A stretch of DNA of 64,000 nucleotides, taken from positions 256,059-320,058 of the forward strand of contig NZ_JAGYWA010000007.1 of the NCBI RefSeq assembly GCF_018383905.1. The letters are read 5' to 3'. This stretch comes from Flavobacterium branchiicola (GTDB taxonomy: Bacteria > Bacteroidota > Bacteroidia > Flavobacteriales > Flavobacteriaceae). Made by a program: the position numbers and the translations under genes. Shown here one piece after another: positions 1 to 64,000 of the stretch. Under the pieces are notes generated by a model. That model saw only the letters and a list, made by a program, of their open reading frames with translations, was not told the DNA's origin and did not search any database. The number at the start of each line of letters is the position of its first letter. Position 1 is the stretch's first letter.

Positions 1-524
1 AGTTGTTTACTGCCGATTTGTTGCGTGTGGATAAAACAACAATGGCTCACGGATTGGAAGCCAGAATTCCGTTTTTAGATAAAGATTTCTTAGATGTTGC
101 GATTCGAATTAAAACCGAAGAAAAACAACCAAAGAATTATGACGGAATCGAAAAATATATTTTAAGAAAAGCATTTGATACACCGGAAGATCCGTATTTG
201 CCGTCAGAGATTTTATGGCGCCAGAAAGAGCAATTTTCAGATGGAGTAGGTTATAACTGGATTGATGAATTAATAGAATATTGTTCGTCTCAGGTTTCAG
301 ATGAGCAAATGGCCGGAGCTGCTGCAGAATTTCCATATAATTCACCTGCGACAAAAGAAGCATACTTGTTCCGATCTATTTTTCATAAATTTTATCCACA
401 GGTTAGTGCTGCTCAAACAGTACGTAAATGGATTCCGAAATGGCAGGATAATCAAGATCCGAGCGGAAGAGCAAATGCTGCACACGTAAAAGCCGGAACT
501 GAAAGATCAAAATCTACAGTATAA
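1..524 (+). CDS. asnB: Asparagine synthase (glutamine-hydrolysing), C-terminal part, cut by window edge
   Basis: This is the C-terminal end of the synthetase domain of AsnB, which makes asparagine from aspartate, glutamine and ATP in the cytoplasm. The frame is open from the first bases, so the glutaminase domain and most of the ATP-pyrophosphatase domain lie upstream of the window. The segment MAHGLEARIPFLD is the typical AsnB signature, followed by YILRKAF and a LP.EILWR.KEQFSDGVGY stretch seen in long bacterial and eukaryotic AsnB proteins. The protein ends at a TAA at 522-524, and a clear terminator follows about 25 bases later, so it is the last gene of its transcript. The family call is firm. 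The true start cannot be seen. Confidence 0.93.
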   Translation, partial: LFTADLLRVDKTTMAHGLEARIPFLDKDFLDVAIRIKTEEKQPKNYDGIEKYILRKAFDTPEDPYLPSEILWRQKEQFSDGVGYNWIDELIEYCSSQVSDEQMAGAAAEFPYNSPATKEAYLFRSIFHKFYPQVSAAQTVRKWIPKWQDNQDPSGRANAAHVKAGTERSKSTV

Positions 525-548
525 AAAATAAAGATTAAAATTTTAAGA

Positions 549-577
549 AGCACTCCAATTTGGGGTGCTTTTTTTTT
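549..577 (+). terminator. Intrinsic terminator after asnB
   Basis: An 8-bp stem (AGCACTCC / GGGGTGCT, one G-U pair) with a 5-base loop is followed by eight T residues. It lies 25 bases after the asnB stop codon. Confidence 0.85.
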
Positions 578-701
578 AGAATTAAGTAAAAGAAGATTTG
601 TCTTATTCTGTCTAAAATAAAACTTTTAGAGGATTTAGGTTTGTTTATATTTTTTATCGAGTTTTCTGTTGTAAAAGAGCTTTAAAAACCGAAAATATCT
701 T

Positions 702-784
702 GTCTAGCCCCAATAGAAGCGGCATCCTTTTGTGGTTCCCGATAACTATCGGGATGCCACAAAAGATATAGCGGATAGCGGGAC
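702..784 (+). ncRNA. Putative structured RNA/repeat, flavo-1-like, copy 1
   Basis: The flanks (TAGCCCC.ATAGAAGCGGCATCC on the left, AGATATAGCGGATAGCGGGA on the right) are shared almost exactly with a second copy at 55021-55118. The stem between them differs in sequence but pairs in both copies: here CTTTTGTGG with CCACAAAAG, capped by a second hairpin TCCCGATA/TATCGGGA at 737-754. Conserved flanks with a covarying stem suggest a structured RNA or a mobile palindromic element. It resembles the flavo-1 RNA class of flavobacteria as I remember it, but this was not checked against Rfam. The strand is assigned only by analogy. Confidence 0.45.
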
Positions 785-1000
785 AAAATGTGTAATGAAA
801 ACAGAAATTGATGCTTCAAAATTAAAATATAATAAAGATGATTTTTGTAAAAGCAGCAATTGATGGAATAAGAGATAAAGGGTTAAAGTAATCTCATCTT
901 GTAAAGGGGAAATCTTATTGTGTAAATAGATTCAGTTTTTAATTTTCTAAAAGTAAGTTAATAGGAGATTATTGTATTTAAGAAAAATACTATATTTGAT

Positions 1001-1008
1001 TACCAAGA
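1001..1008 (+). promoter_or_regulatory. -7 promoter element for the M16 peptidase gene
   Basis: TATATTTG matches the Bacteroidota -7 consensus TAnnTTTG and lies 20 bases before the ATG at 1029. No TTG is at the ideal distance upstream, so only the -7 half is supported. Confidence 0.5.
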
Positions 1009-1028
1009 ATAACTAAATAACATAATTT

Positions 1029-3764
1029 ATGAGAAACCTTTTAATGAGTGGAATTTTGTGCTGCTCGCTGGCAGCAATGAATTCAGTTTATGCCCAAAAA
1101 AAACCTGAACTACCCAAATACATTACAAATGTTGAAGGAATTAAAGAATATTCATTAAATAATGGATTAAAAGTTCTTTTAATTCCGGATGCTTCACAAA
1201 GCAATATGATTGTAAATATTGTCTACAACGTAGGCTCCAGAAATGAAGGCTATGGAGAAAAAGGGATGGCTCATTTACTGGAGCATATGCTTTTTAAAAG
1301 TACCAAAAATTTAGGCGACATAAAAAAAATGCTTTCAGACAAAGGTGGAAATGCAAATGGAACTACCTGGTACGATCGTACAAATTATTATGAAATATTT
1401 CCATCAAGTGACGAGAACTTAAAATGGAGTCTTGAAATGGAAGCAGATCGAATGATTAATGCCACGATTCTGCAAACTGATCTTGATAAAGAATTTTCCG
1501 TGGTAAGAAATGAATTTGAAATTGGCGAAAATAATCCTGATGGCGTTTTGCAGGAAAGAATTATTTCGACTGCTTATTTATGGCATAATTACGGAAATAG
1601 TACAATTGGAAGCAAAGAAGATATTGAGCGCGTAAAAGCGAACAGACTTCGTGTTTTTTATGAAAAATATTATCAGCCGGACAATTCTACTTTAGTGATC
1701 GCTGGTAAGTTTGATGAGAAAAAAGCATTGCAATATGTAGGGCAGTATTTTGCTGTAATTCCGAAACCTAAAAGAGTTTTAGATAAAACCTACACCATTG
1801 AGCCTGCGCAGGACGGAGAGAAATTTGTTGAACTGAAAAGAGCAGGTGACAGTAAAAATGTTGGAGCTCTTTATCATACTGCTCCGTATGCCGATAAAGA
1901 TTATGCAGCAATTGATGCTTTGGCAGAAATTTTAACCGCAGATCCATCGGGATATTTGTATAAATCTTTGGTAGAAACTCAAAAAGTATCCAGCATATAT
2001 TATTGGCAACCAACGGTGCGTGATGCAAGTTTTATGTATTTTGGAGTTGCGGTTCCAAATACTAAAGATATTAAAGCGACCGAGGATATTGTAAGAGCAG
2101 AGCTGGATAAAATTGCGACAACAAAATACACCGATGAGGATGTTAGCAGAGCTAAGGCAAAAATTATCAAACAAATTGAAGATGTAAAAAACAATACCAT
2201 TTCATATGCCATTAATATTACAGAAGTTATAGGATCTGGGGATTTCAGACTTGGTTATTTATATCGTGATACGGTAGAAAAATTGACTAAAGAAGATATT
2301 CAGAGAGTAGCTGAAAAATATTTTAGAAGCAATAATAGAACAGTAGGTGTATTTATTCCTTCAAAAGAAGAAGCAAGAGTTAAATCTGTTGAATATACTG
2401 ATGAACAGATAGCAGCGATCACTAAAGATTACAAAGGAAAAGCTTTAGAAAAAGAAGCCGCTCCTTTTGAGGCTTCGATTAAAAATCTAAAACAAAACTT
2501 AACAGAAGGAAAGTTAAGTAATGGTGTGAAATACGGACTAATTAAAAAAGAAATCAAAGGAGGAAAGGTTCAGGCAAACTTTAAATTTCCTGTAAGTAAT
2601 GAGAAAGAATTAGCAGGAAAAGTTGATACAGGCGGGATTTTGGCTCAATTGCTAACAACCGGAACTACAACAAGAACAAAAGAGCAAATTCAGGATCGAT
2701 TAGATCAGTTAAAATCAAGTATTAACTTTAATTTTTCAAGACAAATCCTTTCGGTTAATATTGCTACTTATAAAGATAGTTTTAAAGAAGTGATGGAGAT
2801 TTTAGGAGATTTGTTGGTTAATTCTACTTTTCCCGAAAATGAACTGAATAAAACAATTACAGAATATAATACGTATCTCGAATCTAATCTGAATGATCCA
2901 CAAACAATTGCAGTTACTGAAATTGCAAGACAAACTGGAAATTATAGTAGAGAGAGTATTTTTTATACGCCTACAATTTCAGAGCAAATAGAGGCTTTTA
3001 AAAAGATAAAACAGAAGGAGATAGTCGATTTTTATAAAAATATCTTAGGAGGGAATAACGGGGTAGGAAGTGTAGTTGGAGATCTGGATGCTAAAACAAC
3101 AGCTCAGATTTTGGAAAATACTTTTGGAAAATGGAATTCAAAATCAAAATATGAATTAGCTAAACCAACTTATTTTGAAACCAGTAAACTAGATAAAGAT
3201 TATAGTACTCCGGATAAGGAAAATGCTATAGCGCTGGGAAAAATAAATTTTAAAATGGATCGTAATAGTCCTGATTATCCTGCATTTGTGATGGCTAACG
3301 AAATTCTGGGCAGTGGAGGTTTCTTAAGTGCGCGTATTCCGATGCGATTGAGAGAAAAAGAAGGGATAAGTTATGGAGCGGGATCTTTTATAGAGGTGCC
3401 ACTAACAAATGATGTTGCTTTTTGGGAATATTATGCATTGCTAAATCCTACAAAGAAAAATGCTGTTGAGGTAGCTGTTAAAGAAGAAATTTCAAAGGCT
3501 TTAAAAGATGGATTTACCGCTGAGGAATTAAAATCTAATTTGGTTAGCTGGCAAAATGAGAGAAAAACAAGATTAGGAAGCGATGATACTTTAATGAATT
3601 TGGTTAATACATATTTGCAGTTCAATGTTCCTTTAGAAGATTATGATGATCTTGAAAACAAAGTAAAAGCTCTAAAAGTTGAAGAAGTTAATACTGCATT
3701 GAGAAAGTATTTAAGTTTAGATAAAATGACTTCGATTTATGCAGGTGATTTTAATAAGAAATAA
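1029..3764 (+). CDS. M16 family zinc metallopeptidase (two-domain, insulinase/pitrilysin-like)
   Basis: A 911-residue exported peptidase. Residues 1-22 form a signal peptide ending in VYAQ, so it acts in the periplasm or at the outer membrane. The inverted zinc motif HLLEH is at 82-86, with the third ligand Glu162 (in VVRNEFE) 75 residues later, as expected for family M16. The second half (from about residue 500) repeats the fold but lacks HxxEH, matching the usual active plus inactive half arrangement in one chain. It stands alone, with a TATATTTG promoter element upstream and a terminator downstream. The substrate is not predictable; related enzymes degrade small peptides and presequences. 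Confidence 0.92.
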   Translation: MRNLLMSGILCCSLAAMNSVYAQKKPELPKYITNVEGIKEYSLNNGLKVLLIPDASQSNMIVNIVYNVGSRNEGYGEKGMAHLLEHMLFKSTKNLGDIKKMLSDKGGNANGTTWYDRTNYYEIFPSSDENLKWSLEMEADRMINATILQTDLDKEFSVVRNEFEIGENNPDGVLQERIISTAYLWHNYGNSTIGSKEDIERVKANRLRVFYEKYYQPDNSTLVIAGKFDEKKALQYVGQYFAVIPKPKRVLDKTYTIEPAQDGEKFVELKRAGDSKNVGALYHTAPYADKDYAAIDALAEILTADPSGYLYKSLVETQKVSSIYYWQPTVRDASFMYFGVAVPNTKDIKATEDIVRAELDKIATTKYTDEDVSRAKAKIIKQIEDVKNNTISYAINITEVIGSGDFRLGYLYRDTVEKLTKEDIQRVAEKYFRSNNRTVGVFIPSKEEARVKSVEYTDEQIAAITKDYKGKALEKEAAPFEASIKNLKQNLTEGKLSNGVKYGLIKKEIKGGKVQANFKFPVSNEKELAGKVDTGGILAQLLTTGTTTRTKEQIQDRLDQLKSSINFNFSRQILSVNIATYKDSFKEVMEILGDLLVNSTFPENELNKTITEYNTYLESNLNDPQTIAVTEIARQTGNYSRESIFYTPTISEQIEAFKKIKQKEIVDFYKNILGGNNGVGSVVGDLDAKTTAQILENTFGKWNSKSKYELAKPTYFETSKLDKDYSTPDKENAIALGKINFKMDRNSPDYPAFVMANEILGSGGFLSARIPMRLREKEGISYGAGSFIEVPLTNDVAFWEYYALLNPTKKNAVEVAVKEEISKALKDGFTAEELKSNLVSWQNERKTRLGSDDTLMNLVNTYLQFNVPLEDYDDLENKVKALKVEEVNTALRKYLSLDKMTSIYAGDFNKK

Positions 3765-3830
3765 ACAGAGAATTATTTTTTGAGTTTTAGATGTTGATTA
3801 AGCTTCTGAAATTTTAAAAAGAGTCAAATA

Positions 3831-3876
3831 AAAATCCGAAACAACATCTTTCTTGTTTGTTTCGGATTTTGCTTTT
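3831..3876 (+). terminator. Intrinsic terminator after the M16 peptidase
   Basis: A 12-bp perfect stem (AAAATCCGAAAC / GTTTCGGATTTT) with a 16-base loop is followed by GC and six Ts. It lies 67 bases after the stop codon. Confidence 0.8.
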
Positions 3877-4016
3877 TTAACAGAAATTGGGATTTTATTT
3901 TTTTTTGAATGCTAATTTTTGGAATTTGGAATTTATTTTTTGATTTTTCACACAATTGTGTTAATAACTTAAGTGCTTTAAACAGGATTTTAAGACATAT
4001 ATAGTCTGCGTTTTTA

Positions 4017-4024
4017 TATATTTG
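4017..4024 (+). promoter_or_regulatory. -7 promoter element for gyrB
   Basis: TATATTTG fits TAnnTTTG exactly. The gyrB ATG follows 40 bases later, after an AT-rich leader. No clear -33 TTG was seen. Confidence 0.5.
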
Positions 4025-4039
4025 CGTGTTAGACAATAA

Positions 4040-6004
<1,965 letters not shown>

Positions 6005-6018
6005 TAAAATGCAACATT

Positions 6019-6064
6019 CAATTCGTTTAATTGTTTAGATTTACTTAAACGATTAAACGAATTG
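6019..6064. repeat. Hairpin of GTTTAATC-type octamer repeat between gyrB and mdh
   Basis: Two 19-base arms (6019-6037 and 6046-6064) are complementary at 18 positions and separated by only 8 bases. The arms are made of the octamer-like motif CGTTTAAT that recurs upstream of cysS and valS. It may serve as the gyrB terminator, although no T-run follows. Confidence 0.7.
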
Positions 6065-6113
6065 TTGATTTAAAACATAAACAAATTAATTAATAACCGA
6101 TAAAGTATAAAAT

Positions 6114-7046
6114 ATGAAAGTTACTATTGTAGGAGCAGGAAATGTTGGAGCTACCTGTGCGGATGTTATTTCTTATAGAGGAATTGCAAGCGAAGTAGTG
6201 TTGTTGGATATTAAAGAAGGTTTTGCCGAAGGTAAAGCGTTGGATATTATGCAATGTGCAACAAATACAGGTTTTAATACCAAAGTATCTGGTGTAACCA
6301 ATGATTATTCTAAAACTGCCGGAAGTGATGTAGTAGTGATTACATCAGGAATTCCAAGAAAACCAGGAATGACACGCGAAGAATTAATAGGTATAAATGC
6401 AGGAATTGTAAAAACAGTTGCTGAAAATGTATTGAAACATTCTCCAAACACTATAATTGTTGTAGTTTCTAATCCAATGGATACTATGACTTATTTAGCT
6501 TTAAAAGCAACAGGATTACCAAAAAATAGAATTATAGGTATGGGAGGAGCTTTAGATAGTTCTCGTTTTAGAACTTATCTTTCTCTAGCTTTAGATAAAC
6601 CAGCAAACGATATTTCTGCTATGGTTATTGGAGGTCACGGTGATACTACAATGATTCCATTAACTCGTTTGGCATCTTATAACGGAATTCCGGTAAGTGA
6701 GTTCCTTTCAGAAGAGGTGTTGCAAAAAGTTGCAGCAGATACAATGGTAGGAGGAGCAACGCTTACAGGTTTGCTTGGAACTTCAGCATGGTATGCTCCA
6801 GGAGCTTCTGTAGCATATTTAGTTGATAGTATTTTGAACGATCAAAAGAAAATGATTGCTTGTTCTGTATTCGTAGAAGGTGAATATGGTCAAAACGATA
6901 TATGTATAGGTGTACCTTGTATAATTGGTAAAAACGGAGTAGAAGAAATTTTAGATATTCAGTTAAACGATAACGAGAAGGCTTTGTTCGCTAAAAGCGC
7001 CGATGCTGTTCGCGGTATGAATGATGCTCTAAAGGCTATTTTATAA
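6114..7046 (+). CDS. mdh: Malate dehydrogenase
   Basis: NAD-dependent malate dehydrogenase (310 residues) of the LDH-like MDH group. It interconverts malate and oxaloacetate in the citric acid cycle. The N-terminal Rossmann motif GAGNVGATCA is at residues 7-16 and the acidic residue of VLLDIKEG binds the NAD ribose. The substrate-binding arginines lie in the GIPRKPGMTREEL loop, and the catalytic His is in VIGGHGDTTMIP. The Arg in the specificity loop (PRKPGMTR) points to malate rather than lactate. It follows gyrB after a repeat hairpin and is closed by a strong terminator, so it is probably transcribed alone. Confidence 0.96.
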   Translation: MKVTIVGAGNVGATCADVISYRGIASEVVLLDIKEGFAEGKALDIMQCATNTGFNTKVSGVTNDYSKTAGSDVVVITSGIPRKPGMTREELIGINAGIVKTVAENVLKHSPNTIIVVVSNPMDTMTYLALKATGLPKNRIIGMGGALDSSRFRTYLSLALDKPANDISAMVIGGHGDTTMIPLTRLASYNGIPVSEFLSEEVLQKVAADTMVGGATLTGLLGTSAWYAPGASVAYLVDSILNDQKKMIACSVFVEGEYGQNDICIGVPCIIGKNGVEEILDIQLNDNEKALFAKSADAVRGMNDALKAIL

Positions 7047-7070
7047 TAACAATTTTCGTAAAAAAAGAAA

Positions 7071-7098
7071 AAGGCTGCACTTTTGCAGTCTTTTTTTT
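7071..7098 (+). terminator. Intrinsic terminator after mdh
   Basis: A 7-bp stem (GGCTGCA / TGCAGTC, one G-U) with a 4-base loop is followed by eight Ts, 25 bases after the mdh stop. Confidence 0.85.
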
Positions 7099-7118
7099 GA
7101 GATTAATTAATAAATATA

Positions 7119-7149
7119 TTGCTTAATCATTTCGAGAATTATATATTTG
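7119..7149 (+). promoter_or_regulatory. Bacteroidota-type promoter for secDF
   Basis: TTG at 7119-7121 and TATATTTG at 7142-7149 are separated by 20 bases, close to the TTTG/N19/TAnnTTTG consensus for the primary sigma factor of this phylum. The predicted transcript would have a leader of about 120 bases before the secDF ATG at 7277. Confidence 0.65.
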
Positions 7150-7276
7150 CTCGGTTTAAAAAAAATGTTGTAATTCGTGATCTCGATTTTTTAGTTTTAA
7201 AAACTCATGTCAGGGCTTATTTTATGGGAATTTAAAGCAAAAACAAACAATAAAACATAATTAATTTTTAGTAATA

Positions 7277-10249
7277 ATGCAGAATAAAGGACTTATTAAA
7301 TTTTTCGCAATTCTATTTGCATTGGTAAGTATTTACCAACTATCCTTCACTTTTGTGGCAAATAGTGTCAAAAGTGAAGCTAAGGCTTTTGCAGGAGACA
7401 ATCCTGATAAAGAGCTAAAATATTTAGATTCTATTGGTAAAGAAAAAGTGTTTAATCTTGGTTTTACGGATTTTACTTACAATGAAGTAAAAAACAAACA
7501 ACTAAACAAAGGTCTTGACTTAGAAGGAGGAATTAACGTAATTCTTCAAATTTCTATTAAAGACGTTTTAAAAGGATTAGCAAATAATTCTAAGAACCCA
7601 GTATTTAATAAATCATTAGCTGATGCAACTGCAAACTTAGAAGGAAACAAAACGTATTTAAATAAGTTTTTTGAAGCTTTTGAGGCTAACTCAAACGGAA
7701 CTGTAAAATTGGCTTCGCCAGATATCTTTGCAAACAGAGGTTTACAAGGAGAAGGTGGAATTGATTTTCAAATGTCTGATGCACAAGTTCAAAAAGTAAT
7801 TAAGAAAAAAGTTGATGAGTCTGTTGAAAGTGCTTATAAAGTATTAAGAGAGCGTATTGACAAATTTGGAGTAACACAACCTAATATTCAAAAATTAGGA
7901 GAAACAGGAAGAATCTTAGTTGAGCTTCCAGGTGCTAAAGATGTTGACAGAATTAAAAAATTATTGGGAGGTAAAGCTCAATTAGAGTTTTGGGAAACTT
8001 TCAAAATTGAAGAAATTGGTAACTTCTTAGTAGCTTCTAATGAGGCTTTGAAGAAAACTGAAGTTAAGAAAACAGAAACTAAAACTGTTGCTAAAGATTC
8101 ATTGAATGCATTATTAACTGATGCAAAAGATTCTGTAGATACTAAAAAAGGAAACAATCCATTATTTGACAAAATGATCGGTCAGGGTGGTGGACCAGTT
8201 TTAGGTTATTTTGCTCCTAAAGATACTGCTACTGTAAATGCTTATTTCAAAAGAGCAGATATTAGAATTTTATTAGGTTCAGACCAACACAATGCAAAAT
8301 TTGTTTGGAGTAAACCAACTACTTTAAAAGATGCTAAAGGAAAAGAAGTTGAAGCAGTAGAATTATACGCTTTAAAAGGTAACAGAGACAATGTTCCTGC
8401 TATGAGCGGTGGAGTTGTTACTGATGCAAAAGATACTTTTGACCAATTAGGTAAACCAGCTGTTTCTATGCAAATGAACAGTCAGGGTGCTAAAGTGTGG
8501 GAAGAATTAACAGGAAGAGCATTCTCTCAAAAAGGATATATCGCTATTGTTTTAGATGATATCGTTTATTCTGCTCCTGGAGTTACTAGCGGACCAATCG
8601 CTGGAGGAAGATCTGAAATTACAGGTTCTTTTGATGTTGCTGAAACTAAAGATTTAGCTAACGTATTAAATGCAGGTAAATTACCAGCTTCTGCAGATAT
8701 TATTCAATCAACTGTTGTTGGACCATCTTTAGGTCAGGCTGCAATTGATGCAGGTACAGTTTCTTCTGTATTAGGATTTTTATTAGTTTGTTTATGGATG
8801 GTATTCTATTATGGTAAAGCGGGTTGGTATGCTAACCTTGCGTTATTATTAAACTTACTTTTCTTGTTTGGAATTATGGCAAGTTTTGGTTTTGTATTGA
8901 CATTACCAGGTATTGCAGGTATCGTATTAACATTAGGTACGGCAGTAGATGCAAACATTATTATATTTGAAAGAGCAAAAGAAGAATTACGTGAAGGTAA
9001 ATCATTATCTGAGGCTGTTGTAGCATCTTACGGATGGCACGGAGCAATGCGTTCTATTATTGATGCAAACGTAACACACGTTTTAACTGGAGCGATCTTG
9101 TTTATTTTTGGAACAGGACCAATTAAAGGTTTTGCTTTAACTTTATTAATTGGTATCGTAACTTCATTGTTTACATCAATCTTTATTGCAAGAATTTTTA
9201 TTGACAGAAATATTGCTGGAAAAGCTGATTTGACTTTCTGTACAAACATTACTAAAAACTGGTTTACAAACTTCCACTTTGATTTCATTAAAATCAAAAA
9301 ATTCACTTATATCTTCTCTTCTATTGTAACAGTAGTAAGTTTAGTTTCTATCTTCTTCGTTAACGGATTAGATGAAGGTGTAGATTTTGTTGGAGGAAGA
9401 ACATTCCAGGTTAAATTTGAAAAACCAGTTGATGCAACAGTTATTTCTGATGAATTATCAACTGCTTTCGGAACTCCGGTTGAAGCTAAAGTATTAGGTG
9501 ATGATGATCAGTTGAAAATCACAACTAAATACAAAATTAAAGAAGACGGTGTTGCAATTGACGAAGAAGTGAATCAAAAGTTATACAAAGCTTTAGAGAA
9601 ATATTTCCCTAATGTTACTTATGAGAAATTTATAAATTCTTTTGATGGTAAAACTGTTGGAGTTGTACAACAATCTAAAGTTGGAGCTTCTATCTCTGAA
9701 GATATTAAAACAAATTCATACTGGGCAGTTCTTGGTGCGATGGCAGTTATTTTCTTATACTTAATGGTTTCTTTCCGTAAATGGCAATATTCATTAGGTG
9801 CGATTGCAGCTGTTGCGCATGACGTAATCTTTGTATTAGGAATCTACTCTTTATGTTATAAATTCATGCCTTTCCATATGGAAATGGATCAGCACTTTAT
9901 CGCTGCAATTCTTACAGTTATCGGTTATTCTATGAATGATACTGTAATTGTATTTGACAGGGTGAGAGAGTTTATCATCGGTAACCGTAAAGGTAGCTTT
10001 GAAGATATCGTAAACGCTTCTATCAATACTACATTATCAAGAACATTGAATACATCATTGATGATGATCATCGTATTATTAACGATGTTTATCTTTGGTG
10101 GAGAATCAATCAGAGGATTTATCTTTGCTATGTTAATTGGTATTGTTGTAGGTACTTATTCTTCATTATTTATCGCTACACCAGTATTGGTTGATACGAT
10201 TTCAAGTGATGAAAAACATAATATCGAAGACAAACACAATAAAGCTTAA
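7277..10249 (+). CDS. secDF: Protein translocase subunit SecDF (fused)
   Basis: A 990-residue fusion of SecD and SecF. It is an inner-membrane RND-like motor that uses the proton gradient to help pull proteins through SecYEG on the periplasmic side. After one N-terminal membrane segment come the SecD motif LNKGLDLEGGINVILQ, a large periplasmic part (to about residue 490) and five membrane helices carrying GTAVDANIIIFERAKEEL. The SecF half starts near residue 650 with FVNGLDEGVDFVGGR and ends with a second helical bundle including SMNDTVIVFDRVREF. Fusion of the two is usual in Bacteroidota. A good promoter precedes the gene and a perfect terminator follows it. Confidence 0.96.
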   Translation: MQNKGLIKFFAILFALVSIYQLSFTFVANSVKSEAKAFAGDNPDKELKYLDSIGKEKVFNLGFTDFTYNEVKNKQLNKGLDLEGGINVILQISIKDVLKGLANNSKNPVFNKSLADATANLEGNKTYLNKFFEAFEANSNGTVKLASPDIFANRGLQGEGGIDFQMSDAQVQKVIKKKVDESVESAYKVLRERIDKFGVTQPNIQKLGETGRILVELPGAKDVDRIKKLLGGKAQLEFWETFKIEEIGNFLVASNEALKKTEVKKTETKTVAKDSLNALLTDAKDSVDTKKGNNPLFDKMIGQGGGPVLGYFAPKDTATVNAYFKRADIRILLGSDQHNAKFVWSKPTTLKDAKGKEVEAVELYALKGNRDNVPAMSGGVVTDAKDTFDQLGKPAVSMQMNSQGAKVWEELTGRAFSQKGYIAIVLDDIVYSAPGVTSGPIAGGRSEITGSFDVAETKDLANVLNAGKLPASADIIQSTVVGPSLGQAAIDAGTVSSVLGFLLVCLWMVFYYGKAGWYANLALLLNLLFLFGIMASFGFVLTLPGIAGIVLTLGTAVDANIIIFERAKEELREGKSLSEAVVASYGWHGAMRSIIDANVTHVLTGAILFIFGTGPIKGFALTLLIGIVTSLFTSIFIARIFIDRNIAGKADLTFCTNITKNWFTNFHFDFIKIKKFTYIFSSIVTVVSLVSIFFVNGLDEGVDFVGGRTFQVKFEKPVDATVISDELSTAFGTPVEAKVLGDDDQLKITTKYKIKEDGVAIDEEVNQKLYKALEKYFPNVTYEKFINSFDGKTVGVVQQSKVGASISEDIKTNSYWAVLGAMAVIFLYLMVSFRKWQYSLGAIAAVAHDVIFVLGIYSLCYKFMPFHMEMDQHFIAAILTVIGYSMNDTVIVFDRVREFIIGNRKGSFEDIVNASINTTLSRTLNTSLMMIIVLLTMFIFGGESIRGFIFAMLIGIVVGTYSSLFIATPVLVDTISSDEKHNIEDKHNKA

Positions 10250-10270
10250 TTTAAAGCTTATCTTAAATAG

Positions 10271-10303
10271 AAAAAGATCCAGTGAAAACTGGATCTTTTT
10301 TTT
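10271..10303 (+). terminator. Intrinsic terminator after secDF
   Basis: A perfect stem (AAAAAGATCCAGT / ACTGGATCTTTTT) with a GAAA loop runs directly into a T-tract. It sits about 20 bases after the secDF stop. Confidence 0.9.
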
Positions 10304-10327
10304 ATATTTAAAATTCAAAAGTTAGCT

Positions 10328-10942
10328 ATGGTGAAAAAGGTACTTTTCTGTTTAATATTATTCCTGGTCGTATTGCAAGTAAAAGCGCAATATAAAAAGG
10401 AAAATTTTAGACTTGGAGTGGGGTACGGATTTGGGAGTGAATTTAGTAACAAAGACTATACTTTTGAAAATCATTTTTACAAAATGCAATTGTATTATGT
10501 CTTGAAGAAAACAAAGCATTTTCAGTATGAAATTTTGGTTCAGCCTGAAATTAATTTTGCCAAACATCAATTATTGAATTTTTACTTTGTTAAGCCAGAG
10601 GTACCAAATTTTGAAGAGAAAAGAACGGAGTATACTAAATTAAAGGATATTCGGGAATATGTCTTAAATGTTGGATTTTTAGTTAGAAAACCTTTTAATG
10701 AAACCTATTCGGTTTATGTTCTGGGAAGTGTAGGACCTATGATTACAGATACCGAAACAGAAAGAATGTCTAATGGATTTGCCTTTGCTGATGTTTTGGC
10801 TCTTGGGTTTAGTGTAAATGTAAAAAAGCTGCAATTTGATGTGCGACCATCAATAAGACACGTTTCAAATGCTGGATTGACAAGTGATAATGCGGGTTAT
10901 AATACTAAAAATATAGAGTTTGGTATTTTATATCAGCTATAA
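10328..10942 (+). CDS. Acyloxyacyl hydrolase / PagL-like lipid A deacylase family outer-membrane protein
   Basis: A 204-residue exported protein with a signal peptide ending in VKAQ (residues 1-20) and alternating beta strands typical of a small outer-membrane barrel. Near the C-terminus the motif IRHVSNAGL matches the HxSNAG catalytic signature of PagL (lipid A 3-O-deacylase), in which His and Ser act as base and nucleophile. The protein ends in an aromatic/hydrophobic strand (NIEFGILYQL), as in barrels. If active it would remove an acyl chain from lipid A in the outer membrane. The overall similarity outside the motif is not obvious by eye, so the enzymatic call is moderate. It is monocistronic, between two hairpin terminators. 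Confidence 0.65.
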   Translation: MVKKVLFCLILFLVVLQVKAQYKKENFRLGVGYGFGSEFSNKDYTFENHFYKMQLYYVLKKTKHFQYEILVQPEINFAKHQLLNFYFVKPEVPNFEEKRTEYTKLKDIREYVLNVGFLVRKPFNETYSVYVLGSVGPMITDTETERMSNGFAFADVLALGFSVNVKKLQFDVRPSIRHVSNAGLTSDNAGYNTKNIEFGILYQL

Positions 10943-10944
10943 AA

Positions 10945-10975
10945 AAAAGCCCAATATTTAAAATATTGGGCTTTT
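10945..10975. terminator. Bidirectional terminator between convergent genes
   Basis: A stem of about 12 bp (AGCCCAATATTT / AATATTGGGCT) is flanked by A-run and T-run on the two sides. It lies between the stop of the PagL-like gene (+) and the stop of lgt (-) and can serve both. Confidence 0.85.
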
Positions 10976-10995
10976 GTATTTTGTAGGCTTTTTTA

Positions 10996-11931
10996 TTATG
11001 AAGCTGCTAAAGGGTTTCTTTGCGCTCTGATGATGAAAAAAGCACCAATTATGATAAAAGGTATGCTTAACCATTGTCCGGTCGAAAAATAGCCTCCTAA
11101 TTCGCTTTCAAAGCCGCCTTGACTTTCTTTTACAAATTCAACTATAAAACGAACAACAAATAACAGTACTAAAAATAATCCGAATAAATAGCCTGATTTA
11201 AGTCTTGCATTTGTTTTCCAGTATAAGAAATATAAAACAGCAAATACAAATACATAGCAAATTGCTTCGTATAACTGTGTTGGGTGTTTTGCCGGTACCT
11301 GAGCTAATAAATCAGCAAATTTTGGATCTGTTGCAATTGCATTATAAGCCTCTTTTGGATCTGCAATCTGAGTTGCATTTACAGCTTCAGATTTACTGAA
11401 CTGATCATGTAAAAAACGGATTCCGAATGCAGAAGTCGTATCGTGTCCGATAATCTCAGAATTGAAAAAATTGCCTAAACGAACAAAGATGGCGCCACTT
11501 GCAACTGGAATAACTACACGATCTAAAATCCATAATAACGGACGTTTTAAGATCATTTTGCTGTAATAATACATGGCAATTATGATTGCGATTGCAGCTC
11601 CGTGACTTGCGAGTCCCTGGTATCCTGTAAATTCAAATTTTGGTTCAAATCTAAAAGGCAAAATGATTTCAAGTAAATGATTTCTGAAATATTCCCAGTC
11701 GTAAAAGAAAACATGTCCTAAACGTGCGCCTGCTAATGTGGCTAAAACAGTCCAAACAAATAAAGAATCCAGTTTATCAATTGATTCATTTTCGCGTTCG
11801 AAGATCTTTTTCATTAGAAACCATCCTAAACCAAAGGCAATTACGAACATTAAGCTATAATAACGAATCATAAAAAATCCCAGATTGATTCCTTCTGATG
11901 GGTTCCAAACCAAGTTTAAGGCGTGTGTCAT
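10996..11931 (-). CDS. lgt: Prolipoprotein diacylglyceryl transferase
   Basis: An inner-membrane enzyme (311 residues) that transfers diacylglycerol from phosphatidylglycerol to the lipobox cysteine of prolipoproteins, the first step of lipoprotein maturation. It has several membrane helices, the Lgt signature region RLGNFFNSEIIG (catalytic Arg and Asn), the motif ASHGAAIAI and the HPTQLYE motif near the last third. About 30 residues between the signature and HPTQLYE (HDQFSKSEAVNATQ...) look like the periplasmic arm insertion found in Bacteroidota. It is the last gene of the run cysS-yidD-lgt on the minus strand. Confidence 0.95.
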   Translation of the reverse strand: MTHALNLVWNPSEGINLGFFMIRYYSLMFVIAFGLGWFLMKKIFERENESIDKLDSLFVWTVLATLAGARLGHVFFYDWEYFRNHLLEIILPFRFEPKFEFTGYQGLASHGAAIAIIIAMYYYSKMILKRPLLWILDRVVIPVASGAIFVRLGNFFNSEIIGHDTTSAFGIRFLHDQFSKSEAVNATQIADPKEAYNAIATDPKFADLLAQVPAKHPTQLYEAICYVFVFAVLYFLYWKTNARLKSGYLFGLFLVLLFVVRFIVEFVKESQGGFESELGGYFSTGQWLSIPFIIIGAFFIIRAQRNPLAAS

Positions 11932-11998
11932 GTAGTATTGTATTTTTTTATTGGTTGTAAAAATAAATATTTAAAGTAGAGATCCTCTTTATAAAAAG

Positions 11999-12238
11999 TT
12001 AATGTTTATGTGAACATTTCTTTTCCGGTACAGGGTCGTAGCCGGTTCTTCCCCACGGATGACAGCTTAAAATACGTTTTATTCCTAAATATCCACCATA
12101 AAATAAGCCGTGAATTTGCAATGCCTGAATCATATAGGTTGAGCATGTTGGCTCAAACCTACAAGATGCAGGAGTAAAGGGTGAAATCGCATTTTGATAA
12201 AAGCGCACTAATAAAACAAACGGAGTTATGGCTTTCAT
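11999..12238 (-). CDS. yidD: Membrane protein insertion efficiency factor YidD
   Basis: A 79-residue small basic cytoplasmic/membrane-associated protein of the YidD (DUF37) family, thought to assist YidC-dependent membrane insertion. It carries the three conserved cysteines in the hallmark pattern [11 protein letters not shown] and CHPWG, followed by GYDPVP. The length is typical. It starts 22 bases downstream of the cysS stop, so the two are almost certainly cotranscribed, and lgt follows after 67 bases. The His-rich tail (KKCSHKH) is common in the family. Confidence 0.95.
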
Positions 12239-12260
12239 GGTTTATTAGCTTTTGTGTATC

Positions 12261-13739
<1,479 letters not shown>

Positions 13740-13747
13740 AGTGTTAA

Positions 13748-13787
13748 GTTTAATCGTTTAATCGTTTAATCGTTAATTTGTTTAATT
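13748..13787. repeat. GTTTAATC octamer array in the cysS leader
   Basis: Five consecutive octamers: GTTTAATC three times, then GTTAATTT and GTTTAATT. Read along the cysS strand this is a GATTAAAC array ending 8 bases before the start codon. Similar arrays lie upstream of valS, mdh and the gene at 13865-14164. Confidence 0.8.
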
Positions 13788-13864
13788 GTGATTGTCGGAT
13801 TTATTCTTGTGAAAGATAATATTTTTTTATATTATTTATTTGATTACAAATTTTTTCAAGTTTT

Positions 13865-14164
13865 TCACGACATTGTGTATTCATTTTCTGAAATATAATT
13901 TAAATCTTTTGAAATAATTAAATGATTTAATGTTTCCATGGCAGATGAATAGGAAATCGTTAAAAAATGAGCTTTATCTTTATTTGTATTTCTAGATGTT
14001 CCTTCCGCAATATTTGTTACTATAGAAGAAGAACTTCTTTTTATCTGTGAAGTTATTCCAAATGATTCATTAGAAGGAAATTGAGAAGTCAGTTTATAAA
14101 CTTCTAAAATAAAAATTCTTGAATTTTGCCAAACTTCTAATTTTTCAAACGAGAAAACGTACAT
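13865..14164 (-). CDS. Four-helix bundle protein (23S rRNA intervening-sequence/S23 type), 3' frameshifted
   Basis: A 99-residue member of the four-helix bundle family first found in 23S rRNA intervening sequences. Its function is unknown, and it is commonly scattered in Bacteroidota genomes. Typical features are FEKLEVWQNSRIFILEVYKLT at the N-terminus and the central QIKRSSSSIVTNIAEGTSR motif. The frame stops early after NEYTMS. In the next frame, from 13869 down to a stop at 13801, the sequence reads CREKLEKICNQINNI, which is the normal last helix of this family, giving about 121 residues. One extra or two missing bases near 13870 therefore truncate it. It is flanked on both sides by octamer repeat arrays. 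Confidence 0.8.
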   Translation of the reverse strand: MYVFSFEKLEVWQNSRIFILEVYKLTSQFPSNESFGITSQIKRSSSSIVTNIAEGTSRNTNKDKAHFLTISYSSAMETLNHLIISKDLNYISENEYTMS

Positions 14165-14172
14165 TTTTTTTA

Positions 14173-14232
14173 TTTAACCGTTTATTTGTTTAACTGTTTC
14201 GATTAAACGATTTAACAAATAAACGATTAACC
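14173..14232. repeat. Octamer repeat hairpin upstream of the four-helix bundle gene
   Basis: About seven AACCGTTT/ATTTGTTT-type octamers are followed by their inverted form (ATTAAACGATTTAAC), so the region can fold back on itself. It abuts the start codon of the minus-strand gene at 14164 and the end of folE at 14239. Confidence 0.7.
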
Positions 14233-14238
14233 AAATAT

Positions 14239-14910
14239 CTAAAATTGAGTTTCTAATTTAATGTAATCAAGAAATTCTCTTTTGGTTTGAGGATCTTTGA
14301 ATTTTCCGCCGAATTCAGACGTTACGGTGCTGCTTTCGATATCTTTAATTCCTCTTGAATTTACGCAAAGGTGTTTTGCATCAATTACGCAGGCTACATC
14401 TTCTGTTCCTAAAGCTTTTTGTAATTCCTGAACAATCTGCATAGTTAAACGCTCCTGTACCTGAGGTCTTTTAGCATAATATTCAACAATTCGGTTCATT
14501 TTAGATAAACCAATTACTCTTCCGCTTGAAATATAAGCTACGTGAGCACGACCAATAATTGGAAGTAAGTGGTGTTCGCAAGTAGAATAAACAGTGATGT
14601 TTTTTTCTACCAACATTTCACCATATTTGTAATTATTGTCAAAAGTAGAAGCCTTTGGTTGTTTTGAAGGATTTAAACCACCAAAAATTTCTTTTACAAA
14701 CATTTTTGCAACTCTGTTTGGAGTGCCTTTTATGCTGTCATCAGTCAAATCCATTCCAAGCGTTTGCAGAATATTTTCGACATCTTTTTTAATTTTTTCT
14801 ATTTTCTCGTCATCAGTTAAGTCAAATGCATCCTCTCTTAAAGGGTTTTTAGCATTACTGCTGAAATGACTGTCACCTATTTCGTCTAAAAAATCTTCGT
14901 TATTTATCAT
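14239..14910 (-). CDS. folE: GTP cyclohydrolase I
   Basis: Cytoplasmic zinc enzyme (223 residues) that converts GTP to dihydroneopterin triphosphate, the entry to folate/tetrahydrobiopterin synthesis. The core carries STCEHHLLPIIGRAHVAYI (zinc Cys and catalytic/zinc His), then GLSKMNRIVEYYAKRPQVQERLT and the second zinc Cys in KHLCVNSRG. The N-terminal 40 residues are acidic and variable, as in many FolE proteins. The start used gives MINNEDFLDEIGD. It is probably monocistronic. The upstream minus-strand gene is a separate aminotransferase with its own terminator. Confidence 0.96.
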   Translation of the reverse strand: MINNEDFLDEIGDSHFSSNAKNPLREDAFDLTDDEKIEKIKKDVENILQTLGMDLTDDSIKGTPNRVAKMFVKEIFGGLNPSKQPKASTFDNNYKYGEMLVEKNITVYSTCEHHLLPIIGRAHVAYISSGRVIGLSKMNRIVEYYAKRPQVQERLTMQIVQELQKALGTEDVACVIDAKHLCVNSRGIKDIESSTVTSEFGGKFKDPQTKREFLDYIKLETQF

Positions 14911-15057
14911 TAAGAACTACTATTATAATGTGGTATATCTTTTTAAGGCGGTAAAGATAATTAATAAATAGGAAACCTTTTCTATGCTTTTTACTATTTA
15001 ATTGTTCCTTTTTGGATATAATTTAAATTAAGCTCAAATACAGGTTTACTTAAAATA

Positions 15058-15092
15058 CAAAAGACAATAACACAAATGGTTATTGTCTTTTG
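15058..15092 (-). terminator. Terminator after the aminotransferase gene
   Basis: A perfect 14-bp stem (CAAAAGACAATAAC and its complement) with a 7-base loop lies 22 bases past the stop codon of the minus-strand gene. The stem ends in TTTTG on that strand. Confidence 0.7.
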
Positions 15093-15113
15093 AAAGATGA
15101 ATTAAGTTTAACG

Positions 15114-16310
15114 TTATTTTGAATTGTAAACTTGTAACGCTTCTTTTAATATATTTACCGCTGTAATTAAATCTTTTTTGTTCAGAACATACGCAATACG
15201 CACCTGATTTAAACCCATTTCTGGTGTAGAATAAAATCCTTTTGCGGGAGCAATCATTACAGTTTCACCGTTTAAGTCATAACTTTCCAAAAGCCATTGT
15301 GCAAAATCGTCTGAATCTTCAATTGGTAATTGTGCAATACAGTAAAAAGCTCCTTTTGGTTTGGTGACAATAACACCTTCAATTTTATTTAATTCAGTGA
15401 TTAAAGTGTCTCGGCGTTCTTTGTATTCTGAAATGACTTCGTCAAAATAACTTTGTGGTGTATCTATTGCTGCTTCGCAAGCAATTTGCTCAATTGTTGG
15501 CGGACTTAAACGTGCCTGAGCAAACTTCATTACAGTTGCCAGTACGTCTTTATTTTTAGTAACCAAACAACCAATCCTTGCACCGCACATACTGTATCTT
15601 TTTGAAACAGAATCTACCATGATTACATTTTGCTGTACGTCTTCTAAATTCATTACAGAATAATGCACATCATCTCCGTCATATAAAAATTCGCGATATA
15701 CTTCATCAGCGATTAAGTACAAATCATATTTTTTAATTAGACCTGCCAATTGTTTAATCTCAGATTCTGAGTATAAATAACCAGTTGGGTTTCCAGGATT
15801 ACATATTAAAATTGCTTTTGTTTTTGGTGTAATTAGTTTTTCAACTTCTTCAATACTTGGTAATGCAAAAGCTGTTTCGATAGTCGAAATTACTGGAACT
15901 ACTGTTGCGCTTGTAGAGGAAGCAAATGCATGATAATTAGCATAAAAAGGTTCAGGAATAATGATTTCATCTCCCGGATCTGTAATCGTGGCCAGTGCAA
16001 ACAATAAGGCTTCAGAACCACCAGTAGTAATAATGATGTCTTCTGAGTTAACGTTTACATTTTGGCGCTGGTAAAATTTTGCTAATTTTTTTCTATAACT
16101 TTCATATCCTGCAGATGGACTGTATTCTATAATCGTTAAATCAATATTTTTTACCGCCTCGATGGCCACTTCGGGTGTCTTGATATCCGGTTGACCAATG
16201 TTTAAGTGATACACTTTGTGTCCTTTTTGCTTTGCTAAATCTGCGTAAGGAGCAAGCTTGCGTATCGGTGATTCGGGCATGTTTCTGCCTTTGCTTGAAA
16301 TTGTTGGCAT
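15114..16310 (-). CDS. Pyridoxal phosphate-dependent aminotransferase, class I/II
   Basis: A 398-residue fold-type I aminotransferase of the aspartate aminotransferase-like group. Visible features are the N-terminal IRKLAPYADLAKQKG, the NIGQPDIKTP substrate loop, YSPSAGYESYRKKLA, the cofactor-phosphate motif TTGGSEALLFA, the NPGNPTG motif at 171-177, the Asp and Tyr of ADEVYREF, and the Schiff-base lysine Lys237 in DSVSKRYSMCGARIG. The C-terminal Arg that binds the substrate carboxylate is in NQVRIAYV. The exact amino acid substrate cannot be read from the sequence; aspartate or another common amino acid is likely. No adjacent pathway gene helps. Confidence 0.9.
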   Translation of the reverse strand: MPTISSKGRNMPESPIRKLAPYADLAKQKGHKVYHLNIGQPDIKTPEVAIEAVKNIDLTIIEYSPSAGYESYRKKLAKFYQRQNVNVNSEDIIITTGGSEALLFALATITDPGDEIIIPEPFYANYHAFASSTSATVVPVISTIETAFALPSIEEVEKLITPKTKAILICNPGNPTGYLYSESEIKQLAGLIKKYDLYLIADEVYREFLYDGDDVHYSVMNLEDVQQNVIMVDSVSKRYSMCGARIGCLVTKNKDVLATVMKFAQARLSPPTIEQIACEAAIDTPQSYFDEVISEYKERRDTLITELNKIEGVIVTKPKGAFYCIAQLPIEDSDDFAQWLLESYDLNGETVMIAPAKGFYSTPEMGLNQVRIAYVLNKKDLITAVNILKEALQVYNSK

Positions 16311-16433
16311 GAGATTAAATTATTGAAGTGCAAATTTGCATTTTTTTTTCGAATTTAACGTAAACATTATCGGGTGTTATGAAAATGTAACAATTATCAA
16401 TATTTTTATTAATTTTATATTAAAATATTATCA

Positions 16434-17756
16434 ATGAAAAAATATTTCTTGTTGTTTTTTGGGCTTTTAGCATCTTTTACTAATCAGGCACAAGATGATT
16501 TTATGGTCTCTAACCATAGTAATAAGGTTACGATTCCTTTTAAATTGATTAATAACCTCATTTTTATTCCAATTAATGTAAATGGAGTTGAATTGAACTT
16601 CTTGCTGGACTCTGGTGTCGAAGAAACGATTTTGTTTAGTATGGAAGAGAAGCAGGAAGTGAGTTTTAAAAATGTCGAAAAAATAAAACTTCGCGGATTG
16701 GGAAGTGAACAAGAAATTGAAGGCTTAAAGTCTACCAATAATGTTTTGGAGACTCATGGATTAAAATCTGAAAACCATTTATTGTACATTATTTTAGATC
16801 AGGGATTTAATTTGTCTTCGCACATTGGAATTCCTGTAAATGGTATAATTGGATATAAATTTTTCAAGCATAATTTGGTAGAAATAAACTATCTGAAAAA
16901 GAAGATTTGTATTTATCAGGATAATAAATCAATTAAAGAAACACTTAAAAAGAAATTTAGAGCGGTACCAATTTCTATTGAAAGATCAAAGCCGTATATA
17001 AGTGCAACAGCTATTGTTGACAGTGTTGCTGTTGATGCAAAATTGCTTATTGATATTGGTAACAGTGATGCTTTTTGGATTTTTGAAAACAAGAAAATAA
17101 AATTACCAAAAAAGAATTTTCCGGATTTTCTGGGTAAAGGTTTTAGTGGAGATATAGAGGGGCATCGGGCGAAAATTTCAAAATTTTCTATCGATGAATT
17201 CGATTTTAAAAGTCCGATAGTTTCATTTCCGGATTCTACATCAGTTAGAAATGTTAAAATGGTTCCTGGACGAATAGGATCGGTAGGTGGTGAGATCTTA
17301 AAAAGATTTACGTTAGTATTAGATTATGCAGATCAAAAATTGTATCTAAAAAAGAATAGTAAATTCTCAGAACCTTTCACGTACAATAAAAGTGGTATTA
17401 CTGTACAGCATAATGGATTACAATGGGTTCAGGAGACAGTTCACTTAGAAACAGTACAAGTTGCTACAACTGCGAGGGAGGTTGAGGATAATAAGAAAGA
17501 TGATAATTTTAGATATAAATTTTCGCTAAAACCAGTTTATGAAATAGTGAATATTCGTAAAAAATCTGCAGCAGAAAAATGCGGACTTAAACAAGGAGAT
17601 ATTATTGTGAGTATAAATAATGCTATTCCGTATAAATACACATTGCAACAAATAAATAATCTCTTAAAGTCTGAAAATGATACCTGGATTACACTTGAGG
17701 TAGAGCGAAATAGCCTGATTTTAAAATTTAGGTTTAAGCTTGAGGATGAATTATAA
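16434..17756 (+). CDS. Exported retropepsin-like aspartyl protease with C-terminal PDZ domain
   Basis: A 440-residue protein with a signal peptide (residues 1-20, ending NQAQ). Two aspartyl-protease halves follow. The first has the active-site-like LLDSGVEETILF near residue 59. The second has LIDIGNSDAFW near residue 205, where the usual DTG/DSG is DIG. The last about 100 residues form a PDZ-like domain (RKKSAAEKCGLKQGDIIVSIN). This layout, aspartyl protease plus PDZ, is common in Bacteroidota and is inferred to act in the periplasm. Since the second motif is not canonical, activity is uncertain. No operon partner is evident. Confidence 0.75.
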   Translation: MKKYFLLFFGLLASFTNQAQDDFMVSNHSNKVTIPFKLINNLIFIPINVNGVELNFLLDSGVEETILFSMEEKQEVSFKNVEKIKLRGLGSEQEIEGLKSTNNVLETHGLKSENHLLYIILDQGFNLSSHIGIPVNGIIGYKFFKHNLVEINYLKKKICIYQDNKSIKETLKKKFRAVPISIERSKPYISATAIVDSVAVDAKLLIDIGNSDAFWIFENKKIKLPKKNFPDFLGKGFSGDIEGHRAKISKFSIDEFDFKSPIVSFPDSTSVRNVKMVPGRIGSVGGEILKRFTLVLDYADQKLYLKKNSKFSEPFTYNKSGITVQHNGLQWVQETVHLETVQVATTAREVEDNKKDDNFRYKFSLKPVYEIVNIRKKSAAEKCGLKQGDIIVSINNAIPYKYTLQQINNLLKSENDTWITLEVERNSLILKFRFKLEDEL

Positions 17757-17786
17757 ACCTGTCTTTTTTATTGTATTTATAAATTT

Positions 17787-17794
17787 TAGATTTG
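17787..17794 (+). promoter_or_regulatory. Possible -7 element upstream of the CTD protein operon
   Basis: TAGATTTG fits TAnnTTTG and lies about 107 bases before the ATG at 17902. The nearest TTG is too close for a good -33, so this is a weak call. Confidence 0.3.
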
Positions 17795-17901
17795 TTGTTG
17801 TTTTTTATCATTTATTTGAGTTTTATGTGAATTAATAAGAAAATTATGTTTTTTATTTAAATAAGACTATAATTTTCTTATGTTTATAAAAAAATAAATC
17901 T

Positions 17902-20535
17902 ATGCTAAAAAACTACATTGGGTCCTCATATTTTGTGCTTTTTTTTCTTTTTTTATCATTTTTTCCGTCAAAATCTAATGCACAATGCGCAGGTACGGAT
18001 AATGTAAATGAACTTATTTGTGATGTTTCAAATCCAATTTATCAGTACATAAATTTATTTTCTTTGTTAGGTGGTTCTCCAGTTCCCGGCGGAACTTGGA
18101 CAGGTACTAATAAAGAGGGTTTAAATGCTTCTACAGGTATTCTGAGTGTGCAGTTTATTCGTGCTGGCGGAACTTATAAATATACTTATACAGCTCCAGC
18201 CACTTCAGGATGTACAAATAATAAAGCAGTAGTCACCATTACAATAGGTGCTTATGTAGGAGTGGGATCTGAAGCAACAATTTGTAATGAAGATGATGCT
18301 TTTAATCTTTTTACCGCTTTTGACAGTAAAGTAATGGGACCACATGTAAATGGAACTTGGACTACCGATACCGGACAGCCTGCATCGGCTATAATACATG
18401 TTAAGGATCTTAAAGTCAAAACCACGTTTCATTTTGTTTATACCGTACCCCCAGTATTAGCATGTTCTCCTAATAGTAAGTCTACCAATGTGCAAGTGAC
18501 CGTTTTAATAGGGCCAAAAGAAGGTGAACCACAAGATTTGATTTTATGCGGTACTACTGATTTGGGCGGATATACCGATTTAGATTTATTTGACCAACTT
18601 ACCGGTGAAGACAGTGGCGGTACATGGAGGGGTTTAGGACTAACTTCTGACACGGATCATAATATTAATCTTCAGGAATTGTTTGATACATATGGCCAAG
18701 GAAAATATTCCTACACCTATAGAGTTTTAGCACTTCCGGATAATAATATTTGTGAAGATAAAGAAGCTACTGTAATAATTACTCTTGAAAAAAGACTTGA
18801 TTTTACTGGAGCAAAAATTGAAGTGAGTAAAGATATCTGCGTATCGGATATTCCAACAGCCACTTATTCAGTAAAAATTACCCAGGGTCCTGACAGTATT
18901 CCAGATGGAGCATATGAAGTTAGTATAAGCGTTGCAGGACCAGGCGCATTAGGAGTTGAAAGAACAACAGCAAATTTTGTCAATGGAGTGGTTAATTTTC
19001 CAATACGAGCAAGTTATTTTAAACAAGTAGGCCAATACACTATTACTGTTACAGGCATAGTATCAACATCGACTAAAGGAAAATGTACAGACATATTTAG
19101 TCCGTTTTCTACCGTTTTGACTATTTATCCGTTACCGCGTTTGACCAATGCTACATTAACTGCACTTGCGGTTTGCCAGAACGATGCAGCAACGATTCAA
19201 GTGACTGCACCTCAATTGACAGATGGCACTTATCGTATTTCTTACAATATAAATGGAGATAATCTGGCAATGGGAGAAACAGCAGATATGATTGCAGTTG
19301 GGGGAAAAGCATCTTTTAGCATTCCGGGAAACCTGAATGTAAGAAGCGGATTATCAGTAATTACCATTTATAATATTGTTGACATTACAAATCCAGCACC
19401 ACAATGCACCAGCTCTGCGAATGTTGCCGGAAATTTATATATCAATCCGTTGCCAAATGCTGTTACTGTAACCGCAGCAGTTAGTGACTATTGTTTGAAT
19501 GCGCCTGTGACTGTAGCAGTTTCGGGTTTAGGAAATTTAACCAATGCCAGTATTTCGTATGCGCTGTCAGAAAGCAATGTTTCTGCCGTACAAACCGTTA
19601 CCAAAGCCGTAACAAATGGCAAACTTGATTTTATTATCCCTGCTGAATTGCTTTTAAATTCGGGTGCAACAAAAATCACGTTATTAAATGTAACCAATAC
19701 CGTTACAAATTGTGTGGCAGTCTTAAGCAATAGTGCAGATGATTTTGTAATAAACCCAATTCCGCCGGCACCAGTTGCTTTAGATCAGCAGTTCTGTAAA
19801 GTTGATGAAGCGGTTATTGCCAATTTAGATCCAAAAGGAACGCAGTACAAATGGTACAATTCTGCAACAGCAACAACGCCACTTGCAACCGATTATATTT
19901 TAAAAACCGAAGATTATTATATTAGAGAAACTTCTGCGGAAGGATGTATTTCAGCACCAGCAAAAATTTCAGTAATTGTATACGATACGCCAGCACCAGA
20001 AATGAATGGAGCAGCAGATTTCTGTGGATTGGCCAATCCGAAAATAAGCGATTTGTCTGATAAAACAAACGTTCCTTCAACAGTTTCCTGGTATGATGCA
20101 GTAGACGGAAATTTACTGCCTTCAACAACATTATTGGTTCATAATGCAACATATTACGGTTATGATTTAAATGAAACAACAAGATGTCTTTCTGATAATT
20201 ATAAGGAAGTAAAAGTTTCATTGCAGGACTGTGAGGTTGCACAATACGAATTTTTTATTCCAGACGGATTTTCGCCAAACGGAGATGGTGTAAATGATTC
20301 GTTTGTGATAAAAGATATCGAATTTTTATACCCGAATTATACGCTTGAAATTTATAACAGATATGGAAATGGAATGTATAAAGGAGATAATAATAAACCG
20401 GCTTGGGATGGCAAAAATTACGAGAAAAGCGGCATCGCTGGCGGTATAGCGCCCAACGGAGTTTATTTTTATGTACTGCATTTTAATAAAGACAACAAAC
20501 CGCCAAAACAAGGCCGTCTTTATTTAAATCGCTAA
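17902..20535 (+). CDS. T9SS type B sorting domain (gliding motility-associated CTD) surface protein
   Basis: An 877-residue secreted protein with a signal peptide (residues 1-28, ending SNAQC) and many Cys-containing Ig-like/PKD-like repeats, separated by short linkers of the type INPLPNAVTVTA. The C-terminal about 85 residues are the type B sorting domain: FIPDGFSPNGDGVNDSF, then LEIYNRYGNGMYKG, WDGK, and GVYFYVLHF. It should be exported by Sec and then the type IX system to the cell surface. A PorP/SprF protein follows 32 bases later and an OmpA/PD40 protein after that, the standard flavobacterial arrangement in which the SprF-like protein supports secretion of its neighbour. An adhesin role is inferred. 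Confidence 0.9.
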   Translation: MLKNYIGSSYFVLFFLFLSFFPSKSNAQCAGTDNVNELICDVSNPIYQYINLFSLLGGSPVPGGTWTGTNKEGLNASTGILSVQFIRAGGTYKYTYTAPATSGCTNNKAVVTITIGAYVGVGSEATICNEDDAFNLFTAFDSKVMGPHVNGTWTTDTGQPASAIIHVKDLKVKTTFHFVYTVPPVLACSPNSKSTNVQVTVLIGPKEGEPQDLILCGTTDLGGYTDLDLFDQLTGEDSGGTWRGLGLTSDTDHNINLQELFDTYGQGKYSYTYRVLALPDNNICEDKEATVIITLEKRLDFTGAKIEVSKDICVSDIPTATYSVKITQGPDSIPDGAYEVSISVAGPGALGVERTTANFVNGVVNFPIRASYFKQVGQYTITVTGIVSTSTKGKCTDIFSPFSTVLTIYPLPRLTNATLTALAVCQNDAATIQVTAPQLTDGTYRISYNINGDNLAMGETADMIAVGGKASFSIPGNLNVRSGLSVITIYNIVDITNPAPQCTSSANVAGNLYINPLPNAVTVTAAVSDYCLNAPVTVAVSGLGNLTNASISYALSESNVSAVQTVTKAVTNGKLDFIIPAELLLNSGATKITLLNVTNTVTNCVAVLSNSADDFVINPIPPAPVALDQQFCKVDEAVIANLDPKGTQYKWYNSATATTPLATDYILKTEDYYIRETSAEGCISAPAKISVIVYDTPAPEMNGAADFCGLANPKISDLSDKTNVPSTVSWYDAVDGNLLPSTTLLVHNATYYGYDLNETTRCLSDNYKEVKVSLQDCEVAQYEFFIPDGFSPNGDGVNDSFVIKDIEFLYPNYTLEIYNRYGNGMYKGDNNKPAWDGKNYEKSGIAGGIAPNGVYFYVLHFNKDNKPPKQGRLYLNR

Positions 20536-20567
20536 ATCTCTTTTACATTTTTAATATAGTTTTTCAA

Positions 20568-21494
20568 ATGAAAAAAATAATACTCCTCATAAATTTTCTT
20601 TTCTGTTTGTCTATTTCTGCCCAGCAAGATCCAGAATATACACATTACATGTACAATATGAGCATTGTTAATCCTGCGTATGCTACAGGAGTTCCCGCCA
20701 TGATGAATTTTGGAGGACTGTATAGAACGCAATGGGTGGGTGCTAATGGAGCTCCAAAAACATTTACATTTTTCGGACATACTGCTATTTCAGATAAAAT
20801 AGAAGCAGGGATTTCCTTCGTTTCAGATGATATTGGAGACGGTGCCAAAAAAGAAAATAATGTCTATGCAGATTTTGCCTATGTTTTAAAACTGGCTGGA
20901 ACAAATAAACTGTCGCTGGGTTTAAAGGCGGGATTTTCTTCTATGCAAAGTAATTTCAATGGCTTTCGATTTACAGATCCTCAGACCGATTTTGCTTTTG
21001 CTGAAAATATAAATGCAACAAAACCAAATATCGGGGTTGGGGCTTACTATTTTAGAGATAATCTATATGTCGGACTTTCTGTGCCGAACTTGCTAAAGTC
21101 GAAATACATTCAGGAAAAATCAGGTATTAATGCCTTTGGTTCTGAAGAAATACACACTTTCTTGACCGCTGGTTATGTTTTTCAGCTTAATGACAGGTTG
21201 AAATTAAAACCTGCATTTATGTCAAAATTTGTAAAAGGAGCGCCAATTACTTTAGACGTTACAGCCAATGTTCTGTACAACGAAAAATTTGAGTTTGGAA
21301 CAGCATATAGAATTGATGATTCTGTAAGTGCAATGTTTAATATTAATGTGACGCCTACGCTACGAGTGGGTTATGCCTACGATTATACGCTTACGAACTT
21401 CGGACAGTTTAACTCGGGAACGCACGAGATTATGCTGCTATTTGATTTGGACTTGTTAGGAAAAGGATTTGATAAATCTCCAAGATTCTTCTAA
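20568..21494 (+). CDS. Type IX secretion system membrane protein, PorP/SprF family
   Basis: A 308-residue outer-membrane beta-barrel protein with a signal peptide ending in ISAQ and the family hallmark QQDPEYTHYMYNMSIVNPAYA directly after it. It also has the family's GLYRTQWVGANGAPKT segment. PorP/SprF proteins help type IX export and surface attachment, and multiple paralogues in flavobacteria are each linked to a specific CTD-type substrate. Here the likely partner is the upstream type B CTD protein. The next gene starts one base after this stop codon, implying translational coupling. Confidence 0.93.
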   Translation: MKKIILLINFLFCLSISAQQDPEYTHYMYNMSIVNPAYATGVPAMMNFGGLYRTQWVGANGAPKTFTFFGHTAISDKIEAGISFVSDDIGDGAKKENNVYADFAYVLKLAGTNKLSLGLKAGFSSMQSNFNGFRFTDPQTDFAFAENINATKPNIGVGAYYFRDNLYVGLSVPNLLKSKYIQEKSGINAFGSEEIHTFLTAGYVFQLNDRLKLKPAFMSKFVKGAPITLDVTANVLYNEKFEFGTAYRIDDSVSAMFNINVTPTLRVGYAYDYTLTNFGQFNSGTHEIMLLFDLDLLGKGFDKSPRFF

Positions 21495-21495
21495 A

Positions 21496-23634
21496 ATGAA
21501 AAATATGAAAAAATTACTCGTTATTATATTCGTATTTTCAATACAGTTTATAAACGCACAAGATCAGGAACTCGCCAGAGCAAAACGTTTTTTTGACAAA
21601 ACGTATTACAGCGAAGCGATTATTCTATATCAAAAATTAGCTGACGAAAAACCGTCACAAGAAGTCATTAAAAATCTTGCTGACTCTTATTTCTATACCA
21701 ACGACTTGATTAAAGCACAGCGTTATTACCGTCTTTTGGTTTCTAATTACAGCAATAATTTAGACAGGGAATATTATTTTAGATACGCGCAGACATTAAA
21801 AGCAACAAACCGTTACGATGATGCAAATGCCAATTTAAAAGAATATTATGCCAAATCGGCCAATTCTGAAGATATAGTCAATTTTGAAAAAGAACTGAAG
21901 ACTCTAGAAAATGTCACTGCAATTGGGAAACGTTTTGAGATTAAAAACCTTGCGATAAATACGCCCAATTCTGAGTTTGGAGCTGTAAAATACAAAGAGA
22001 ATTTAGTTTTTGCGGGTGTAAAATTGAAACCAGGTTTGTTTGATAAAAAGTATAAATGGGATAACGAAACGTATTTGAATTTGGTTTCGATTCCATTAAA
22101 AAACATAAATTCAGCAGACTCTATTGTTCATTATTTTGCTAAAGAATTAAAAACAGGAATGCACGAATCGAATGCCGTTTTTACGAAAGATGGTAAAACG
22201 ATGTATTTTACGCGTAACAATTCAAAAGGAGGAAAGAAGAAAAAAGACGACAAGAAAATCTCAAATCTTCAAATTTTTAAAGCAGAATTGGTTGAAGGAA
22301 AATGGACAAATGTTACTTCGCTTCCGTTTAATAGTCCGAATTATTCTGTAGAACATCCCGCTTTAAGCGCAGATGAGAAAATATTGTATTTTGCTTCAGA
22401 TATGCCGGGATCTTTCGGTTCTTTTGATATTTATTCGGTTAATATCAATAAAGGAGCATTTGATACCCCGAAAAATTTGGGTTCAGAAATTAATACCGAT
22501 AAAAGAGAACAGTTTCCTTTTGCATCGGCAGATAACAAACTTTATTTTTCTTCAGACGGACATTTGGGTTACGGGTCTTTAGACGTTTTTATTTCTGAAA
22601 TTAAAGCAAACGAATATTCAAAACCTACAAATGTTGGACTTCCGTTAAACTCCAATTCAGATGATTTTGCGTTTAATATAGATTCAGATACCAAAGAAGG
22701 ATTTTTTGCTTCTAATAGAGAAGGAGGAAAGGGAAGCGATGATATTTATCAATTTAAAGAAATAAAAGACTTAATCGTTGAGGATTGCAAGCAGTTTATT
22801 GCCGGAATCATTACTGATATTGATACACAATTGGCGCTAGAAAACGCTACTGTTTTGCTGCAAGATTCAGAGGATAAAACTTTAAATACCATCACGACTT
22901 CTGCCGACGGAAAATTTAGTTTTACAGTTGCTTGCGAGACTTCGTATAAAATTTCAGCATCCAAAGAAAATTATACCAATGCCTCCAAAATTTTGACTTT
23001 AGACAAAACAAGAGATAAAGTAAATGATGGTTCTTTGGCGCTTAAATCTTTAGAAGTTATCAAACAAGAAGAAAAACAAGTTGCCGAAAATAAGAGAAAG
23101 CAGGAAATTATTATCGAAGAAGAGAATAAGAAAAAAGAGGCTTTGGCGGCTATCGAATTAAAAGAAAAGGAGAAAAAAGCCAAAGCCGCAGCCATTGTTG
23201 CAGCTGAAGTTAAAAAGAACGAAAAGGTAAAAGAAATTTTAGCGCAAGAGAAAGATGTGGTAAAAGACAAAGATCGCTTAATTATCAAAACAGACCCGAT
23301 TTATTTTGATTACGATTTGTGGTACATTCGTAAAGAATCAAAAGTGATTTTAGGAAGAGTTGTCGAACTGATGAAAAAATATCCGGGAATGGTAATCGAA
23401 ATTGGATCACATACCGATTCACGAGGAAGCGCAAAATACAATGCAGATTTATCTCAGAAAAGAGCTGATTCAACAAGAGAATTTATCATTCAATCTGGAA
23501 TTGAAGCCAAAAGAGTTTCTGCAAAAGGCTATGGCGAATCGGTGCCAATTGTAAAATGTAAAACAGACGAATCTTGCTCTGAAGAAGAACACGAACTAAA
23601 CAGAAGATCTGAATTTGTAATTAAAAATTTATAA
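21496..23634 (+). CDS. OmpA family protein with TPR, PD40 propeller and carboxypeptidase-regulatory-like domain
   Basis: The ATG at 21496 is chosen because it gives MKNMKKLLVIIFVFSIQFINAQ, a good signal peptide, and lies one base after the sprF-like stop; an upstream in-frame ATG would overlap that gene. The 712-residue protein has a TPR-like helical N-part (LARAKRFFDKTYYSEAIILY), WD40-like PD40 repeats (NAVFTKDGKTMYFTRN, ALSADEKILYFASD), a beta-sandwich domain around 430-510, a charged Lys/Glu-rich coiled coil and a C-terminal OmpA domain (IEIGSHTDSRGSAKYN..LSQKRA). It is built like the T9SS/gliding proteins of the PorE/OmpA type that anchor to peptidoglycan, and it completes the three-gene operon. 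Confidence 0.9.
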   Translation: MKNMKKLLVIIFVFSIQFINAQDQELARAKRFFDKTYYSEAIILYQKLADEKPSQEVIKNLADSYFYTNDLIKAQRYYRLLVSNYSNNLDREYYFRYAQTLKATNRYDDANANLKEYYAKSANSEDIVNFEKELKTLENVTAIGKRFEIKNLAINTPNSEFGAVKYKENLVFAGVKLKPGLFDKKYKWDNETYLNLVSIPLKNINSADSIVHYFAKELKTGMHESNAVFTKDGKTMYFTRNNSKGGKKKKDDKKISNLQIFKAELVEGKWTNVTSLPFNSPNYSVEHPALSADEKILYFASDMPGSFGSFDIYSVNINKGAFDTPKNLGSEINTDKREQFPFASADNKLYFSSDGHLGYGSLDVFISEIKANEYSKPTNVGLPLNSNSDDFAFNIDSDTKEGFFASNREGGKGSDDIYQFKEIKDLIVEDCKQFIAGIITDIDTQLALENATVLLQDSEDKTLNTITTSADGKFSFTVACETSYKISASKENYTNASKILTLDKTRDKVNDGSLALKSLEVIKQEEKQVAENKRKQEIIIEEENKKKEALAAIELKEKEKKAKAAAIVAAEVKKNEKVKEILAQEKDVVKDKDRLIIKTDPIYFDYDLWYIRKESKVILGRVVELMKKYPGMVIEIGSHTDSRGSAKYNADLSQKRADSTREFIIQSGIEAKRVSAKGYGESVPIVKCKTDESCSEEEHELNRRSEFVIKNL

Positions 23635-23689
23635 AATAATTGAAAAAAGAAAAACCTTTTTTCTCTACTTTTATAGCTATATCAACCAA

Positions 23690-24181
23690 ATGAAAAATAG
23701 TATGAGAAATCTAACCTTGTCTTGTTTGCTTTTATCCTTTATCGGATTGCAAAGTTGTAAAAATGAAGAAAAACAAAAAGCTGCAGAAGCTGCAAAAGCG
23801 GAAGGTGAAAAAGTTGTAAGTACGGCATGTTACAAAGCAATTTATGAAAAGGATACAGTAGATTTAAAATTAAATAGTTTAAAAAACGGAAAGTTAGCTG
23901 GAGATATGGTTATGAAAGTAGCGCCTTCGACAGTTAGAACCGGAGAAGTTACGGGTGAATTTCGTGGTGATACTTTATTTATAGATTATACTTTTAAAGA
24001 CAATGAAAATAAAGACAAAATATTCAAAAATCCGATGGCGCTTTTAAAACGCAATAATCAGCTTATTTTAGGTAACGGAACCATGCAGACTACTATGGGA
24101 GTTACATATTTAGTAAAAGATAAGCCAATTGATTTTGAACGTGTAAAATATAAGTTTGATACCGTAGAATGCGCTAAATAA
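23690..24181 (+). CDS. Predicted lipoprotein of unknown function
   Basis: A 163-residue protein with a lipoprotein signal (LLLSFIGLQSC, Cys at about residue 23), followed by a Lys/Glu/Ala-rich linker and a beta-rich domain (STACYKAIYEKDTVDLKLNSLKNGKLAGDMVM). No named family was recognised. It starts 55 bases after the OmpA-family gene in the same direction and may be cotranscribed. A start at the second Met (23702) is equally possible. A strong terminator follows. Confidence 0.7.
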   Translation: MKNSMRNLTLSCLLLSFIGLQSCKNEEKQKAAEAAKAEGEKVVSTACYKAIYEKDTVDLKLNSLKNGKLAGDMVMKVAPSTVRTGEVTGEFRGDTLFIDYTFKDNENKDKIFKNPMALLKRNNQLILGNGTMQTTMGVTYLVKDKPIDFERVKYKFDTVECAK

Positions 24182-24224
24182 GAAGAAAGATGTGAGAAGT
24201 AAGATTTCTGACGTATCTATAAAA

Positions 24225-24257
24225 ATAAAGCCGTTTCTAATATTAGAAACGGCTTTT
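24225..24257. terminator. Bidirectional terminator between convergent genes
   Basis: AAAGCCGTTTCTAA pairs perfectly with TTAGAAACGGCTTT around a 2-base centre, with A-run before and T-run after. It lies between the lipoprotein gene (+) and the DUF1573 gene (-). Confidence 0.85.
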
Positions 24258-24279
24258 ATTATTTTTAGTTTTTAAATTT

Positions 24280-24660
24280 TTATTGAACTTCACCCTTAAT
24301 TTTAAGAGCAACACGTCCGTCAGGATAATTTACTGCGTTTGTTTCAACAGTAATTGTTTTACGAATAGGTCCTGCGACCATATTATATTTTACATCGATT
24401 TTTCCTTTTTTGCCCGGCTGAATTGCTGCAGCAGGTTTAGTTACAACAATAGAACTTACTGTAGACTCTGCACCAGTAACTAATAGAGGAGCATCTCCCG
24501 TATTTGTAAATTCAAAGGAGCGAACTCCATTATCACTTTTCGAAATTTTTCCATAATCAATAGTATTGTCAGGGGCTGCAAATTCAATTTTTGGACCATT
24601 TTGAGCATACCCTATTGCACTAAACAACACGATTGCAAGAAAAGAGGTAACATTTTTCAT
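24280..24660 (-). CDS. Exported DUF1573 family protein
   Basis: A 126-residue protein with a signal peptide (ending IGYAQ) and one immunoglobulin-like beta-sandwich. The family pattern is visible as DYGKISKSDNGVRSFEFTNTGDAPLLVTGAES, then KPAAAIQPGKKGKIDVKYN and GPIRKTITVETNA. The paired Cys residues often present after the FTNTG..PL motif are absent here. DUF1573 proteins are common and poorly characterised in Bacteroidota; an extracytoplasmic role is inferred. It is separated from its neighbours by a terminator and a repeat-rich region. Confidence 0.8.
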   Translation of the reverse strand: MKNVTSFLAIVLFSAIGYAQNGPKIEFAAPDNTIDYGKISKSDNGVRSFEFTNTGDAPLLVTGAESTVSSIVVTKPAAAIQPGKKGKIDVKYNMVAGPIRKTITVETNAVNYPDGRVALKIKGEVQ

Positions 24661-24794
24661 TTGAAATTATTTTAAATTGTAAGTAAATATACATTCTTTT
24701 AATTAACACACAAATTATTAATTCGCTTTTTATACTGTCTTTAATTATTTACTTTTGCTGTGAGTTATAATTACAAAAATTGAACCAAAGTTTC

Positions 24795-24826
24795 GTTTAA
24801 CTGTTTAATCGTTTATTTGTCAAATC
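24795..24826. repeat. GTTTAATC octamer array, distal arm upstream of valS
   Basis: Four octamers (GTTTAACT, GTTTAATC, GTTTATTT, GTCAAATC). They are the inverted counterpart of the array at 24900-24955, so the two could pair over a loop of about 70 bases. Confidence 0.65.
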
Positions 24827-24899
24827 GTAAAGATTGATTTATAAATGATAGTATTAAGACAGAAAAACAATTTGACGAATCAATTAATTCCAATTATCT

Positions 24900-24955
24900 A
24901 ACCGATTAATCGATTAAACAAATAACCGATTAACCGAATAAACAATTAAACATAT
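24900..24955. repeat. Octamer array in the valS leader
   Basis: Seven consecutive 8-base units (AACCGATT, AATCGATT, AAACAAAT, AACCGATT, AACCGAAT, AAACAATT, AAACATAT) end 4 bases before the valS ATG. The leader of cysS has the same kind of array in the same orientation relative to the gene. Confidence 0.8.
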
Positions 24956-24959
24956 ATAA

Positions 24960-27593
24960 ATGACAATTCCAGCACAATTTGACGCTAAGACGATTGAGAG
25001 TAAATGGTATGATTACTGGATGAAAAACAACTATTTTCATTCAGAACCAGATCATAGAACACCGTACACCATTGTAATCCCGCCGCCAAACGTCACTGGA
25101 GTCCTTCACATGGGACATATGTTGAATAATACGATTCAGGATGTTTTAATTCGTCGTGCACGTCTTAAAGGATTTAACGCTTGTTGGGTTCCGGGAACGG
25201 ATCACGCATCTATTGCAACTGAGGCAAAAGTTGTGGCGAAATTAAAAGCAGAAGGAATCAATAAAAATGATTTAACTCGTGAAGAATTCCTAAAACATGC
25301 TTGGGAATGGACCGATAAATACGGCGGAACAATCTTAGAACAACTTAAGAAATTAGGAGCTTCCTGCGATTGGGAACGTACTAAATTTACAATGGATCCA
25401 GATATGTCGGCTTCAGTAATTAAATCATTTGTAGATTTATACAACAAGGGATTAATTTACAGAGGATACCGAATGGTAAACTGGGATCCGGAAGCAAAAA
25501 CAACTTTATCTGATGAAGAAGTTATTTACGAAGAACAACAAGGAAAATTATTTTTCTTAAAATATAAAATCGAAGGAACTGAGGAATTTTTGACCATTGC
25601 CACAACTCGTCCTGAAACTATCTTTGGAGATACTGCAATTTGTATCAATCCAAACGATGAGCGTTTTACACATTTAAAAGGTAAAAAAGCGATTGTTCCA
25701 ATTTGCGGAAGAGTTATCCCTATTATTGAAGACGAATATGTAGATGTAGAATTCGGAACAGGATGTTTGAAAGTAACGCCTGCGCATGATATGAACGATA
25801 AAACGTTGGGTGAAAAACACAATCTAGAAATCGTTGATATTTTTAATGAAGATGCAACTTTAAACAGCTTCGGATTACAGTATCAAGGAAAAGACCGTTT
25901 TGTTGTTCGTACTGAAATCGCAAAAGAATTAGAAGAAATTGGAGCTTTGGCGAAGACCGAAATCCATTTAAATAAAGTGGGAACTTCTGAAAGAACCAAA
26001 GCGGTAATCGAACCAAGATTATCTGACCAATGGTTCCTGAAAATGGAAGATTTAGTAAAACCAGCCATTAAATCAGTTTTAGAAACAGGAGATATTAAAT
26101 TACACCCAAAACGTTTCGAAAACACTTATGCGCACTGGTTAAACAATATTCGCGACTGGAATATTTCTCGTCAATTGTGGTGGGGACAACAAATTCCGGC
26201 ATATTATTACGGAGATGGAAAAGAAGATTTCGTAGTTGCTAATGATAAATATGAAGCTGCTGCAATATTAGAGGAGACAAAAGGAATTATTATTACTGAT
26301 TTTGATGAATTACGTCAGGACTCAGATGCATTAGATACTTGGTTCTCATCCTGGTTATGGCCAATGTCAGTTTTTGGTGGAATTATGGATCCGGAAAGTC
26401 CGGATTTCAAATATTACTATCCAACAAATGATTTAGTAACTGGTCCGGATATTTTATTTTTCTGGGTAGCGAGAATGATCATTGCAGGTTATGAATATGC
26501 AGGTGAAAAACCATTTACAAATGTATATTTAACCGGTTTGGTTCGCGATAAACAACGTCGTAAAATGTCTAAATCATTAGGAAATTCTCCTGATCCTCTA
26601 GATTTGATTGAAAAATTTGGTGCAGACGGAGTTCGTGTAGGATTACTTTTAAGTGCTTCTGCAGGAAACGATATTATGTTTGATGAAGAATTATGTCTTC
26701 AAGGAAAATCATTCACAAACAAAATTTGGAATGCCTTCAAATTGATTAAAGGATGGGAAGTTTCAGAAACTATTCCACAACCGGAATCTTCAAAAGTGGC
26801 AATCGAATGGTACGAAGCGAAATTGCAACAAACTTTAGTTGACATTGAAGATAATTTTGAGAAATACAGAATTTCAGATTCTCTTATGGCAATCTATAAG
26901 TTAGTTTGGGATGATTTCTGTTCTTGGTTCTTAGAAATGATTAAACCAGGATATCAACAGCCAATTGACAGCGTAACTTTCGCGAAAGCGATCGAAATGT
27001 TAGAAAACAACTTAAAGTTATTGCATCCGTTTATGCCTTTCTTGACTGAGGAAATTTGGCAGTTAATTGCTGAAAGAACTCCAGAAGAAGCGTTAATTGT
27101 TTCCACTTGGCCAGAAGTAAAATCATTTGACGCAAAATTGATTGCTGATTTTGAAAACTCAATTGAAGTAATTTCTGGAATCAGAACGATTCGTAAAGAC
27201 AAAAATATTCCGTTTAAAGATGCAATCGAATTAAAAGGAATCAACAGCGAAAATGTTTCTGTTTATTTTGATTCGATTATCACGAAATTAGGAAACGTTT
27301 CGGCTTTTGAATATGTTTCTGAAAAAGTAGATGGTGCATTGTCTTTCCGCGTGAAATCAAATGAATATTTCATTCCGATTACAGGAAATATCGATGTTGA
27401 AGCTGAAATCGCAAAACTAACAGAAGAATTGAATTACACAAAAGGATTCCTGAAATCTGTTGAAGCAAAACTTTCTAACGAGAAATTCGTAAACGGAGCT
27501 CCGGAAAAAGTATTAAACATAGAAAAACAAAAACAAGCCGATGCATTAGCAAAAATCGCTACCATCGAGCAGAGTTTGGCTGGTTTGAAATAA
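24960..27593 (+). CDS. valS: Valine--tRNA ligase
   Basis: A class I synthetase of 877 residues for tRNA-Val. The HIGH motif is in PPPNVTGVLHMGHMLN (near residue 48) and the KMSKS motif in QRRKMSKSLGNS. The editing domain contains TTRPETIFGDTAICINP and GTGCLKVTPAHD. The C-terminus ends in a coiled coil (VEAEIAKLTEELNYTKGFL..) that is specific to ValRS and contacts the tRNA. The length is normal. The leader consists of octamer repeats, and the gene is followed by a CCCGACAGG-type hairpin that can act as terminator. Confidence 0.97.
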   Translation: MTIPAQFDAKTIESKWYDYWMKNNYFHSEPDHRTPYTIVIPPPNVTGVLHMGHMLNNTIQDVLIRRARLKGFNACWVPGTDHASIATEAKVVAKLKAEGINKNDLTREEFLKHAWEWTDKYGGTILEQLKKLGASCDWERTKFTMDPDMSASVIKSFVDLYNKGLIYRGYRMVNWDPEAKTTLSDEEVIYEEQQGKLFFLKYKIEGTEEFLTIATTRPETIFGDTAICINPNDERFTHLKGKKAIVPICGRVIPIIEDEYVDVEFGTGCLKVTPAHDMNDKTLGEKHNLEIVDIFNEDATLNSFGLQYQGKDRFVVRTEIAKELEEIGALAKTEIHLNKVGTSERTKAVIEPRLSDQWFLKMEDLVKPAIKSVLETGDIKLHPKRFENTYAHWLNNIRDWNISRQLWWGQQIPAYYYGDGKEDFVVANDKYEAAAILEETKGIIITDFDELRQDSDALDTWFSSWLWPMSVFGGIMDPESPDFKYYYPTNDLVTGPDILFFWVARMIIAGYEYAGEKPFTNVYLTGLVRDKQRRKMSKSLGNSPDPLDLIEKFGADGVRVGLLLSASAGNDIMFDEELCLQGKSFTNKIWNAFKLIKGWEVSETIPQPESSKVAIEWYEAKLQQTLVDIEDNFEKYRISDSLMAIYKLVWDDFCSWFLEMIKPGYQQPIDSVTFAKAIEMLENNLKLLHPFMPFLTEEIWQLIAERTPEEALIVSTWPEVKSFDAKLIADFENSIEVISGIRTIRKDKNIPFKDAIELKGINSENVSVYFDSIITKLGNVSAFEYVSEKVDGALSFRVKSNEYFIPITGNIDVEAEIAKLTEELNYTKGFLKSVEAKLSNEKFVNGAPEKVLNIEKQKQADALAKIATIEQSLAGLK

Positions 27594-27621
27594 GAAATCA
27601 AACTTAGTTTATATTAAAATT

Positions 27622-27653
27622 AAACCCGACAGGTTTCAAAACCTGTCGGGTTT
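27622..27653. repeat. CCCGACAGG hairpin repeat, copy 1 (terminator-like)
   Basis: AAACCCGACAGGTTT and its inverse around a 2-base centre, followed by a T-rich stretch. It is identical in its arms to copies at 47699-47731, 56417-56449, 56555-56587 and 56693-56725. Here it probably terminates valS. Confidence 0.85.
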
Positions 27654-27668
27654 ATTGTTTTTTAGGTA

Positions 27669-27780
27669 CAGTTTTGTCATTCCGAGGAACGAGGAATCAC
27701 ACTAGTGGCTCGACAAAGATTGGTGACACTCTGTGCGGAGTTTCGTGTGTGATTCCTCGTTCCTCGGAATGACAAAACTG
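27669..27780. repeat. Long inverted repeat, GTCATTCCGAGGAACGAGG family
   Basis: The two 34-base arms (27669-27702 and 27747-27780) are perfectly complementary around a 44-base loop. The same core (TTGTCATT.CGA.GAA.GAGGAAT) recurs in the clusters at 47.8-48.4, 48.8-49.1 and 50.1-50.5 kb, so this is one isolated, intact member of a dispersed intergenic repeat family. Confidence 0.9.
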
Positions 27781-27800
27781 GCGTGTAAAAATTAAATGAT

Positions 27801-29114
27801 TTATCTTTTTTTCTTCAAAACCAAAAACAAAGGATAAGAAACTATTGTGATTCCAATAATTATAGTAAAAGCTTTAGGATCACTATAAATAAACCCTAAT
27901 AATAAACCAATTGAAATAATTATTGCAATTATAGTAGTCCATGGATACCAAAACGAACGGTATGGTCTTGGCAAATCGGGTTCTATAGTTCTTAATTTCA
28001 AAAGCGAATAATACGCCAGCCCCCAAACAATAATGGAGATAAAAGCGGCGAATGAAAACAGGACTTCAAACGAACCGATACAAATTAAAAATAGACTAAA
28101 AAGTGATGAAATTAAAAGCGCTACAATTGGTGTTCCGCCTTTATTTACTGTTGTTCCTTTTTCGATAAAAAAACCATCACGGCTTAATCCGTAGAGGATT
28201 CTTGGCGGAATCATCATAAAAGCATTCAGAATACTAATTAAAGAAAAAATTGAAATTACGGTTACGATTTTGGCTCCATTTTCTCCAAAAAGAATTTTGG
28301 CAACATCTGCAGCGGCAAGATTTGATTTGGCTAAAGTTTCGATTGGTAATACATGAAAAAACGCTGCATTTACCAAAATATAGATCGCGATAACCAATAA
28401 AACGCCACTGTATAATGATTTCGGAATGTTTTTGCCAGGATCTTCGTTTTCTTCAGCAAAAAAACAAACACCGTTCCAGCCATTATAAGTTCCGATAATA
28501 AGTTGTAAAGATTTAAAGAATCCAAAAATAAGTCCGATTTGAAAAATTGAACTATCCGTTTTAATTTTTGGTACTTCGGCACCGGAATACATAAAGCACG
28601 CAACAACCAGAGCTACAAAACAAATCACTTTTAAGAAACTTGTAATTTGCTGAATAATGCTTCCGTTTTTCACACCGCTTAAATGCAGTAATACAAATGC
28701 TGCCAATAAAGAGATTGATATTACAGTAGAATAGGAGGCAAGACCAGGAAATAAAATAATAGTATATTCACTAATTACGATACAGTAAAATGCAGGCGGA
28801 ATGGCATTGACAATATAATCATACCAGCCAGATAAAAATCCTGCATAATCTCCCAGAGCTCGTTTGATATAATTATAAGATCCTCCTGCTTTGGGCAACA
28901 TTGTTGCTAATTCTGAATACGAATTGGCGCCCAGCAAAACATACAAACCACCAAAAAGCCATGACGCAATAATAAGCCAGTAATTATTAAGCATTTCTGC
29001 AATAGTTCCGGGTGTTCTTAATATTCCTACTCCAATTGTCCCCCCAATTAAAACAGCGATATTAAAACTAAAGCCCAGACTTTTCTTTAATTGGTTTTTT
29101 GTAGAATTTGACAT
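27801..29114 (-). CDS. APC family amino acid permease
   Basis: A 437-residue inner-membrane transporter of the amino acid-polyamine-organocation superfamily with about twelve hydrophobic helices. The first helix carries the unwound GGTIGVGILRTPG motif, followed by GGLYVLLGANSYSELATMLPKAGGSYNYIKRALGD, both typical of LAT/YfnA-type permeases. The helix 6 region IIGTYNGWNGVCFFAEENEDPGKNIPKSL is also characteristic. The substrate is most likely a neutral or other amino acid but cannot be fixed. It stands alone, convergent with valS across repeat hairpins. Confidence 0.88.
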   Translation of the reverse strand: MSNSTKNQLKKSLGFSFNIAVLIGGTIGVGILRTPGTIAEMLNNYWLIIASWLFGGLYVLLGANSYSELATMLPKAGGSYNYIKRALGDYAGFLSGWYDYIVNAIPPAFYCIVISEYTIILFPGLASYSTVISISLLAAFVLLHLSGVKNGSIIQQITSFLKVICFVALVVACFMYSGAEVPKIKTDSSIFQIGLIFGFFKSLQLIIGTYNGWNGVCFFAEENEDPGKNIPKSLYSGVLLVIAIYILVNAAFFHVLPIETLAKSNLAAADVAKILFGENGAKIVTVISIFSLISILNAFMMIPPRILYGLSRDGFFIEKGTTVNKGGTPIVALLISSLFSLFLICIGSFEVLFSFAAFISIIVWGLAYYSLLKLRTIEPDLPRPYRSFWYPWTTIIAIIISIGLLLGFIYSDPKAFTIIIGITIVSYPLFLVLKKKR

Positions 29115-29189
29115 GCTTTATTTTAGTTTTTTTAAATAGATTACTCCATCAAAAGTAATTATAAAAAGGAGATAGATTTTTTTGCAAAA

Positions 29190-29224
29190 GAAAAAACCTC
29201 ATTTTATTTAAAATGAGGTTTTGG
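29190..29224 (-). terminator. Terminator after the TonB-dependent receptor gene
   Basis: AAACCTCATTTT pairs with AAAATGAGGTTT around a 4-base loop. On the minus strand the stem is followed by a T-run, about 90 bases past the receptor's stop codon. Confidence 0.75.
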
Positions 29225-29309
29225 ATTGAAATTTAACAATCAAAACTTTTTTGAATTTTTAAATGAAAATACAGAAAAGCTTTGATGGATTATAAACTAA
29301 TTCAAAAGT

Positions 29310-31622
29310 TTAGAATTTATAACGCAAACTTGTCATAACCTGACGAGGTGCGATTGGGTTTACACTGTAATTTTCGTGTACAGTATAATTTAATGTATTT
29401 GTGATATTAGATAATTTGCAAAGAATTGAGAATTTTCTCCATGTATAACCAACAGATGCGTCAACTGTAACATAACCGTCTAATGGAATATCACGATCTC
29501 TGATAGTCACAATGTAAGCAGGATCTGGTTTAGGATTCGTAGGTGTTGGTTTAACAGCTGTCCATAAATAATCATCATTCCATCCGCCTAAACGATCTCC
29601 AACATAGTTTCCGATTGCTCCAAAAGATAAACCTTTTAAAACTCCTGAAGGCAAAGTATAGAAGAAACTTAAATTTGCTGTGTTTAGAGGTGTTCTAGCT
29701 ACACGGTCGCCTTCAACAAAACTTCCATTTAATCCTGAAGTTTTAGTATAACGCATATCATTATAACTATAACCAGCGATAATATTTAAACCATCAACAG
29801 GTCGTGCAGTAACATCAATTTCAACTCCTTTACTTTTAGTTGCTCCGCTTAACACTTTTAAGTTTGCATCAAAATTGTCGCTTCCATCAGCTTTTGTTGG
29901 TGCCATTTGTGCCAAATTGCTGTTTGTAATTTGGTAAACAGTTACGTTTGTACTTAATAATCCTTTAAACCAATCTGTTTTTACTCCAGCTTCGTATTGG
30001 TCAATAATAGAAGCTTCAATAGGTTGTAAGTCTACAGTTGTTCCAGTATTTGGTGTGAAAGAAGTTGAATAACTTCCGAATACAGAAACATCTTTTGTTG
30101 GCTGATACACTAATCCGGCTTTAGGAGAAAATGCATTATCTAAACGTTTTGGAGTGATTACAGGAACTGCATCCTGTGGGTTTCCGGCACCAGTTTTAGT
30201 CTCTTTATAAGTACTAACTTCAGCTTCTTGCCAAGACCATCTTATACCTGCCAAAACTTTAAATTTATCTGTGATCGAAATGAAATCCTGAAAATAAACT
30301 CCAAAACGATTGGTATCTGTTTTTGTAATTTGAGTTGCTCTATCTGTTGTCGGAATATCCATTCTTTGATTAGCAGGATCAAATGTGAATAAATTGATTG
30401 TATCATAAAGAGTTGGTCCATATACTGGTTTACCATCTTTTGTACCTGTAATTACATATTTTTCATCAAATGTAAAAGTGTAAGCCGTTGCAAAAGAGTT
30501 CTCCCAGTCAACACCTGTAAAAATTTGATGTTTTACAGATCCTGTATTAAAGTTTCCTTGCAGACTTAATTGATCACCAAGGATTTGCTCTAAGTTTTTA
30601 TTTTTTGTTAAACCTCTGTTCCAGTCACCAGGAGTAGGGTAAGTATCCAGACCTGATAATTGTGCTGTAGAGTAACTTCCTCTGTCATAGTTTTGAAAAG
30701 AGGAATTGAAGTTAAGTTTCCAGTTTTTATTAAAATCATGGTTTACCAATACAGATGCACTGGCAGATTTAGTGGTTCCGTTTGACCAAAGCGATCCGTA
30801 GAAAGCATTACGTGGTAAATCTAAAATTTCTTTTCCGATAATTCCGGTTCCAAAATCAGGAGTCCAGTCTGCGCTTAAATAATCTCCCTGAACAGTAATT
30901 TGTGTTTTTGGACTAACGATAAAAAGTAAAGACGGATTAATGTATAAACGTTCGTTTTTTACCACATCTCTAAAGCTTTCTGAATTCTCGTAAGAACCAT
31001 TAATTCTAAAAGCGATTGATTTAGTAAGCCCTCCGTAGAAATCAAATGCAGGCTTGTAGAAAGCATAACTTCCAAATTGCATAGAGATTTCTCCTCCACT
31101 TTTAAATTGAGGAGTTTTAGTTACTAAGTTTAAGATTCCACCTGGGGCAACATTTCCAAATAATAAAGCAGAACTTCCTTTTAAAAATTCTACTTTTTCT
31201 AAACCTGAAACATCGGGAATAGAACCTGAGTTATATCTAAAGCCATTTTTAAACATGTTGTTGTTGGACATATCATATCCTCTTGAGTAGAAAGATTCTG
31301 TAGCACCACCACGAGCAGAACTTACGTAAACACCATTAGCATTTTTTAATACTTCGCTTAATCTTATTGCTTGTTGTTGTTCGATAACTTCTGAACCAAT
31401 AACCTGAATAGTTTGCGGATTATCCATTGGTTTTAAACCAGAGCGTACTGCTGTTACTGGTTTTGGCTCTTTAGTCTTAGTAACAATTACTTCGTTAAGA
31501 ATTTCTCCTTTTCTATTTTTTACCGTGTCATTTGCAATTGAAGTGTTTTCAGCACTTGTATAATCCTGACTATAAGCGGCAAAACTTATAAAAGATAAAG
31601 CAAGTAGTAAACTATTTTTCAT
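29310..31622 (-). CDS. TonB-dependent siderophore receptor
   Basis: A 770-residue outer-membrane receptor with a signal peptide (ending AAYSQ). A possible TonB box (NEVIVTK) precedes the plug domain (QVIGSEVIEQQQAIRLSEVLKNANGVYVS, FYSRGYDM, SGLEKVEFLKGSSALLFGNVAPGGILNLVTK). The 22-stranded barrel ends in a terminal aromatic strand (MTSLRYKF). The plug wording is that of the FhuA/FpvA-type ferric-siderophore receptors rather than SusC. There is no N-terminal signalling or carboxypeptidase-like domain, which many Bacteroidota receptors have. A good promoter lies just upstream, and the DUF4198 gene next door points to metal uptake. Confidence 0.9.
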   Translation of the reverse strand: MKNSLLLALSFISFAAYSQDYTSAENTSIANDTVKNRKGEILNEVIVTKTKEPKPVTAVRSGLKPMDNPQTIQVIGSEVIEQQQAIRLSEVLKNANGVYVSSARGGATESFYSRGYDMSNNNMFKNGFRYNSGSIPDVSGLEKVEFLKGSSALLFGNVAPGGILNLVTKTPQFKSGGEISMQFGSYAFYKPAFDFYGGLTKSIAFRINGSYENSESFRDVVKNERLYINPSLLFIVSPKTQITVQGDYLSADWTPDFGTGIIGKEILDLPRNAFYGSLWSNGTTKSASASVLVNHDFNKNWKLNFNSSFQNYDRGSYSTAQLSGLDTYPTPGDWNRGLTKNKNLEQILGDQLSLQGNFNTGSVKHQIFTGVDWENSFATAYTFTFDEKYVITGTKDGKPVYGPTLYDTINLFTFDPANQRMDIPTTDRATQITKTDTNRFGVYFQDFISITDKFKVLAGIRWSWQEAEVSTYKETKTGAGNPQDAVPVITPKRLDNAFSPKAGLVYQPTKDVSVFGSYSTSFTPNTGTTVDLQPIEASIIDQYEAGVKTDWFKGLLSTNVTVYQITNSNLAQMAPTKADGSDNFDANLKVLSGATKSKGVEIDVTARPVDGLNIIAGYSYNDMRYTKTSGLNGSFVEGDRVARTPLNTANLSFFYTLPSGVLKGLSFGAIGNYVGDRLGGWNDDYLWTAVKPTPTNPKPDPAYIVTIRDRDIPLDGYVTVDASVGYTWRKFSILCKLSNITNTLNYTVHENYSVNPIAPRQVMTSLRYKF

Positions 31623-31659
31623 GTTATTTATTTAGATTTAATAAAAATAAGTTTTTTTG

Positions 31660-31690
31660 CAAATATAAGGGCTCATAAAGGGTTTAACAA
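31660..31690 (-). promoter_or_regulatory. Promoter of the TonB-dependent receptor gene
   Basis: On the minus strand TATATTTG (31667-31660) is preceded by TTG (31690-31688) with 20 bases between, close to the Bacteroidota consensus. The start codon is 38 bases further on. Confidence 0.65.
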
Positions 31691-31825
31691 AATTTTTAGA
31701 GGTGTTTTATTTCTTAATTTTTGATTAATTTTTACTTAAGATTAGCTTAATATTTTGTATTATTCGTTTGCTTTTTATATTTATTCTAAATAGAAATAAG
31801 ATGGTAATTGAATTATTTTAGCATA

Positions 31826-31856
31826 AAAAAACCTCGCTTTTTGGGCAAGGTTTTGA
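31826..31856 (-). terminator. Terminator after the DUF4198 gene
   Basis: An imperfect stem (AAAACCTCGC / GGCAAGGTTTT, with G-U pairing) lies 33 bases beyond the stop codon and is followed on the minus strand by a T-run. Confidence 0.6.
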
Positions 31857-31888
31857 TTATGACTAAGTTTTCTTAAAAATGGGTAGTA

Positions 31889-32614
31889 TTATTTTACTGT
31901 AATTTGGTAAGTAGCCATTTTCCAGATCTCGTCGTATTTTTTACCATTGTGTTCTCCTGCAGATTTATCGGTATGAGCGTACTCTACCATGTAATTTCCT
32001 GACCAGATTGGAGTAAAAGAAAATTCACCTTTATCGTTTGTCCATAATTCTTTTTCCCAGCCATTTGGAGCAATTACTTTAATTTTAGTTTCTTTTGCAG
32101 ATGCTCCTTCGTAAAGTGCAAAGCCGGAGATTTTCTCATTCTTTTTTGCTACATCAGCATTTTCAGAAAATAAACCAATCTGATTTTTATTTGCAGTAGC
32201 GTAATTACCTGCCGTTTTATTTCCAACAACAACCGTTGCGCTTGAGTTGTAATCTAATTTCATTGTTCCGTATACATCTCCTACAGTATGGTGCATTACA
32301 ATCGTGTATACTCCATCTTCATCTGGTGTAAAAAAGGCCTGGTATTTATTATCTAAAGCTTTTGCAGTTAGTTTAGTCTCTTTCTTTGAAGGAGAAATTA
32401 CAACCAATGAAAAATCTTTTAAATCAGAAAACCATTTGTCGGCTTTTGTAATGTCGTTTTCAGAAAACTCTCCAAAATAAACTGAAATTTCCTGTGCTTT
32501 TCCTTTTGTTCCGGTTGCTTTTGTATCAATCCAAAGCGCGTGAGCAAAGATTTGCGGCGCAGTAAAAAGCATTATAAAAGCAAATGTTATTAATTTAAAA
32601 GTTTTTGATTTCAT
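31889..32614 (-). CDS. DUF4198 domain-containing exported protein
   Basis: A 241-residue protein with a signal peptide ending in IFAHA. The start of the mature region, HALWIDTKATG, is typical of DUF4198 proteins, which are related to periplasmic components of nickel/cobalt uptake and are often found next to TonB receptors. The second half contains a second beta-sandwich (APNGWEKELWTNDKGEFSFTPIWSGNYMVEYAH). It lies upstream of the siderophore receptor in the same direction, but a terminator and a separate promoter sit between them, so they are neighbours with a probable shared theme rather than one operon. A role in metal handling is inferred. Confidence 0.75.
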   Translation of the reverse strand: MKSKTFKLITFAFIMLFTAPQIFAHALWIDTKATGTKGKAQEISVYFGEFSENDITKADKWFSDLKDFSLVVISPSKKETKLTAKALDNKYQAFFTPDEDGVYTIVMHHTVGDVYGTMKLDYNSSATVVVGNKTAGNYATANKNQIGLFSENADVAKKNEKISGFALYEGASAKETKIKVIAPNGWEKELWTNDKGEFSFTPIWSGNYMVEYAHTDKSAGEHNGKKYDEIWKMATYQITVK

Positions 32615-32655
32615 GATAAATAGTATTTAAAAAATTTGTAGAATGATATTTTATA

Positions 32656-32663
32656 CAAACATA
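32656..32663 (-). promoter_or_regulatory. -7 element for the DUF4198 gene
   Basis: On the minus strand the sequence reads TATGTTTG, fitting TAnnTTTG, 41 bases before the start codon. The adjacent TATTTAGAATA (32670-32680) also occurs inverted at 31782-31792, upstream of the TonB receptor, and could be a shared operator. Confidence 0.45.
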
Positions 32664-32846
32664 ATGTTTATTTAGAATAGTTAAAAATTAATAATTAAAA
32701 AACCTTCTGATTTGTTTTTTGTAAATAGTAAAACGAATTGGTTTTGTCTTAAATTAAAGAGAAAAACAAGTTTTTGTGAAAAAAGGATAAAGCAGGATAC
32801 TTCCGCTGAAAAAAGCCCTAATTTTGCAACTCAGAAAAATGACTTC

Positions 32847-34007
32847 ATGATTTTATCATTCTTTAAAAAAATCCAGAATACACCTAGAGGTTATCGAATT
32901 GCCAATACTGTTTTTTTCTTTCTTTCGGGTTTTGGATATTCGTCGTGGGTTTCCAGGATACCACATATACAAGCGCAACTTCATTTATCTGAAGCAGAGT
33001 TTGGTGCAGTATTATTTGCTTTTCCGATTGGTTTAATGCTGACCATGCCTTTTACAGGGAAATTATTAAACAAGTACAGTAGCCGTTATATCATGCTGCT
33101 AGGTGCCGTGATGTTTAATATTGCACTGGCTTTACCTGGATTAGCGGCCTTTGTCTGGCAATTGGTTATTATACTTTTATTCTTTGGGGCTTCGCGTAAT
33201 ATTTTTAATTTATCTATAAATTCACAATCTCTTGAGGTTCAAAAGCTCTATTCAAAATCGATCATAACACGTTTTCATGCCGTTTGGAGTATTGCTGTTT
33301 TTTCTGGAGCAGGTTTAGGATATGTTATGGTAACACAACATATTACTCCTTCCTACCACTTATTGGGCGTTAGTATTTTTATGATGGCACTAACATTCTG
33401 TTTTTATCCAATGAGCATTCATACAGAACCGGTGTACGTAAAAAAGAAATTCTTCTCGATGCCGGAAAAGAATTTGGTAAAATTTGCCCTGATTTGCTTT
33501 GTTTCTATGGCTTGCGAAAATACGATGTACGACTGGAGTGGTATTTACTTCGAAAATATACTAAAAGCTTCGCCAAAAATGACGAGTGCTGCATTTGTAT
33601 TTTTTGCGACAGCTGTAACTTTAGGGCGTTTGTTAGGAGATTTTGGCGTAATGAAATTCGGAACAAAGAAAATCCTGTTATATAGCGGAATTCTAATCAC
33701 CTTAGGTTTCGGGATTTGTTTCTTGTTGCCGTATGTTTATCCTACTATTTTTGGTTATGTTTTGATAGGGTTTGGGGTTTCTTGTGTAGTTCCGTTAGTA
33801 TTTAGTATTGCCGGACGATCATCAAAATTAAGCAGCGGGTCGGCACTAACTTCTATATCTACTATTGGTTATCTCGGATTTTTATTGGTTCCGCCAATGG
33901 TAGGTTTTATCTCTGAATATCTAAGTATGAAATGGGCGTTTTTAATTATGGCGCTTTTAGGTATACTGATGATTTTTATGGTGAATAAAATCGGGGAAAA
34001 TGAGTAG
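32847..34007 (+). CDS. MFS transporter (YbjJ-like)
   Basis: A major facilitator with about twelve membrane helices (386 residues from this start). The start at 32847 is preferred because the product MILSFFKKIQNTPRGYRIANTVFFF begins just before the first helix; an upstream in-frame ATG (32712) would add 45 charged residues with no domain. A TAATTTTG element at 32819-32826 supports transcription starting between the two. Motifs: SGFGYSSWVSRIPHIQAQLHLSEAEFG, GKLLNKYSSRYIM (motif A-like) and GRLLGDFGVMKFG. The substrate is unknown. It is divergent from the DUF4198 gene. Confidence 0.82.
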   Translation: MILSFFKKIQNTPRGYRIANTVFFFLSGFGYSSWVSRIPHIQAQLHLSEAEFGAVLFAFPIGLMLTMPFTGKLLNKYSSRYIMLLGAVMFNIALALPGLAAFVWQLVIILLFFGASRNIFNLSINSQSLEVQKLYSKSIITRFHAVWSIAVFSGAGLGYVMVTQHITPSYHLLGVSIFMMALTFCFYPMSIHTEPVYVKKKFFSMPEKNLVKFALICFVSMACENTMYDWSGIYFENILKASPKMTSAAFVFFATAVTLGRLLGDFGVMKFGTKKILLYSGILITLGFGICFLLPYVYPTIFGYVLIGFGVSCVVPLVFSIAGRSSKLSSGSALTSISTIGYLGFLLVPPMVGFISEYLSMKWAFLIMALLGILMIFMVNKIGENE

Positions 34008-34024
34008 GTTTTTTTTTAAAGGTA

Positions 34025-34056
34025 CTAAGGTTCTGAGATGCTGAGGTTCTGAGGTT
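34025..34056. repeat. CTAAGGTT octamer array
   Basis: Four 8-base units: CTAAGGTT, CTGAGATG, CTGAGGTT, CTGAGGTT. The same octamer family occurs on both sides of the repeat block after prfA (56318-56358 and, inverted, 56876-56950). Confidence 0.75.
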
Positions 34057-34094
34057 TTTGCTTGGGTTGTATTAATCTCGCAAAGACGCAAAGT

Positions 34095-34830
34095 TTATGA
34101 ATTCCGGAGGAATGCAACATATTGTAGGGACGGATTTTAATCCGTCAGACGTTTTTGTTTGTTATTTTTAATCTTTGATTAAGCTGGACTGAAGTCCAAC
34201 TCTACAATATTTATAGAACCTTTGGTTCTTTTTTTTTTGGAATTTAAAAATTCCGGAGGAATGCAACATATTGTAGGGACGGATTTTAATCCGTCAGATG
34301 TTTTGTTTGTTATTTTTAATCTTTGATTAAGCTGGACTGAAGTCCAGCTCTACAATATTTATAGAACCTTTGGTTCTTTTTTTTTGGAATTTAAAAATTC
34401 CGGAGGAATGCAACATATTGTAGAGACGGATTTCAATCCGTCAGAGGTTTTGTTTGTTATTTTTAATCTTTGATTAAGCTGGACTGAAGTCCAGTTCTAC
34501 AATATTTATAGAACCTTCGGTTCTTTTTTTGGAATTTAAAAATTCCGGAGGAATGCAACATATTGTAGGGATGGATTTTAATCCGTCAGACGTTTTTGTT
34601 TGTTATTTTTAATCTTTGATTAAGCTGGACTGAAGTCCAGCTCTACAATATTTGTAGAACCTTCGGTTCTTTTTTTTGGAATTTAAAAATTCCGGAGGAA
34701 TGCGGCATATTGTAGAGACGGATTTCAATCCGTCAGAGGTTATATAGTAGGAATGCAACATATTGTAGAGACGTCCCGAGACTTCGGGATCAATCCGTCA
34801 GAGATTATACAGAACCTTCGGTTCTTTTTT
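34095..34830. repeat. Tandem array of ~147-bp hairpin-rich units
   Basis: Units begin at attccggagg, at 34101, 34250, 34397, 34542 and 34689 (spacing 149, 147, 145, 147), with a degenerate last copy from about 34749. Each full unit has paired outer segments ATATTGTAG/CTACAATAT, a GACGGATT/AATCCGTC hairpin, an AGCTGGACT/AGTCCAGCT hairpin, a GAACC/GGTTC hairpin followed by a T-run, and a palindromic GGAATT..AATTCC join. No ORF or known RNA was recognised. The gap of about 870 bases between the MFS gene and the DUF6265 gene is almost wholly this array. Confidence 0.9.
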
Positions 34831-34876
34831 AAATTCTTTTTACTCTTTACATCTCACTTTTCACAAAAAAAACAAA

Positions 34877-35353
34877 TTACTTCTTCGTCATAACAAACTT
34901 CTCAGAACTCGGCTTCCCGTTTAAATTCCCCGAAATTTCAGCCGTTAAAGTATTATTAGCACCTTTTGTATACGTGATTTTTTGTGGATAATCATGCTTC
35001 GGATTCTCGAAAACCAATTGTTTATCTGATTCTAAAGTCGACGGAAACGAAACCGGTTTATCGTCGTTTTGTCCTTTTACAGTTGCTTTGTAAGTTAATG
35101 TTTCGCCCAATTGCGCCAGAACGATGCTTTCAAAATGTAAAGTATCTTTTCCTTTTATAAAGTACGAAGCAGCACTAAAAGTACTATCGTTTAGTTTTTG
35201 CCAGTTCTCCGTTAAAACACCATCAGCAGAAGTATTTTCCCAGTTCCCGATAAGCCAGTCCGCTTTTTTGATTTTGTCTTTTTCGACAGTTTCTTTTTTC
35301 TGGCAGGAAACAAAAGCTATAGTAAGGGCGATAAGAGTAATTTTCTGAAACAT
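34877..35353 (-). CDS. Predicted lipoprotein, DUF6265-like
   Basis: A 158-residue protein with a lipoprotein signal (ALTIAFVSC, Cys at residue 17), then a lipocalin-like beta domain. The pattern WLIGNWENTSADGVLTENW, ESIVLAQLGETLTYKATV and FENPKHDYPQKITYTK is what I associate with the DUF6265 family (the FENPxHDFPQ motif in particular). Its role is unknown, and it is presumably anchored in the periplasmic or outer-membrane leaflet. It lies between a tandem repeat array and an inverted repeat, with no operon partner. Confidence 0.65.
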   Translation of the reverse strand: MFQKITLIALTIAFVSCQKKETVEKDKIKKADWLIGNWENTSADGVLTENWQKLNDSTFSAASYFIKGKDTLHFESIVLAQLGETLTYKATVKGQNDDKPVSFPSTLESDKQLVFENPKHDYPQKITYTKGANNTLTAEISGNLNGKPSSEKFVMTKK

Positions 35354-35400
35354 ATCTTTAGGTTTTGGTAATGTGCTACTAAAGTATGAAAAAAAAGTAG

Positions 35401-35651
35401 TTTGCCACGAATTCCACTAATTTTCACGAATTAATTATTTAAAAAATTATTGAAAATGTTTCGCAACTCCAAATAAGTATTGGTTTAAAAGATTGGAATG
35501 ATTTTATTTCACGCAGATTAGGCAGATTTAGGCAGATTTAACTTTGATCTGTTATTAAGCAAATCTGCGATCATCTGCTTAATTTTTTTTAATCCCGATA
35601 GCTATGAGAGCATAAAAAAAATTAGCGAAAATTAGTGGAATTCGTGGCAAA
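35401..35651. repeat. Inverted-repeat element (arms ~32 bp)
   Basis: The left arm at 35401-35432 (TTTGCCACGAATTCCACTAA..) is repeated inverted at 35620-35651, with the outer 25 bases perfectly complementary. Inside is a second pair: two GGCAGATTTA direct copies near 35520 and their inverse (AAATCTGCGATCATCTGCTTAA) near 35570-35590, and a degenerate TCCCGATAGCTAT palindrome at 35593. It fills the gap between the DUF6265 gene and topB and contains no gene. Confidence 0.8.
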
Positions 35652-35694
35652 AAAAAATCCATCTAATCTTTTAATCTGTGGCTATAAAAAAAAA

Positions 35695-37998
35695 TTACAC
35701 GCTGGCACTCAAAATAGAGTAAACCAATTCCTTAGTTGGTTTTTGATCTTTTAGTTGGGCTCTTACTTCATCAAAAGTGACTTTAAAATCACAGCCCGAT
35801 TTATATTCAGCACAACCGTAAGCGGTTTTTCCTTTTAGGATCGTTCCTTTTTTACATTTAGGGCAAACCAATTCATCAGAGGTTTCTTTTGCCGCTTTTT
35901 TAGCCTCGGTTTTCTTTGGTTCTAATTTCAGTTTGTAGTTTTCTTCAAAACGAATTAAACCTTCAACCGTTCCGGCTTCGGTTTTAAAACCTTTTATATT
36001 TACGGTAGAACCTTTTTGAACCAATCTCAAATACTGACTTTCGGTGATTTTTTTCTCCAGGAAAACATTCGGCAAAACAAAATCACAGCCCGATTTGTAT
36101 TCACTACATCCAAAAGCCGTTTTTCCTTTTATCAGATTTCCTTTTTGACATTTAGGGCAGGTTTCTGCCAAGAGTCCTGCGGCTTTCTTTTTCTCAGCCT
36201 TTACAACAGGTTTCTGAATCGTTGCGGCATGCGAAATATTAGCGTGTCTCGTTTCGCTTCGAACTTCGGTAACCAAAGCTTCAACCATTCGTTTCATGTT
36301 TCTAATGAAGGCTGCGGCGGTAAAAGTTCCTTTCTCGATATCTTTCAGTTGTTTTTCCCAGCTTCCGGTAAGTTCAGCCGATTTAACCAATTCATTCTGA
36401 ATCGTATCAATAAGCTGAATTCCTGTTGTAGTAGGCAAAACCTGCTTTTTATTTCGAACAATATATTGGCGTTTAAAAAGCGTTTCAATAATATTCGCAC
36501 GTGTTGACGGACGCCCAATTCCGTTCTCTTTCATGAGTTCGCGTAAATCCTCGTCATCAACCTGTTTTCCTGCGGTTTCCATCGCGCGTAGTAAAGTTGC
36601 TTCCGTAAACTGATTCGGCGGTTTGGTTTCTTTTTGAAGAAACGACGGTTCATGCGGACCTTTTTCGCCCACCACAAAACTCGGCAATAAATCGGCTTCT
36701 TTTTCTTTGGCGTTCGGGTCTTCAAACACAACGCGGAAACCTTTTTTCAGGATTTCTTTTCCGGTGGTTTTAAACATTACATCGGCGGCTTTTCCAATCA
36801 CGGTTGTATTGGCTACTAAACAATCATCGTAAAATACGGCAATAAAACGTTTAGTAATAATATCGTAAACCTGCTGCTGATTGTAAGCCAGATTATTTTG
36901 TACTCCCGTTGGAATAATCGCGTGGTGATCTGTAACTTTTTTATCGTTGAAAACCTTTGGCGATTTTTTTATTTTTTTCTGTAAAATAGGTTGGGTCAAT
37001 TCGGCATAACTAGTTAATTTTTGCAGAATTCCCTGTACTTTGGGGTAAATATCGTTGGGTAAAAAAGTCGTATCAACTCTGGGATACGTAATTACTTTTT
37101 GTTCGTATAAAGTCTGGGCGATTTTAAGCGTTTCTTCTGCCGAAAATCCAAACTTCTGGTTGCAATATACCTGTAAACCAGTTAAGTCAAAAAGCTTTGG
37201 CGCATATTCGTTTCCGTTCTTTTTATCAACCGAAACAATTTCGAAATCACTTTCTTTAACTTTTTCAGCCAGAATTTCTCCGTCTTCTTTTTTCAGGAAA
37301 CGGCCTTCTTCATAACTAAAAAGCGTTTCTCTGTATAAAGTTTGTAATTCCCAATAAGGCTGAGGTTTAAAGTTTTCGATTTCTCTAAAACGATCTACAA
37401 CCATTGCCAGGGTTGGCGTTTGTACACGACCAATAGACAAAACCTGTTTGTAACCGCCATGTTTTACGGTATACAAACGCGTCGCATTCATACCTAATAA
37501 CCAGTCGCCAATAGCTCTGGAAAATCCGGCGTAGAATAAATTATCGTAGTTTTCAGAAGGTTTTAAGTTGTCAAAACCTTCTTTGATAGCTTCTGTAGTC
37601 AGGGACGAAATCCATAAACGCTGTACTTCGCCTTTGTAATGTGCTTCGTTTAGTACCCAACGCTGAATCAGTTCTCCTTCTTGTCCGGCATCCCCGCAGT
37701 TTATAACTACTTCGGCTTTGTCAAAAAGACTTTTAATGATTTTAAACTGTTTCTGGATTCCCGAATTCTGAACCACTTTGGTTTCAAACTTTTCAGGAAG
37801 CATGGGTAGATTGTTCAAATCCCAGCTTTTCCAGTGTGGGCGGTAATCGTTGGGTTCTTTTAAGGTGCATAAATGCCCAAAAGTGTAAGTTACTGCATAG
37901 CCATTGCCTTCGTAATAGCCATCGTGCTTGGTATTGGCACCCAAAACGGATGCGATTTCTCGTGCTACACTTGGTTTCTCGGCAATACAGACCTTCAT
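35695..37998 (-). CDS. topB: DNA topoisomerase III (type IA) with C-terminal zinc-ribbon repeats
   Basis: A 767-residue type IA topoisomerase, which passes single strands and helps resolve replication and recombination intermediates. The TOPRIM domain opens the protein (KVCIAEKPSVAREIASVLGA, then VINCGDAGQEGELIQRWV). The active-site tyrosine is in VITYPRVDTTFLP, and GIGRPSTRANIIETLF is the conserved late motif. The N-terminal wording is that of TopB rather than TopA. Two C-terminal modules of the form CPKCxKGxxxKGKTAxGCxEYKSGC are DNA-binding zinc ribbons, an addition common in Bacteroidota and plasmid-type TopB. It is monocistronic. Confidence 0.93.
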   Translation of the reverse strand: MKVCIAEKPSVAREIASVLGANTKHDGYYEGNGYAVTYTFGHLCTLKEPNDYRPHWKSWDLNNLPMLPEKFETKVVQNSGIQKQFKIIKSLFDKAEVVINCGDAGQEGELIQRWVLNEAHYKGEVQRLWISSLTTEAIKEGFDNLKPSENYDNLFYAGFSRAIGDWLLGMNATRLYTVKHGGYKQVLSIGRVQTPTLAMVVDRFREIENFKPQPYWELQTLYRETLFSYEEGRFLKKEDGEILAEKVKESDFEIVSVDKKNGNEYAPKLFDLTGLQVYCNQKFGFSAEETLKIAQTLYEQKVITYPRVDTTFLPNDIYPKVQGILQKLTSYAELTQPILQKKIKKSPKVFNDKKVTDHHAIIPTGVQNNLAYNQQQVYDIITKRFIAVFYDDCLVANTTVIGKAADVMFKTTGKEILKKGFRVVFEDPNAKEKEADLLPSFVVGEKGPHEPSFLQKETKPPNQFTEATLLRAMETAGKQVDDEDLRELMKENGIGRPSTRANIIETLFKRQYIVRNKKQVLPTTTGIQLIDTIQNELVKSAELTGSWEKQLKDIEKGTFTAAAFIRNMKRMVEALVTEVRSETRHANISHAATIQKPVVKAEKKKAAGLLAETCPKCQKGNLIKGKTAFGCSEYKSGCDFVLPNVFLEKKITESQYLRLVQKGSTVNIKGFKTEAGTVEGLIRFEENYKLKLEPKKTEAKKAAKETSDELVCPKCKKGTILKGKTAYGCAEYKSGCDFKVTFDEVRAQLKDQKPTKELVYSILSASV

Positions 37999-38129
37999 TT
38001 TTTCCTTGCTTGATTATTTAGCGAAATTAGGAATTTTTGGAGAAAGGGGCAAAGATTCATTAGGACAAAGAAGTATAGATGTATATTGAATTGACTTAAA
38101 GTGATAGGGAGGCTTAGAGCATAGAATAA

Positions 38130-38166
38130 AAAAAACCGTTGAAAAAATTGTCTTCAACAGTTTTTA
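38130..38166 (-). terminator. Terminator after the 48-residue protein gene
   Basis: AACCGTTGAA pairs with TTCAACAGTT (one G-U) around a 12-base loop. On the minus strand it is followed by eight Ts, 19 bases beyond the stop codon at 38185. Confidence 0.75.
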
Positions 38167-38184
38167 ACTTTAAGAATAAATGAA

Positions 38185-38331
38185 TTAAAAATTCAATTTA
38201 AAATTATGTTTGTTAACTTCTTCCAGCTTATCAGATTTAAATTTTATATCTTTTATTTTATCTAATTTCGGTTCAATTGTTACTTTAGAATCTGTTTTAA
38301 TTTTTTTATTAACCACCGTATGTGTTTTCAT
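38185..38331 (-). CDS. Small basic protein downstream of a DUF6934-like gene
   Basis: A 48-residue Lys-rich protein beginning MKTHTVVNKKIKTDSK. I chose this internal start because its ATG lies one base after the stop codon of the upstream gene, a strong sign of translational coupling; a longer form starting inside that gene in another frame is unlikely. A terminator follows 19 bases downstream. No family recognised. The pairing with a Bacteroidota-specific gene could mean a two-component unit, but nothing in the sequence shows its function. Confidence 0.55.
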   Translation of the reverse strand: MKTHTVVNKKIKTDSKVTIEPKLDKIKDIKFKSDKLEEVNKHNFKLNF

Positions 38332-38332
38332 A

Positions 38333-38800
38333 TTATTTTCTTTTAATAATAAATCCATAAAAATCACCATTTGAGTCAAAAGGAACATTAAATATATTTC
38401 CATTCTCATCTTCTATTGCTCCAAAGATATGAAATGTTTCTGATAATTCCTTTATATTTAGAGATATAGCTCTTCTGTATAATCGTGTCCTGCTTTTAGT
38501 ACTACCTTTAAAAAAGATTTTCCTTTCATGATACTTTTCGGTAAAAATATAGACAGATTTAGCCACTGTGGCAAGAACTGCATTTCGATCTCCGTTATCA
38601 CTTACAATTAAATCATCAATAATATATTCTTTTTGGATAGGATCAAATATTAAATCTCCAAAACCTAAATTGTATATACTCTCATTTTTTGTGGCTTTAT
38701 AAGCGATACCCTTATCTATCTCTCCATTAATTCCGTTACTTTTAAATTTGAATAGCGTAACATCTGTATTTGTTAGTAAATCATATTTCGGAATATTCAT
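38333..38800 (-). CDS. DUF6934-like protein of unknown function
   Basis: A 155-residue cytoplasmic protein without signal or membrane segment. The stretch SDNGDRNAVLATVAKSVYIF and the following HERKIFFKGSTKSRTRLYRRAI are strongly reminiscent of a Bacteroidota family that I recall as DUF6934, always with the GDRN..VLATVA and KGST..RTRLYR motifs. Its function is unknown. It is followed after one base by a 48-residue protein and then a terminator, so the two form a compact operon. Such genes are scattered and often repeated in flavobacterial genomes, suggesting accessory status. Confidence 0.65.
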   Translation of the reverse strand: MNIPKYDLLTNTDVTLFKFKSNGINGEIDKGIAYKATKNESIYNLGFGDLIFDPIQKEYIIDDLIVSDNGDRNAVLATVAKSVYIFTEKYHERKIFFKGSTKSRTRLYRRAISLNIKELSETFHIFGAIEDENGNIFNVPFDSNGDFYGFIIKRK

Positions 38801-38898
38801 TATCTAAGAATTTATCTTGCGAAGATATAATTTTAAAGTAAGAATAAACTTATTTTTATTGATTTGTTATTGCCTTTTTTTATAAGGGATTTTATATA

Positions 38899-39327
38899 TT
38901 ACATCTTAAAAATAGCAATATTTTCCATCCAGAAAATGTCCGATTCTAAAAACTGAAGCTTTGTTTTAACGACTTTATCGCTTTTATCCCTTGGGTTTTT
39001 GGTTACAAATCGCGCTACGGAATTAGTAAAATCTAAAGTATATTTTTCGTCAAAATCTTCTTTTTTGTTTGCAGAAAAAGTAATCAGATTATCTTTTGCG
39101 CTCCATTTTCCTTTTCCGTATTTATTGACTTCCGGCGGAGTTGCACCTTGTAGTTTTGTGTACGAATGAAATACAAAAGTTCCGTCCTCGTTTAAGGTTA
39201 GTTGATATTTAATAGTGTTGTGTTCTTCCTCAGTAACTGAGCGTGTGTAATTGCCAGCAAATTGATTTGATTGTGCAAATAAGGTTAAGTTGGTTATAAA
39301 AAGTAAAGTGGTAATTACTAGTTTCAT
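38899..39327 (-). CDS. Small exported lipocalin-like protein
   Basis: A 142-residue protein with a signal peptide (ending LTLFAQ) and a single beta-rich domain: FAGNYTRSVTEEE, LTLNEDGTFVFHSY, GKGKWSAKDNLITFSANK. The G.Y...L.L..DGTF and GKW....N.I.F pattern is like lipocalin-type or NlpE-type small barrels common in Bacteroidota. No specific family or function can be assigned. It is a single gene with no evident partner. Confidence 0.65.
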   Translation of the reverse strand: MKLVITTLLFITNLTLFAQSNQFAGNYTRSVTEEEHNTIKYQLTLNEDGTFVFHSYTKLQGATPPEVNKYGKGKWSAKDNLITFSANKKEDFDEKYTLDFTNSVARFVTKNPRDKSDKVVKTKLQFLESDIFWMENIAIFKM

Positions 39328-39850
39328 AAAGTTTTAATTATTTATTAAAGCGTTAAAGTATTCTTTTATTTAGTAAATATAATCTGTCTTAGTAAATATA
39401 TTGAAGAAAGTGTAAGAAAATTTTCTTACAGCTTTTTGCCCGGTTTACTCTCTGATAAATTTTGAAAAAAAGACCATTACGATTGGTCTTTGTAACGATT
39501 TTGTCAACTTTAGAATAAAAAAAGTACTCAAAGTATTTTTTTTAACAATATATAACTCATTGAGATATTAGTGATTAAGTCTTTTTAAGGATTTTTATAA
39601 TTATATTTATAATATTTGTAAGTTTTGTTTTATAAATTTATTGTAAATTAGTACAATAAAACTACAAAATTTCAAAAACGAATATTTTCCTGCTAACTAG
39701 AATAGTGTAAAATATTTCGTTTCATGACTGTATCCCACCAAGAAACAAAATTTTGCCGCCAATAAAATAATAAAGGATAATTATTGCCATTTATGAAAAA
39801 TTGGAAAAAGAATCAAAACTAAATAATGGTGAATATAAAATTTTAAAATC
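39328..39850. other. AT-rich intergenic region, 523 bases
   Basis: The only structure seen is a hairpin at 39469-39491 (AAAGACCA / TGGTCTTT, 7-base loop) with an A-run on its left. It would act as a terminator for minus-strand transcription from the 39.5-39.8 kb side, though no gene there needs one. The rest is AT-rich and holds no supported gene. Confidence 0.5.
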
Positions 39851-41455
39851 ATGAAAAAAATTGTACTTACAATACTTACTTGTATTGGTGTTGCAGTAAC
39901 AACAAATGCGCAACAAAAACTGGGAAAAGAAACCAATAACTGGACATACGGTGAAAATGCTGGTTTAACATGGAATATCACGCAAACAAAAGGGGTAACT
40001 AGAATAAGTGCCGGAGCTAAAAACAACACTCTTTCTGGGCTTCCTACCGTCATTACATCGGCTTTGAGTACAGCTGAAGGCTGTTTTACTTTATCCGATA
40101 AAAACGGAAACTTGTTGTTTTATTCTGATGGTATGACCGTATGGGATAAAACCAATACTCCAATGCCAAATGGCACAGGACTTGTAGGAGATGCTTCTTC
40201 GGCGCAATCAGGAATTATTATGCCTTACCCTAAAAGCCCAGGTAAGTATGTAGCCATAAGCATTGGTGCGGCTGGAGTTATGACTGACGCAACTAATAAT
40301 AATTTTAATAGATTAGCCTATTCGGTGATAGATATGACAAAGCATGGAGGTTTAGGTGATGTAGTGGAGGGACAGAAAAACATTGATCTTCCGCGACTGC
40401 CAGGATCCGGAAGTTTTAGTGAAAGTGTTTCGGCTATTATGATTCCGGGTACGTCTGACTTTTGGATTGTAGCGCCAGGAAAAGGATTAAACCCTACAGT
40501 AATGAATGCTTGGAAATTTACCGCTGACGGTCTTGCGGCACAGCCAGTGCTTTCGCCATTGACTGGTACAGGCACTTTTTCTGTTTCTAGTGCGAACGAT
40601 ATTAATGGTTATCTAAAATTTACTACTGATGGCAAACATTTTGTATGGCCTACCTGTAGAACAAGTCCTTCTCTTATTTATGGTGATTTTGATGCCACTA
40701 CCGGAATTTTTAGTAATGCTAAAAAATTAGCAGATAGTGGTTTTGGTATTAACACAGGAATGCCTTATGGAATAGAATTTTCTCCAGACGGTAAACTATT
40801 GTATGTAAGTAATATGTCAGGAACTGGCGGTTCTACAACAGGAGTGTATGTGTACAAATGGGATGATGTGTTGACAAATCCTACACTTGCGATTAAAAAT
40901 AAAAAAACTTGGTTAGCAGATAGATCAGGATCTGCAATACAGTTGGCTCCAGACGGCAGAATATATGTAGTGGTGCTTAAAGGTGGATCATTGTATGCTT
41001 TTGATGACCCGAACAATTTTACCGATCCAGCAATATACTCTGTATCGCCAGGAATGTCAGGAAAAGGAATGTATGGGCTTCCTAACTTTTCTGCTTCTTG
41101 GTTTAGTATGAATGTCGTGCAGAACAGTATAGCCTGTGCAGGAAACAATTCTAAATATACTATTGATATAGATGGATCTGATTTGTCTCAAACAGCAAAA
41201 TTGTCTTGGAATTTTGGAGACGGTACAACGGCTGTAGACCAGCCTATAGTTTCTGGAACAGCAAAGTATACTCTAACACATAAATATGCAAATTCTGGAG
41301 ATTATACTGTTACCGTTACGCCTTATACATCGGGCGGAGCTGCCTTAGTTCCTAAAACAATGAATGCCCATGTTGACAATTGTGTAATACAGGTAAACCG
41401 TAACATACGTGTCAATTTAAAAAACACAACTGAGCAAAATTTAAATGCAAATTAA
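39851..41455 (+). CDS. Secreted beta-propeller protein with PKD domain
   Basis: A 534-residue exported protein: signal peptide (residues 1-20, ending TNAQ), then repeats like a WD40/YVTN-type propeller (AEGCFTLSDKNGNLLFYSDGMTVWD, GIEFSPDGKLLYVSN, AIQLAPDGRIYVV), and a PKD domain near residues 440-515 (KLSWNFGDGTTAVDQP, HKYANSGDYTVTVTPY). The first propeller motif is common in flavobacterial type IX-exported proteins that also carry a sorting domain, but here the chain stops shortly after the PKD domain with no type A or type B sorting signal. Either it is exported another way or it has lost its C-terminus. A terminator follows. Confidence 0.78.
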   Translation: MKKIVLTILTCIGVAVTTNAQQKLGKETNNWTYGENAGLTWNITQTKGVTRISAGAKNNTLSGLPTVITSALSTAEGCFTLSDKNGNLLFYSDGMTVWDKTNTPMPNGTGLVGDASSAQSGIIMPYPKSPGKYVAISIGAAGVMTDATNNNFNRLAYSVIDMTKHGGLGDVVEGQKNIDLPRLPGSGSFSESVSAIMIPGTSDFWIVAPGKGLNPTVMNAWKFTADGLAAQPVLSPLTGTGTFSVSSANDINGYLKFTTDGKHFVWPTCRTSPSLIYGDFDATTGIFSNAKKLADSGFGINTGMPYGIEFSPDGKLLYVSNMSGTGGSTTGVYVYKWDDVLTNPTLAIKNKKTWLADRSGSAIQLAPDGRIYVVVLKGGSLYAFDDPNNFTDPAIYSVSPGMSGKGMYGLPNFSASWFSMNVVQNSIACAGNNSKYTIDIDGSDLSQTAKLSWNFGDGTTAVDQPIVSGTAKYTLTHKYANSGDYTVTVTPYTSGGAALVPKTMNAHVDNCVIQVNRNIRVNLKNTTEQNLNAN

Positions 41456-41489
41456 AAGATAATACAGAGATCATCTTGTTTACAAAAAA

Positions 41490-41524
41490 AGAGCTGCAGG
41501 ATGTATTTTCTTGCAGCTTTTTTA
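41490..41524 (+). terminator. Terminator after the PKD protein gene
   Basis: AGCTGCA and TGCAGCT form the stem (loop about 13 bases) followed by seven Ts, 36 bases after the stop. Confidence 0.75.
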
Positions 41525-41783
41525 CGCTATGCTATTAAAAAATTTCTTTTAAAAGGTTAATTATTAAAGTATAAGAATGTTGTTTTAAATCTAATCTTCA
41601 ACATTAGAAATCTAATTTAAGATTAGTTAAAATGATGAGCCGTTTTTTTAAATGATTATCATTCAGAAACGCATAATGACAAATTTATTTAGAAAATATG
41701 TGAGTTTTTTCATTACAATACAAAGAAGTCTTATTCTACAATAATTTAATCTTTTAGTGGTAAAACGATCTGTTGTTTGAATC

Positions 41784-41791
41784 TAATTTTG
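41784..41791 (+). promoter_or_regulatory. -7 element for the repeat protein gene
   Basis: TAATTTTG matches TAnnTTTG and lies 57 bases before the ATG at 41849. There is no well-placed -33. Confidence 0.4.
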
Positions 41792-41848
41792 CCACGGTTT
41801 CAAAAAAAAATTAAAAAAAGAAACAAGTAAATATTAAAAAGACGAAAA

Positions 41849-43699
41849 ATGAAAAAAATATTACTTACGCTACTCATAATTCAGAGCGGTTTTATGATGG
41901 CACAAACTAAGACTTTGGTTACCATAAATGGAGAAAAGGTGCAAATAAATCCTAATGCTCCTGGTACGGCAGATAACGGATTAACGGTTACAAGTGGTAA
42001 TATACAATTGGGAGGCGCATTATTGCAGCCTACAACCTTAACTACTACTTCTGCAGCAACATTGGCTTTAAAAGGATTACAAGATGGTTCGAGCACTGAC
42101 AATGTTTTGGTAGCAGATGCAAATGGCGTTTTAAAATGGGTAAACAGATCTTCATTTCTCGCTGCTGGCGATAACCTAGGAAACCATACTGCGACGACCA
42201 ATTTGGATATGACCAAACACAATGTAAACAATGTAAACACGGCTAACTTTGCAGATCAAGTAACGGCAAATACCAATACATATGGTTTATCTAAAAACAA
42301 TGGTAATTTTACACTATACAATGGTTTAAAATCAGGTAATGATTTATTGGTAAACGAAACAACCAGAAAAACATCTGTAAACAATTTGGCTATCACCACA
42401 AGTACAGATGGTAATTTGCCAGCGGCTAATTATCTGGCTACTTCTGCAGATGCAAACGGTAATGTGGTTTGGAAATCTCCTGCAAATATTGTGTCTGACA
42501 ACCAAGTACAGGCAGACTGGAATACAACAACAGCAACAGACCCTTCTTATATCAAGAATAAACCAGCTATTACCGGAGCAGGTGATAACTTAGGAAACCA
42601 TACTGCGACTACTACGCTTAATATGGCTAAAAACAATATTAGTAATATAAACAACGCTTATTTTGCAGATCAAATAGGAGGAAATGCAAACACTTATTAC
42701 TTTTACAAAAATAATGGTAATTTAGGATTGTACAATGGTTTAAAAGCAGGTAACGATTTATTGATCAACGAATCTACCAGAAAGACATCTGTAAACAATT
42801 TGGCAATCACAACAAGTACTGATGGTAATTTGCCAGTAGCTAATTATCTGGCAACTTCTGCAGATGCAAATGGTAATGTGGTTTGGAAATCTCCTGCAAG
42901 TATTGTGTCTGCAAACCAAGTGCAAGCCGACTGGAACACAACCTCTACTTCTGATCCTTCTTATATTAAAAATAAACCCTCTATTACTGGAGCAGGTGAT
43001 AACTTAGGTAACCACACCGCTACAACTACGCTTAATATGACTAAGCATAATGTGGATAATATAAACGCCGCTTACTTTGCAGATCAGGTAGCAGCTAATA
43101 CCTATAAATATGGTTTTTATAAAAATAATGGTGTTTTGGGGTTATGGTCTGATAGAAGCAACGGAAATGATTTTGCTATTAATGAAACAACAAGAAGAAC
43201 GTCTGTAAATAATTTATCTATTGCGACAGGTACAAACGGTGTTGCGCCAGCGGCAGGAAATGTGGCCACTGCTGCAGATGCAAGCGGTAATGTAATCTGG
43301 ACAAAAACAGAAGATTTTGGAAATATCATTTACACTAGCCCAAGTGTAGCTCCGGGTGCTAGTTATACATTTCAACTTACAGGAGGTGCTGGTTATTCTG
43401 TTTATACAATAACAAGTTCAAATATTTGTACGATACCAATGATTGCCAATTTTATTGCAGCAGCAGGAGGTATGGCATTTGTTGGAGGTGCATCGGCAGG
43501 TCAGCCCTATACTGTAACTTCACTTGACATCTATTCACAACAGTTTAAATTGACAGCAAATGCTTCTGGTTGCGTTGATGGAGGAAATAATACACAATTT
43601 AATTTTACTATTGTTAGATATCCACAACCTAATACAATAATGATTACTAATGACGGTAATTTGCCAAGAGTTTATACTTTAAGACAAAAAATCAACTAA
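41849..43699 (+). CDS. Exported protein with three 138-residue tail-fibre-like repeats
   Basis: A 616-residue protein with a signal peptide (residues 1-18, ending MMAQ). From about residue 106 a unit starting AGDNLGNHTATT is repeated every 138 residues (DNA period exactly 414 bases, starts at 42164, 42578 and 42992). Units contain the motif QADWN.T...DPSYIKNKP, known to me from Bacteroidota tail-fibre-like and surface proteins. The last about 110 residues form a different beta-rich domain. No type IX sorting signal is visible. The strong similarity between units suggests recent internal duplication. A surface or adhesive role is inferred. It is followed by a terminator. Confidence 0.75.
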   Translation: MKKILLTLLIIQSGFMMAQTKTLVTINGEKVQINPNAPGTADNGLTVTSGNIQLGGALLQPTTLTTTSAATLALKGLQDGSSTDNVLVADANGVLKWVNRSSFLAAGDNLGNHTATTNLDMTKHNVNNVNTANFADQVTANTNTYGLSKNNGNFTLYNGLKSGNDLLVNETTRKTSVNNLAITTSTDGNLPAANYLATSADANGNVVWKSPANIVSDNQVQADWNTTTATDPSYIKNKPAITGAGDNLGNHTATTTLNMAKNNISNINNAYFADQIGGNANTYYFYKNNGNLGLYNGLKAGNDLLINESTRKTSVNNLAITTSTDGNLPVANYLATSADANGNVVWKSPASIVSANQVQADWNTTSTSDPSYIKNKPSITGAGDNLGNHTATTTLNMTKHNVDNINAAYFADQVAANTYKYGFYKNNGVLGLWSDRSNGNDFAINETTRRTSVNNLSIATGTNGVAPAAGNVATAADASGNVIWTKTEDFGNIIYTSPSVAPGASYTFQLTGGAGYSVYTITSSNICTIPMIANFIAAAGGMAFVGGASAGQPYTVTSLDIYSQQFKLTANASGCVDGGNNTQFNFTIVRYPQPNTIMITNDGNLPRVYTLRQKIN

Positions 43700-43797
43700 T
43701 GTATAAAAAGGTCTTATAAAACGAAATCTTATTTATTCAAACCTATAGATATTGCAATCCACCCTGTGCATTATTTTTTTCATGCCTGAAAAGGTAA

Positions 43798-43832
43798 AGC
43801 TGCAAAGATTGATTTCTTTGCAGTTTTTTTTT
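43798..43832 (+). terminator. Terminator after the repeat protein gene
   Basis: CTGCAAAGA pairs with TCTTTGCAG around a 6-base loop and is followed by nine Ts, about 100 bases after the stop. Confidence 0.75.
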
Positions 43833-43876
43833 AATGTAAAAAGCTGCAATAATTAAAAAAAACACTACGGTTATTT

Positions 43877-44377
43877 TTAATTATTAATCATAGGGTTTAA
43901 GTTAGAATCTTTGTTTCGTAAATCTAATCCGCCCTCGTAAATTGATTTCAGATTGGTCAGATAAAAATGCCAGCCGTTTGAACAGCCCAGTCTAATGTAT
44001 TGTTTAGAATAATCATCGGTAGGAATGTTATGATGGCGAAGTTCTACAATAGTATTGCCATTTTCTTCGCTCAATTTTATATCTACCAGACATTCTCCCT
44101 CAAAAGTAAATTGAAGCTCGTCTTTTCCGTTTGCAGAAGTAATTTTACCAATCATAGGGTCTTGGTACAAATACCAAAGCCATTCGTAAGCAGTATCTTG
44201 CGTTGCGTTTTTATCTTTGCTTATTAATTCTTTGTTGGCATCAAAAAAAGAGACTTTCTCAAGAAACCATTTTTCGAGTTCATTTGCTTTGGTCCAGGCA
44301 TTATAAAGGTCTGAAAGCTTAGCCCTAACGGCTATTTTTTTTGTGAATGAAGTCCAGTCGAAATTTTCCATAATCAA
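43877..44377 (-). CDS. SRPBCC (AHSA1-like) domain protein
   Basis: A 166-residue cytoplasmic protein of the START/SRPBCC helix-grip fold: IAVRAKLSDLYNAWTKANELEKWF at the N-terminus, beta strands with LQFTFEGECLVDIKLSEENGNTIVELRHHNIP, and the C-terminal helix RLGCSNGWHFYLTNLKSIYEGG. AHSA1-like proteins bind hydrophobic ligands or act as Hsp90 co-chaperone relatives; the ligand is unknown. An alternative start is the third residue (44371). Its start codon is 6 bases from the stop of the nuclease gene upstream on the same strand, so they are probably cotranscribed. Confidence 0.8.
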   Translation of the reverse strand: MIMENFDWTSFTKKIAVRAKLSDLYNAWTKANELEKWFLEKVSFFDANKELISKDKNATQDTAYEWLWYLYQDPMIGKITSANGKDELQFTFEGECLVDIKLSEENGNTIVELRHHNIPTDDYSKQYIRLGCSNGWHFYLTNLKSIYEGGLDLRNKDSNLNPMINN

Positions 44378-44383
44378 GTAATT

Positions 44384-45202
44384 TTATTGATTTAATGCCC
44401 ACGTCTTTCTTATATATTTATACAAATCTTCACTTACACCCGCAGGGTCTGTAAAAATTTCTGTTCCAGAATATCTAATTACATCATAGCCATTCATTTT
44501 TAATAAACGATCTCTTTTTCTGTCATTTATAAATGATTTTTTTGAATTATGAAATTGAAATCCATCACATTCAATAATTAATTTTAACTTTTCATTTCCG
44601 GGACACCATATTAAGATATCAGGTCTAATACTCTTATTATCTATTTTTAAGTTTGGGAATTCAGGTTGTAATGTTACATAATAGAAATCTAAAGTGAAAT
44701 TTCTAACTATGTAATAATGCCAACAAATTTCTTCATAATCATCTTCCGTATAAATTCCAGAGCTAATAAATGTCTTTCGAAAAGAAAGCTCGAAATTTAT
44801 TAAATTTAGATCACCAGTTTTAACTTTATAACTTTCGACAATCTTTAGCATTTTCTTATGATTATCACGATAGATTTTCATAGTAGATTCTATATCTGGT
44901 ATCTTAGGTGTTATTGTAAAACCAAGAATTCCATTTTTAACAAATAAAAGTAATAATGAACTGATAAACATTCGTTCGATCGGCGATTGACAATTTTCAA
45001 AAATTAAATTTGAATTAGTTTTTGAATAATTATCTAAAAAACGAGAATAAAAATTTGAATAATTGTATTCATATTTAGGTTGCTTTTCTTTTAGTTTAGT
45101 TTCTACAATAGACATTTGCACAAAAAAATCCAATAATGGTTCAAAACTTTCTTTTGACTCTAAGCTTTTTTGCAGAATGATAAGAATGTTTTTGTCTAAC
45201 AT
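44384..45202 (-). CDS. PD-(D/E)XK nuclease-fold protein (DUF559-like)
   Basis: A 272-residue protein whose C-terminal third has the restriction-endonuclease-like signature: Glu76 in SPIERMF, Asp195 in SIRPDILIW, and Glu211/Asp213 in LIIECDGFQFHN, followed by KKSFINDRKRDRLLKMNGYDVIRYSGTEI, the typical end of DUF559/very-short-patch-repair-like folds. The N-terminal 170 residues are helical and unrecognised. It is likely a DNA-cleaving enzyme; whether it is a defence, repair or mobile-element protein is not shown. It lies between a Cro/C1-type regulator gene (40 bases upstream) and an SRPBCC gene (6 bases downstream), all minus strand. Confidence 0.72.
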   Translation of the reverse strand: MLDKNILIILQKSLESKESFEPLLDFFVQMSIVETKLKEKQPKYEYNYSNFYSRFLDNYSKTNSNLIFENCQSPIERMFISSLLLLFVKNGILGFTITPKIPDIESTMKIYRDNHKKMLKIVESYKVKTGDLNLINFELSFRKTFISSGIYTEDDYEEICWHYYIVRNFTLDFYYVTLQPEFPNLKIDNKSIRPDILIWCPGNEKLKLIIECDGFQFHNSKKSFINDRKRDRLLKMNGYDVIRYSGTEIFTDPAGVSEDLYKYIRKTWALNQ

Positions 45203-45242
45203 ATTTTATACTGGTTGATTGTACATTTTTTGAAAAATAAGC

Positions 45243-45515
45243 TTACAAATCCTTAATTAATTCACTAGGATGAACTTTTAAGGCTTGAGCAATTTTAAAC
45301 AAAGTGCTTATTTTCATTTCCTGATAACCTTTGATATACTTTCTTAAATTTTCTACATCTAATTCGGCATCGTGAGCGACTTCTCTTGTCTTTAATTGAT
45401 TATTATCAATTGTATCTTTTATCTTGATTCCAAGCTCTTTTACTACTTCTGGAATTTCACTTTTTCGTTCTCTTTTCATAGAAATGAAATTACAAGTAAT
45501 AGATTGTTTTGACAT
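45243..45515 (-). CDS. Cro/C1-type HTH regulator, module A
   Basis: A small DNA-binding protein (90 residues from this start; a start at residue 13, MKRERKSEIP, would give 78). The helix-turn-helix spans REVAHDAELDVENLRKYIKGYQEMKISTLFKIAQALKVHPSELIKDL. The end of the domain matches that of a second regulator at 50955-51197 (INLLIRMAKALDTTSSALLKDL). It is divergent from the small gene at 45591, with a promoter and an imperfect inverted repeat between them, so it probably controls that promoter. The nuclease gene follows 40 bases downstream and may belong to the same transcript. Confidence 0.82.
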   Translation of the reverse strand: MSKQSITCNFISMKRERKSEIPEVVKELGIKIKDTIDNNQLKTREVAHDAELDVENLRKYIKGYQEMKISTLFKIAQALKVHPSELIKDL

Positions 45516-45527
45516 GATTGATTAAAA

Positions 45528-45560
45528 TCGATTGTTTTCAACCGAAATTTTATATATTTG
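45528..45560 (+). promoter_or_regulatory. Promoter and overlapping inverted repeat of module A
   Basis: TTG at 45532-45534 and TATATTTG at 45553-45560 are 18 bases apart, a good Bacteroidota promoter for the gene at 45591. The inverted repeat TCGATTG-TTTT-CAACCGA (45528-45545, one mismatch pair) covers the -33 element, where a repressor would block it. A related direct repeat GATTGTTTT lies at 45502-45510 and 45530-45538. Confidence 0.6.
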
Positions 45561-45590
45561 TATTAATTGTAAATTAAATCTTATATAAAA

Positions 45591-45926
45591 ATGGAAGTAA
45601 AACACAAAAAACAAACGCTCGAATTATCAGAATTAATAAACAAAGGAAATTATTTCACCAAACTAAAACAGGAGGATAAAAAGGACAATTCGTTTCTTGT
45701 ACCGCTGAGCGTAACTTCGTACAACGAATTAAATCTTATGGTATCGGATTTGCTAAAAGCGAGTATTATTTTGCTTAATCCCGATGCTAAAACTTTGTCA
45801 AGTTTTACAAAAGACAATGATGTTAATGTAATGACTTTGCTTGAAATTGCCTTGCAGTTATTACCCGAAGAAGAAATGGAGTTGCTGGATGATTTGCACA
45901 ACCTGCAGTTGAAGGCTAATTTATAA
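45591..45926 (+). CDS. Small conserved protein of the HTH-linked module A (unknown function)
   Basis: A 111-residue soluble, helical protein with no known family. It is clearly homologous to the protein at 50530-50829. Shared segments are NYFTKLK near the N-terminus, VTSYNEL in the middle, and LLEIALQLLPEEEMELLDDLHNL at the C-terminus (LLEMAVKLLPNDEMELLDELYKV in the other). Both are divergent from a Cro/C1-type regulator. No catalytic signature or membrane segment is visible. The function is unknown; an antitoxin, regulator partner or phage-related role is possible, but nothing in the sequence decides it. Confidence 0.72.
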   Translation: MEVKHKKQTLELSELINKGNYFTKLKQEDKKDNSFLVPLSVTSYNELNLMVSDLLKASIILLNPDAKTLSSFTKDNDVNVMTLLEIALQLLPEEEMELLDDLHNLQLKANL

Positions 45927-46277
45927 ATGAGGTAGTAAAGGTTTAACATTTTTGTAAGAAAAAAAAGTCTTATCTTTCGACTCTATTATATTTGATACAA
46001 TGGTTACTGCAAATTTTTATTTAATAAACAGCTGTTTGATGTGCTTAATGTGCACATTGCTGTATTTGCATGACGATACTTTCCTAAAAAGCTCAAAAGA
46101 GTTTATTCCTTTTGCCCTGTCACAACTCTAGACAGGGAACCTCTGTATTTCAGAAAATTTATTTAATCTTCAGTTTTTATTCAGGATACAATATCATTGA
46201 ATGAATTTGCATTTGTGCTATATTCAATGAAGAGTTGTATGTTGTAGACTGTATGAAATGGAGCAAACAGGAAAGTC
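45927..46277. other. Leader/intergenic region before the GreA-like gene
   Basis: It contains a -7 element TATATTTG at 45987-45994, a possible 43-codon ORF (46000-46131) and a hairpin CCCTGTC/GACAGGG at 46115-46138. If transcription starts near 46001, the GreA-like gene at 46278 would have a leader of about 275 bases. Nothing else recognised. Confidence 0.45.
46000..46131 (+). CDS. Possible 43-residue small ORF in the leader of the GreA-like gene
   Basis: ATG at 46000 to TAG at 46129-46131 reads MVTANFYLINSCLMCLMC and continues to a hydrophobic LLYLHDD and a FALSQL end. The predicted transcript start of the element at 45987-45994 falls on or next to this ATG, so it would have to be leaderless. 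The coding evidence is only the open frame and its hydrophobic composition. The hairpin at 46115-46138 overlaps its 3' end. Confidence 0.2.
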   Translation: MVTANFYLINSCLMCLMCTLLYLHDDTFLKSSKEFIPFALSQL

Positions 46278-46655
46278 ATGTCACAAAATATTATATTAAC
46301 AACAGGAACATACGATTTAATTAAAGACCACGTAAGAAGAAAAAAAGTAACTCCGCAGGAGGAGGAATTGTTATTAGGTCAGTTAAGACACGCTACTCAG
46401 GTATTAAGAAAAAATTTGCCTGAAGATATCGTTTCAATAAACCGCAGAGTTACGTATAAAGACCATGTAAAAAACGAAGAAAAAACAATTCTTTTAGTTG
46501 GTCCGGACAAAGCAAAAACAAGCAAAAACAAAATTTCTGTTCTTTCGGATGAAGGAATTGCAATGATAGGTTATAAAGAAGGCGATCTTGTAGAATGGCC
46601 TGCCAAAAAAGGAAATCTAAAATTAGAGATTCTTAAAGTAGAAGAGGTAGCTTAA
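46278..46655 (+). CDS. GreA/GreB C-terminal-domain (Rnk-like) protein
   Basis: A 125-residue protein related to the FKBP-like C-terminal domain of the transcript-cleavage factors GreA/GreB. The family pattern is seen in KISVLSDEGIAMIGYKEGDLVEWPAKKGNLKLEILKVEEV (compare P-G.ALLG...GD.V....P.G...ILEI). The N-terminal GreA coiled coil is absent, replaced by a short helical segment (TYDLIKDHVRRKKVTPQEEELLLGQLRHATQ), so it is closer to Rnk-like regulators that bind RNA polymerase. It has its own leader and a strong terminator. The DUF5995 gene follows separately. Confidence 0.78.
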   Translation: MSQNIILTTGTYDLIKDHVRRKKVTPQEEELLLGQLRHATQVLRKNLPEDIVSINRRVTYKDHVKNEEKTILLVGPDKAKTSKNKISVLSDEGIAMIGYKEGDLVEWPAKKGNLKLEILKVEEVA

Positions 46656-46687
46656 CGGCTTCCCAATTTGTGTTTTTTTAATGATTA

Positions 46688-46726
46688 AACATCCCGGAAG
46701 AGTTTTCTTTACGGGATGTTTTTTTT
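46688..46726 (+). terminator. Terminator after the GreA-like gene
   Basis: ACATCCCG pairs with CGGGATGT around a 15-base loop and is followed by seven Ts, about 34 bases after the stop. Confidence 0.85.
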
Positions 46727-46835
46727 GTATTGAAAAAGAAAGAAAAATAATAAGATAATTACCTCAAAAAATAGGCGTTGAAAGAGTAAAAATAATTAAA
46801 TTCGTTCTCGTTAATTTAATTGTAACTAATTATTA

Positions 46836-47627
46836 ATGAGTATGAAACAAGCTGCAACTATAAACGAAGTAATTTTGTTACTGGATGAAATAATAGAAAA
46901 ATCAAAAATAGACCAGAGTAATTTAGGTTTATTTGCTGTCCTGTATCGTGAAGTTACTGTGAGAGTAAAAGAGGGTATTTTGGCAGGTTCTTTTCAGAAT
47001 GGTGAACGAATGGAAAAACTGGATGTTATTTTTGCCAATCGGTATTTAAAAGCCTATTATGAATATCAGGCAAAAGAAAAACCATCAGAATGTTGGGGAT
47101 TTGCTTTTGAACAAGCCGAAAAGTTTTGGCCCATAGTTTTGCAACATTTACTACTGGGGATCAATGCACATATCAACCTCGATTTAGGCATAGCCTCGGC
47201 TCAGGTAAGCACGGTAGAAGATATAGCAGATTTAAAACATGATTTTGACCAAATAAATGCTATTCTGAGTAATTTGGTTGCCAGTGTCGAAAAATGCTTA
47301 ATCAAAATTTGGCCAACACTTACGTGGATACTAAAAGCTACAGGTAAAATGGACACTTTTTTTATAGATTTTAGCATGGAAACCGCAAGAAACGGCGCCT
47401 GGAAATTTGCCAATGAATTTGTAGCGGTTCCCGAAAATGAACGTGAAGCCTGCACGCAACTAAGAGATCAAAGAATAACAGAAATTGCCCGATTGGTTTC
47501 GAACCCGGGGTATTTTGTTAGTGCTGTTTTTAAATTTATCCGCTTATTTGAAAGAGGAACAATCGCTCAAAAAATAATTGACATGCAGATAAAGGAAGAA
47601 AAAAACATGGAATGTGTTGTGGCGTAA
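46836..47627 (+). CDS. DUF5995 family protein
   Basis: A 263-residue all-helical cytoplasmic protein. The segments LGLFAVLYREVTVRVKEGI, FQNGERMEKLDVIFANRYLKAYYEY and LQHLLLGINAHINLDLGIA match what I remember as the DUF5995 pattern (LY..VT..V, F....M..LDV.FA..Y, GMNAHIN.DL). The NAHIN.DL His/Asp motif may be functional, but no activity is known for the family. It is a single gene between a terminator upstream and a large repeat cluster downstream. Confidence 0.75.
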   Translation: MSMKQAATINEVILLLDEIIEKSKIDQSNLGLFAVLYREVTVRVKEGILAGSFQNGERMEKLDVIFANRYLKAYYEYQAKEKPSECWGFAFEQAEKFWPIVLQHLLLGINAHINLDLGIASAQVSTVEDIADLKHDFDQINAILSNLVASVEKCLIKIWPTLTWILKATGKMDTFFIDFSMETARNGAWKFANEFVAVPENEREACTQLRDQRITEIARLVSNPGYFVSAVFKFIRLFERGTIAQKIIDMQIKEEKNMECVVA

Positions 47628-47698
47628 ATTTTAAAAAGATAAGAGAGCCGAAAAGTATAAAGATTATCCGCACCAGTTCCCGCGTCAGTTTGTCTAGT

Positions 47699-47731
47699 AA
47701 ACCCGACAGGTTTTTTAAACCTGTCGGGTTT
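47699..47731. repeat. CCCGACAGG hairpin repeat, copy 2
   Basis: AAACCCGACAGGTTT and its inverse with a 3-base centre, identical in the arms to the copies at 27622, 56417, 56555 and 56693. It may terminate the DUF5995 gene. Confidence 0.85.
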
Positions 47732-47762
47732 GACGTTTAAATAAATTCAAATCTAAACCAGT

Positions 47763-48390
47763 TTTCCCGTCCAGTTTTGTCATTTCGACGGAGGAGACCC
47801 GAGTGCTAGCGAACAGGCGAAGCAAATCTCCGCAATCCGGAGGCTTCGGGACGTAAAGTGTATCACTAATCTTTGTCGAATTACTAACGAAGATTTCTCC
47901 TCCGTCGAAATGACAATATTACGGGGAAAATAGTAGTTTGAAATTACACACAATCTTGTCATCCTGACGAGGGAAGGATCTCCGCAAGTAGCTCCACAAA
48001 GTAAATAAAAAGCAGTTTATCCGCTCCAATTTGTCATTTCGACGAAGGAGAAATCTCCGCAAGAAACTCCACAAAGTAAATCAAAAGCAGTTTTCACACT
48101 CAGTTTTGTCATTTCGATCCCGTCCCGAGGCGTCGGGATCGGGAGAGAAATCACACAAGAAACTCGACAAAGATTGGCGATTCTCCTTGCGGAATCCCGC
48201 GTGCGATTCCTCGTTCCTCGGAATGATAATTTTACACGAAAAATGGTAGTTTGAAATTACACACAATCTTGTCATCCTGACAAAGGAAGGATCTTCGCAA
48301 GTAACTCCACAAAGTAAATTAAAAGCAGTATTCACGCCCAGTTTTGTCATTTCGACGGAGGAGAAATCTTCGCAAGAAACTCTGTAAAGT
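47763..48390. repeat. Cluster of GTCATTTCGACGGAGGAGA-type repeats (left of the GIY-YIG gene)
   Basis: At least five copies of a unit built on TTTGTCATTTCGACGRAGGAG, AATCTCCGCAAG, AACTCCACAAAGTAAAT and AAAAGCAG. The first part (about 47779-47912) is an inverted repeat with arms GTCATTTCGACGGAGGAGA and its complement; others are direct copies spaced by about 75-80 bases. A nested TCCCGA/TCGGGA palindrome sits at 48123-48138. Open frames through these units are side effects of the repeat, not genes. Confidence 0.85.
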
Positions 48391-48403
48391 TAATCCAAAC
48401 TCT

Positions 48404-48718
48404 TCATGCAAATAAATAATTCAAAAAATCCAGATCAGGATTAATAGTTTTAATCAATTCGATTTTCTTTTCTCTACGCCAGTCTTTTATTTCTTTTTCA
48501 CGAGCAATTGCTTCTTGAATCCATGAAAATTTTTCGTAATACAACAGATATATAACATTGTATTTTGAGGCAAAGGTTTTGTTGCCGTTCGAGTTATTTT
48601 CGTGATGCTGATTTAAACGAATTCTTAGATTATTGGTGACTCCAGTATAAAGAACAGTTTTTGATTTGTTTGTTAGTATGTAAATGTAGTACGTATGATA
48701 GCCTTCGTGTAATTGCAT
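48404..48718 (-). CDS. GIY-YIG nuclease family protein
   Basis: A 104-residue single-domain GIY-YIG protein of the UPF0213/YhbQ-like type. The GIY-YIG half is YYIYILTNKSKTVLYTGVTNNLRIRLNQHH, and the later catalytic Glu is in WIQEAIAREKEIKDWRREKKIELI. Such proteins are predicted to cut DNA with one catalytic metal, and their real role is mostly unknown. It lies inside a block of palindromic repeats. Inverted copies of one unit sit on each side (48346-48382 and 48792-48829), so gene plus repeats could be a mobile cassette. Confidence 0.9.
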   Translation of the reverse strand: MQLHEGYHTYYIYILTNKSKTVLYTGVTNNLRIRLNQHHENNSNGNKTFASKYNVIYLLYYEKFSWIQEAIAREKEIKDWRREKKIELIKTINPDLDFLNYLFA

Positions 48719-48780
48719 TTTTTATTTGTAAAATTACAGAATTTTCTTTCTTTTTGAATAAAAATATTAATATCGTATAC

Positions 48781-49110
48781 TATTCTTTGTCGAGCTACTT
48801 GCGGAGATTTCTCCTTACGTCGAAATGACAAAACAGGGTGTGTAAATCGGTGTGGACAACCTTTACAGAGCTACTTGCGGAGATTCCTCCTTACGTCGAA
48901 ATTGACAAAACAGGGTGTGTAAATCGGTGAGGACAACCTTTACAGAGCTACTTACGAAGATTCCTCGTTCCTCGGAATGACAGGCTCGCGGTAATAACTT
49001 AGTTTGAAATTAGACACAATCTTGTCATCCTGACGAAGGAAGGATCTCCGCAAGTAGCTCCACAAAGTAAATCAAAAGCAGTTTTCACGCCCAGATTTGT
49101 CATTTCCTTG
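48781..49110. repeat. Cluster of GTCATTTCGACG-type repeats (right of the GIY-YIG gene)
   Basis: Two tandem, inverted copies (48786-48846 and about 48860-48925) of the unit ending CGAAATGACAAAACAGGGTG are followed by TCCTCGTTCCTCGGAATGAC (48961-48980). A direct-orientation copy TTGTCATCCTGACGAAGGAA lies near 49023 and a truncated end near 49105. Together with 47763-48390 these flank the GIY-YIG gene. Confidence 0.8.
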
Positions 49111-49164
49111 GCAAGAATTTCCACAGCGTATATTGTCAATCTTTTTCATATCTCGTTCTTCAAA

Positions 49165-49917
49165 TTAATGTAACCAAAGTTTATCGAACTCTTGGCTTTG
49201 TTTTGGTAAAATGATTTCGTAACCTGGTTTTTCATCAATACTTACTTTTAGGTTTACAAGTGAAAAATTACCTGAAACCAAATGTCCTCCATACTTTTTA
49301 TCATCGGAAATAAAATGAAAATGAAAAGGCGACAAATCAATAGAGGCAAAAGATGGCGGATTATAAAAACCAACTATTGTACCCGAAATATTTTCTTTTA
49401 CATACAAAGATCTATTTTGTAGTAATTGATCAAAACTGATATTCTTTTTAGGATCAATTCTGCTTATGCAACCAAGTACAATTGACTCAAAACTGCATTC
49501 AATACGCAATGCATAAGGTTTATTGATAGATGGGAGCCTCCTTAATATTTGTTCTTCCAGCATTTCAATATTTTTAACTTCTTTAATTTCATGTTCGATA
49601 TCGGCCGAAAAAAAGGTTACGCAAGCATATGGGACTTGACATTCTAATTTAATTTCAGAGATATCACCATTTGTAACTGCCCGATAAAAAATACCGTCCA
49701 AAACGATCATTTCACCATCTAGATAATTATAAGTCCCTAAACCAAAGTTACCTTTATGCCGAAGGTCTTTTACAGAAAGATCACCCACAAAAACATTATT
49801 ACGCATAGCGTCTATTAGTGAATAATGAAAAACGGGTTTCTTTTTTTTATTCTGCTTCGTTACAAGTAAAAAACTAGTAATAGTATCAAAAAATCTAATA
49901 TGCAGGTTTTTTCTCAT
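49165..49917 (-). CDS. budA: Acetolactate decarboxylase
   Basis: A 250-residue zinc enzyme that converts 2-acetolactate to acetoin, an overflow route from pyruvate that also limits acidification. The signature elements are GNFGLGTYNYLDGEMIVLDGIFY in the first third and the metal-binding HFHFISDDKKYGGHL motif late in the chain, with the C-terminal Glu residues following. The first about 28 residues (MRKNLHIRFFDTITSFLLVTKQ..) form an N-terminal extension that is only weakly signal-like. No acetolactate synthase gene is next to it, so the source of substrate (branched-chain pathway or a catabolic enzyme) is elsewhere. Confidence 0.9.
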   Translation of the reverse strand: MRKNLHIRFFDTITSFLLVTKQNKKKKPVFHYSLIDAMRNNVFVGDLSVKDLRHKGNFGLGTYNYLDGEMIVLDGIFYRAVTNGDISEIKLECQVPYACVTFFSADIEHEIKEVKNIEMLEEQILRRLPSINKPYALRIECSFESIVLGCISRIDPKKNISFDQLLQNRSLYVKENISGTIVGFYNPPSFASIDLSPFHFHFISDDKKYGGHLVSGNFSLVNLKVSIDEKPGYEIILPKQSQEFDKLWLH

Positions 49918-50145
49918 TTTGTATTCTTTTTACTTGGTTTTCAAAATCTTACATATTAAAAGTAAGAAAATTATACTGTAGTACAACTAGTTAATGAGAA
50001 GTAATCTTATATTAACAATTTATTTAAACTATATTATTGATTGTGAAAAAAATATACCGCAAATAAATGAATTTGGTTTTTTTATGTTATGAAAAAATCT
50101 TGCAAAGTAGACGACACGCAAAGTTTTTTGGTAAAGTAATCCCAT

Positions 50146-50500
50146 TTTTGTCATCAATGTAGAGAGACCCGAGCGCTAGCGAACAGGCGAAGCAAATCAC
50201 ACAAGAAACTCGACAAAGATTGACGATTCTCTTTGCGGAATCCCGCGTGCGATTCCTCGTTCCTCGGAATGACATGTTTGCGTGAAAAATAGTAGTTTGA
50301 AATTACACATAATTTTGTCATCCTGACGAAGGAAGGATCTCCGCAAGTAGCTCCACAAAGTAAATCAAAAGCAGTATTCACGCTCAGATTTGTCATTTCG
50401 ACGAAGGAGAAATCTCCGCAAAAAACTCGATAAAGATTGGCGATTCTCTTTGGGGAATCCCGTGTGCGATTCCTCCTCTGTCGGAATGACAAAATCGGAT
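50146..50500. repeat. Third cluster of GTCATTTCGACG-type repeats
   Basis: It contains TTTTTGTCATCAATGTAGAGAGACCCGAG, the variant string GCTAGCGAACAGGCGAAGCA (also at 47805), CTCGTTCCTCGGAATGAC near 50256, direct copies TTGTCATCCTGACGAAGGAAG near 50315 and TTGTCATTTCGACGAAGGAG near 50390, and a closing GATTCCTCCTCTGTCGGAATGAC near 50469. The preceding stretch (49918-50145) is AT-rich and holds nothing recognisable. Long open frames across the block are repeat artefacts. Confidence 0.8.
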
Positions 50501-50529
50501 TCTTAAACACTTCGCAGAGTACAAGAAAC

Positions 50530-50829
50530 CTACAAAACCTTATACAACTCATCCAACAATTCCATTTCGTCGTTTGGCAGAAGTTTTACAGCCATTTCGA
50601 GTAAAAGCATGGCATCGTTTGCGGGTTGAGAATTTTCCTGCTGTAGGGTGTTGATACTTGTTCTTAACAAAGAGAAAATGGTTTGCATTAATTCGTTGTA
50701 AGATGTTACAGTGAGATCGGTTTTTAGGGTATTATCCTCTTTTAGATTTGGTTTTAGCTTTGTGAAATAATTTAGATTGGTCGCAAAATTTAAAAAATCG
50801 TTTAATTGTTGTTCTGATTTTTCTTTCAT
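50530..50829 (-). CDS. Small conserved protein of the HTH-linked module B (unknown function)
   Basis: A 99-residue helical protein homologous to the one at 45591-45926: shared NYFTKLK, VTSYNEL and the C-terminal LLEMAVKLLPNDEMELLDELYK. It is divergent from the Cro/C1-type regulator at 50955. Its start codon is followed upstream (minus strand) by the -7 element at 50880-50887 and a perfect 24-base palindrome (50891-50914) that would cover the promoter. No known family, signal peptide or membrane segment. Two copies with the same partner type and divergent layout make a conserved two-gene module likely. Confidence 0.72.
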   Translation of the reverse strand: MKEKSEQQLNDFLNFATNLNYFTKLKPNLKEDNTLKTDLTVTSYNELMQTIFSLLRTSINTLQQENSQPANDAMLLLEMAVKLLPNDEMELLDELYKVL

Positions 50830-50879
50830 GGCTTGTGTTTTTTAGGTTAAATAATTAGTGAAGTTGTACTTATCTAAAG

Positions 50880-50914
50880 CAAATATAATAAAATTCGACT
50901 TATAAGTCGAATTT
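50880..50914 (-). promoter_or_regulatory. Promoter and 24-bp palindromic operator of module B
   Basis: On the minus strand TATATTTG (50887-50880) is a -7 element for the gene at 50829. Immediately upstream, 50891-50914 is a perfect palindrome with half-site AAATTCGACTTA. It occupies the spacer and -33 position, the classic place for a repressor operator. The divergent HTH protein is the obvious candidate to bind it. Confidence 0.65.
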
Positions 50915-50954
50915 ATTTTAAAGATTGATGAGGTTACTTCTTTTTCTTTGTTTT

Positions 50955-51197
50955 ATGAAGACGATTGATAAATTAGAAGAAGAAATAGTCGATAGAATTT
51001 ATAAACTTTTCCTGGAAAAATACGCAGGAAACAAGAGTGCTTTTGCAAAAGCAAGTAACTGCACAGAAACCACTGTACGAAGAATTTTAAGAAAAGAACA
51101 AGGTATTACTATAAATCTTCTGATTAGAATGGCAAAAGCGCTTGATACAACTTCTAGTGCGCTTTTGAAAGATCTGTATATTAAAAATGAAGAATAA
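50955..51197 (+). CDS. Cro/C1-like HTH regulator, module B
   Basis: An 80-residue DNA-binding protein. The start at 50955 (MKTIDKLEEEIVDRIYKL) is preferred over an upstream in-frame ATG at 50925, which adds only LLLFLCF-type residues. The helix-turn-helix lies in NKSAFAKASNCTETTVRRILRKEQGITINLLIRMAKALDTTSSALLKDL, with the same end as the module A regulator. It is divergent from the small gene at 50829, and a perfect palindrome sits between them. A hairpin terminator follows. Confidence 0.82.
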   Translation: MKTIDKLEEEIVDRIYKLFLEKYAGNKSAFAKASNCTETTVRRILRKEQGITINLLIRMAKALDTTSSALLKDLYIKNEE

Positions 51198-51269
51198 ATG
51201 CCGTTCTTAAGTTGAATATTTAGAGAAATTGTTGGGAGGGAAGTAAGTTCCTTTTTTGATAAAGAATAG

Positions 51270-51311
51270 AAATGCGCAAAAGGCTTTTGAAAAAGCTTCT
51301 GCGTTTTTTTT
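51270..51311. terminator. Terminator between convergent genes (module B regulator and hypothetical)
   Basis: An imperfect stem: CGCA with TGCG, enclosing GGCTTTT/AAAAAGC, followed by eight Ts on the plus strand. It serves the HTH gene; the convergent gene ends at 51317. Confidence 0.7.
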
Positions 51312-51316
51312 TGATT

Positions 51317-51727
51317 TTATTTTTTCATTGATTGAATATATTCTTTGTAGTATGGATTTTCGTTTTGTTTAATTGTGTCGCCATTCTTTTTTACATAATA
51401 TACCGTATCCGATTTTATATTTTTATAAACAAAATCACCGATTTTCATGTCTGGATATATATAACAACCAACTCTGTGTATAATCCCTGTTTTTAAATGT
51501 AAATATCTCGCAACATTACATCCACCACCACTTTGATCCTCTTCCTTTTTATAAATTTCTCCTGAAAAACTATAATTTTGAAATTCATGATACTTTCTCT
51601 CAATATAGCTTTTTGAGTTTACCATAAAGTATCCTCCAATAATTGTAAGAAACAATATAGGTAATAATATTTTTCCAAGAATTGTTAATTGTTTTTCTTG
51701 CTCTATTTCTTCTTCAGAAGAGTTCAT
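51317..51727 (-). CDS. Single-pass membrane protein of unknown function
   Basis: A 136-residue protein. An acidic N-terminus (MNSSEEEIEQEKQ) precedes one hydrophobic helix (residues 17-35, GKILLPILFLTIIGGYFMV). A soluble region with GGGCNVARYLHLKTGIIHRVGCYIYPDMKIGDFVYKN contains two Cys that could form a disulfide if it lies outside the membrane. No family recognised. It sits just downstream (minus strand) of the nested inverted repeat and the TIR genes, but whether it belongs to the same unit cannot be told. Confidence 0.55.
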   Translation of the reverse strand: MNSSEEEIEQEKQLTILGKILLPILFLTIIGGYFMVNSKSYIERKYHEFQNYSFSGEIYKKEEDQSGGGCNVARYLHLKTGIIHRVGCYIYPDMKIGDFVYKNIKSDTVYYVKKNGDTIKQNENPYYKEYIQSMKK

Positions 51728-51771
51728 AAAACGTTTCTTTTTTTATTTCTACTTAACGTAATTTGTATTTT

Positions 51772-52011
51772 ACACGCTGCGCAAATGTCTCTGACTTTGC
51801 GCCATTTCAAAATTATAATTTAAAATTGAAAACTCCTTAAAGTCTCTGACTTTTAAACGGAAGTTCTAATTAAACAATATTTCCCAATGAAAATCTATTT
51901 CTAAATGTGAATTTTCAAGAATTGACATGTAAAGTCAGAGACTTTTGAAAAGTTTAAAATTCTAAGAACTTATAAAAAAAACGCAAAGTCAGAGACATTT
52001 GCGTAGCGCGT
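51772..52011. repeat. Nested inverted-repeat element with four GTCTCTGACTTT sites
   Basis: The outer arms 51772-51801 and 51982-52011 are complementary over most of 30 bases. GTCTCTGACTTT occurs at 51787 and 51842, and its complement at 51931 and 51985, giving two nested pairs. The inner sites are near-palindromes AAAGTC-N3-GACTTT. The element ends 32 bases from the stop of the larger TIR gene. It fills this intergenic gap and holds no gene. Confidence 0.85.
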
Positions 52012-52043
52012 TGGAAGGAATACTTCGTAGAGCGGGGCGTAGT

Positions 52044-53264
52044 TTACATCTGATTAAGCCTTCTTAGACTTTCAATTTGTCGTTGTTCAAAATCTAATTG
52101 CATTTCATAATCTTCTTTCCATTCAATTCTTGCCTTATTTCTAATTAATTCGAAATGTTTTTTATCTATATCCATAGGATTGTGTAGTTTTAGATTTTCA
52201 ACAGCGGTTTTTTGTTTTTCGATATAATATAGTTGCATTTCGAAATCTGTAGGCCACTCAATTTCACTGTTCTTTTTAATAATAATATTAGAGTTTGCAT
52301 AATAATCGTCATCTTCAGAAATAAAACTTTTTGTTTCAGAAAAAGTATCGCTTGATACATTTGATGACGTAATAAGGTGTTTAATTTCCTTTAAATGATT
52401 ATCTCTTTTTCTTTCCCAGATGGAAGTATTAATAGGGAATATGTTTAGATATTTTTCAATTAGTTCTTTAAAACTATTGTATCCTTCTTTTTCATCAATC
52501 TTCATTCCATGACTAGTTGGTATAACTCCTTTCATATCGCTGTAATCAAAAGGTGGAATCAACATTGGAATATGGTCATTTGTTTTAATCCAAGTGGCGC
52601 CCATCTCACATAAGCTGATAACACTTGAATAGAAATTATTTGAAAGTATAAAAATTACTAGAACATTTTCGCTTAATTCATTCCTTAACTGTTCTAAGAA
52701 ATCTTTACCTAGTTTAATTCCATATCCTTCAAATGATGAACAGAAAATCTTATTACTAGGAACTCCAATAGTCTCTAAAAGATCGATGATTTTTTCAACA
52801 TATTTTGAATCTAAACTTGAATGGCTAATAAAAATTTTATTCATGATTTTATTTGTTTTCGCATCTTCATATTCTGGAAAAGTGTTTTCTATAAATTTTA
52901 AATTTCTTTGTAAAAGAATGAGAACATCAATTTTTTTTTGACAGCTTTCTTTAAAATTTTTAAGTTTGAAATGTAATATATTTTCATCTGATTCTTTTAG
53001 CACTTCTGCCAGTGGCTCCAAATCAAAGCGATCCACATCAATAAAATCATTTAAATATTCATTTGGAAGAACAGAATTAAATCGTACTTTTAAAAAATTA
53101 ATTACTTCTTTATTCCAAAAATTAAAATCTCTTTTTAGAGACTTTAATTTTACTAAAGTAATATCTTTATTCGTATGCCGGTCTTCAAGAGTATTTCCTT
53201 CTAAAATATATTGCTCTAGTTCTTTTGAAAACTCTGCCCTAGGGTAATTTAATGTTATATTCAA
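52044..53264 (-). CDS. TIR-domain protein with helical N-terminus and duplicated C-terminal motif
   Basis: A 406-residue protein. A TIR domain spans about 143-285: NKIFISHSSLDSKYVEKIIDLL, SSFEGYGIKLGKDF, ENVLVIFILSNNFYSS, and LCEMGATWIK, where Glu220 is at the position of the catalytic Glu of NAD-cleaving TIRs. Residues 1-130 are helical with a KSLKRDFNFWNKEVINFLKVRF segment and are not a family I know. The C-terminal 75 residues hold two copies of IEW..D.EMQL (near 335 and 380). It follows a paralogous TIR gene with a 63-base gap. No ThsA, CBASS or Pycsar partner is present. NADase/defence activity is inferred. Confidence 0.85.
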   Translation of the reverse strand: MNITLNYPRAEFSKELEQYILEGNTLEDRHTNKDITLVKLKSLKRDFNFWNKEVINFLKVRFNSVLPNEYLNDFIDVDRFDLEPLAEVLKESDENILHFKLKNFKESCQKKIDVLILLQRNLKFIENTFPEYEDAKTNKIMNKIFISHSSLDSKYVEKIIDLLETIGVPSNKIFCSSFEGYGIKLGKDFLEQLRNELSENVLVIFILSNNFYSSVISLCEMGATWIKTNDHIPMLIPPFDYSDMKGVIPTSHGMKIDEKEGYNSFKELIEKYLNIFPINTSIWERKRDNHLKEIKHLITSSNVSSDTFSETKSFISEDDDYYANSNIIIKKNSEIEWPTDFEMQLYYIEKQKTAVENLKLHNPMDIDKKHFELIRNKARIEWKEDYEMQLDFEQRQIESLRRLNQM

Positions 53265-53327
53265 TTTTTTAATTATTGGATTTGATTGAATTAAGTACTA
53301 TTAAAATACTCGATATTAAAAAATGAA

Positions 53328-54197
53328 CTATTTTAATAAACTATTGATTTTTAATAAGTATTCTTCTCTTTTTTCTTCCCATCTTGTAAAGCTAATTGGA
53401 GACAAATTAAAATAGAGTTCCAACTGCTCTTTAAAAGAATTAAGTTGATTTTTATCATTTATTTTGAAACCAATAGAGTTAGGGAAAACACCTTCCATGC
53501 TTTTAAAGTCAAATGGAGGAATTAGAATTGGTATTTGTTTATTTGATTTAATCCATATTGCACCCATTTCACAAAGGCAAACAGGACTTTTGTAAAAATT
53601 CTCACTTAGCATAAAAAGTGCAAGAACATTTTCATCGAGTTCTCTTTTTAGACGTTCGAAAATATTTTCCCCTAATGAAATTCCGTATGAAGAATGAGAA
53701 GAATAAAAGATTTGATTTTCAGAAACTCCAATTCCTTCAATTAAATCAATTAAGGGTTTGATTTTTTCCTTATCGATTGATGAATGACTAATAAAAATTT
53801 TTTTCATGTTTTTTGTACTATTGTTTTTATCAAATGGGATTAGTTGTTCTTTAAAAGGTAATAAATCAATGTTTTTGAGATAATTCGTTTTCGTTATTGC
53901 TGTCTCTAGATGTAGAATTTGCTTTGGTAAGCAATAGATAACGTTACGACGTTTAGCTTGAAATGAATTGTCATCTATGTTGACATTGCCTAATAGTTTT
54001 ATGTTTAAATACATGTTAAATAATTGCTTATCAATATAGGCATTTTTTAAGATTTCATGATTAGTATCATTCCATTTTTTGTATTTTATTAAAAAATTAT
54101 CAAGCTGATTTGTACTTGAAATATTCTCAATTTGATTATTTAAATCTTCACCATTATTCTTTTGGGTTTTTAAGGCTAAAATAAGATTTTCTTTCAT
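53328..54197 (-). CDS. TIR-domain protein, shorter paralogue
   Basis: A 289-residue protein. The TIR domain at about 133-283 is closely similar to that of the next gene (MKKIFISHSSIDKEKIKPLIDLIEGIGVSENQIF, YGISLGE, ENVLALFMLSENFY, CLCEMGAIWIK with Glu210, IPILIPPFDF). The N-terminal 125 residues are helical with FLIKYKKWNDTNHEILKNAY, resembling the W-containing helix of the larger protein, so both share a two-part architecture. It lacks the C-terminal duplication. It is the first of the pair on the minus strand. The pair may act as a sensor plus effector or as two effectors; the partner and trigger are unknown. Confidence 0.85.
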   Translation of the reverse strand: MKENLILALKTQKNNGEDLNNQIENISSTNQLDNFLIKYKKWNDTNHEILKNAYIDKQLFNMYLNIKLLGNVNIDDNSFQAKRRNVIYCLPKQILHLETAITKTNYLKNIDLLPFKEQLIPFDKNNSTKNMKKIFISHSSIDKEKIKPLIDLIEGIGVSENQIFYSSHSSYGISLGENIFERLKRELDENVLALFMLSENFYKSPVCLCEMGAIWIKSNKQIPILIPPFDFKSMEGVFPNSIGFKINDKNQLNSFKEQLELYFNLSPISFTRWEEKREEYLLKINSLLK

Positions 54198-54392
54198 TTT
54201 TTTAATCGGTAAATTTTTTAAATTTAAATGTATCTAAATCGTTATATTGATATAATGTCCTAGTTATTTAATTATTTTAGCAATCAGCTTTTTTTATGAA
54301 AAATTGTAGACAAAATTTAGAAACAAACATCGTCTTTAATTTAGATCTACCGATAAGTAAAAATACCTGATTATTTGAAAAAAGCAAAAGGA

Positions 54393-54932
54393 TTATTTAA
54401 TCTCCTTTAACATGGTAAGTAATTCTGGAATTTTGCCAACTTGTGTTTCTGTCCAGAAATAATGTTCATTATCTGTCACACCATTATCTTTTAGATATAT
54501 TGATATTCTTCTTGAGGTTTTTTCGATATAAAAACTAAATGTTATTTCTCTTGAATTAAAAATATATGTGGTTGATTGGTTTCTGTCAGTTTTGTCTTTA
54601 AGATTTGGAATAACATATTGCTCAATAAATAAAATGAATTCATCAACTTCATTTAAATCGATCCAAGAGGATTTAAAATAGCCTTTGCTTATAGCCATAT
54701 CCATTTGCAATGATTTTATTTTATTATTTGATTTCAAGTTAATTGCTTCAACAGGAAAAAAAGATACAATTTCTCCTATTCCAGATTTAAATTCAGCTTT
54801 TACATTCCAATCTTTATTGATTTGGGTTATCTCAGCATTTTCAATAAACAATCTGGTTTCAGAATTCTTTTTTTGAGAATAATTTACCGTAATTGCAAAA
54901 AGCGATAAAAATATAGTAAGGAGTTTTTTCAT
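54393..54932 (-). CDS. Exported protein of unknown function
   Basis: A 179-residue protein with a signal peptide (ending TVNYSQ) and a mixed beta/alpha mature part (EITQINKDWNVKAEFKSGIGEIVSFFPVEAINLKSNNKIKSLQMDMAISKGYFKSSWIDLNEVDEFILFIEQYVIP). The Bacteroidota-typical W.DL.E...FI.Y...L pattern is seen in several small exported proteins, but no named family was recognised. It is separated from the TIR genes by 195 bases without visible promoter, so any link to them is uncertain. Confidence 0.55.
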   Translation of the reverse strand: MKKLLTIFLSLFAITVNYSQKKNSETRLFIENAEITQINKDWNVKAEFKSGIGEIVSFFPVEAINLKSNNKIKSLQMDMAISKGYFKSSWIDLNEVDEFILFIEQYVIPNLKDKTDRNQSTTYIFNSREITFSFYIEKTSRRISIYLKDNGVTDNEHYFWTETQVGKIPELLTMLKEIK

Positions 54933-55020
54933 AGTTATTGGTTAGGATTGTTTCAAAAGTAATTACTTGAAAATCAAATTCATTACGGAAAACCGTAAAT
55001 CTCCTAAATAAAACCAATTT

Positions 55021-55118
55021 CCCTAGCCCTGATAGCAGCGGCATCCTTTTTAGGCAAACGCAGATATCTTAATTCAATTAAAAACTTTCTGCCTAAAAAG
55101 ATACAGCGGATAGCAGGA
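55021..55118 (+). ncRNA. Putative structured RNA/repeat, flavo-1-like, copy 2
   Basis: The flanks TAGCCCTGATAGCAGCGGCATCC and AAGATACAGCGGATAGCAGGA match those at 702-784. The stem is different but pairs perfectly: CTTTTTAGGCA with TGCCTAAAAAG, with a loop of about 33 bases. Stem sequences that change while pairing is kept support a folded RNA or DNA element. It may be of the flavo-1 class; not verified. Confidence 0.45.
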
Positions 55119-55207
55119 AACAGCTCCTAAAAACTATCCAAATTCTACTAAATTTCATGCTCAAAAAACACACAAAATCAATTATAGAATTTTCCACAAA
55201 AATTTTG

Positions 55208-55215
55208 TAATTTTG
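55208..55215 (+). promoter_or_regulatory. -7 element for prfA
   Basis: TAATTTTG fits TAnnTTTG and lies 24 bases before the ATG at 55240. No -33 TTG is at the right distance. Confidence 0.5.
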
Positions 55216-55239
55216 CAGTCCAAATAAAGGAAAAAGAAA

Positions 55240-56316
55240 ATGTTAGATAGACTTCAATATGTAAAGCAGCGTTTTGATGAGATTTCGGATTTGATTATTC
55301 AGCCGGATGTCATTGCAGATCAGAAACGTTATGTACTGCTTAACCAGGAATACAAAAGTATTAAAGCACTGGTTGAAAAGAGAGAAGAATACATTCTTGT
55401 TTTAGCCAATATTGATGAGGCCAACGAAATTATTGCAGACGGTAGCGATGCAGATATGACGGAAATGGCTAAAATGCAGTTGGATGAAGCAAAGGAACGT
55501 TTGCCACAACTTGAGGAGGAAATCAAATTTATGTTGATTCCTAAAGATCCTGAAGATGCTAAAAACGTTATGGTGGAGATTCGCGCGGGAACGGGTGGAG
55601 ATGAAGCAAGTATTTTTGCAGGTGATTTATTTAGAATGTATACCAAATATTGCGAAAGCATGGGTTGGAGAACTTCTGTTGTAGATATGAACGAGGGTAC
55701 TTCTGGAGGTTTTAAAGAGGTTATTTTTGAGGTTTCGGGAGAGGATGTATACGGTACGTTGAAGTTTGAAGCGGGTGTACACCGTGTACAACGTGTACCA
55801 CAGACTGAAACTCAGGGTCGTGTGCATACATCGGCAGCTACGGTTATGGTTTTGCCAGAAGCGGAGGAGTTTGATGTTCAGATCGATATGAACGATGTTC
55901 GTGTTGATTTCTTCTGTTCGTCTGGACCTGGAGGACAATCTGTAAATACGACGAAATCGGCAGTACGTTTAACGCACATTCCGACTGGATTGGTGGCGCA
56001 ATGTCAGGATCAGAAATCGCAGCATAAAAATAAAGATAAGGCGTTAACGGTTTTACGTTCTCGTTTGTACGAAATGGAATTGGCTAAGAAAGAGGCTGAA
56101 GATGCTACAAAACGTACATCGCAGGTTAGTTCTGGTGACCGTTCGGCTAAGATTCGTACCTACAACTATGCGCAAGGTCGTGTAACGGATCACCGTGTTG
56201 GTCTTACTCTTTACGATCTAGGAAATATCATGAATGGTGATATTCAGAAAATCGTTGCCGAGCTTCAGTTGGTAAATAATATGGAGAAATTGAAGGAAGC
56301 TTCGGAAGTGTATTAA
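55240..56316 (+). CDS. prfA: Peptide chain release factor 1
   Basis: A class I release factor (358 residues) that recognises UAA and UAG and triggers peptide release on the ribosome. The GGQ motif is in [25 protein letters not shown], where its Gln is methylated by PrmC in other bacteria. The PxT-type stop-codon recognition region is in [18 protein letters not shown]. The N-terminal domain 1 is the usual helical bundle. RF1 (not RF2) is indicated by the PQTE anticodon-like motif and by an uninterrupted frame. A -7 promoter element and a long tandem repeat block flank it. Confidence 0.96.
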
Positions 56317-56359
56317 TCTAAGGTTCTGAGGTACTAAGATGCTAAGGTTCTAAGGTTTT
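56317..56359. repeat. CTAAGGTT octamer array after prfA
   Basis: CTAAGGTT, CTGAGGTA, CTAAGATG, CTAAGGTT, CTAAGGTT follow each other from 56318. The same octamers, inverted, occur at 56876-56950. Confidence 0.75.
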
Positions 56360-56770
56360 TTTTCTTAGGTGCTGAGGTACTAAGATGCTAAGATTCTAAG
56401 CTTTTCTTATGATAACAAACCCGACAGGTTTTAAAAACCTGTCGGGTTTACTTTTTTCTAAGAGATACTTGTACCGAAGTACAGGGCTAAGTTTTTTTTT
56501 TCTTAGGTGCTGAGGTTCTAAGATGCTAAGATTCTAAGCTTTTCTTATAATAACAAACCCGACAGGTTTTTAAAACCTGTCGGGTTTACTTTTTTCTAAG
56601 AGATACTTATACCGAAGTCTGGGGGCTAAGTTTTTTTTTCTTAGGTGCTGAGGTTCTAAGATGCTAAGGTTCTAAGGTTTTCTTATGATAACAAACCCGA
56701 CAGGTTTTAAAAACCTGTCGGGTTTACTTTTTCTAAAAGATAGTATCCCGAAGTTTCGGGACCGAGATTT
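56359..56770. repeat. Tandem array of three 138-bp units with CCCGACAGG hairpins
   Basis: Three units with exact 138-base spacing: CCCGACAGG hairpins at 56417-56449, 56555-56587 and 56693-56725. Each is preceded by TTCTTAGGTGCTGAGG-type octamers and followed by a TTTTTTCTAAGAGATA.. tail. In the third unit the tail is replaced by a TCCCGAAGTTTCGGGA palindrome at 56746-56761. No ORF or known RNA. Confidence 0.88.
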
Positions 56771-56796
56771 TTTTTACCTTAGATTCTATAATAAGC

Positions 56797-56823
56797 AAAA
56801 GCCGAACTTTGTTCGGCTTTTTT
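56797..56823. terminator. Hairpin terminator (first of two)
   Basis: AAGCCGAA and TTCGGCTT around a 5-base loop, followed by a T-run. It is separated by 7 bases from the next hairpin. No plus-strand gene ends here other than prfA far upstream. Confidence 0.65.
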
Positions 56824-56830
56824 ATAGCTA

Positions 56831-56873
56831 AAAAAAAGCCAGATAAAAACGTAAAGTTTTATCTGGCTTTTTT
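56831..56873. terminator. Hairpin terminator (second of two)
   Basis: AAAAAGCCAGATAAAA pairs with TTTTATCTGGCTTTTT around a 9-base loop, with A- and T-runs on both sides, so it can work in either direction. It may end minus-strand transcription from the 57139 gene. Confidence 0.65.
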
Positions 56874-56875
56874 CG

Positions 56876-56950
56876 CTTAGTTCCAGTATTTTAAGATCTT
56901 AGTTCCTCAGAACCTTAGTCCCTTAGCATCTCAGAACCTTAGCAACTTAA
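56876..56950. repeat. Inverted CTAAGGTT octamer array
   Basis: Units of the type CCTCAGAA, CCTTAGTC, CCTTAGCA, TCTCAGAA, CCTTAGCA are the complement of the array at 56317-56359, bracketing the block between them. Bases 56950-57138 are AT-rich, with a short octamer-like stretch near 56967 (AACCGTTTAACCGTTTATTA) and a possible 32-codon ORF. Confidence 0.7.
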
Positions 56951-57008
56951 ATATAGCGTGTATTAACCGTTTAACCGTTTATTAGTGATAAAGAAACGTA
57001 TAAACGAG

Positions 57009-57107
57009 TTAGATACCGAGAAATACTCTTGTGTATTCAAAACATTTATAGAGATTAGAGTACATGTATACACCGTTTTTTAATACGATATGGCTTAACT
57101 TTTCCAT
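57009..57107 (-). CDS. Possible 32-residue small ORF
   Basis: ATG at 57107-57105 to TAA at 57011-57009 reads MEKLSHIVLKNGVYMYSNLY and ends in LGI. It is downstream of the minus-strand gene at 57139, and its start codon lies 32 bases beyond that stop. The sequence looks protein-like, but there is no family, promoter or homology evidence. Confidence 0.25.
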   Translation of the reverse strand: MEKLSHIVLKNGVYMYSNLYKCFEYTRVFLGI

Positions 57108-57138
57108 GATTTAAATTTTAAGTTAGACAATATTACTC

Positions 57139-57516
57139 TTATGATGGTTCATATTGTGATGATTCTTCTCTGGAAGTTTCACCGGACGATTCGTGTTGTG
57201 GTTTTGAGACCAGATTGGTTACCACAAGCTGTACAATAGAGCCTAAAATTCCTTTGAAAACAGAATCGCCTTTTCCGACTATAAAACGTTTAGCCAGATA
57301 GCCAATCCCGATACTGATTGCCGATTGGGCGATATGGCTTTTAAAACCTACTGTTTCGTTGATTTCTTCGACCGTATTTCTAATCAGGTTGATAGGTTTT
57401 AGGTTTTCTTTGATATCGTCGATTTCATCTTTTATAGAACACCATTCGACGTCCTGACGATTTTCTAATACTTGTATTCTCTGATTTAATTGATCAATAG
57501 TGTAAATAGGCTCCAT
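57139..57516 (-). CDS. Hypothetical protein of the YtxH/holin cluster
   Basis: A 125-residue protein: an N-terminal coiled-coil region (MEPIYTIDQLNQRIQVLENRQDVEWCSIKDEIDDIKENL), a hydrophobic/amphipathic middle (IAQSAISIGIGYLAKRFIV, GILGSIVQLVVTNLVS) and a Ser/Glu-rich tail. It is in the same direction as the holin-like gene, 31 bases away, and probably in one operon. Similar proteins usually occur next to a holin-like and a YtxH gene in this phylum. The function is unknown; a membrane-associated role is inferred. Confidence 0.65.
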   Translation of the reverse strand: MEPIYTIDQLNQRIQVLENRQDVEWCSIKDEIDDIKENLKPINLIRNTVEEINETVGFKSHIAQSAISIGIGYLAKRFIVGKGDSVFKGILGSIVQLVVTNLVSKPQHESSGETSREESSQYEPS

Positions 57517-57547
57517 GATAGTCTTTTTTAATTATTACTATTTTAAA

Positions 57548-57907
57548 TCAGTTTTTAGTTTCTTTTAGAATACTTGAAATTATGGTATTACCAATTGGGG
57601 TTTTTATGAGTTTGTGATGTGTTTTGTGAATCACAATGGCAACTATTAAATAAAACAGCGCTACGATAAAAAAGCCATAATAATACTCTCCAAGTTCTTT
57701 ACCCACCCATAAACTTATCCCGATATTAAGAAACAGGGTAAAAAATGCAACAACAACGCCGACTGCTATCTTTGAGGTTAATGTTGATACAACATCTGCA
57801 ACAGAACATACTGTTTTGAGTTTTAGTAATTCTAAACTCGTTTTAGTATAGTTTTCTGCTTTTTCGTAAAGATTTAAATTCTCGTTTGTTGTTGCATTTG
57901 TTTCCAT
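57548..57907 (-). CDS. Phage holin-like family membrane protein (cellular)
   Basis: A 119-residue protein with two hydrophobic helices (VADVVSTLTSKIAVGVVVAFFTLFLNIGISLWVG and FFIVALFYLIVAIVI) after an amphipathic N-part (NLYEKAENYTKTSLELLKLKTV). This is the pattern of the Phage_holin_3_6-type family, which in Bacteroidota is chromosomal and unrelated to a prophage; nothing else viral is nearby. It is part of the YtxH cluster. The function is unknown, perhaps membrane stress. Confidence 0.75.
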   Translation of the reverse strand: METNATTNENLNLYEKAENYTKTSLELLKLKTVCSVADVVSTLTSKIAVGVVVAFFTLFLNIGISLWVGKELGEYYYGFFIVALFYLIVAIVIHKTHHKLIKTPIGNTIISSILKETKN

Positions 57908-57945
57908 GATATTGGGTATTTAGGGTTTAAAAATCGCACTCTTTT

Positions 57946-58230
57946 TTAGTAGTTTGATTTTACGGTTTTTGCTTCGTCTTTTATTGAGTTGAAATCTTCT
58001 TTAACCTGATTAAATTTAGATTTCCCTTCGTCCATCATTTCTTTTCCGTTTGATTTGATTGTGCTTACAATTCCGTCAAACTTCGTTTTCATGTTGTCTC
58101 CGTAATCTTTCGATTTATCTTTAATTTTTTTTCTGGTTTCAGAACCTTTGTCTGGTGCAAATAATACTCCTAATAATGCTCCTGCAGCTGCAGCTCCAAC
58201 AATTCCTAAAATGGTGTTACTCGTTTTCAT
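57946..58230 (-). CDS. YtxH domain-containing protein
   Basis: A 94-residue protein with one N-terminal hydrophobic glycine/alanine-rich segment (TILGIVGAAAAGALLGVLFAPDKGSETRKKI), the YtxH signature, followed by a charged amphipathic helix with repeating K, D and E (SKDYGDNMKTKFDGIVSTIKSNGKEMMDEGKSKFNQVKEDF). YtxH proteins are general-stress genes in Bacillus. It lies 38 bases from the holin-like gene and 51 bases from the Lmo0937-like gene on the same strand. Confidence 0.88.
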   Translation of the reverse strand: MKTSNTILGIVGAAAAGALLGVLFAPDKGSETRKKIKDKSKDYGDNMKTKFDGIVSTIKSNGKEMMDEGKSKFNQVKEDFNSIKDEAKTVKSNY

Positions 58231-58281
58231 AATATTTGATTTTTAATAGATTAATATAATTATTTAATGTTGATTCGTTTT

Positions 58282-58434
58282 TTAAATTTCCCTGCCTTTA
58301 ATAAGTCTTAACAGTACAGCAACAATGGCAATGACCAGTAAAATGTGAATCATGCTTCCGAAACTGTAAACAAAGAACCCAAGAGCCCAGAGAATAACCA
58401 GTATAACTGCTAGTGTGTATAATAAATTTGACAT
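58282..58434 (-). CDS. Lmo0937-like small membrane protein
   Basis: A 50-residue protein that is almost entirely membrane-spanning: MSNLLYTLAVILVILWALGF, then SFGSMIHILLVIAIVAVLLR, ending LIKGREI. This is the pattern of the Lmo0937 family, small inner-membrane proteins linked to stress. It lies between the YtxH gene and the outer-membrane barrel gene on the same strand. Confidence 0.75.
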   Translation of the reverse strand: MSNLLYTLAVILVILWALGFFVYSFGSMIHILLVIAIVAVLLRLIKGREI

Positions 58435-58467
58435 GGTTTTAATATTAAGGGGTTAATTAATTGATTT

Positions 58468-59112
58468 CTAGTTTAGCTTATACGATAAGTATAAAGACAG
58501 ATTACTGTTTTTAGCATCCGGAAATGTATACGATGTTCCCGCAACCGTTCTTTCTTTACCTAAAGTCGTTAATCCGTAATTGTAACGAAGACCAATACTT
58601 ATCGGGTTAAAATCTACTCCGATACCGGCAGAAAGACCAGCATCAAATTTGTTTAAATCGTCGGTGTCAACGTCTTCGTCGAAGTTAAAATCTCCATCGC
58701 CCGAAACTTTAGAACTTACCAGATACGATGCATATCCACCGGCCTGAACATTGAAGTTTTTGGTAATATTAACTCTCACTAACAAAGGAAGTTCGATATA
58801 ATTCAGTTTAAACTTTCCAGATCCGCTTACAAAAGCATTGTCGTATTCTAGTTTGGCCCCTTTTGTAGTAAACAAAAGCTCGGGCTGAATGGCAATAAAA
58901 TCTGAAATTGGCAATGTGGCATATACACCGGCATTAAAACCATATAGAACATTCTCGTCGTCGGCATTATTGTTATATAAATTAGACATGTTCAGTCCTC
59001 CTTTTACACCAAATTCGGTGGTTACTTTTTCGTCACTTTGTGCGTGCAGCATTCCAAATGAAGCTGATAAAAACAGGGTAAAGGCGCATAAAAAATTGGT
59101 TTGCATTTTCAT
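58468..59112 (-). CDS. Outer-membrane beta-barrel protein (porin family)
   Basis: A 214-residue exported protein with a signal peptide (ending FGMLHAQ) followed by an OMP beta-barrel domain: VTTEFGVKGGLNMSNLYNN, GFNAGVYATLPISDFIAIQPELLFTTKGAK, LNYIELPLLVRVNITKNFNVQAGGYASYLVSSK, ending in YLSYKLN. The ...QPELL..TKGAK.. and .YIELPLL.. motifs are typical of the small Bacteroidota OMP family. It has no specific known substrate. It is at the head of the minus-strand stress cluster. Confidence 0.85.
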   Translation of the reverse strand: MKMQTNFLCAFTLFLSASFGMLHAQSDEKVTTEFGVKGGLNMSNLYNNNADDENVLYGFNAGVYATLPISDFIAIQPELLFTTKGAKLEYDNAFVSGSGKFKLNYIELPLLVRVNITKNFNVQAGGYASYLVSSKVSGDGDFNFDEDVDTDDLNKFDAGLSAGIGVDFNPISIGLRYNYGLTTLGKERTVAGTSYTFPDAKNSNLSLYLSYKLN

Positions 59113-59151
59113 AATAAAAAAATTAGTTAATAATAATAGATATAAAGGCTT

Positions 59152-59733
59152 TTAATAAAATTCTGCTTGTATTCGTTGGGTTTCCCTTAAAAGCTGATAC
59201 TGTTCGGGCAAAAATTGCAACACTAGTTTTAGAATCTTTTCATCGTTTGTCTCTGCCGAAATTTTTTCGAACAATTTTATTTGTTCTGATAATGATGCTG
59301 CAATCGAGTTAAGATAGATTCTGGTAAAAGTGCTTTCATTTGGGTCTGTTAATTCATAAATATCTTTTTTATGAATCGCATTGATATCAGTTATAATAAT
59401 GAGCTTTTTATTGGCCATTTCTGATATGTTTTGCAACAGCAGATTTTGATGATTTTCGATCTTTTTGCTTAAATCCTGTATCGTACTTTCTGAACGTTTT
59501 TGTGCAATTTGACTTTTAGAAATAATAGCATTACTTACATTTGCCGTCGCAATAAAAAAAGAAGCTTCAAGTTGATCTTTGTCATTTTGTTGCTTTCTGT
59601 TCTGGCCAAAAGTTTCTTTTTCGGTCCGGCTTCCTTTTTGATGTTCTTTCTTTCCGCATGCAGGAAAAAATAAAATTATCATTAAGAAAAAGACCTTTAA
59701 AAAAACTGCTTTTACAATGGGTATTGCTTTCAT
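59152..59733 (-). CDS. Predicted lipoprotein with DUF4142-like helical domain
   Basis: A 193-residue protein with a lipoprotein signal (MIILFFPAC, Cys at residue 26), a charged linker and a helical domain (DQLEASFFIATANVSNAIISKSQIAQKRSESTIQDLSKKIENHQNLLLQNI). The pattern F...A......I...Q.A..K......L......HQ resembles DUF4142, a periplasmic ferritin-like helical family, although the match is loose. It is minus strand between the OMP gene and the histidine kinase gene. Confidence 0.55.
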   Translation of the reverse strand: MKAIPIVKAVFLKVFFLMIILFFPACGKKEHQKGSRTEKETFGQNRKQQNDKDQLEASFFIATANVSNAIISKSQIAQKRSESTIQDLSKKIENHQNLLLQNISEMANKKLIIITDINAIHKKDIYELTDPNESTFTRIYLNSIAASLSEQIKLFEKISAETNDEKILKLVLQFLPEQYQLLRETQRIQAEFY

Positions 59734-59863
59734 TATTACTTCATAAAGTATTACATTACAAAGATGCCACCGATTTACATTTTTTTCTTTACAGCATAAA
59801 AATGAATCTTTATATAATTCCCATAATCGATTATTATACGGTGTTTTATGTACTTTAAGGGTA

Positions 59864-59908
59864 TAAAAAAAGCATTTACCCGAGATTAATTTTCTCTGAG
59901 TAAATGCT
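59864..59908 (-). terminator. Terminator after the histidine kinase gene
   Basis: AGCATTTAC pairs with GTAAATGCT, with extra pairing inside. On the minus strand it is followed by seven Ts. It lies 26 bases past the kinase stop. Confidence 0.75.
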
Positions 59909-59933
59909 CTTTAAATATATTGTAGAATAAATT

Positions 59934-61718
59934 TTATTCTGGAAGAAACACGGTAAATTCTGAACCTTTATTCTGAACGCTGTCGGCTAAAATATATCCG
60001 CGGTGGTTTTCGACAATTTTTTTGCAAATCGCAAGTCCGATTCCGGTTCCGGGATAATCTGTTTTTGAATGCAGTCGCTGAAAAAGTACAAATATGGTTT
60101 CCTTAAATTGAGGGTCAAATCCCATTCCGTTATCGGTAAAAGTAATTTTATGAAACTTTTTGATAGACTGTTCTAATAAATCCGGATAATCTGCCGAAAG
60201 TACTTTTTCGCTTTCAATTTTAATTTCAGGAATACTACCAGGCTGACTATATTTTAAAGAATTCCCAATCAGGTTGATAAAAAGCTGCTCAATTTGATAC
60301 GGAATTACAGAAAGTTTAGGCAGTTTTGTTGCGGTAATTACCGCTTTCTTATCGTTGATAATTTCTGTAAGTTCCGATTCTGCATTGTGCAGTAATTCAT
60401 TCAGATTTGATTTTATAAACTCTTTTTTGGTTGTATTGGTTCTCGAGAATAAAAGTAAATCATCAATCAAGACACGCATTCTTTTTGCCGAAACTTCAAT
60501 TTTAGCCAGATATTCTCGCGTGCTGTCTGATACAACTGCTTTATCGGCTTCTGAAACTCTTGAAATAAAGGTTTGAATTTTTCGTAAAGGTTCCTGTAAA
60601 TCGTGACTCGCCACATGATTAAAAGAAGCGAGTTCTTTATTACTTTTTTCTAATTCCCTGTTGCGTTCCTGTAATTCGATATTTAGTAAATGCTCATCGG
60701 TAATATCAAAATTGATTCCCAGTAAAATTTTACTTCCTTGCTGGTCGGTCATTAATTTTCCTGTTGATTTAAAATATCTGATTTCGTGATCAGGAAGCAG
60801 AATTTTGTAATAAATAAAAGGCAGCTTCTTTTTCTCCAGAATGCCATGCATAGAATCGGCAACAGCTTCTTTATCGTCCGGATGTACAAAATCGAGAAAA
60901 CTTTCGCGTTCGGGAACAAACGAATTAGGTTCAACGCCCAATAATCGAAACTGATTGTCTGAATAATCGATTTTTCCGGAATCCAGATCCCATTGCCAGG
61001 TACTAAATTTACCAATAGCTTCAGACTCTGCCATAAGGCCGCTGGAAATTAAAAGTTTTTTATTGAAGATTTTGAGGCGTTCAAAATCTTTGCTTATTTG
61101 TCTGTAAGCCAATAAAATAAAAACTAATGCGGTAAGAAATAACGAAATTGAAAAAACGGGACTTAATGAAATTTCCTGATCGTAGATTTTTTGTCTCTTG
61201 TCAAGATATTTCTTTTCGATATCATTCATTTTATCCACCTGAAAGCGGATGTTCTCCATTAAGATTCGCCCACCAAACATATAGTTGTCGAGTTTTCGTT
61301 TATCGTAAGTTTTGGGATCGCTGTATTTAAGGCAGTTTTCAAAGGAAACAAATCGCTGAATAATCAGTTTAAAAAGGCGCTCCAGGTTTTTTTGCTGAAC
61401 CGGATTATCGGCAGTTAATTTTTTTAAGGTTATAAAGGAGGAATTAACCTTGTCGCGCGAATAAAGATACGGAGTTAGAAATCGGCCGTTTCGTGTGATG
61501 ATATACCCACGCTGGCCAGTCTCGGCATCTTTAATCGCCGACATTAATCTTTCTAGCTGAAGATTAATTTCATAAGTATGCATAACCAGTTTGCTTGATT
61601 CGTTCAGGCTTTGGTTATGTTTGTAAGCGATAGAAGAAAGGAATAACAGAATGAAAACTGCGATTACAAAAATAACTCTCAATGAGTTTGAAGAATTAAA
61701 ATTGGGTATCAATTTCAT
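59934..61718 (-). CDS. Sensor histidine kinase (CHASE3-PAS-HisKA-HATPase)
   Basis: A 594-residue membrane kinase. Two membrane segments (about 13-32 and 186-205) enclose a CHASE3 sensor with the DAETGQRGYIITRNGRF motif at 64-80. A PAS domain covers about 240-345 (GKFSTWQWDLDSGKIDYSDNQFRLLG). The HisKA phospho-acceptor is His372 in FNHVASHDLQEPLRKI, and the HATPase part has NLIGNSLKYSQ, FTDNGMGFDP and GTGIGLAICKKIVENH. The class matches phytochrome-like/Rcp1 kinases. It is the last gene of an operon with a response regulator (14 bases) and an AraC regulator; the signal is unknown. Confidence 0.93.
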   Translation of the reverse strand: MKLIPNFNSSNSLRVIFVIAVFILLFLSSIAYKHNQSLNESSKLVMHTYEINLQLERLMSAIKDAETGQRGYIITRNGRFLTPYLYSRDKVNSSFITLKKLTADNPVQQKNLERLFKLIIQRFVSFENCLKYSDPKTYDKRKLDNYMFGGRILMENIRFQVDKMNDIEKKYLDKRQKIYDQEISLSPVFSISLFLTALVFILLAYRQISKDFERLKIFNKKLLISSGLMAESEAIGKFSTWQWDLDSGKIDYSDNQFRLLGVEPNSFVPERESFLDFVHPDDKEAVADSMHGILEKKKLPFIYYKILLPDHEIRYFKSTGKLMTDQQGSKILLGINFDITDEHLLNIELQERNRELEKSNKELASFNHVASHDLQEPLRKIQTFISRVSEADKAVVSDSTREYLAKIEVSAKRMRVLIDDLLLFSRTNTTKKEFIKSNLNELLHNAESELTEIINDKKAVITATKLPKLSVIPYQIEQLFINLIGNSLKYSQPGSIPEIKIESEKVLSADYPDLLEQSIKKFHKITFTDNGMGFDPQFKETIFVLFQRLHSKTDYPGTGIGLAICKKIVENHRGYILADSVQNKGSEFTVFLPE

Positions 61719-61732
61719 TATTTATGCTATTG

Positions 61733-62182
61733 TTATTTGAGTCGCAGCAGAAAATTATCACGATTTAACCCGGAGGTATGATAGTGCCAGTTTACGGTTA
61801 CAACTTCATTAATTAATTTTTTGAGTGTATTAAAATCACTTGGTTTTTTGATATAAATATTTGCGCCCTGAATAAAAGTATCTTCAATATCTTCCTCAGA
61901 TGACGAAGTAGAGTAGATGGCGATAATGATGTCTTTAAGACGTTCCGATTTTTTTATTTCAATCAAACACTCTTTACCCGTTTTCTTTGGCATATTTAAA
62001 TCCAGAAACAAAATATCGGGAAGCTTGTTTTCAGGGTCATTTAAATGATCCATTAATTGCATTCCGTCATGAACAAAATTTACATTAGTCTGTATTTTAA
62101 TTTCTTCGAATGCGTCCTTAAAAAAAAGACGATCATCTTCATCATCATCAGCTAATAAAATATATAATGCGTTTTTTTGCAT
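61733..62182 (-). CDS. Single-domain response regulator (Rcp1-like)
   Basis: A 149-residue receiver-only regulator: acidic pocket ILLADDDEDDRLFF, phosphoacceptor Asp61 in DILFLDLNMPKKTGKECL, the Thr/Ser at AIYSTSSSEEDIED and the Lys in IYIKKPSDF. Rcp1-like receivers are partners of phytochrome-like kinases with the same PAS-HisKA layout. It lies 14 bases upstream of the kinase gene and 21 bases after the AraC gene, so it is most likely the cognate partner, passing phosphate on or acting through protein contact. Confidence 0.93.
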   Translation of the reverse strand: MQKNALYILLADDDEDDRLFFKDAFEEIKIQTNVNFVHDGMQLMDHLNDPENKLPDILFLDLNMPKKTGKECLIEIKKSERLKDIIIAIYSTSSSEEDIEDTFIQGANIYIKKPSDFNTLKKLINEVVTVNWHYHTSGLNRDNFLLRLK

Positions 62183-62203
62183 TTTAGTGTGGTATTTGGG
62201 TTT

Positions 62204-62755
62204 TTATTTTAAATTTTCTCTTCGTTTCTTAATTATTCGCTGAAAAGCCGAAGGCGTAATTCCAGTTGTATTTTTAAATTGCGTACTTAAATGGGCAACA
62301 CTCGAATAATTGAGTAAAAAAGCAATCTCAGTCAAACTCATTTCATTAATAATAATTAATTGTTTGGCTCTTTCAATTTTCTGTAAAATAATGAAATTTT
62401 CAATAGAAGAATAGGTTACTTCCGAAAAAACATTGGACAAATAACCGTAACTGTGATTTAGTTTTTCAGCTAAAAAAACGGAACTTTTGTAATTATTATT
62501 GTCCTCCATAAAAACAAGTTCAATAATTGCATCCTTAATTTTTTGTACTAAAACACTTTTTTGATTTTCAACAATCTCAAAACCACAAGGGCTTAGTTTA
62601 TTTTTTAAAGCTTCCATGGCATCAGCATCAAGATTATCATTAATCTCAATTTCGCCAAATCCCAGACTAGTAAAATTTACATTATGCTGATCGAGATTGT
62701 GTTTTAAGAAAAGTGAACAAATGGTATTGATATCAAACTTTATAAATAGTTTCAT
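62204..62755 (-). CDS. AraC family transcriptional regulator
   Basis: A 183-residue protein. The C-terminal about 90 residues form an AraC-type HTH: SVFLAEKLNHSYGYLSNVFSEVTYSSIENFIILQKIERAKQLII and the second helix pair MSLTEIAFLLNYSSVAHLSTQFKNTTGITPSAFQ. The N-terminal 80 residues are a short alpha/beta domain (FTSLGFGEIEINDNLDADAMEALKNKLSPCGFEI), unlike the cupin sensor of classical AraC, and of a type common in Bacteroidota. It is the first gene of the operon AraC-response regulator-kinase, so it may be the output or a feedback regulator. Confidence 0.88.
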   Translation of the reverse strand: MKLFIKFDINTICSLFLKHNLDQHNVNFTSLGFGEIEINDNLDADAMEALKNKLSPCGFEIVENQKSVLVQKIKDAIIELVFMEDNNNYKSSVFLAEKLNHSYGYLSNVFSEVTYSSIENFIILQKIERAKQLIIINEMSLTEIAFLLNYSSVAHLSTQFKNTTGITPSAFQRIIKKRRENLK

Positions 62756-62857
62756 TTTATAGAAATTTTGTTAAAGATACTTAATTTATTTTTGGTCTTG
62801 TGTTGAACGTTTATCTGAAATCGTGAAACAGTAAAAAAGAAATAAAATTTTCAAAAA

Positions 62858-62892
62858 AATACCGTCTAATATTTTGTTACTAGACGGTATCT
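62858..62892 (-). terminator. Terminator after the CsbD gene
   Basis: A perfect stem ATACCGTCTA / TAGACGGTAT with an 11-base loop is followed on the minus strand by a T-run, 21 bases past the stop. Confidence 0.8.
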
Positions 62893-62912
62893 CGGAGTGA
62901 GTTGGAAGGTTT

Positions 62913-63104
62913 TTACAAATCTGATAGGATCTGATGAAATTCTTCTTTGGTTTTACCCAGTTTCTGCTGAAGTCTTCCGTACATCTCGTCTTCTTTTCCT
63001 TCAACAAACATCAAATCATCATCTGTCAGCGTTGCGTATTTTTGTTTTAATTTTCCTTTTAGCTCATTCCAGTTTCCTTTTATCTCGGTCGTATTCATGA
63101 TCAT
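62913..63104 (-). CDS. CsbD family stress protein
   Basis: A 63-residue hydrophilic protein of the CsbD family: TTEIKGNWNELKGKLKQKYATLTDDDLMFVEGKEDEMYGRLQQKLGKTKEE. It matches the pattern of the sigma-B-controlled small stress protein of Bacillus; the function is unclear. The start may be at the third residue (MNTTEIKG). It is close to the Dps-like gene on the same strand and ended by a strong terminator. Confidence 0.9.
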   Translation of the reverse strand: MIMNTTEIKGNWNELKGKLKQKYATLTDDDLMFVEGKEDEMYGRLQQKLGKTKEEFHQILSDL

Positions 63105-63205
63105 TTCTGTTTGTAGGTTATTGTATTGTAAAATTGCGAATTCTATCCCGAAAACTTGTTACATGAATTTTGTTTAAATTTTCATAATTCGCATTTCTTC
63201 TTTTT

Positions 63206-63703
63206 TTAAACTTGGTAACGTCGTAAGATCCAGGCCATTTTTTCATGTTCCTGTAGTAAACCTGTTACAAAATCGGCAGAACCGGCATCGTTTGTTTCAT
63301 TCTCAAAAACCGGAATGTAATTTCTAAACTCAATTATCAGTTGTTCGTGGTTTTCCAGTAATTCTTCTAGCATGTGCTTTTGTGAAGCATATTCTTTTGG
63401 CGATTCTTTCAGTGTCGAGTTTTCGATAAACTCCTTCATGGTTCCAATTGTTTTTTCGCCAAGCTGACTTATTCTCTCTGCAACTTCGTCAATTTGTGCT
63501 TCCAAAATGCGGTATTGCTCTTCAAACAATTTATGAAGTTCCATAAAACTGTTTCCTGAAATGTTCCAGTGAAATTTTCTGGTTTTTACATAAAGTGTCA
63601 TTTCGTTTGATAAAATCGTGGCTAATATACTTGTACTTTGTTTTAAATTTTTTGTTGATATTCCAATATTTGGGCTCATAATTGTTTGATTTTTTGGGTT
63701 CAA
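63206..63703 (-). CDS. dps: Dps family DNA starvation/stationary phase protection protein
   Basis: A 165-residue ferritin-like miniferritin that forms a dodecameric shell, oxidises Fe(II) and protects DNA from peroxide. The ferroxidase ligands are in FHWNISGNSFMELHKLFEEQYRILEAQIDEVAERISQLG (His, Asp and Glu in the usual spacing). The N-terminus has no long basic tail, so DNA binding may be weak. It is followed 101 bases later by the csbD-type gene on the same strand, consistent with a shared stress response. Confidence 0.92.
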   Translation of the reverse strand: MNPKNQTIMSPNIGISTKNLKQSTSILATILSNEMTLYVKTRKFHWNISGNSFMELHKLFEEQYRILEAQIDEVAERISQLGEKTIGTMKEFIENSTLKESPKEYASQKHMLEELLENHEQLIIEFRNYIPVFENETNDAGSADFVTGLLQEHEKMAWILRRYQV

Positions 63704-63804
63704 TTCAAAATTAGAAAACAGCGACTCGTTTTATCTTACACAATTAATTGAAGATCTTATAGAATTTAATGTTAATTAGATAATTAGATAATTCTGGAAG
63801 CGCT

Positions 63805-63832
63805 AAACATGAAACATGAAACCTGAAACTTC
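63805..63832. repeat. Heptamer repeat AAACATG
   Basis: AAACATG, AAACATG, AAACCTG, AAACTTC in a row, a short tandem repeat of period 7 in the dps-pyrF intergenic region. Confidence 0.7.
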
Positions 63833-63886
63833 CCTCCTGAAACAAAAAATATATTTTGTAATTTTACCGCACTATTAAAATACAAT

Positions 63887-64000
63887 ATGACAACACAACA
63901 ACTACACGAACAAATTCTTCAAAAAAAATCATTTTTATGCGTTGGCTTAGATCCTGATCTTACTAAAATGCCGCCACATTTATTAGAAACCGAAGATCCA
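63887..64000 (+). CDS. pyrF: Orotidine 5'-phosphate decarboxylase, N-terminal part (cut by window edge)
   Basis: The first 38 codons ([20 protein letters not shown], then [14 protein letters not shown]) match the N-terminus of PyrF of the longer, archaeal-type-2 subfamily, in which [15 protein letters not shown] is conserved. The enzyme makes UMP, the last step of pyrimidine synthesis. The frame is open to the window end. It is divergent from dps; the element TAATTTTA at 63859-63866 is close to the -7 consensus. Confidence 0.88.

Follow-up and report, generated by a model that had tools for sequence, protein, structure and literature searches.

The window analyzed here, a 64,000-nucleotide stretch of the Flavobacterium branchiicola genome, carries two related small-protein genes (SMALL A and SMALL B), each divergent from a gene for a Cro/C1-type (XRE) regulator. 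In the interpretation that we favor, and which we consider reasonably probable, the XRE gene, an operator, and SMALL form a self-contained unit in which the regulator is an exchangeable cassette and SMALL is of probable ICE descent. At the sequence level, the pairing itself, operators specific to each regulator class (class d excepted), the replacement and loss of regulators, and connections to HEPN-type proteins through shared operons and gene fusions are all evident. Beyond these, we infer DNA binding and repression by the XRE protein, an adaptor role for SMALL, and an origin in ICEs. The relevant features of the window are as follows.

43877..44377, minus strand: AHSA1/SRPBCC gene by Pfam, cargo (cluster c6)
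44384..45202, minus strand: MTES_1575/DUF559-like nuclease gene by Pfam, cargo, behind HTHa (singleton cluster c201)
45243..45479, minus strand: HTHa, a Cro/C1-type regulator of 78 aa (HTH_26), oriented divergently to SMALL A
45516..45542, no strand: putative a-type operator GATTGATTAAAATCGATTGTTTTCAAC, in the divergent region of module A
45553..45560, plus strand: TATATTTG, a putative -7 element (Bacteroidota type) for the SMALL A promoter, assigned from its sequence
45591..45926, plus strand: SMALL A, 111 aa, the conserved member of module A
50530..50829, minus strand: SMALL B, a 99-aa paralogue of SMALL A
50892..50913, no strand: putative b-type operator AATTCGACTTATAAGTCGAATT, a perfect 22-bp palindrome
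50955..51197, plus strand: HTHb, the 80-aa Cro/C1-type regulator of module B (class b)
51211..51246, plus strand: relic of a class-d XRE C terminus (VEYLEKLLGGK-stop), directly behind HTHb, read by eye

The open reading frames of both regulators extend beyond the start codons given above. The HTHa frame reaches 45515 on the minus strand and orthologue alignments begin at MKRERK; its start is probably the internal ATG at 45479, as in relatives. The HTHb frame with a TTG start begins at 50925 (50925-51197, plus strand), and here too an internal ATG, at 50955, probably serves as the start, judging from relatives. The reverse complement of the a-type operator differs from the class-a motif at one position, and the b-type operator is the sole site with ≤3 mismatches in the window's genome assembly. 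The assignment of TATATTTG as a putative -7 element follows the consensus for Bacteroidota promoters.

The homology of the two small proteins, proposed by the sequence-only reading, holds: 39 of 84 aligned positions are identical (E value of 4e-18), and NYFTKLK, VTSYNEL, and the LLExAxxLLPxxEMELLDxL tail are common to both. The positions of the open reading frames likewise confirm the stated arrangement, in which each small-protein gene diverges from an HTH gene of the Cro/C1 type. By the Pfam cut-offs, both regulators carry a Cro/C1 HTH domain: HTHa scores 31.9 bits against HTH_26 (E value of 1.6e-7; cut-off, 22) and 24.9 bits against HTH_3 (cut-off, 23), and HTHb scores 23.5 bits against HTH_3 (E value of 5.7e-5; cut-off, 23). 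Matching C termini had been taken as a sign that the two regulators are related; however, BLASTP yields no alignment between them at E values of ≤100. Their shared last residues thus reflect an ending common to Cro/C1 domains and are no evidence of a duplicated regulator. Consequently, the modules are not two copies of one pair, as had been suggested: the SMALLs are paralogous, but HTHa and HTHb belong to different classes and are unrelated beyond the HTH domain. Nor is the family limited to two members in this genome, which contains seven copies (SMALL A, SMALL B, three paired with class-d XREs, and two that lack an adjacent XRE).

Pairing was surveyed in a census of 125 SMALL open reading frames from 108 loci, comprising 100 stretches, L207, L192 to L196, and the two window modules. 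The stretches derive from 19 genomes and were hand-picked from the SMALL matches listed (L302 from the HTHa matches) rather than drawn at random; L302 contains no SMALL open reading frame, and some species overlap with loci L061 to L139. A divergent XRE gene accompanies 83/125 SMALL genes (one XRE being truncated), and none is adjacent to the remaining 42/125. The divergent co-occurrence is therefore recurrent, as anticipated, and the description of a conserved two-gene unit stands to that extent but not as an obligatory arrangement. Class d is the largest, with 59 genes (28 with an adjacent HTHd and 31 with HTHd 0.7 to 2.2 kb upstream), followed by class a (n = 10), class e (n = 4), classes a2 and b (n = 3 each), class c (n = 2, plus one truncated), and class f (n = 1). 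These classes include hand corrections at L211, L219, L253, L269, L276, L284, L289, and L296, before which 44 SMALL genes had been called without an XRE. Eight of these 44 have upstream XRE matches (E value of <0.01) and none has a downstream match at this threshold; two of the eight, at L211 and L284, are intact XREs. In Flavobacterium hungaricum, an HTHa-SMALL unit occurs in tandem, with copies about 2.6 kb apart (L101:7651-10883).

Of the seven XRE classes, all but class d have a putative operator motif of their own in the intergenic region (a, a2, b, c, e, and f). When the 330 bp upstream of every census SMALL were scanned, the operator matched the class of the XRE in 8/10 class-a, 3/3 a2, 3/3 b, 4/4 e, 1/1 f, 1/2 c, and 1/1 truncated c cases, and the census contained no cross-match between operator and XRE class. 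The misses comprise class-a loci L223 and L234, L211 (where the long open reading frame called begins within the XRE), and all class-d genes; for class d, no operator could be defined, and 0/59 genes match the six motifs within this span. Control scans gave 0/125 matches on the downstream side and 8 matches in 2,500 shuffled upstream regions. Motifs a, a2, b, and c were derived from loci within the genus, motifs e and f from the census itself, and the degenerate 27-mer discussed below from the loci on which it was scored; thus, these matches are not independent tests. The agreement of operator and XRE class wherever both were found supports the separate specificities first proposed for the two modules.

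The operators also occur without their regulators: 35/42 SMALLs lacking an adjacent XRE retain an operator motif. The b operator has one site each in G000 and G008, both of which carry HTHb, and none in four other genomes, in whose examined SMALL loci no HTHb was seen. The a/class II pattern (≤3 mismatches) lies upstream of SMALL in 12/12 genomes, with one further three-mismatch match in G042. The c operator has one or two sites per genome, and because a reversed-pattern control gives zero to three, its uniqueness is weak. The matches listed for genomes carrying a2 orphan operators include no a2-type XRE, and a search of 11 genomes carrying c orphan operators found no close orthologue of HTHc. 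Repression by a neighbor does not account for such a2- and c-type orphan operators, whose genomes show no recognizable cognate XRE in these searches. Six SMALLs without an adjacent XRE (L225, L231, L237, L241, L255, and L259) have both e and f operators upstream, which would suit control of a single gene by two regulators.

Traces of regulator replacement are found where closely related SMALLs adjoin different XREs. The SMALL proteins of L111 (with HTHd) and L118 (with HTHb) are 90% identical. At the DNA level, the two loci match from roughly 24 bp ahead of the start codon through the end of SMALL and are unlike upstream; similarity resumes in the HTHd tail, 29 codons of which lie behind HTHb in L118. 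Class-d relics behind HTHb are detectable by tblastn at L061, L118, and L128 (E values of 1.1e-5, 1.3e-7, and 2.9e-4, respectively). The window relic at 51211-51246 is shorter than these, consisting of eleven codons and a stop, and HTHb and its operator in module B thus seem to stand in place of a former class-d regulator. In the same genome, the two SMALLs without an XRE have upstream relics of a2-type and c-type XREs. Judging from such remains, the XRE is the member that is lost and SMALL is the one that is kept, and regulator and operator have repeatedly been exchanged or lost while SMALL stayed in place.

Module A offers a larger series for comparison. The A-type set contains 45 loci; L101 contributes one of its two units. 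Left out of the set are L102 and L132, whose SMALL is truncated, L103 and L106, which are of other types, and L107 to L130 and L133 to L139, which were later additions. HTHa is present in 25/45 loci and absent from 20. In the other HTHa-bearing loci, relatives 77 to 90% identical to HTHa adjoin SMALL. On the SMALL-A tree, the presence and absence of HTHa require 13 changes (bootstrap, 12 to 14, not yet stabilized), with at least eight forced by well-supported branches, and the two states show no more clustering than randomly permuted labels do (99/500 as low). In nine pairs, each of one locus with and one without HTHa, identity is 42 to 52% over the 60 bp that lead up to the start codon of SMALL and 75 to 97% over the 60 bp that follow it; for L073 and L078, identity jumps from 48% to 95 to 100% at the start codon. 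Two loci with HTHa, L066 and L069, are 95 to 100% identical across most of HTHa and SMALL and 27 to 48% identical beyond, on both sides.

All 20 HTHa-less loci keep the putative operator, with ≤1 mismatch to a degenerate 27-mer that was derived from these same loci. Within them, operator columns average 1.64 bits, against 0.14 to 0.39 bits in the preceding 150 bp (0.14 to 0.21 bits in the four 30-bp blocks located 30 to 150 bp upstream); conservation also extends over the 45 bp that follow the operator (1.23 and 1.17 bits). No HTHa relatives are listed for the nine HTHa-less genomes among those scanned with the a/class II pattern, except for an a2-type XRE in G116. Decay is visible as a broken HTHa in G226, an HTHa pseudogene beside the operator in L207, and short HTHa relics in L062, L065, and L291. 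Decay as the sole origin of HTHa-less loci was rejected, as the alternation over the SMALL-A tree requires exchange in addition. Median pairwise dN/dS is 0.26 for SMALL where HTHa is present, 0.30 where it is absent, and 0.12 for HTHa. In SMALL-less genomes, HTHa relatives have varied neighbors, with no common partner seen by eye. In G198, the gene that diverges from HTHa and its a-like operator is an unrelated open reading frame of 77 aa in the SMALL position (L302:2511-2795 and 2900-3133), which suggests that the partner, SMALL, may be replaceable too.

SMALL is an uncharacterized protein family. It is present in 57/199 Flavobacterium genomes, with up to 17 matches per genome, and at the order level in 29/395 genomes, 7 of which lie outside Flavobacterium; 79 named relatives all belong to Flavobacterium or Flavobacteriaceae, including one under an old [Flexibacter] name. 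The C terminus is acidic and conserved, and residues L84, L90, E95, and L99 (SMALL A numbering) are invariant across 24 aligned sequences. An AlphaFold (AF2) model of SMALL A, of moderate confidence (mean pLDDT, 75.5; pTM, 0.52), is mainly helical, with helices at residues 2-18, 44-62, 80-89, and 93-110. In sequence searches, none of Pfam, NCBIfam, and PADLOC yielded a match reaching its cut-off (the best in Pfam scored 18.4 bits against 23.4), and there was nothing significant in PHROGs (best E value of 0.057) or in a profile search of the PDB (best E value of 0.046). The model likewise has no Foldseek match in the PDB or BFVD at E values of ≤0.001 and no structural neighbor by VIA-align (best Z score, 5.4). 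No description of an XRE/operator/SMALL unit was recognized in the open-license PMC literature.

Further context for SMALL comes from ICE-like loci, where it follows HEPN-type (c23-type) proteins, sometimes in tandem, and a class-d XRE is divergent from the operon. Of 11 loci outside the genus (L316 to L326), 9 contain a HEPN-type protein, as judged by eye. In L316 and L317, SMALL forms the C-terminal domain of such a protein (residues 280-383 and 282-383; E value of about 4e-19 at an arbitrary database size of 1,000), and the L316 fusion (L316:2439-3602) matches Pfam HEPN above cut-off at residues 138-249. In contrast, SMALL at L319 and L324, both in one genome outside the genus, is divergent from an HTHd-like XRE with no HEPN-type gene, so that an ICE origin is no more than probable. 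L125 has a MobA/VirD2-type relaxase gene and a MobC-type gene nearby, and L322 a coupling protein gene. HEPN RNases carry the motif R-x4-6-H; strings of this form are present in the sequences of the HEPN partner and the fusions. SMALL as a diverged copy of a HEPN protein was also considered and was rejected on a negative profile comparison.

On the basis of its structural model, the operon partner of SMALL has a HEPN fold: c23 aligns to the VirD2-binding protein (VBP) of Agrobacterium (PDB entry 4nqf) with a Z score of 18.9 and an rmsd of 2.2 over 149 residues, and the C-terminal half of c23 retrieves the same entry with a Foldseek E value of 1.8e-4. The c23 model is weak overall (mean pLDDT, 57), with a low-confidence N-terminal part, and because HEPN is also a common fold, the likeness to VBP is a lead only. 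According to PMC3953389, VBP consists of a nucleotidyltransferase plus a HEPN domain and brings the VirD2 complex to the coupling protein. The SMALL partner resembles VBP in its HEPN fold and in the relaxase or coupling-protein genes near it in the two loci examined. It differs in the extra presence of SMALL. No partner protein matched Pfam above cut-off, the N-terminal nucleotidyltransferase domain of VBP included, and no HEPN protein lies beside window module A or B.

In the mechanism that we propose, the XRE protein would bind the putative operator in the shared promoter region and repress both its own gene and the divergent gene for SMALL, a mainly helical product of about 100 aa. For module A, repression is suggested by the position of the operator (45516-45542) relative to the -7 element (45553-45560). 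Regulator, operator, and promoter would constitute an exchangeable cassette, with unrelated XRE/operator cassettes placed before SMALL by recombination at a breakpoint at or just before its start codon; the regulator would often be deleted, leaving SMALL and the operator. SMALL itself would probably descend from ICE operons, as the partner or fused C-terminal domain of VBP-like HEPN-type proteins, and chromosomal SMALLs would be domesticated adaptor or interaction proteins. The operon and fusion evidence points to a possible role for SMALL as an interaction partner in or against conjugation. A bolder extension, which we regard as quite improbable, is that SMALLs are domesticated ICE-derived proteins acting on conjugative elements, for instance as decoy partners of VBP-like HEPN proteins that limit transfer or entry. 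The cassettes would then provide interchangeable specificity, and orphan operators would be kept as sensors of foreign XRE repressors, since SMALL would answer to the XREs of incoming or resident elements.

Retention of the operator after loss of the regulator is also what would be expected if operators were read in trans by other regulators, XRE adjacency being one arrangement of several in an ordinary regulon. The 35 orphan operators favor this account, and the a2 and c orphans lack a recognizable cognate among the matches listed and in the 11 genomes, respectively, as would fit reading by other regulators. Operator sites that are single or nearly single per genome (a/class II in 12/12 genomes; b in two genomes) argue against a regulon, as do the one or two sites of the c operator, although its control counts of zero to three blunt this last point; overall, we find trans reading unlikely. 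An antirepressor pair, in which SMALL binds the neighboring XRE and relieves repression as a switch, is also unlikely. Divergent genes with operators between them and a conserved acidic C terminus suited to protein contacts are in keeping with it. However, SMALL persists at A-type loci without HTHa under a median dN/dS of 0.30, 42 census SMALLs have no adjacent XRE, and the 90% identical SMALLs of L111 and L118 lie beside unrelated XREs, so that one SMALL would need to recognize several unrelated regulators.

Two further explanations carry little weight. Subthreshold matches of HTHb and of one HTHd to HigA and other antitoxin models hint at a type II toxin-antitoxin system with the XRE as antitoxin and SMALL as toxin. 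Such a system is very improbable given that the genes are divergent rather than operonic, that it is the putative antitoxin that disappears and the putative toxin that remains intact, that 42/125 SMALL genes have no adjacent XRE, and that SMALL matches no toxin family or fold in Pfam, NCBIfam, PADLOC, or Foldseek searches. A remnant of prophage immunity regions is hardly credible: the swapping of regulator and operator resembles phage immunity mosaicism by analogy and the XREs match phage repressor families, but no SMALL relative was found in IMG/VR by a pattern-based scan or in phage records by tblastn, and the b and c operators have no exact match in viral contigs.

The exchangeable-cassette reading has a parallel in temperate phages, which swap immunity regions by exchanging repressor and operators as a block. 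As in those regions, regulator and operator are replaced jointly, the neighboring gene stays, and several specificities coexist. SMALL units differ in occupying chromosomal or ICE-like loci (the viral and phage collections that were searched yielded no relative of SMALL) and in that their regulators are often lost outright with the operator kept. A second parallel is with HigA and similar XRE antitoxins and with XRE repressors divergent from small effectors, which share a Cro/C1-type regulator, a palindromic site, and a divergent promoter region with the units described here; unlike their partners, SMALL matches no recognized family of toxins or effectors and outlasts its regulator. The closely related loci form a natural series in which regulator and operator have been swapped, deleted, or kept before one gene, making regulator replacement and the survival of an operator beyond its regulator directly testable. 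They also draw attention to SMALL as an unnamed small-protein family, at up to 17 copies per genome, with links to HEPN-type proteins of conjugative elements.

Finally, the genes surrounding the unit are variable. The nuclease and SRPBCC genes had been described as following the regulator of module A on the same strand; this placement is correct here, but the genes are not part of the module. Among the 20 HTHa-bearing loci that have a gene behind HTHa, the first such gene falls into 17 different clusters, and AHSA1/SRPBCC cluster c6 comprises 22 genes in 21 island loci, mostly away from the unit. Compared across loci, both genes are variable cargo outside the unit. None of 10 cargo genes adjoining the unit matched Pfam above cut-off. 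The stretch from a GreA-like gene (window 46278) to prfA (55240) is a variable site whose gene content differs among Flavobacterium species in the stretches listed; prfA is present in 39 of the 80 stretches compared (79 loci and the window). Adjoining module B, two neighboring genes (52044-53264 and 53328-54197) match the PADLOC spbK model (E values of 8.7e-45 and 9.2e-50). The open reading frames at 48081-48350 and 50154-50552 share cluster c114 and resemble dispersed repeat DNA rather than genes. In L071, a 60-aa SMALL-matching fragment (L071:9932-10114) lies about 1.6 kb behind the intact gene, an arrangement suggesting that SMALL copies may themselves take part in island recombination.
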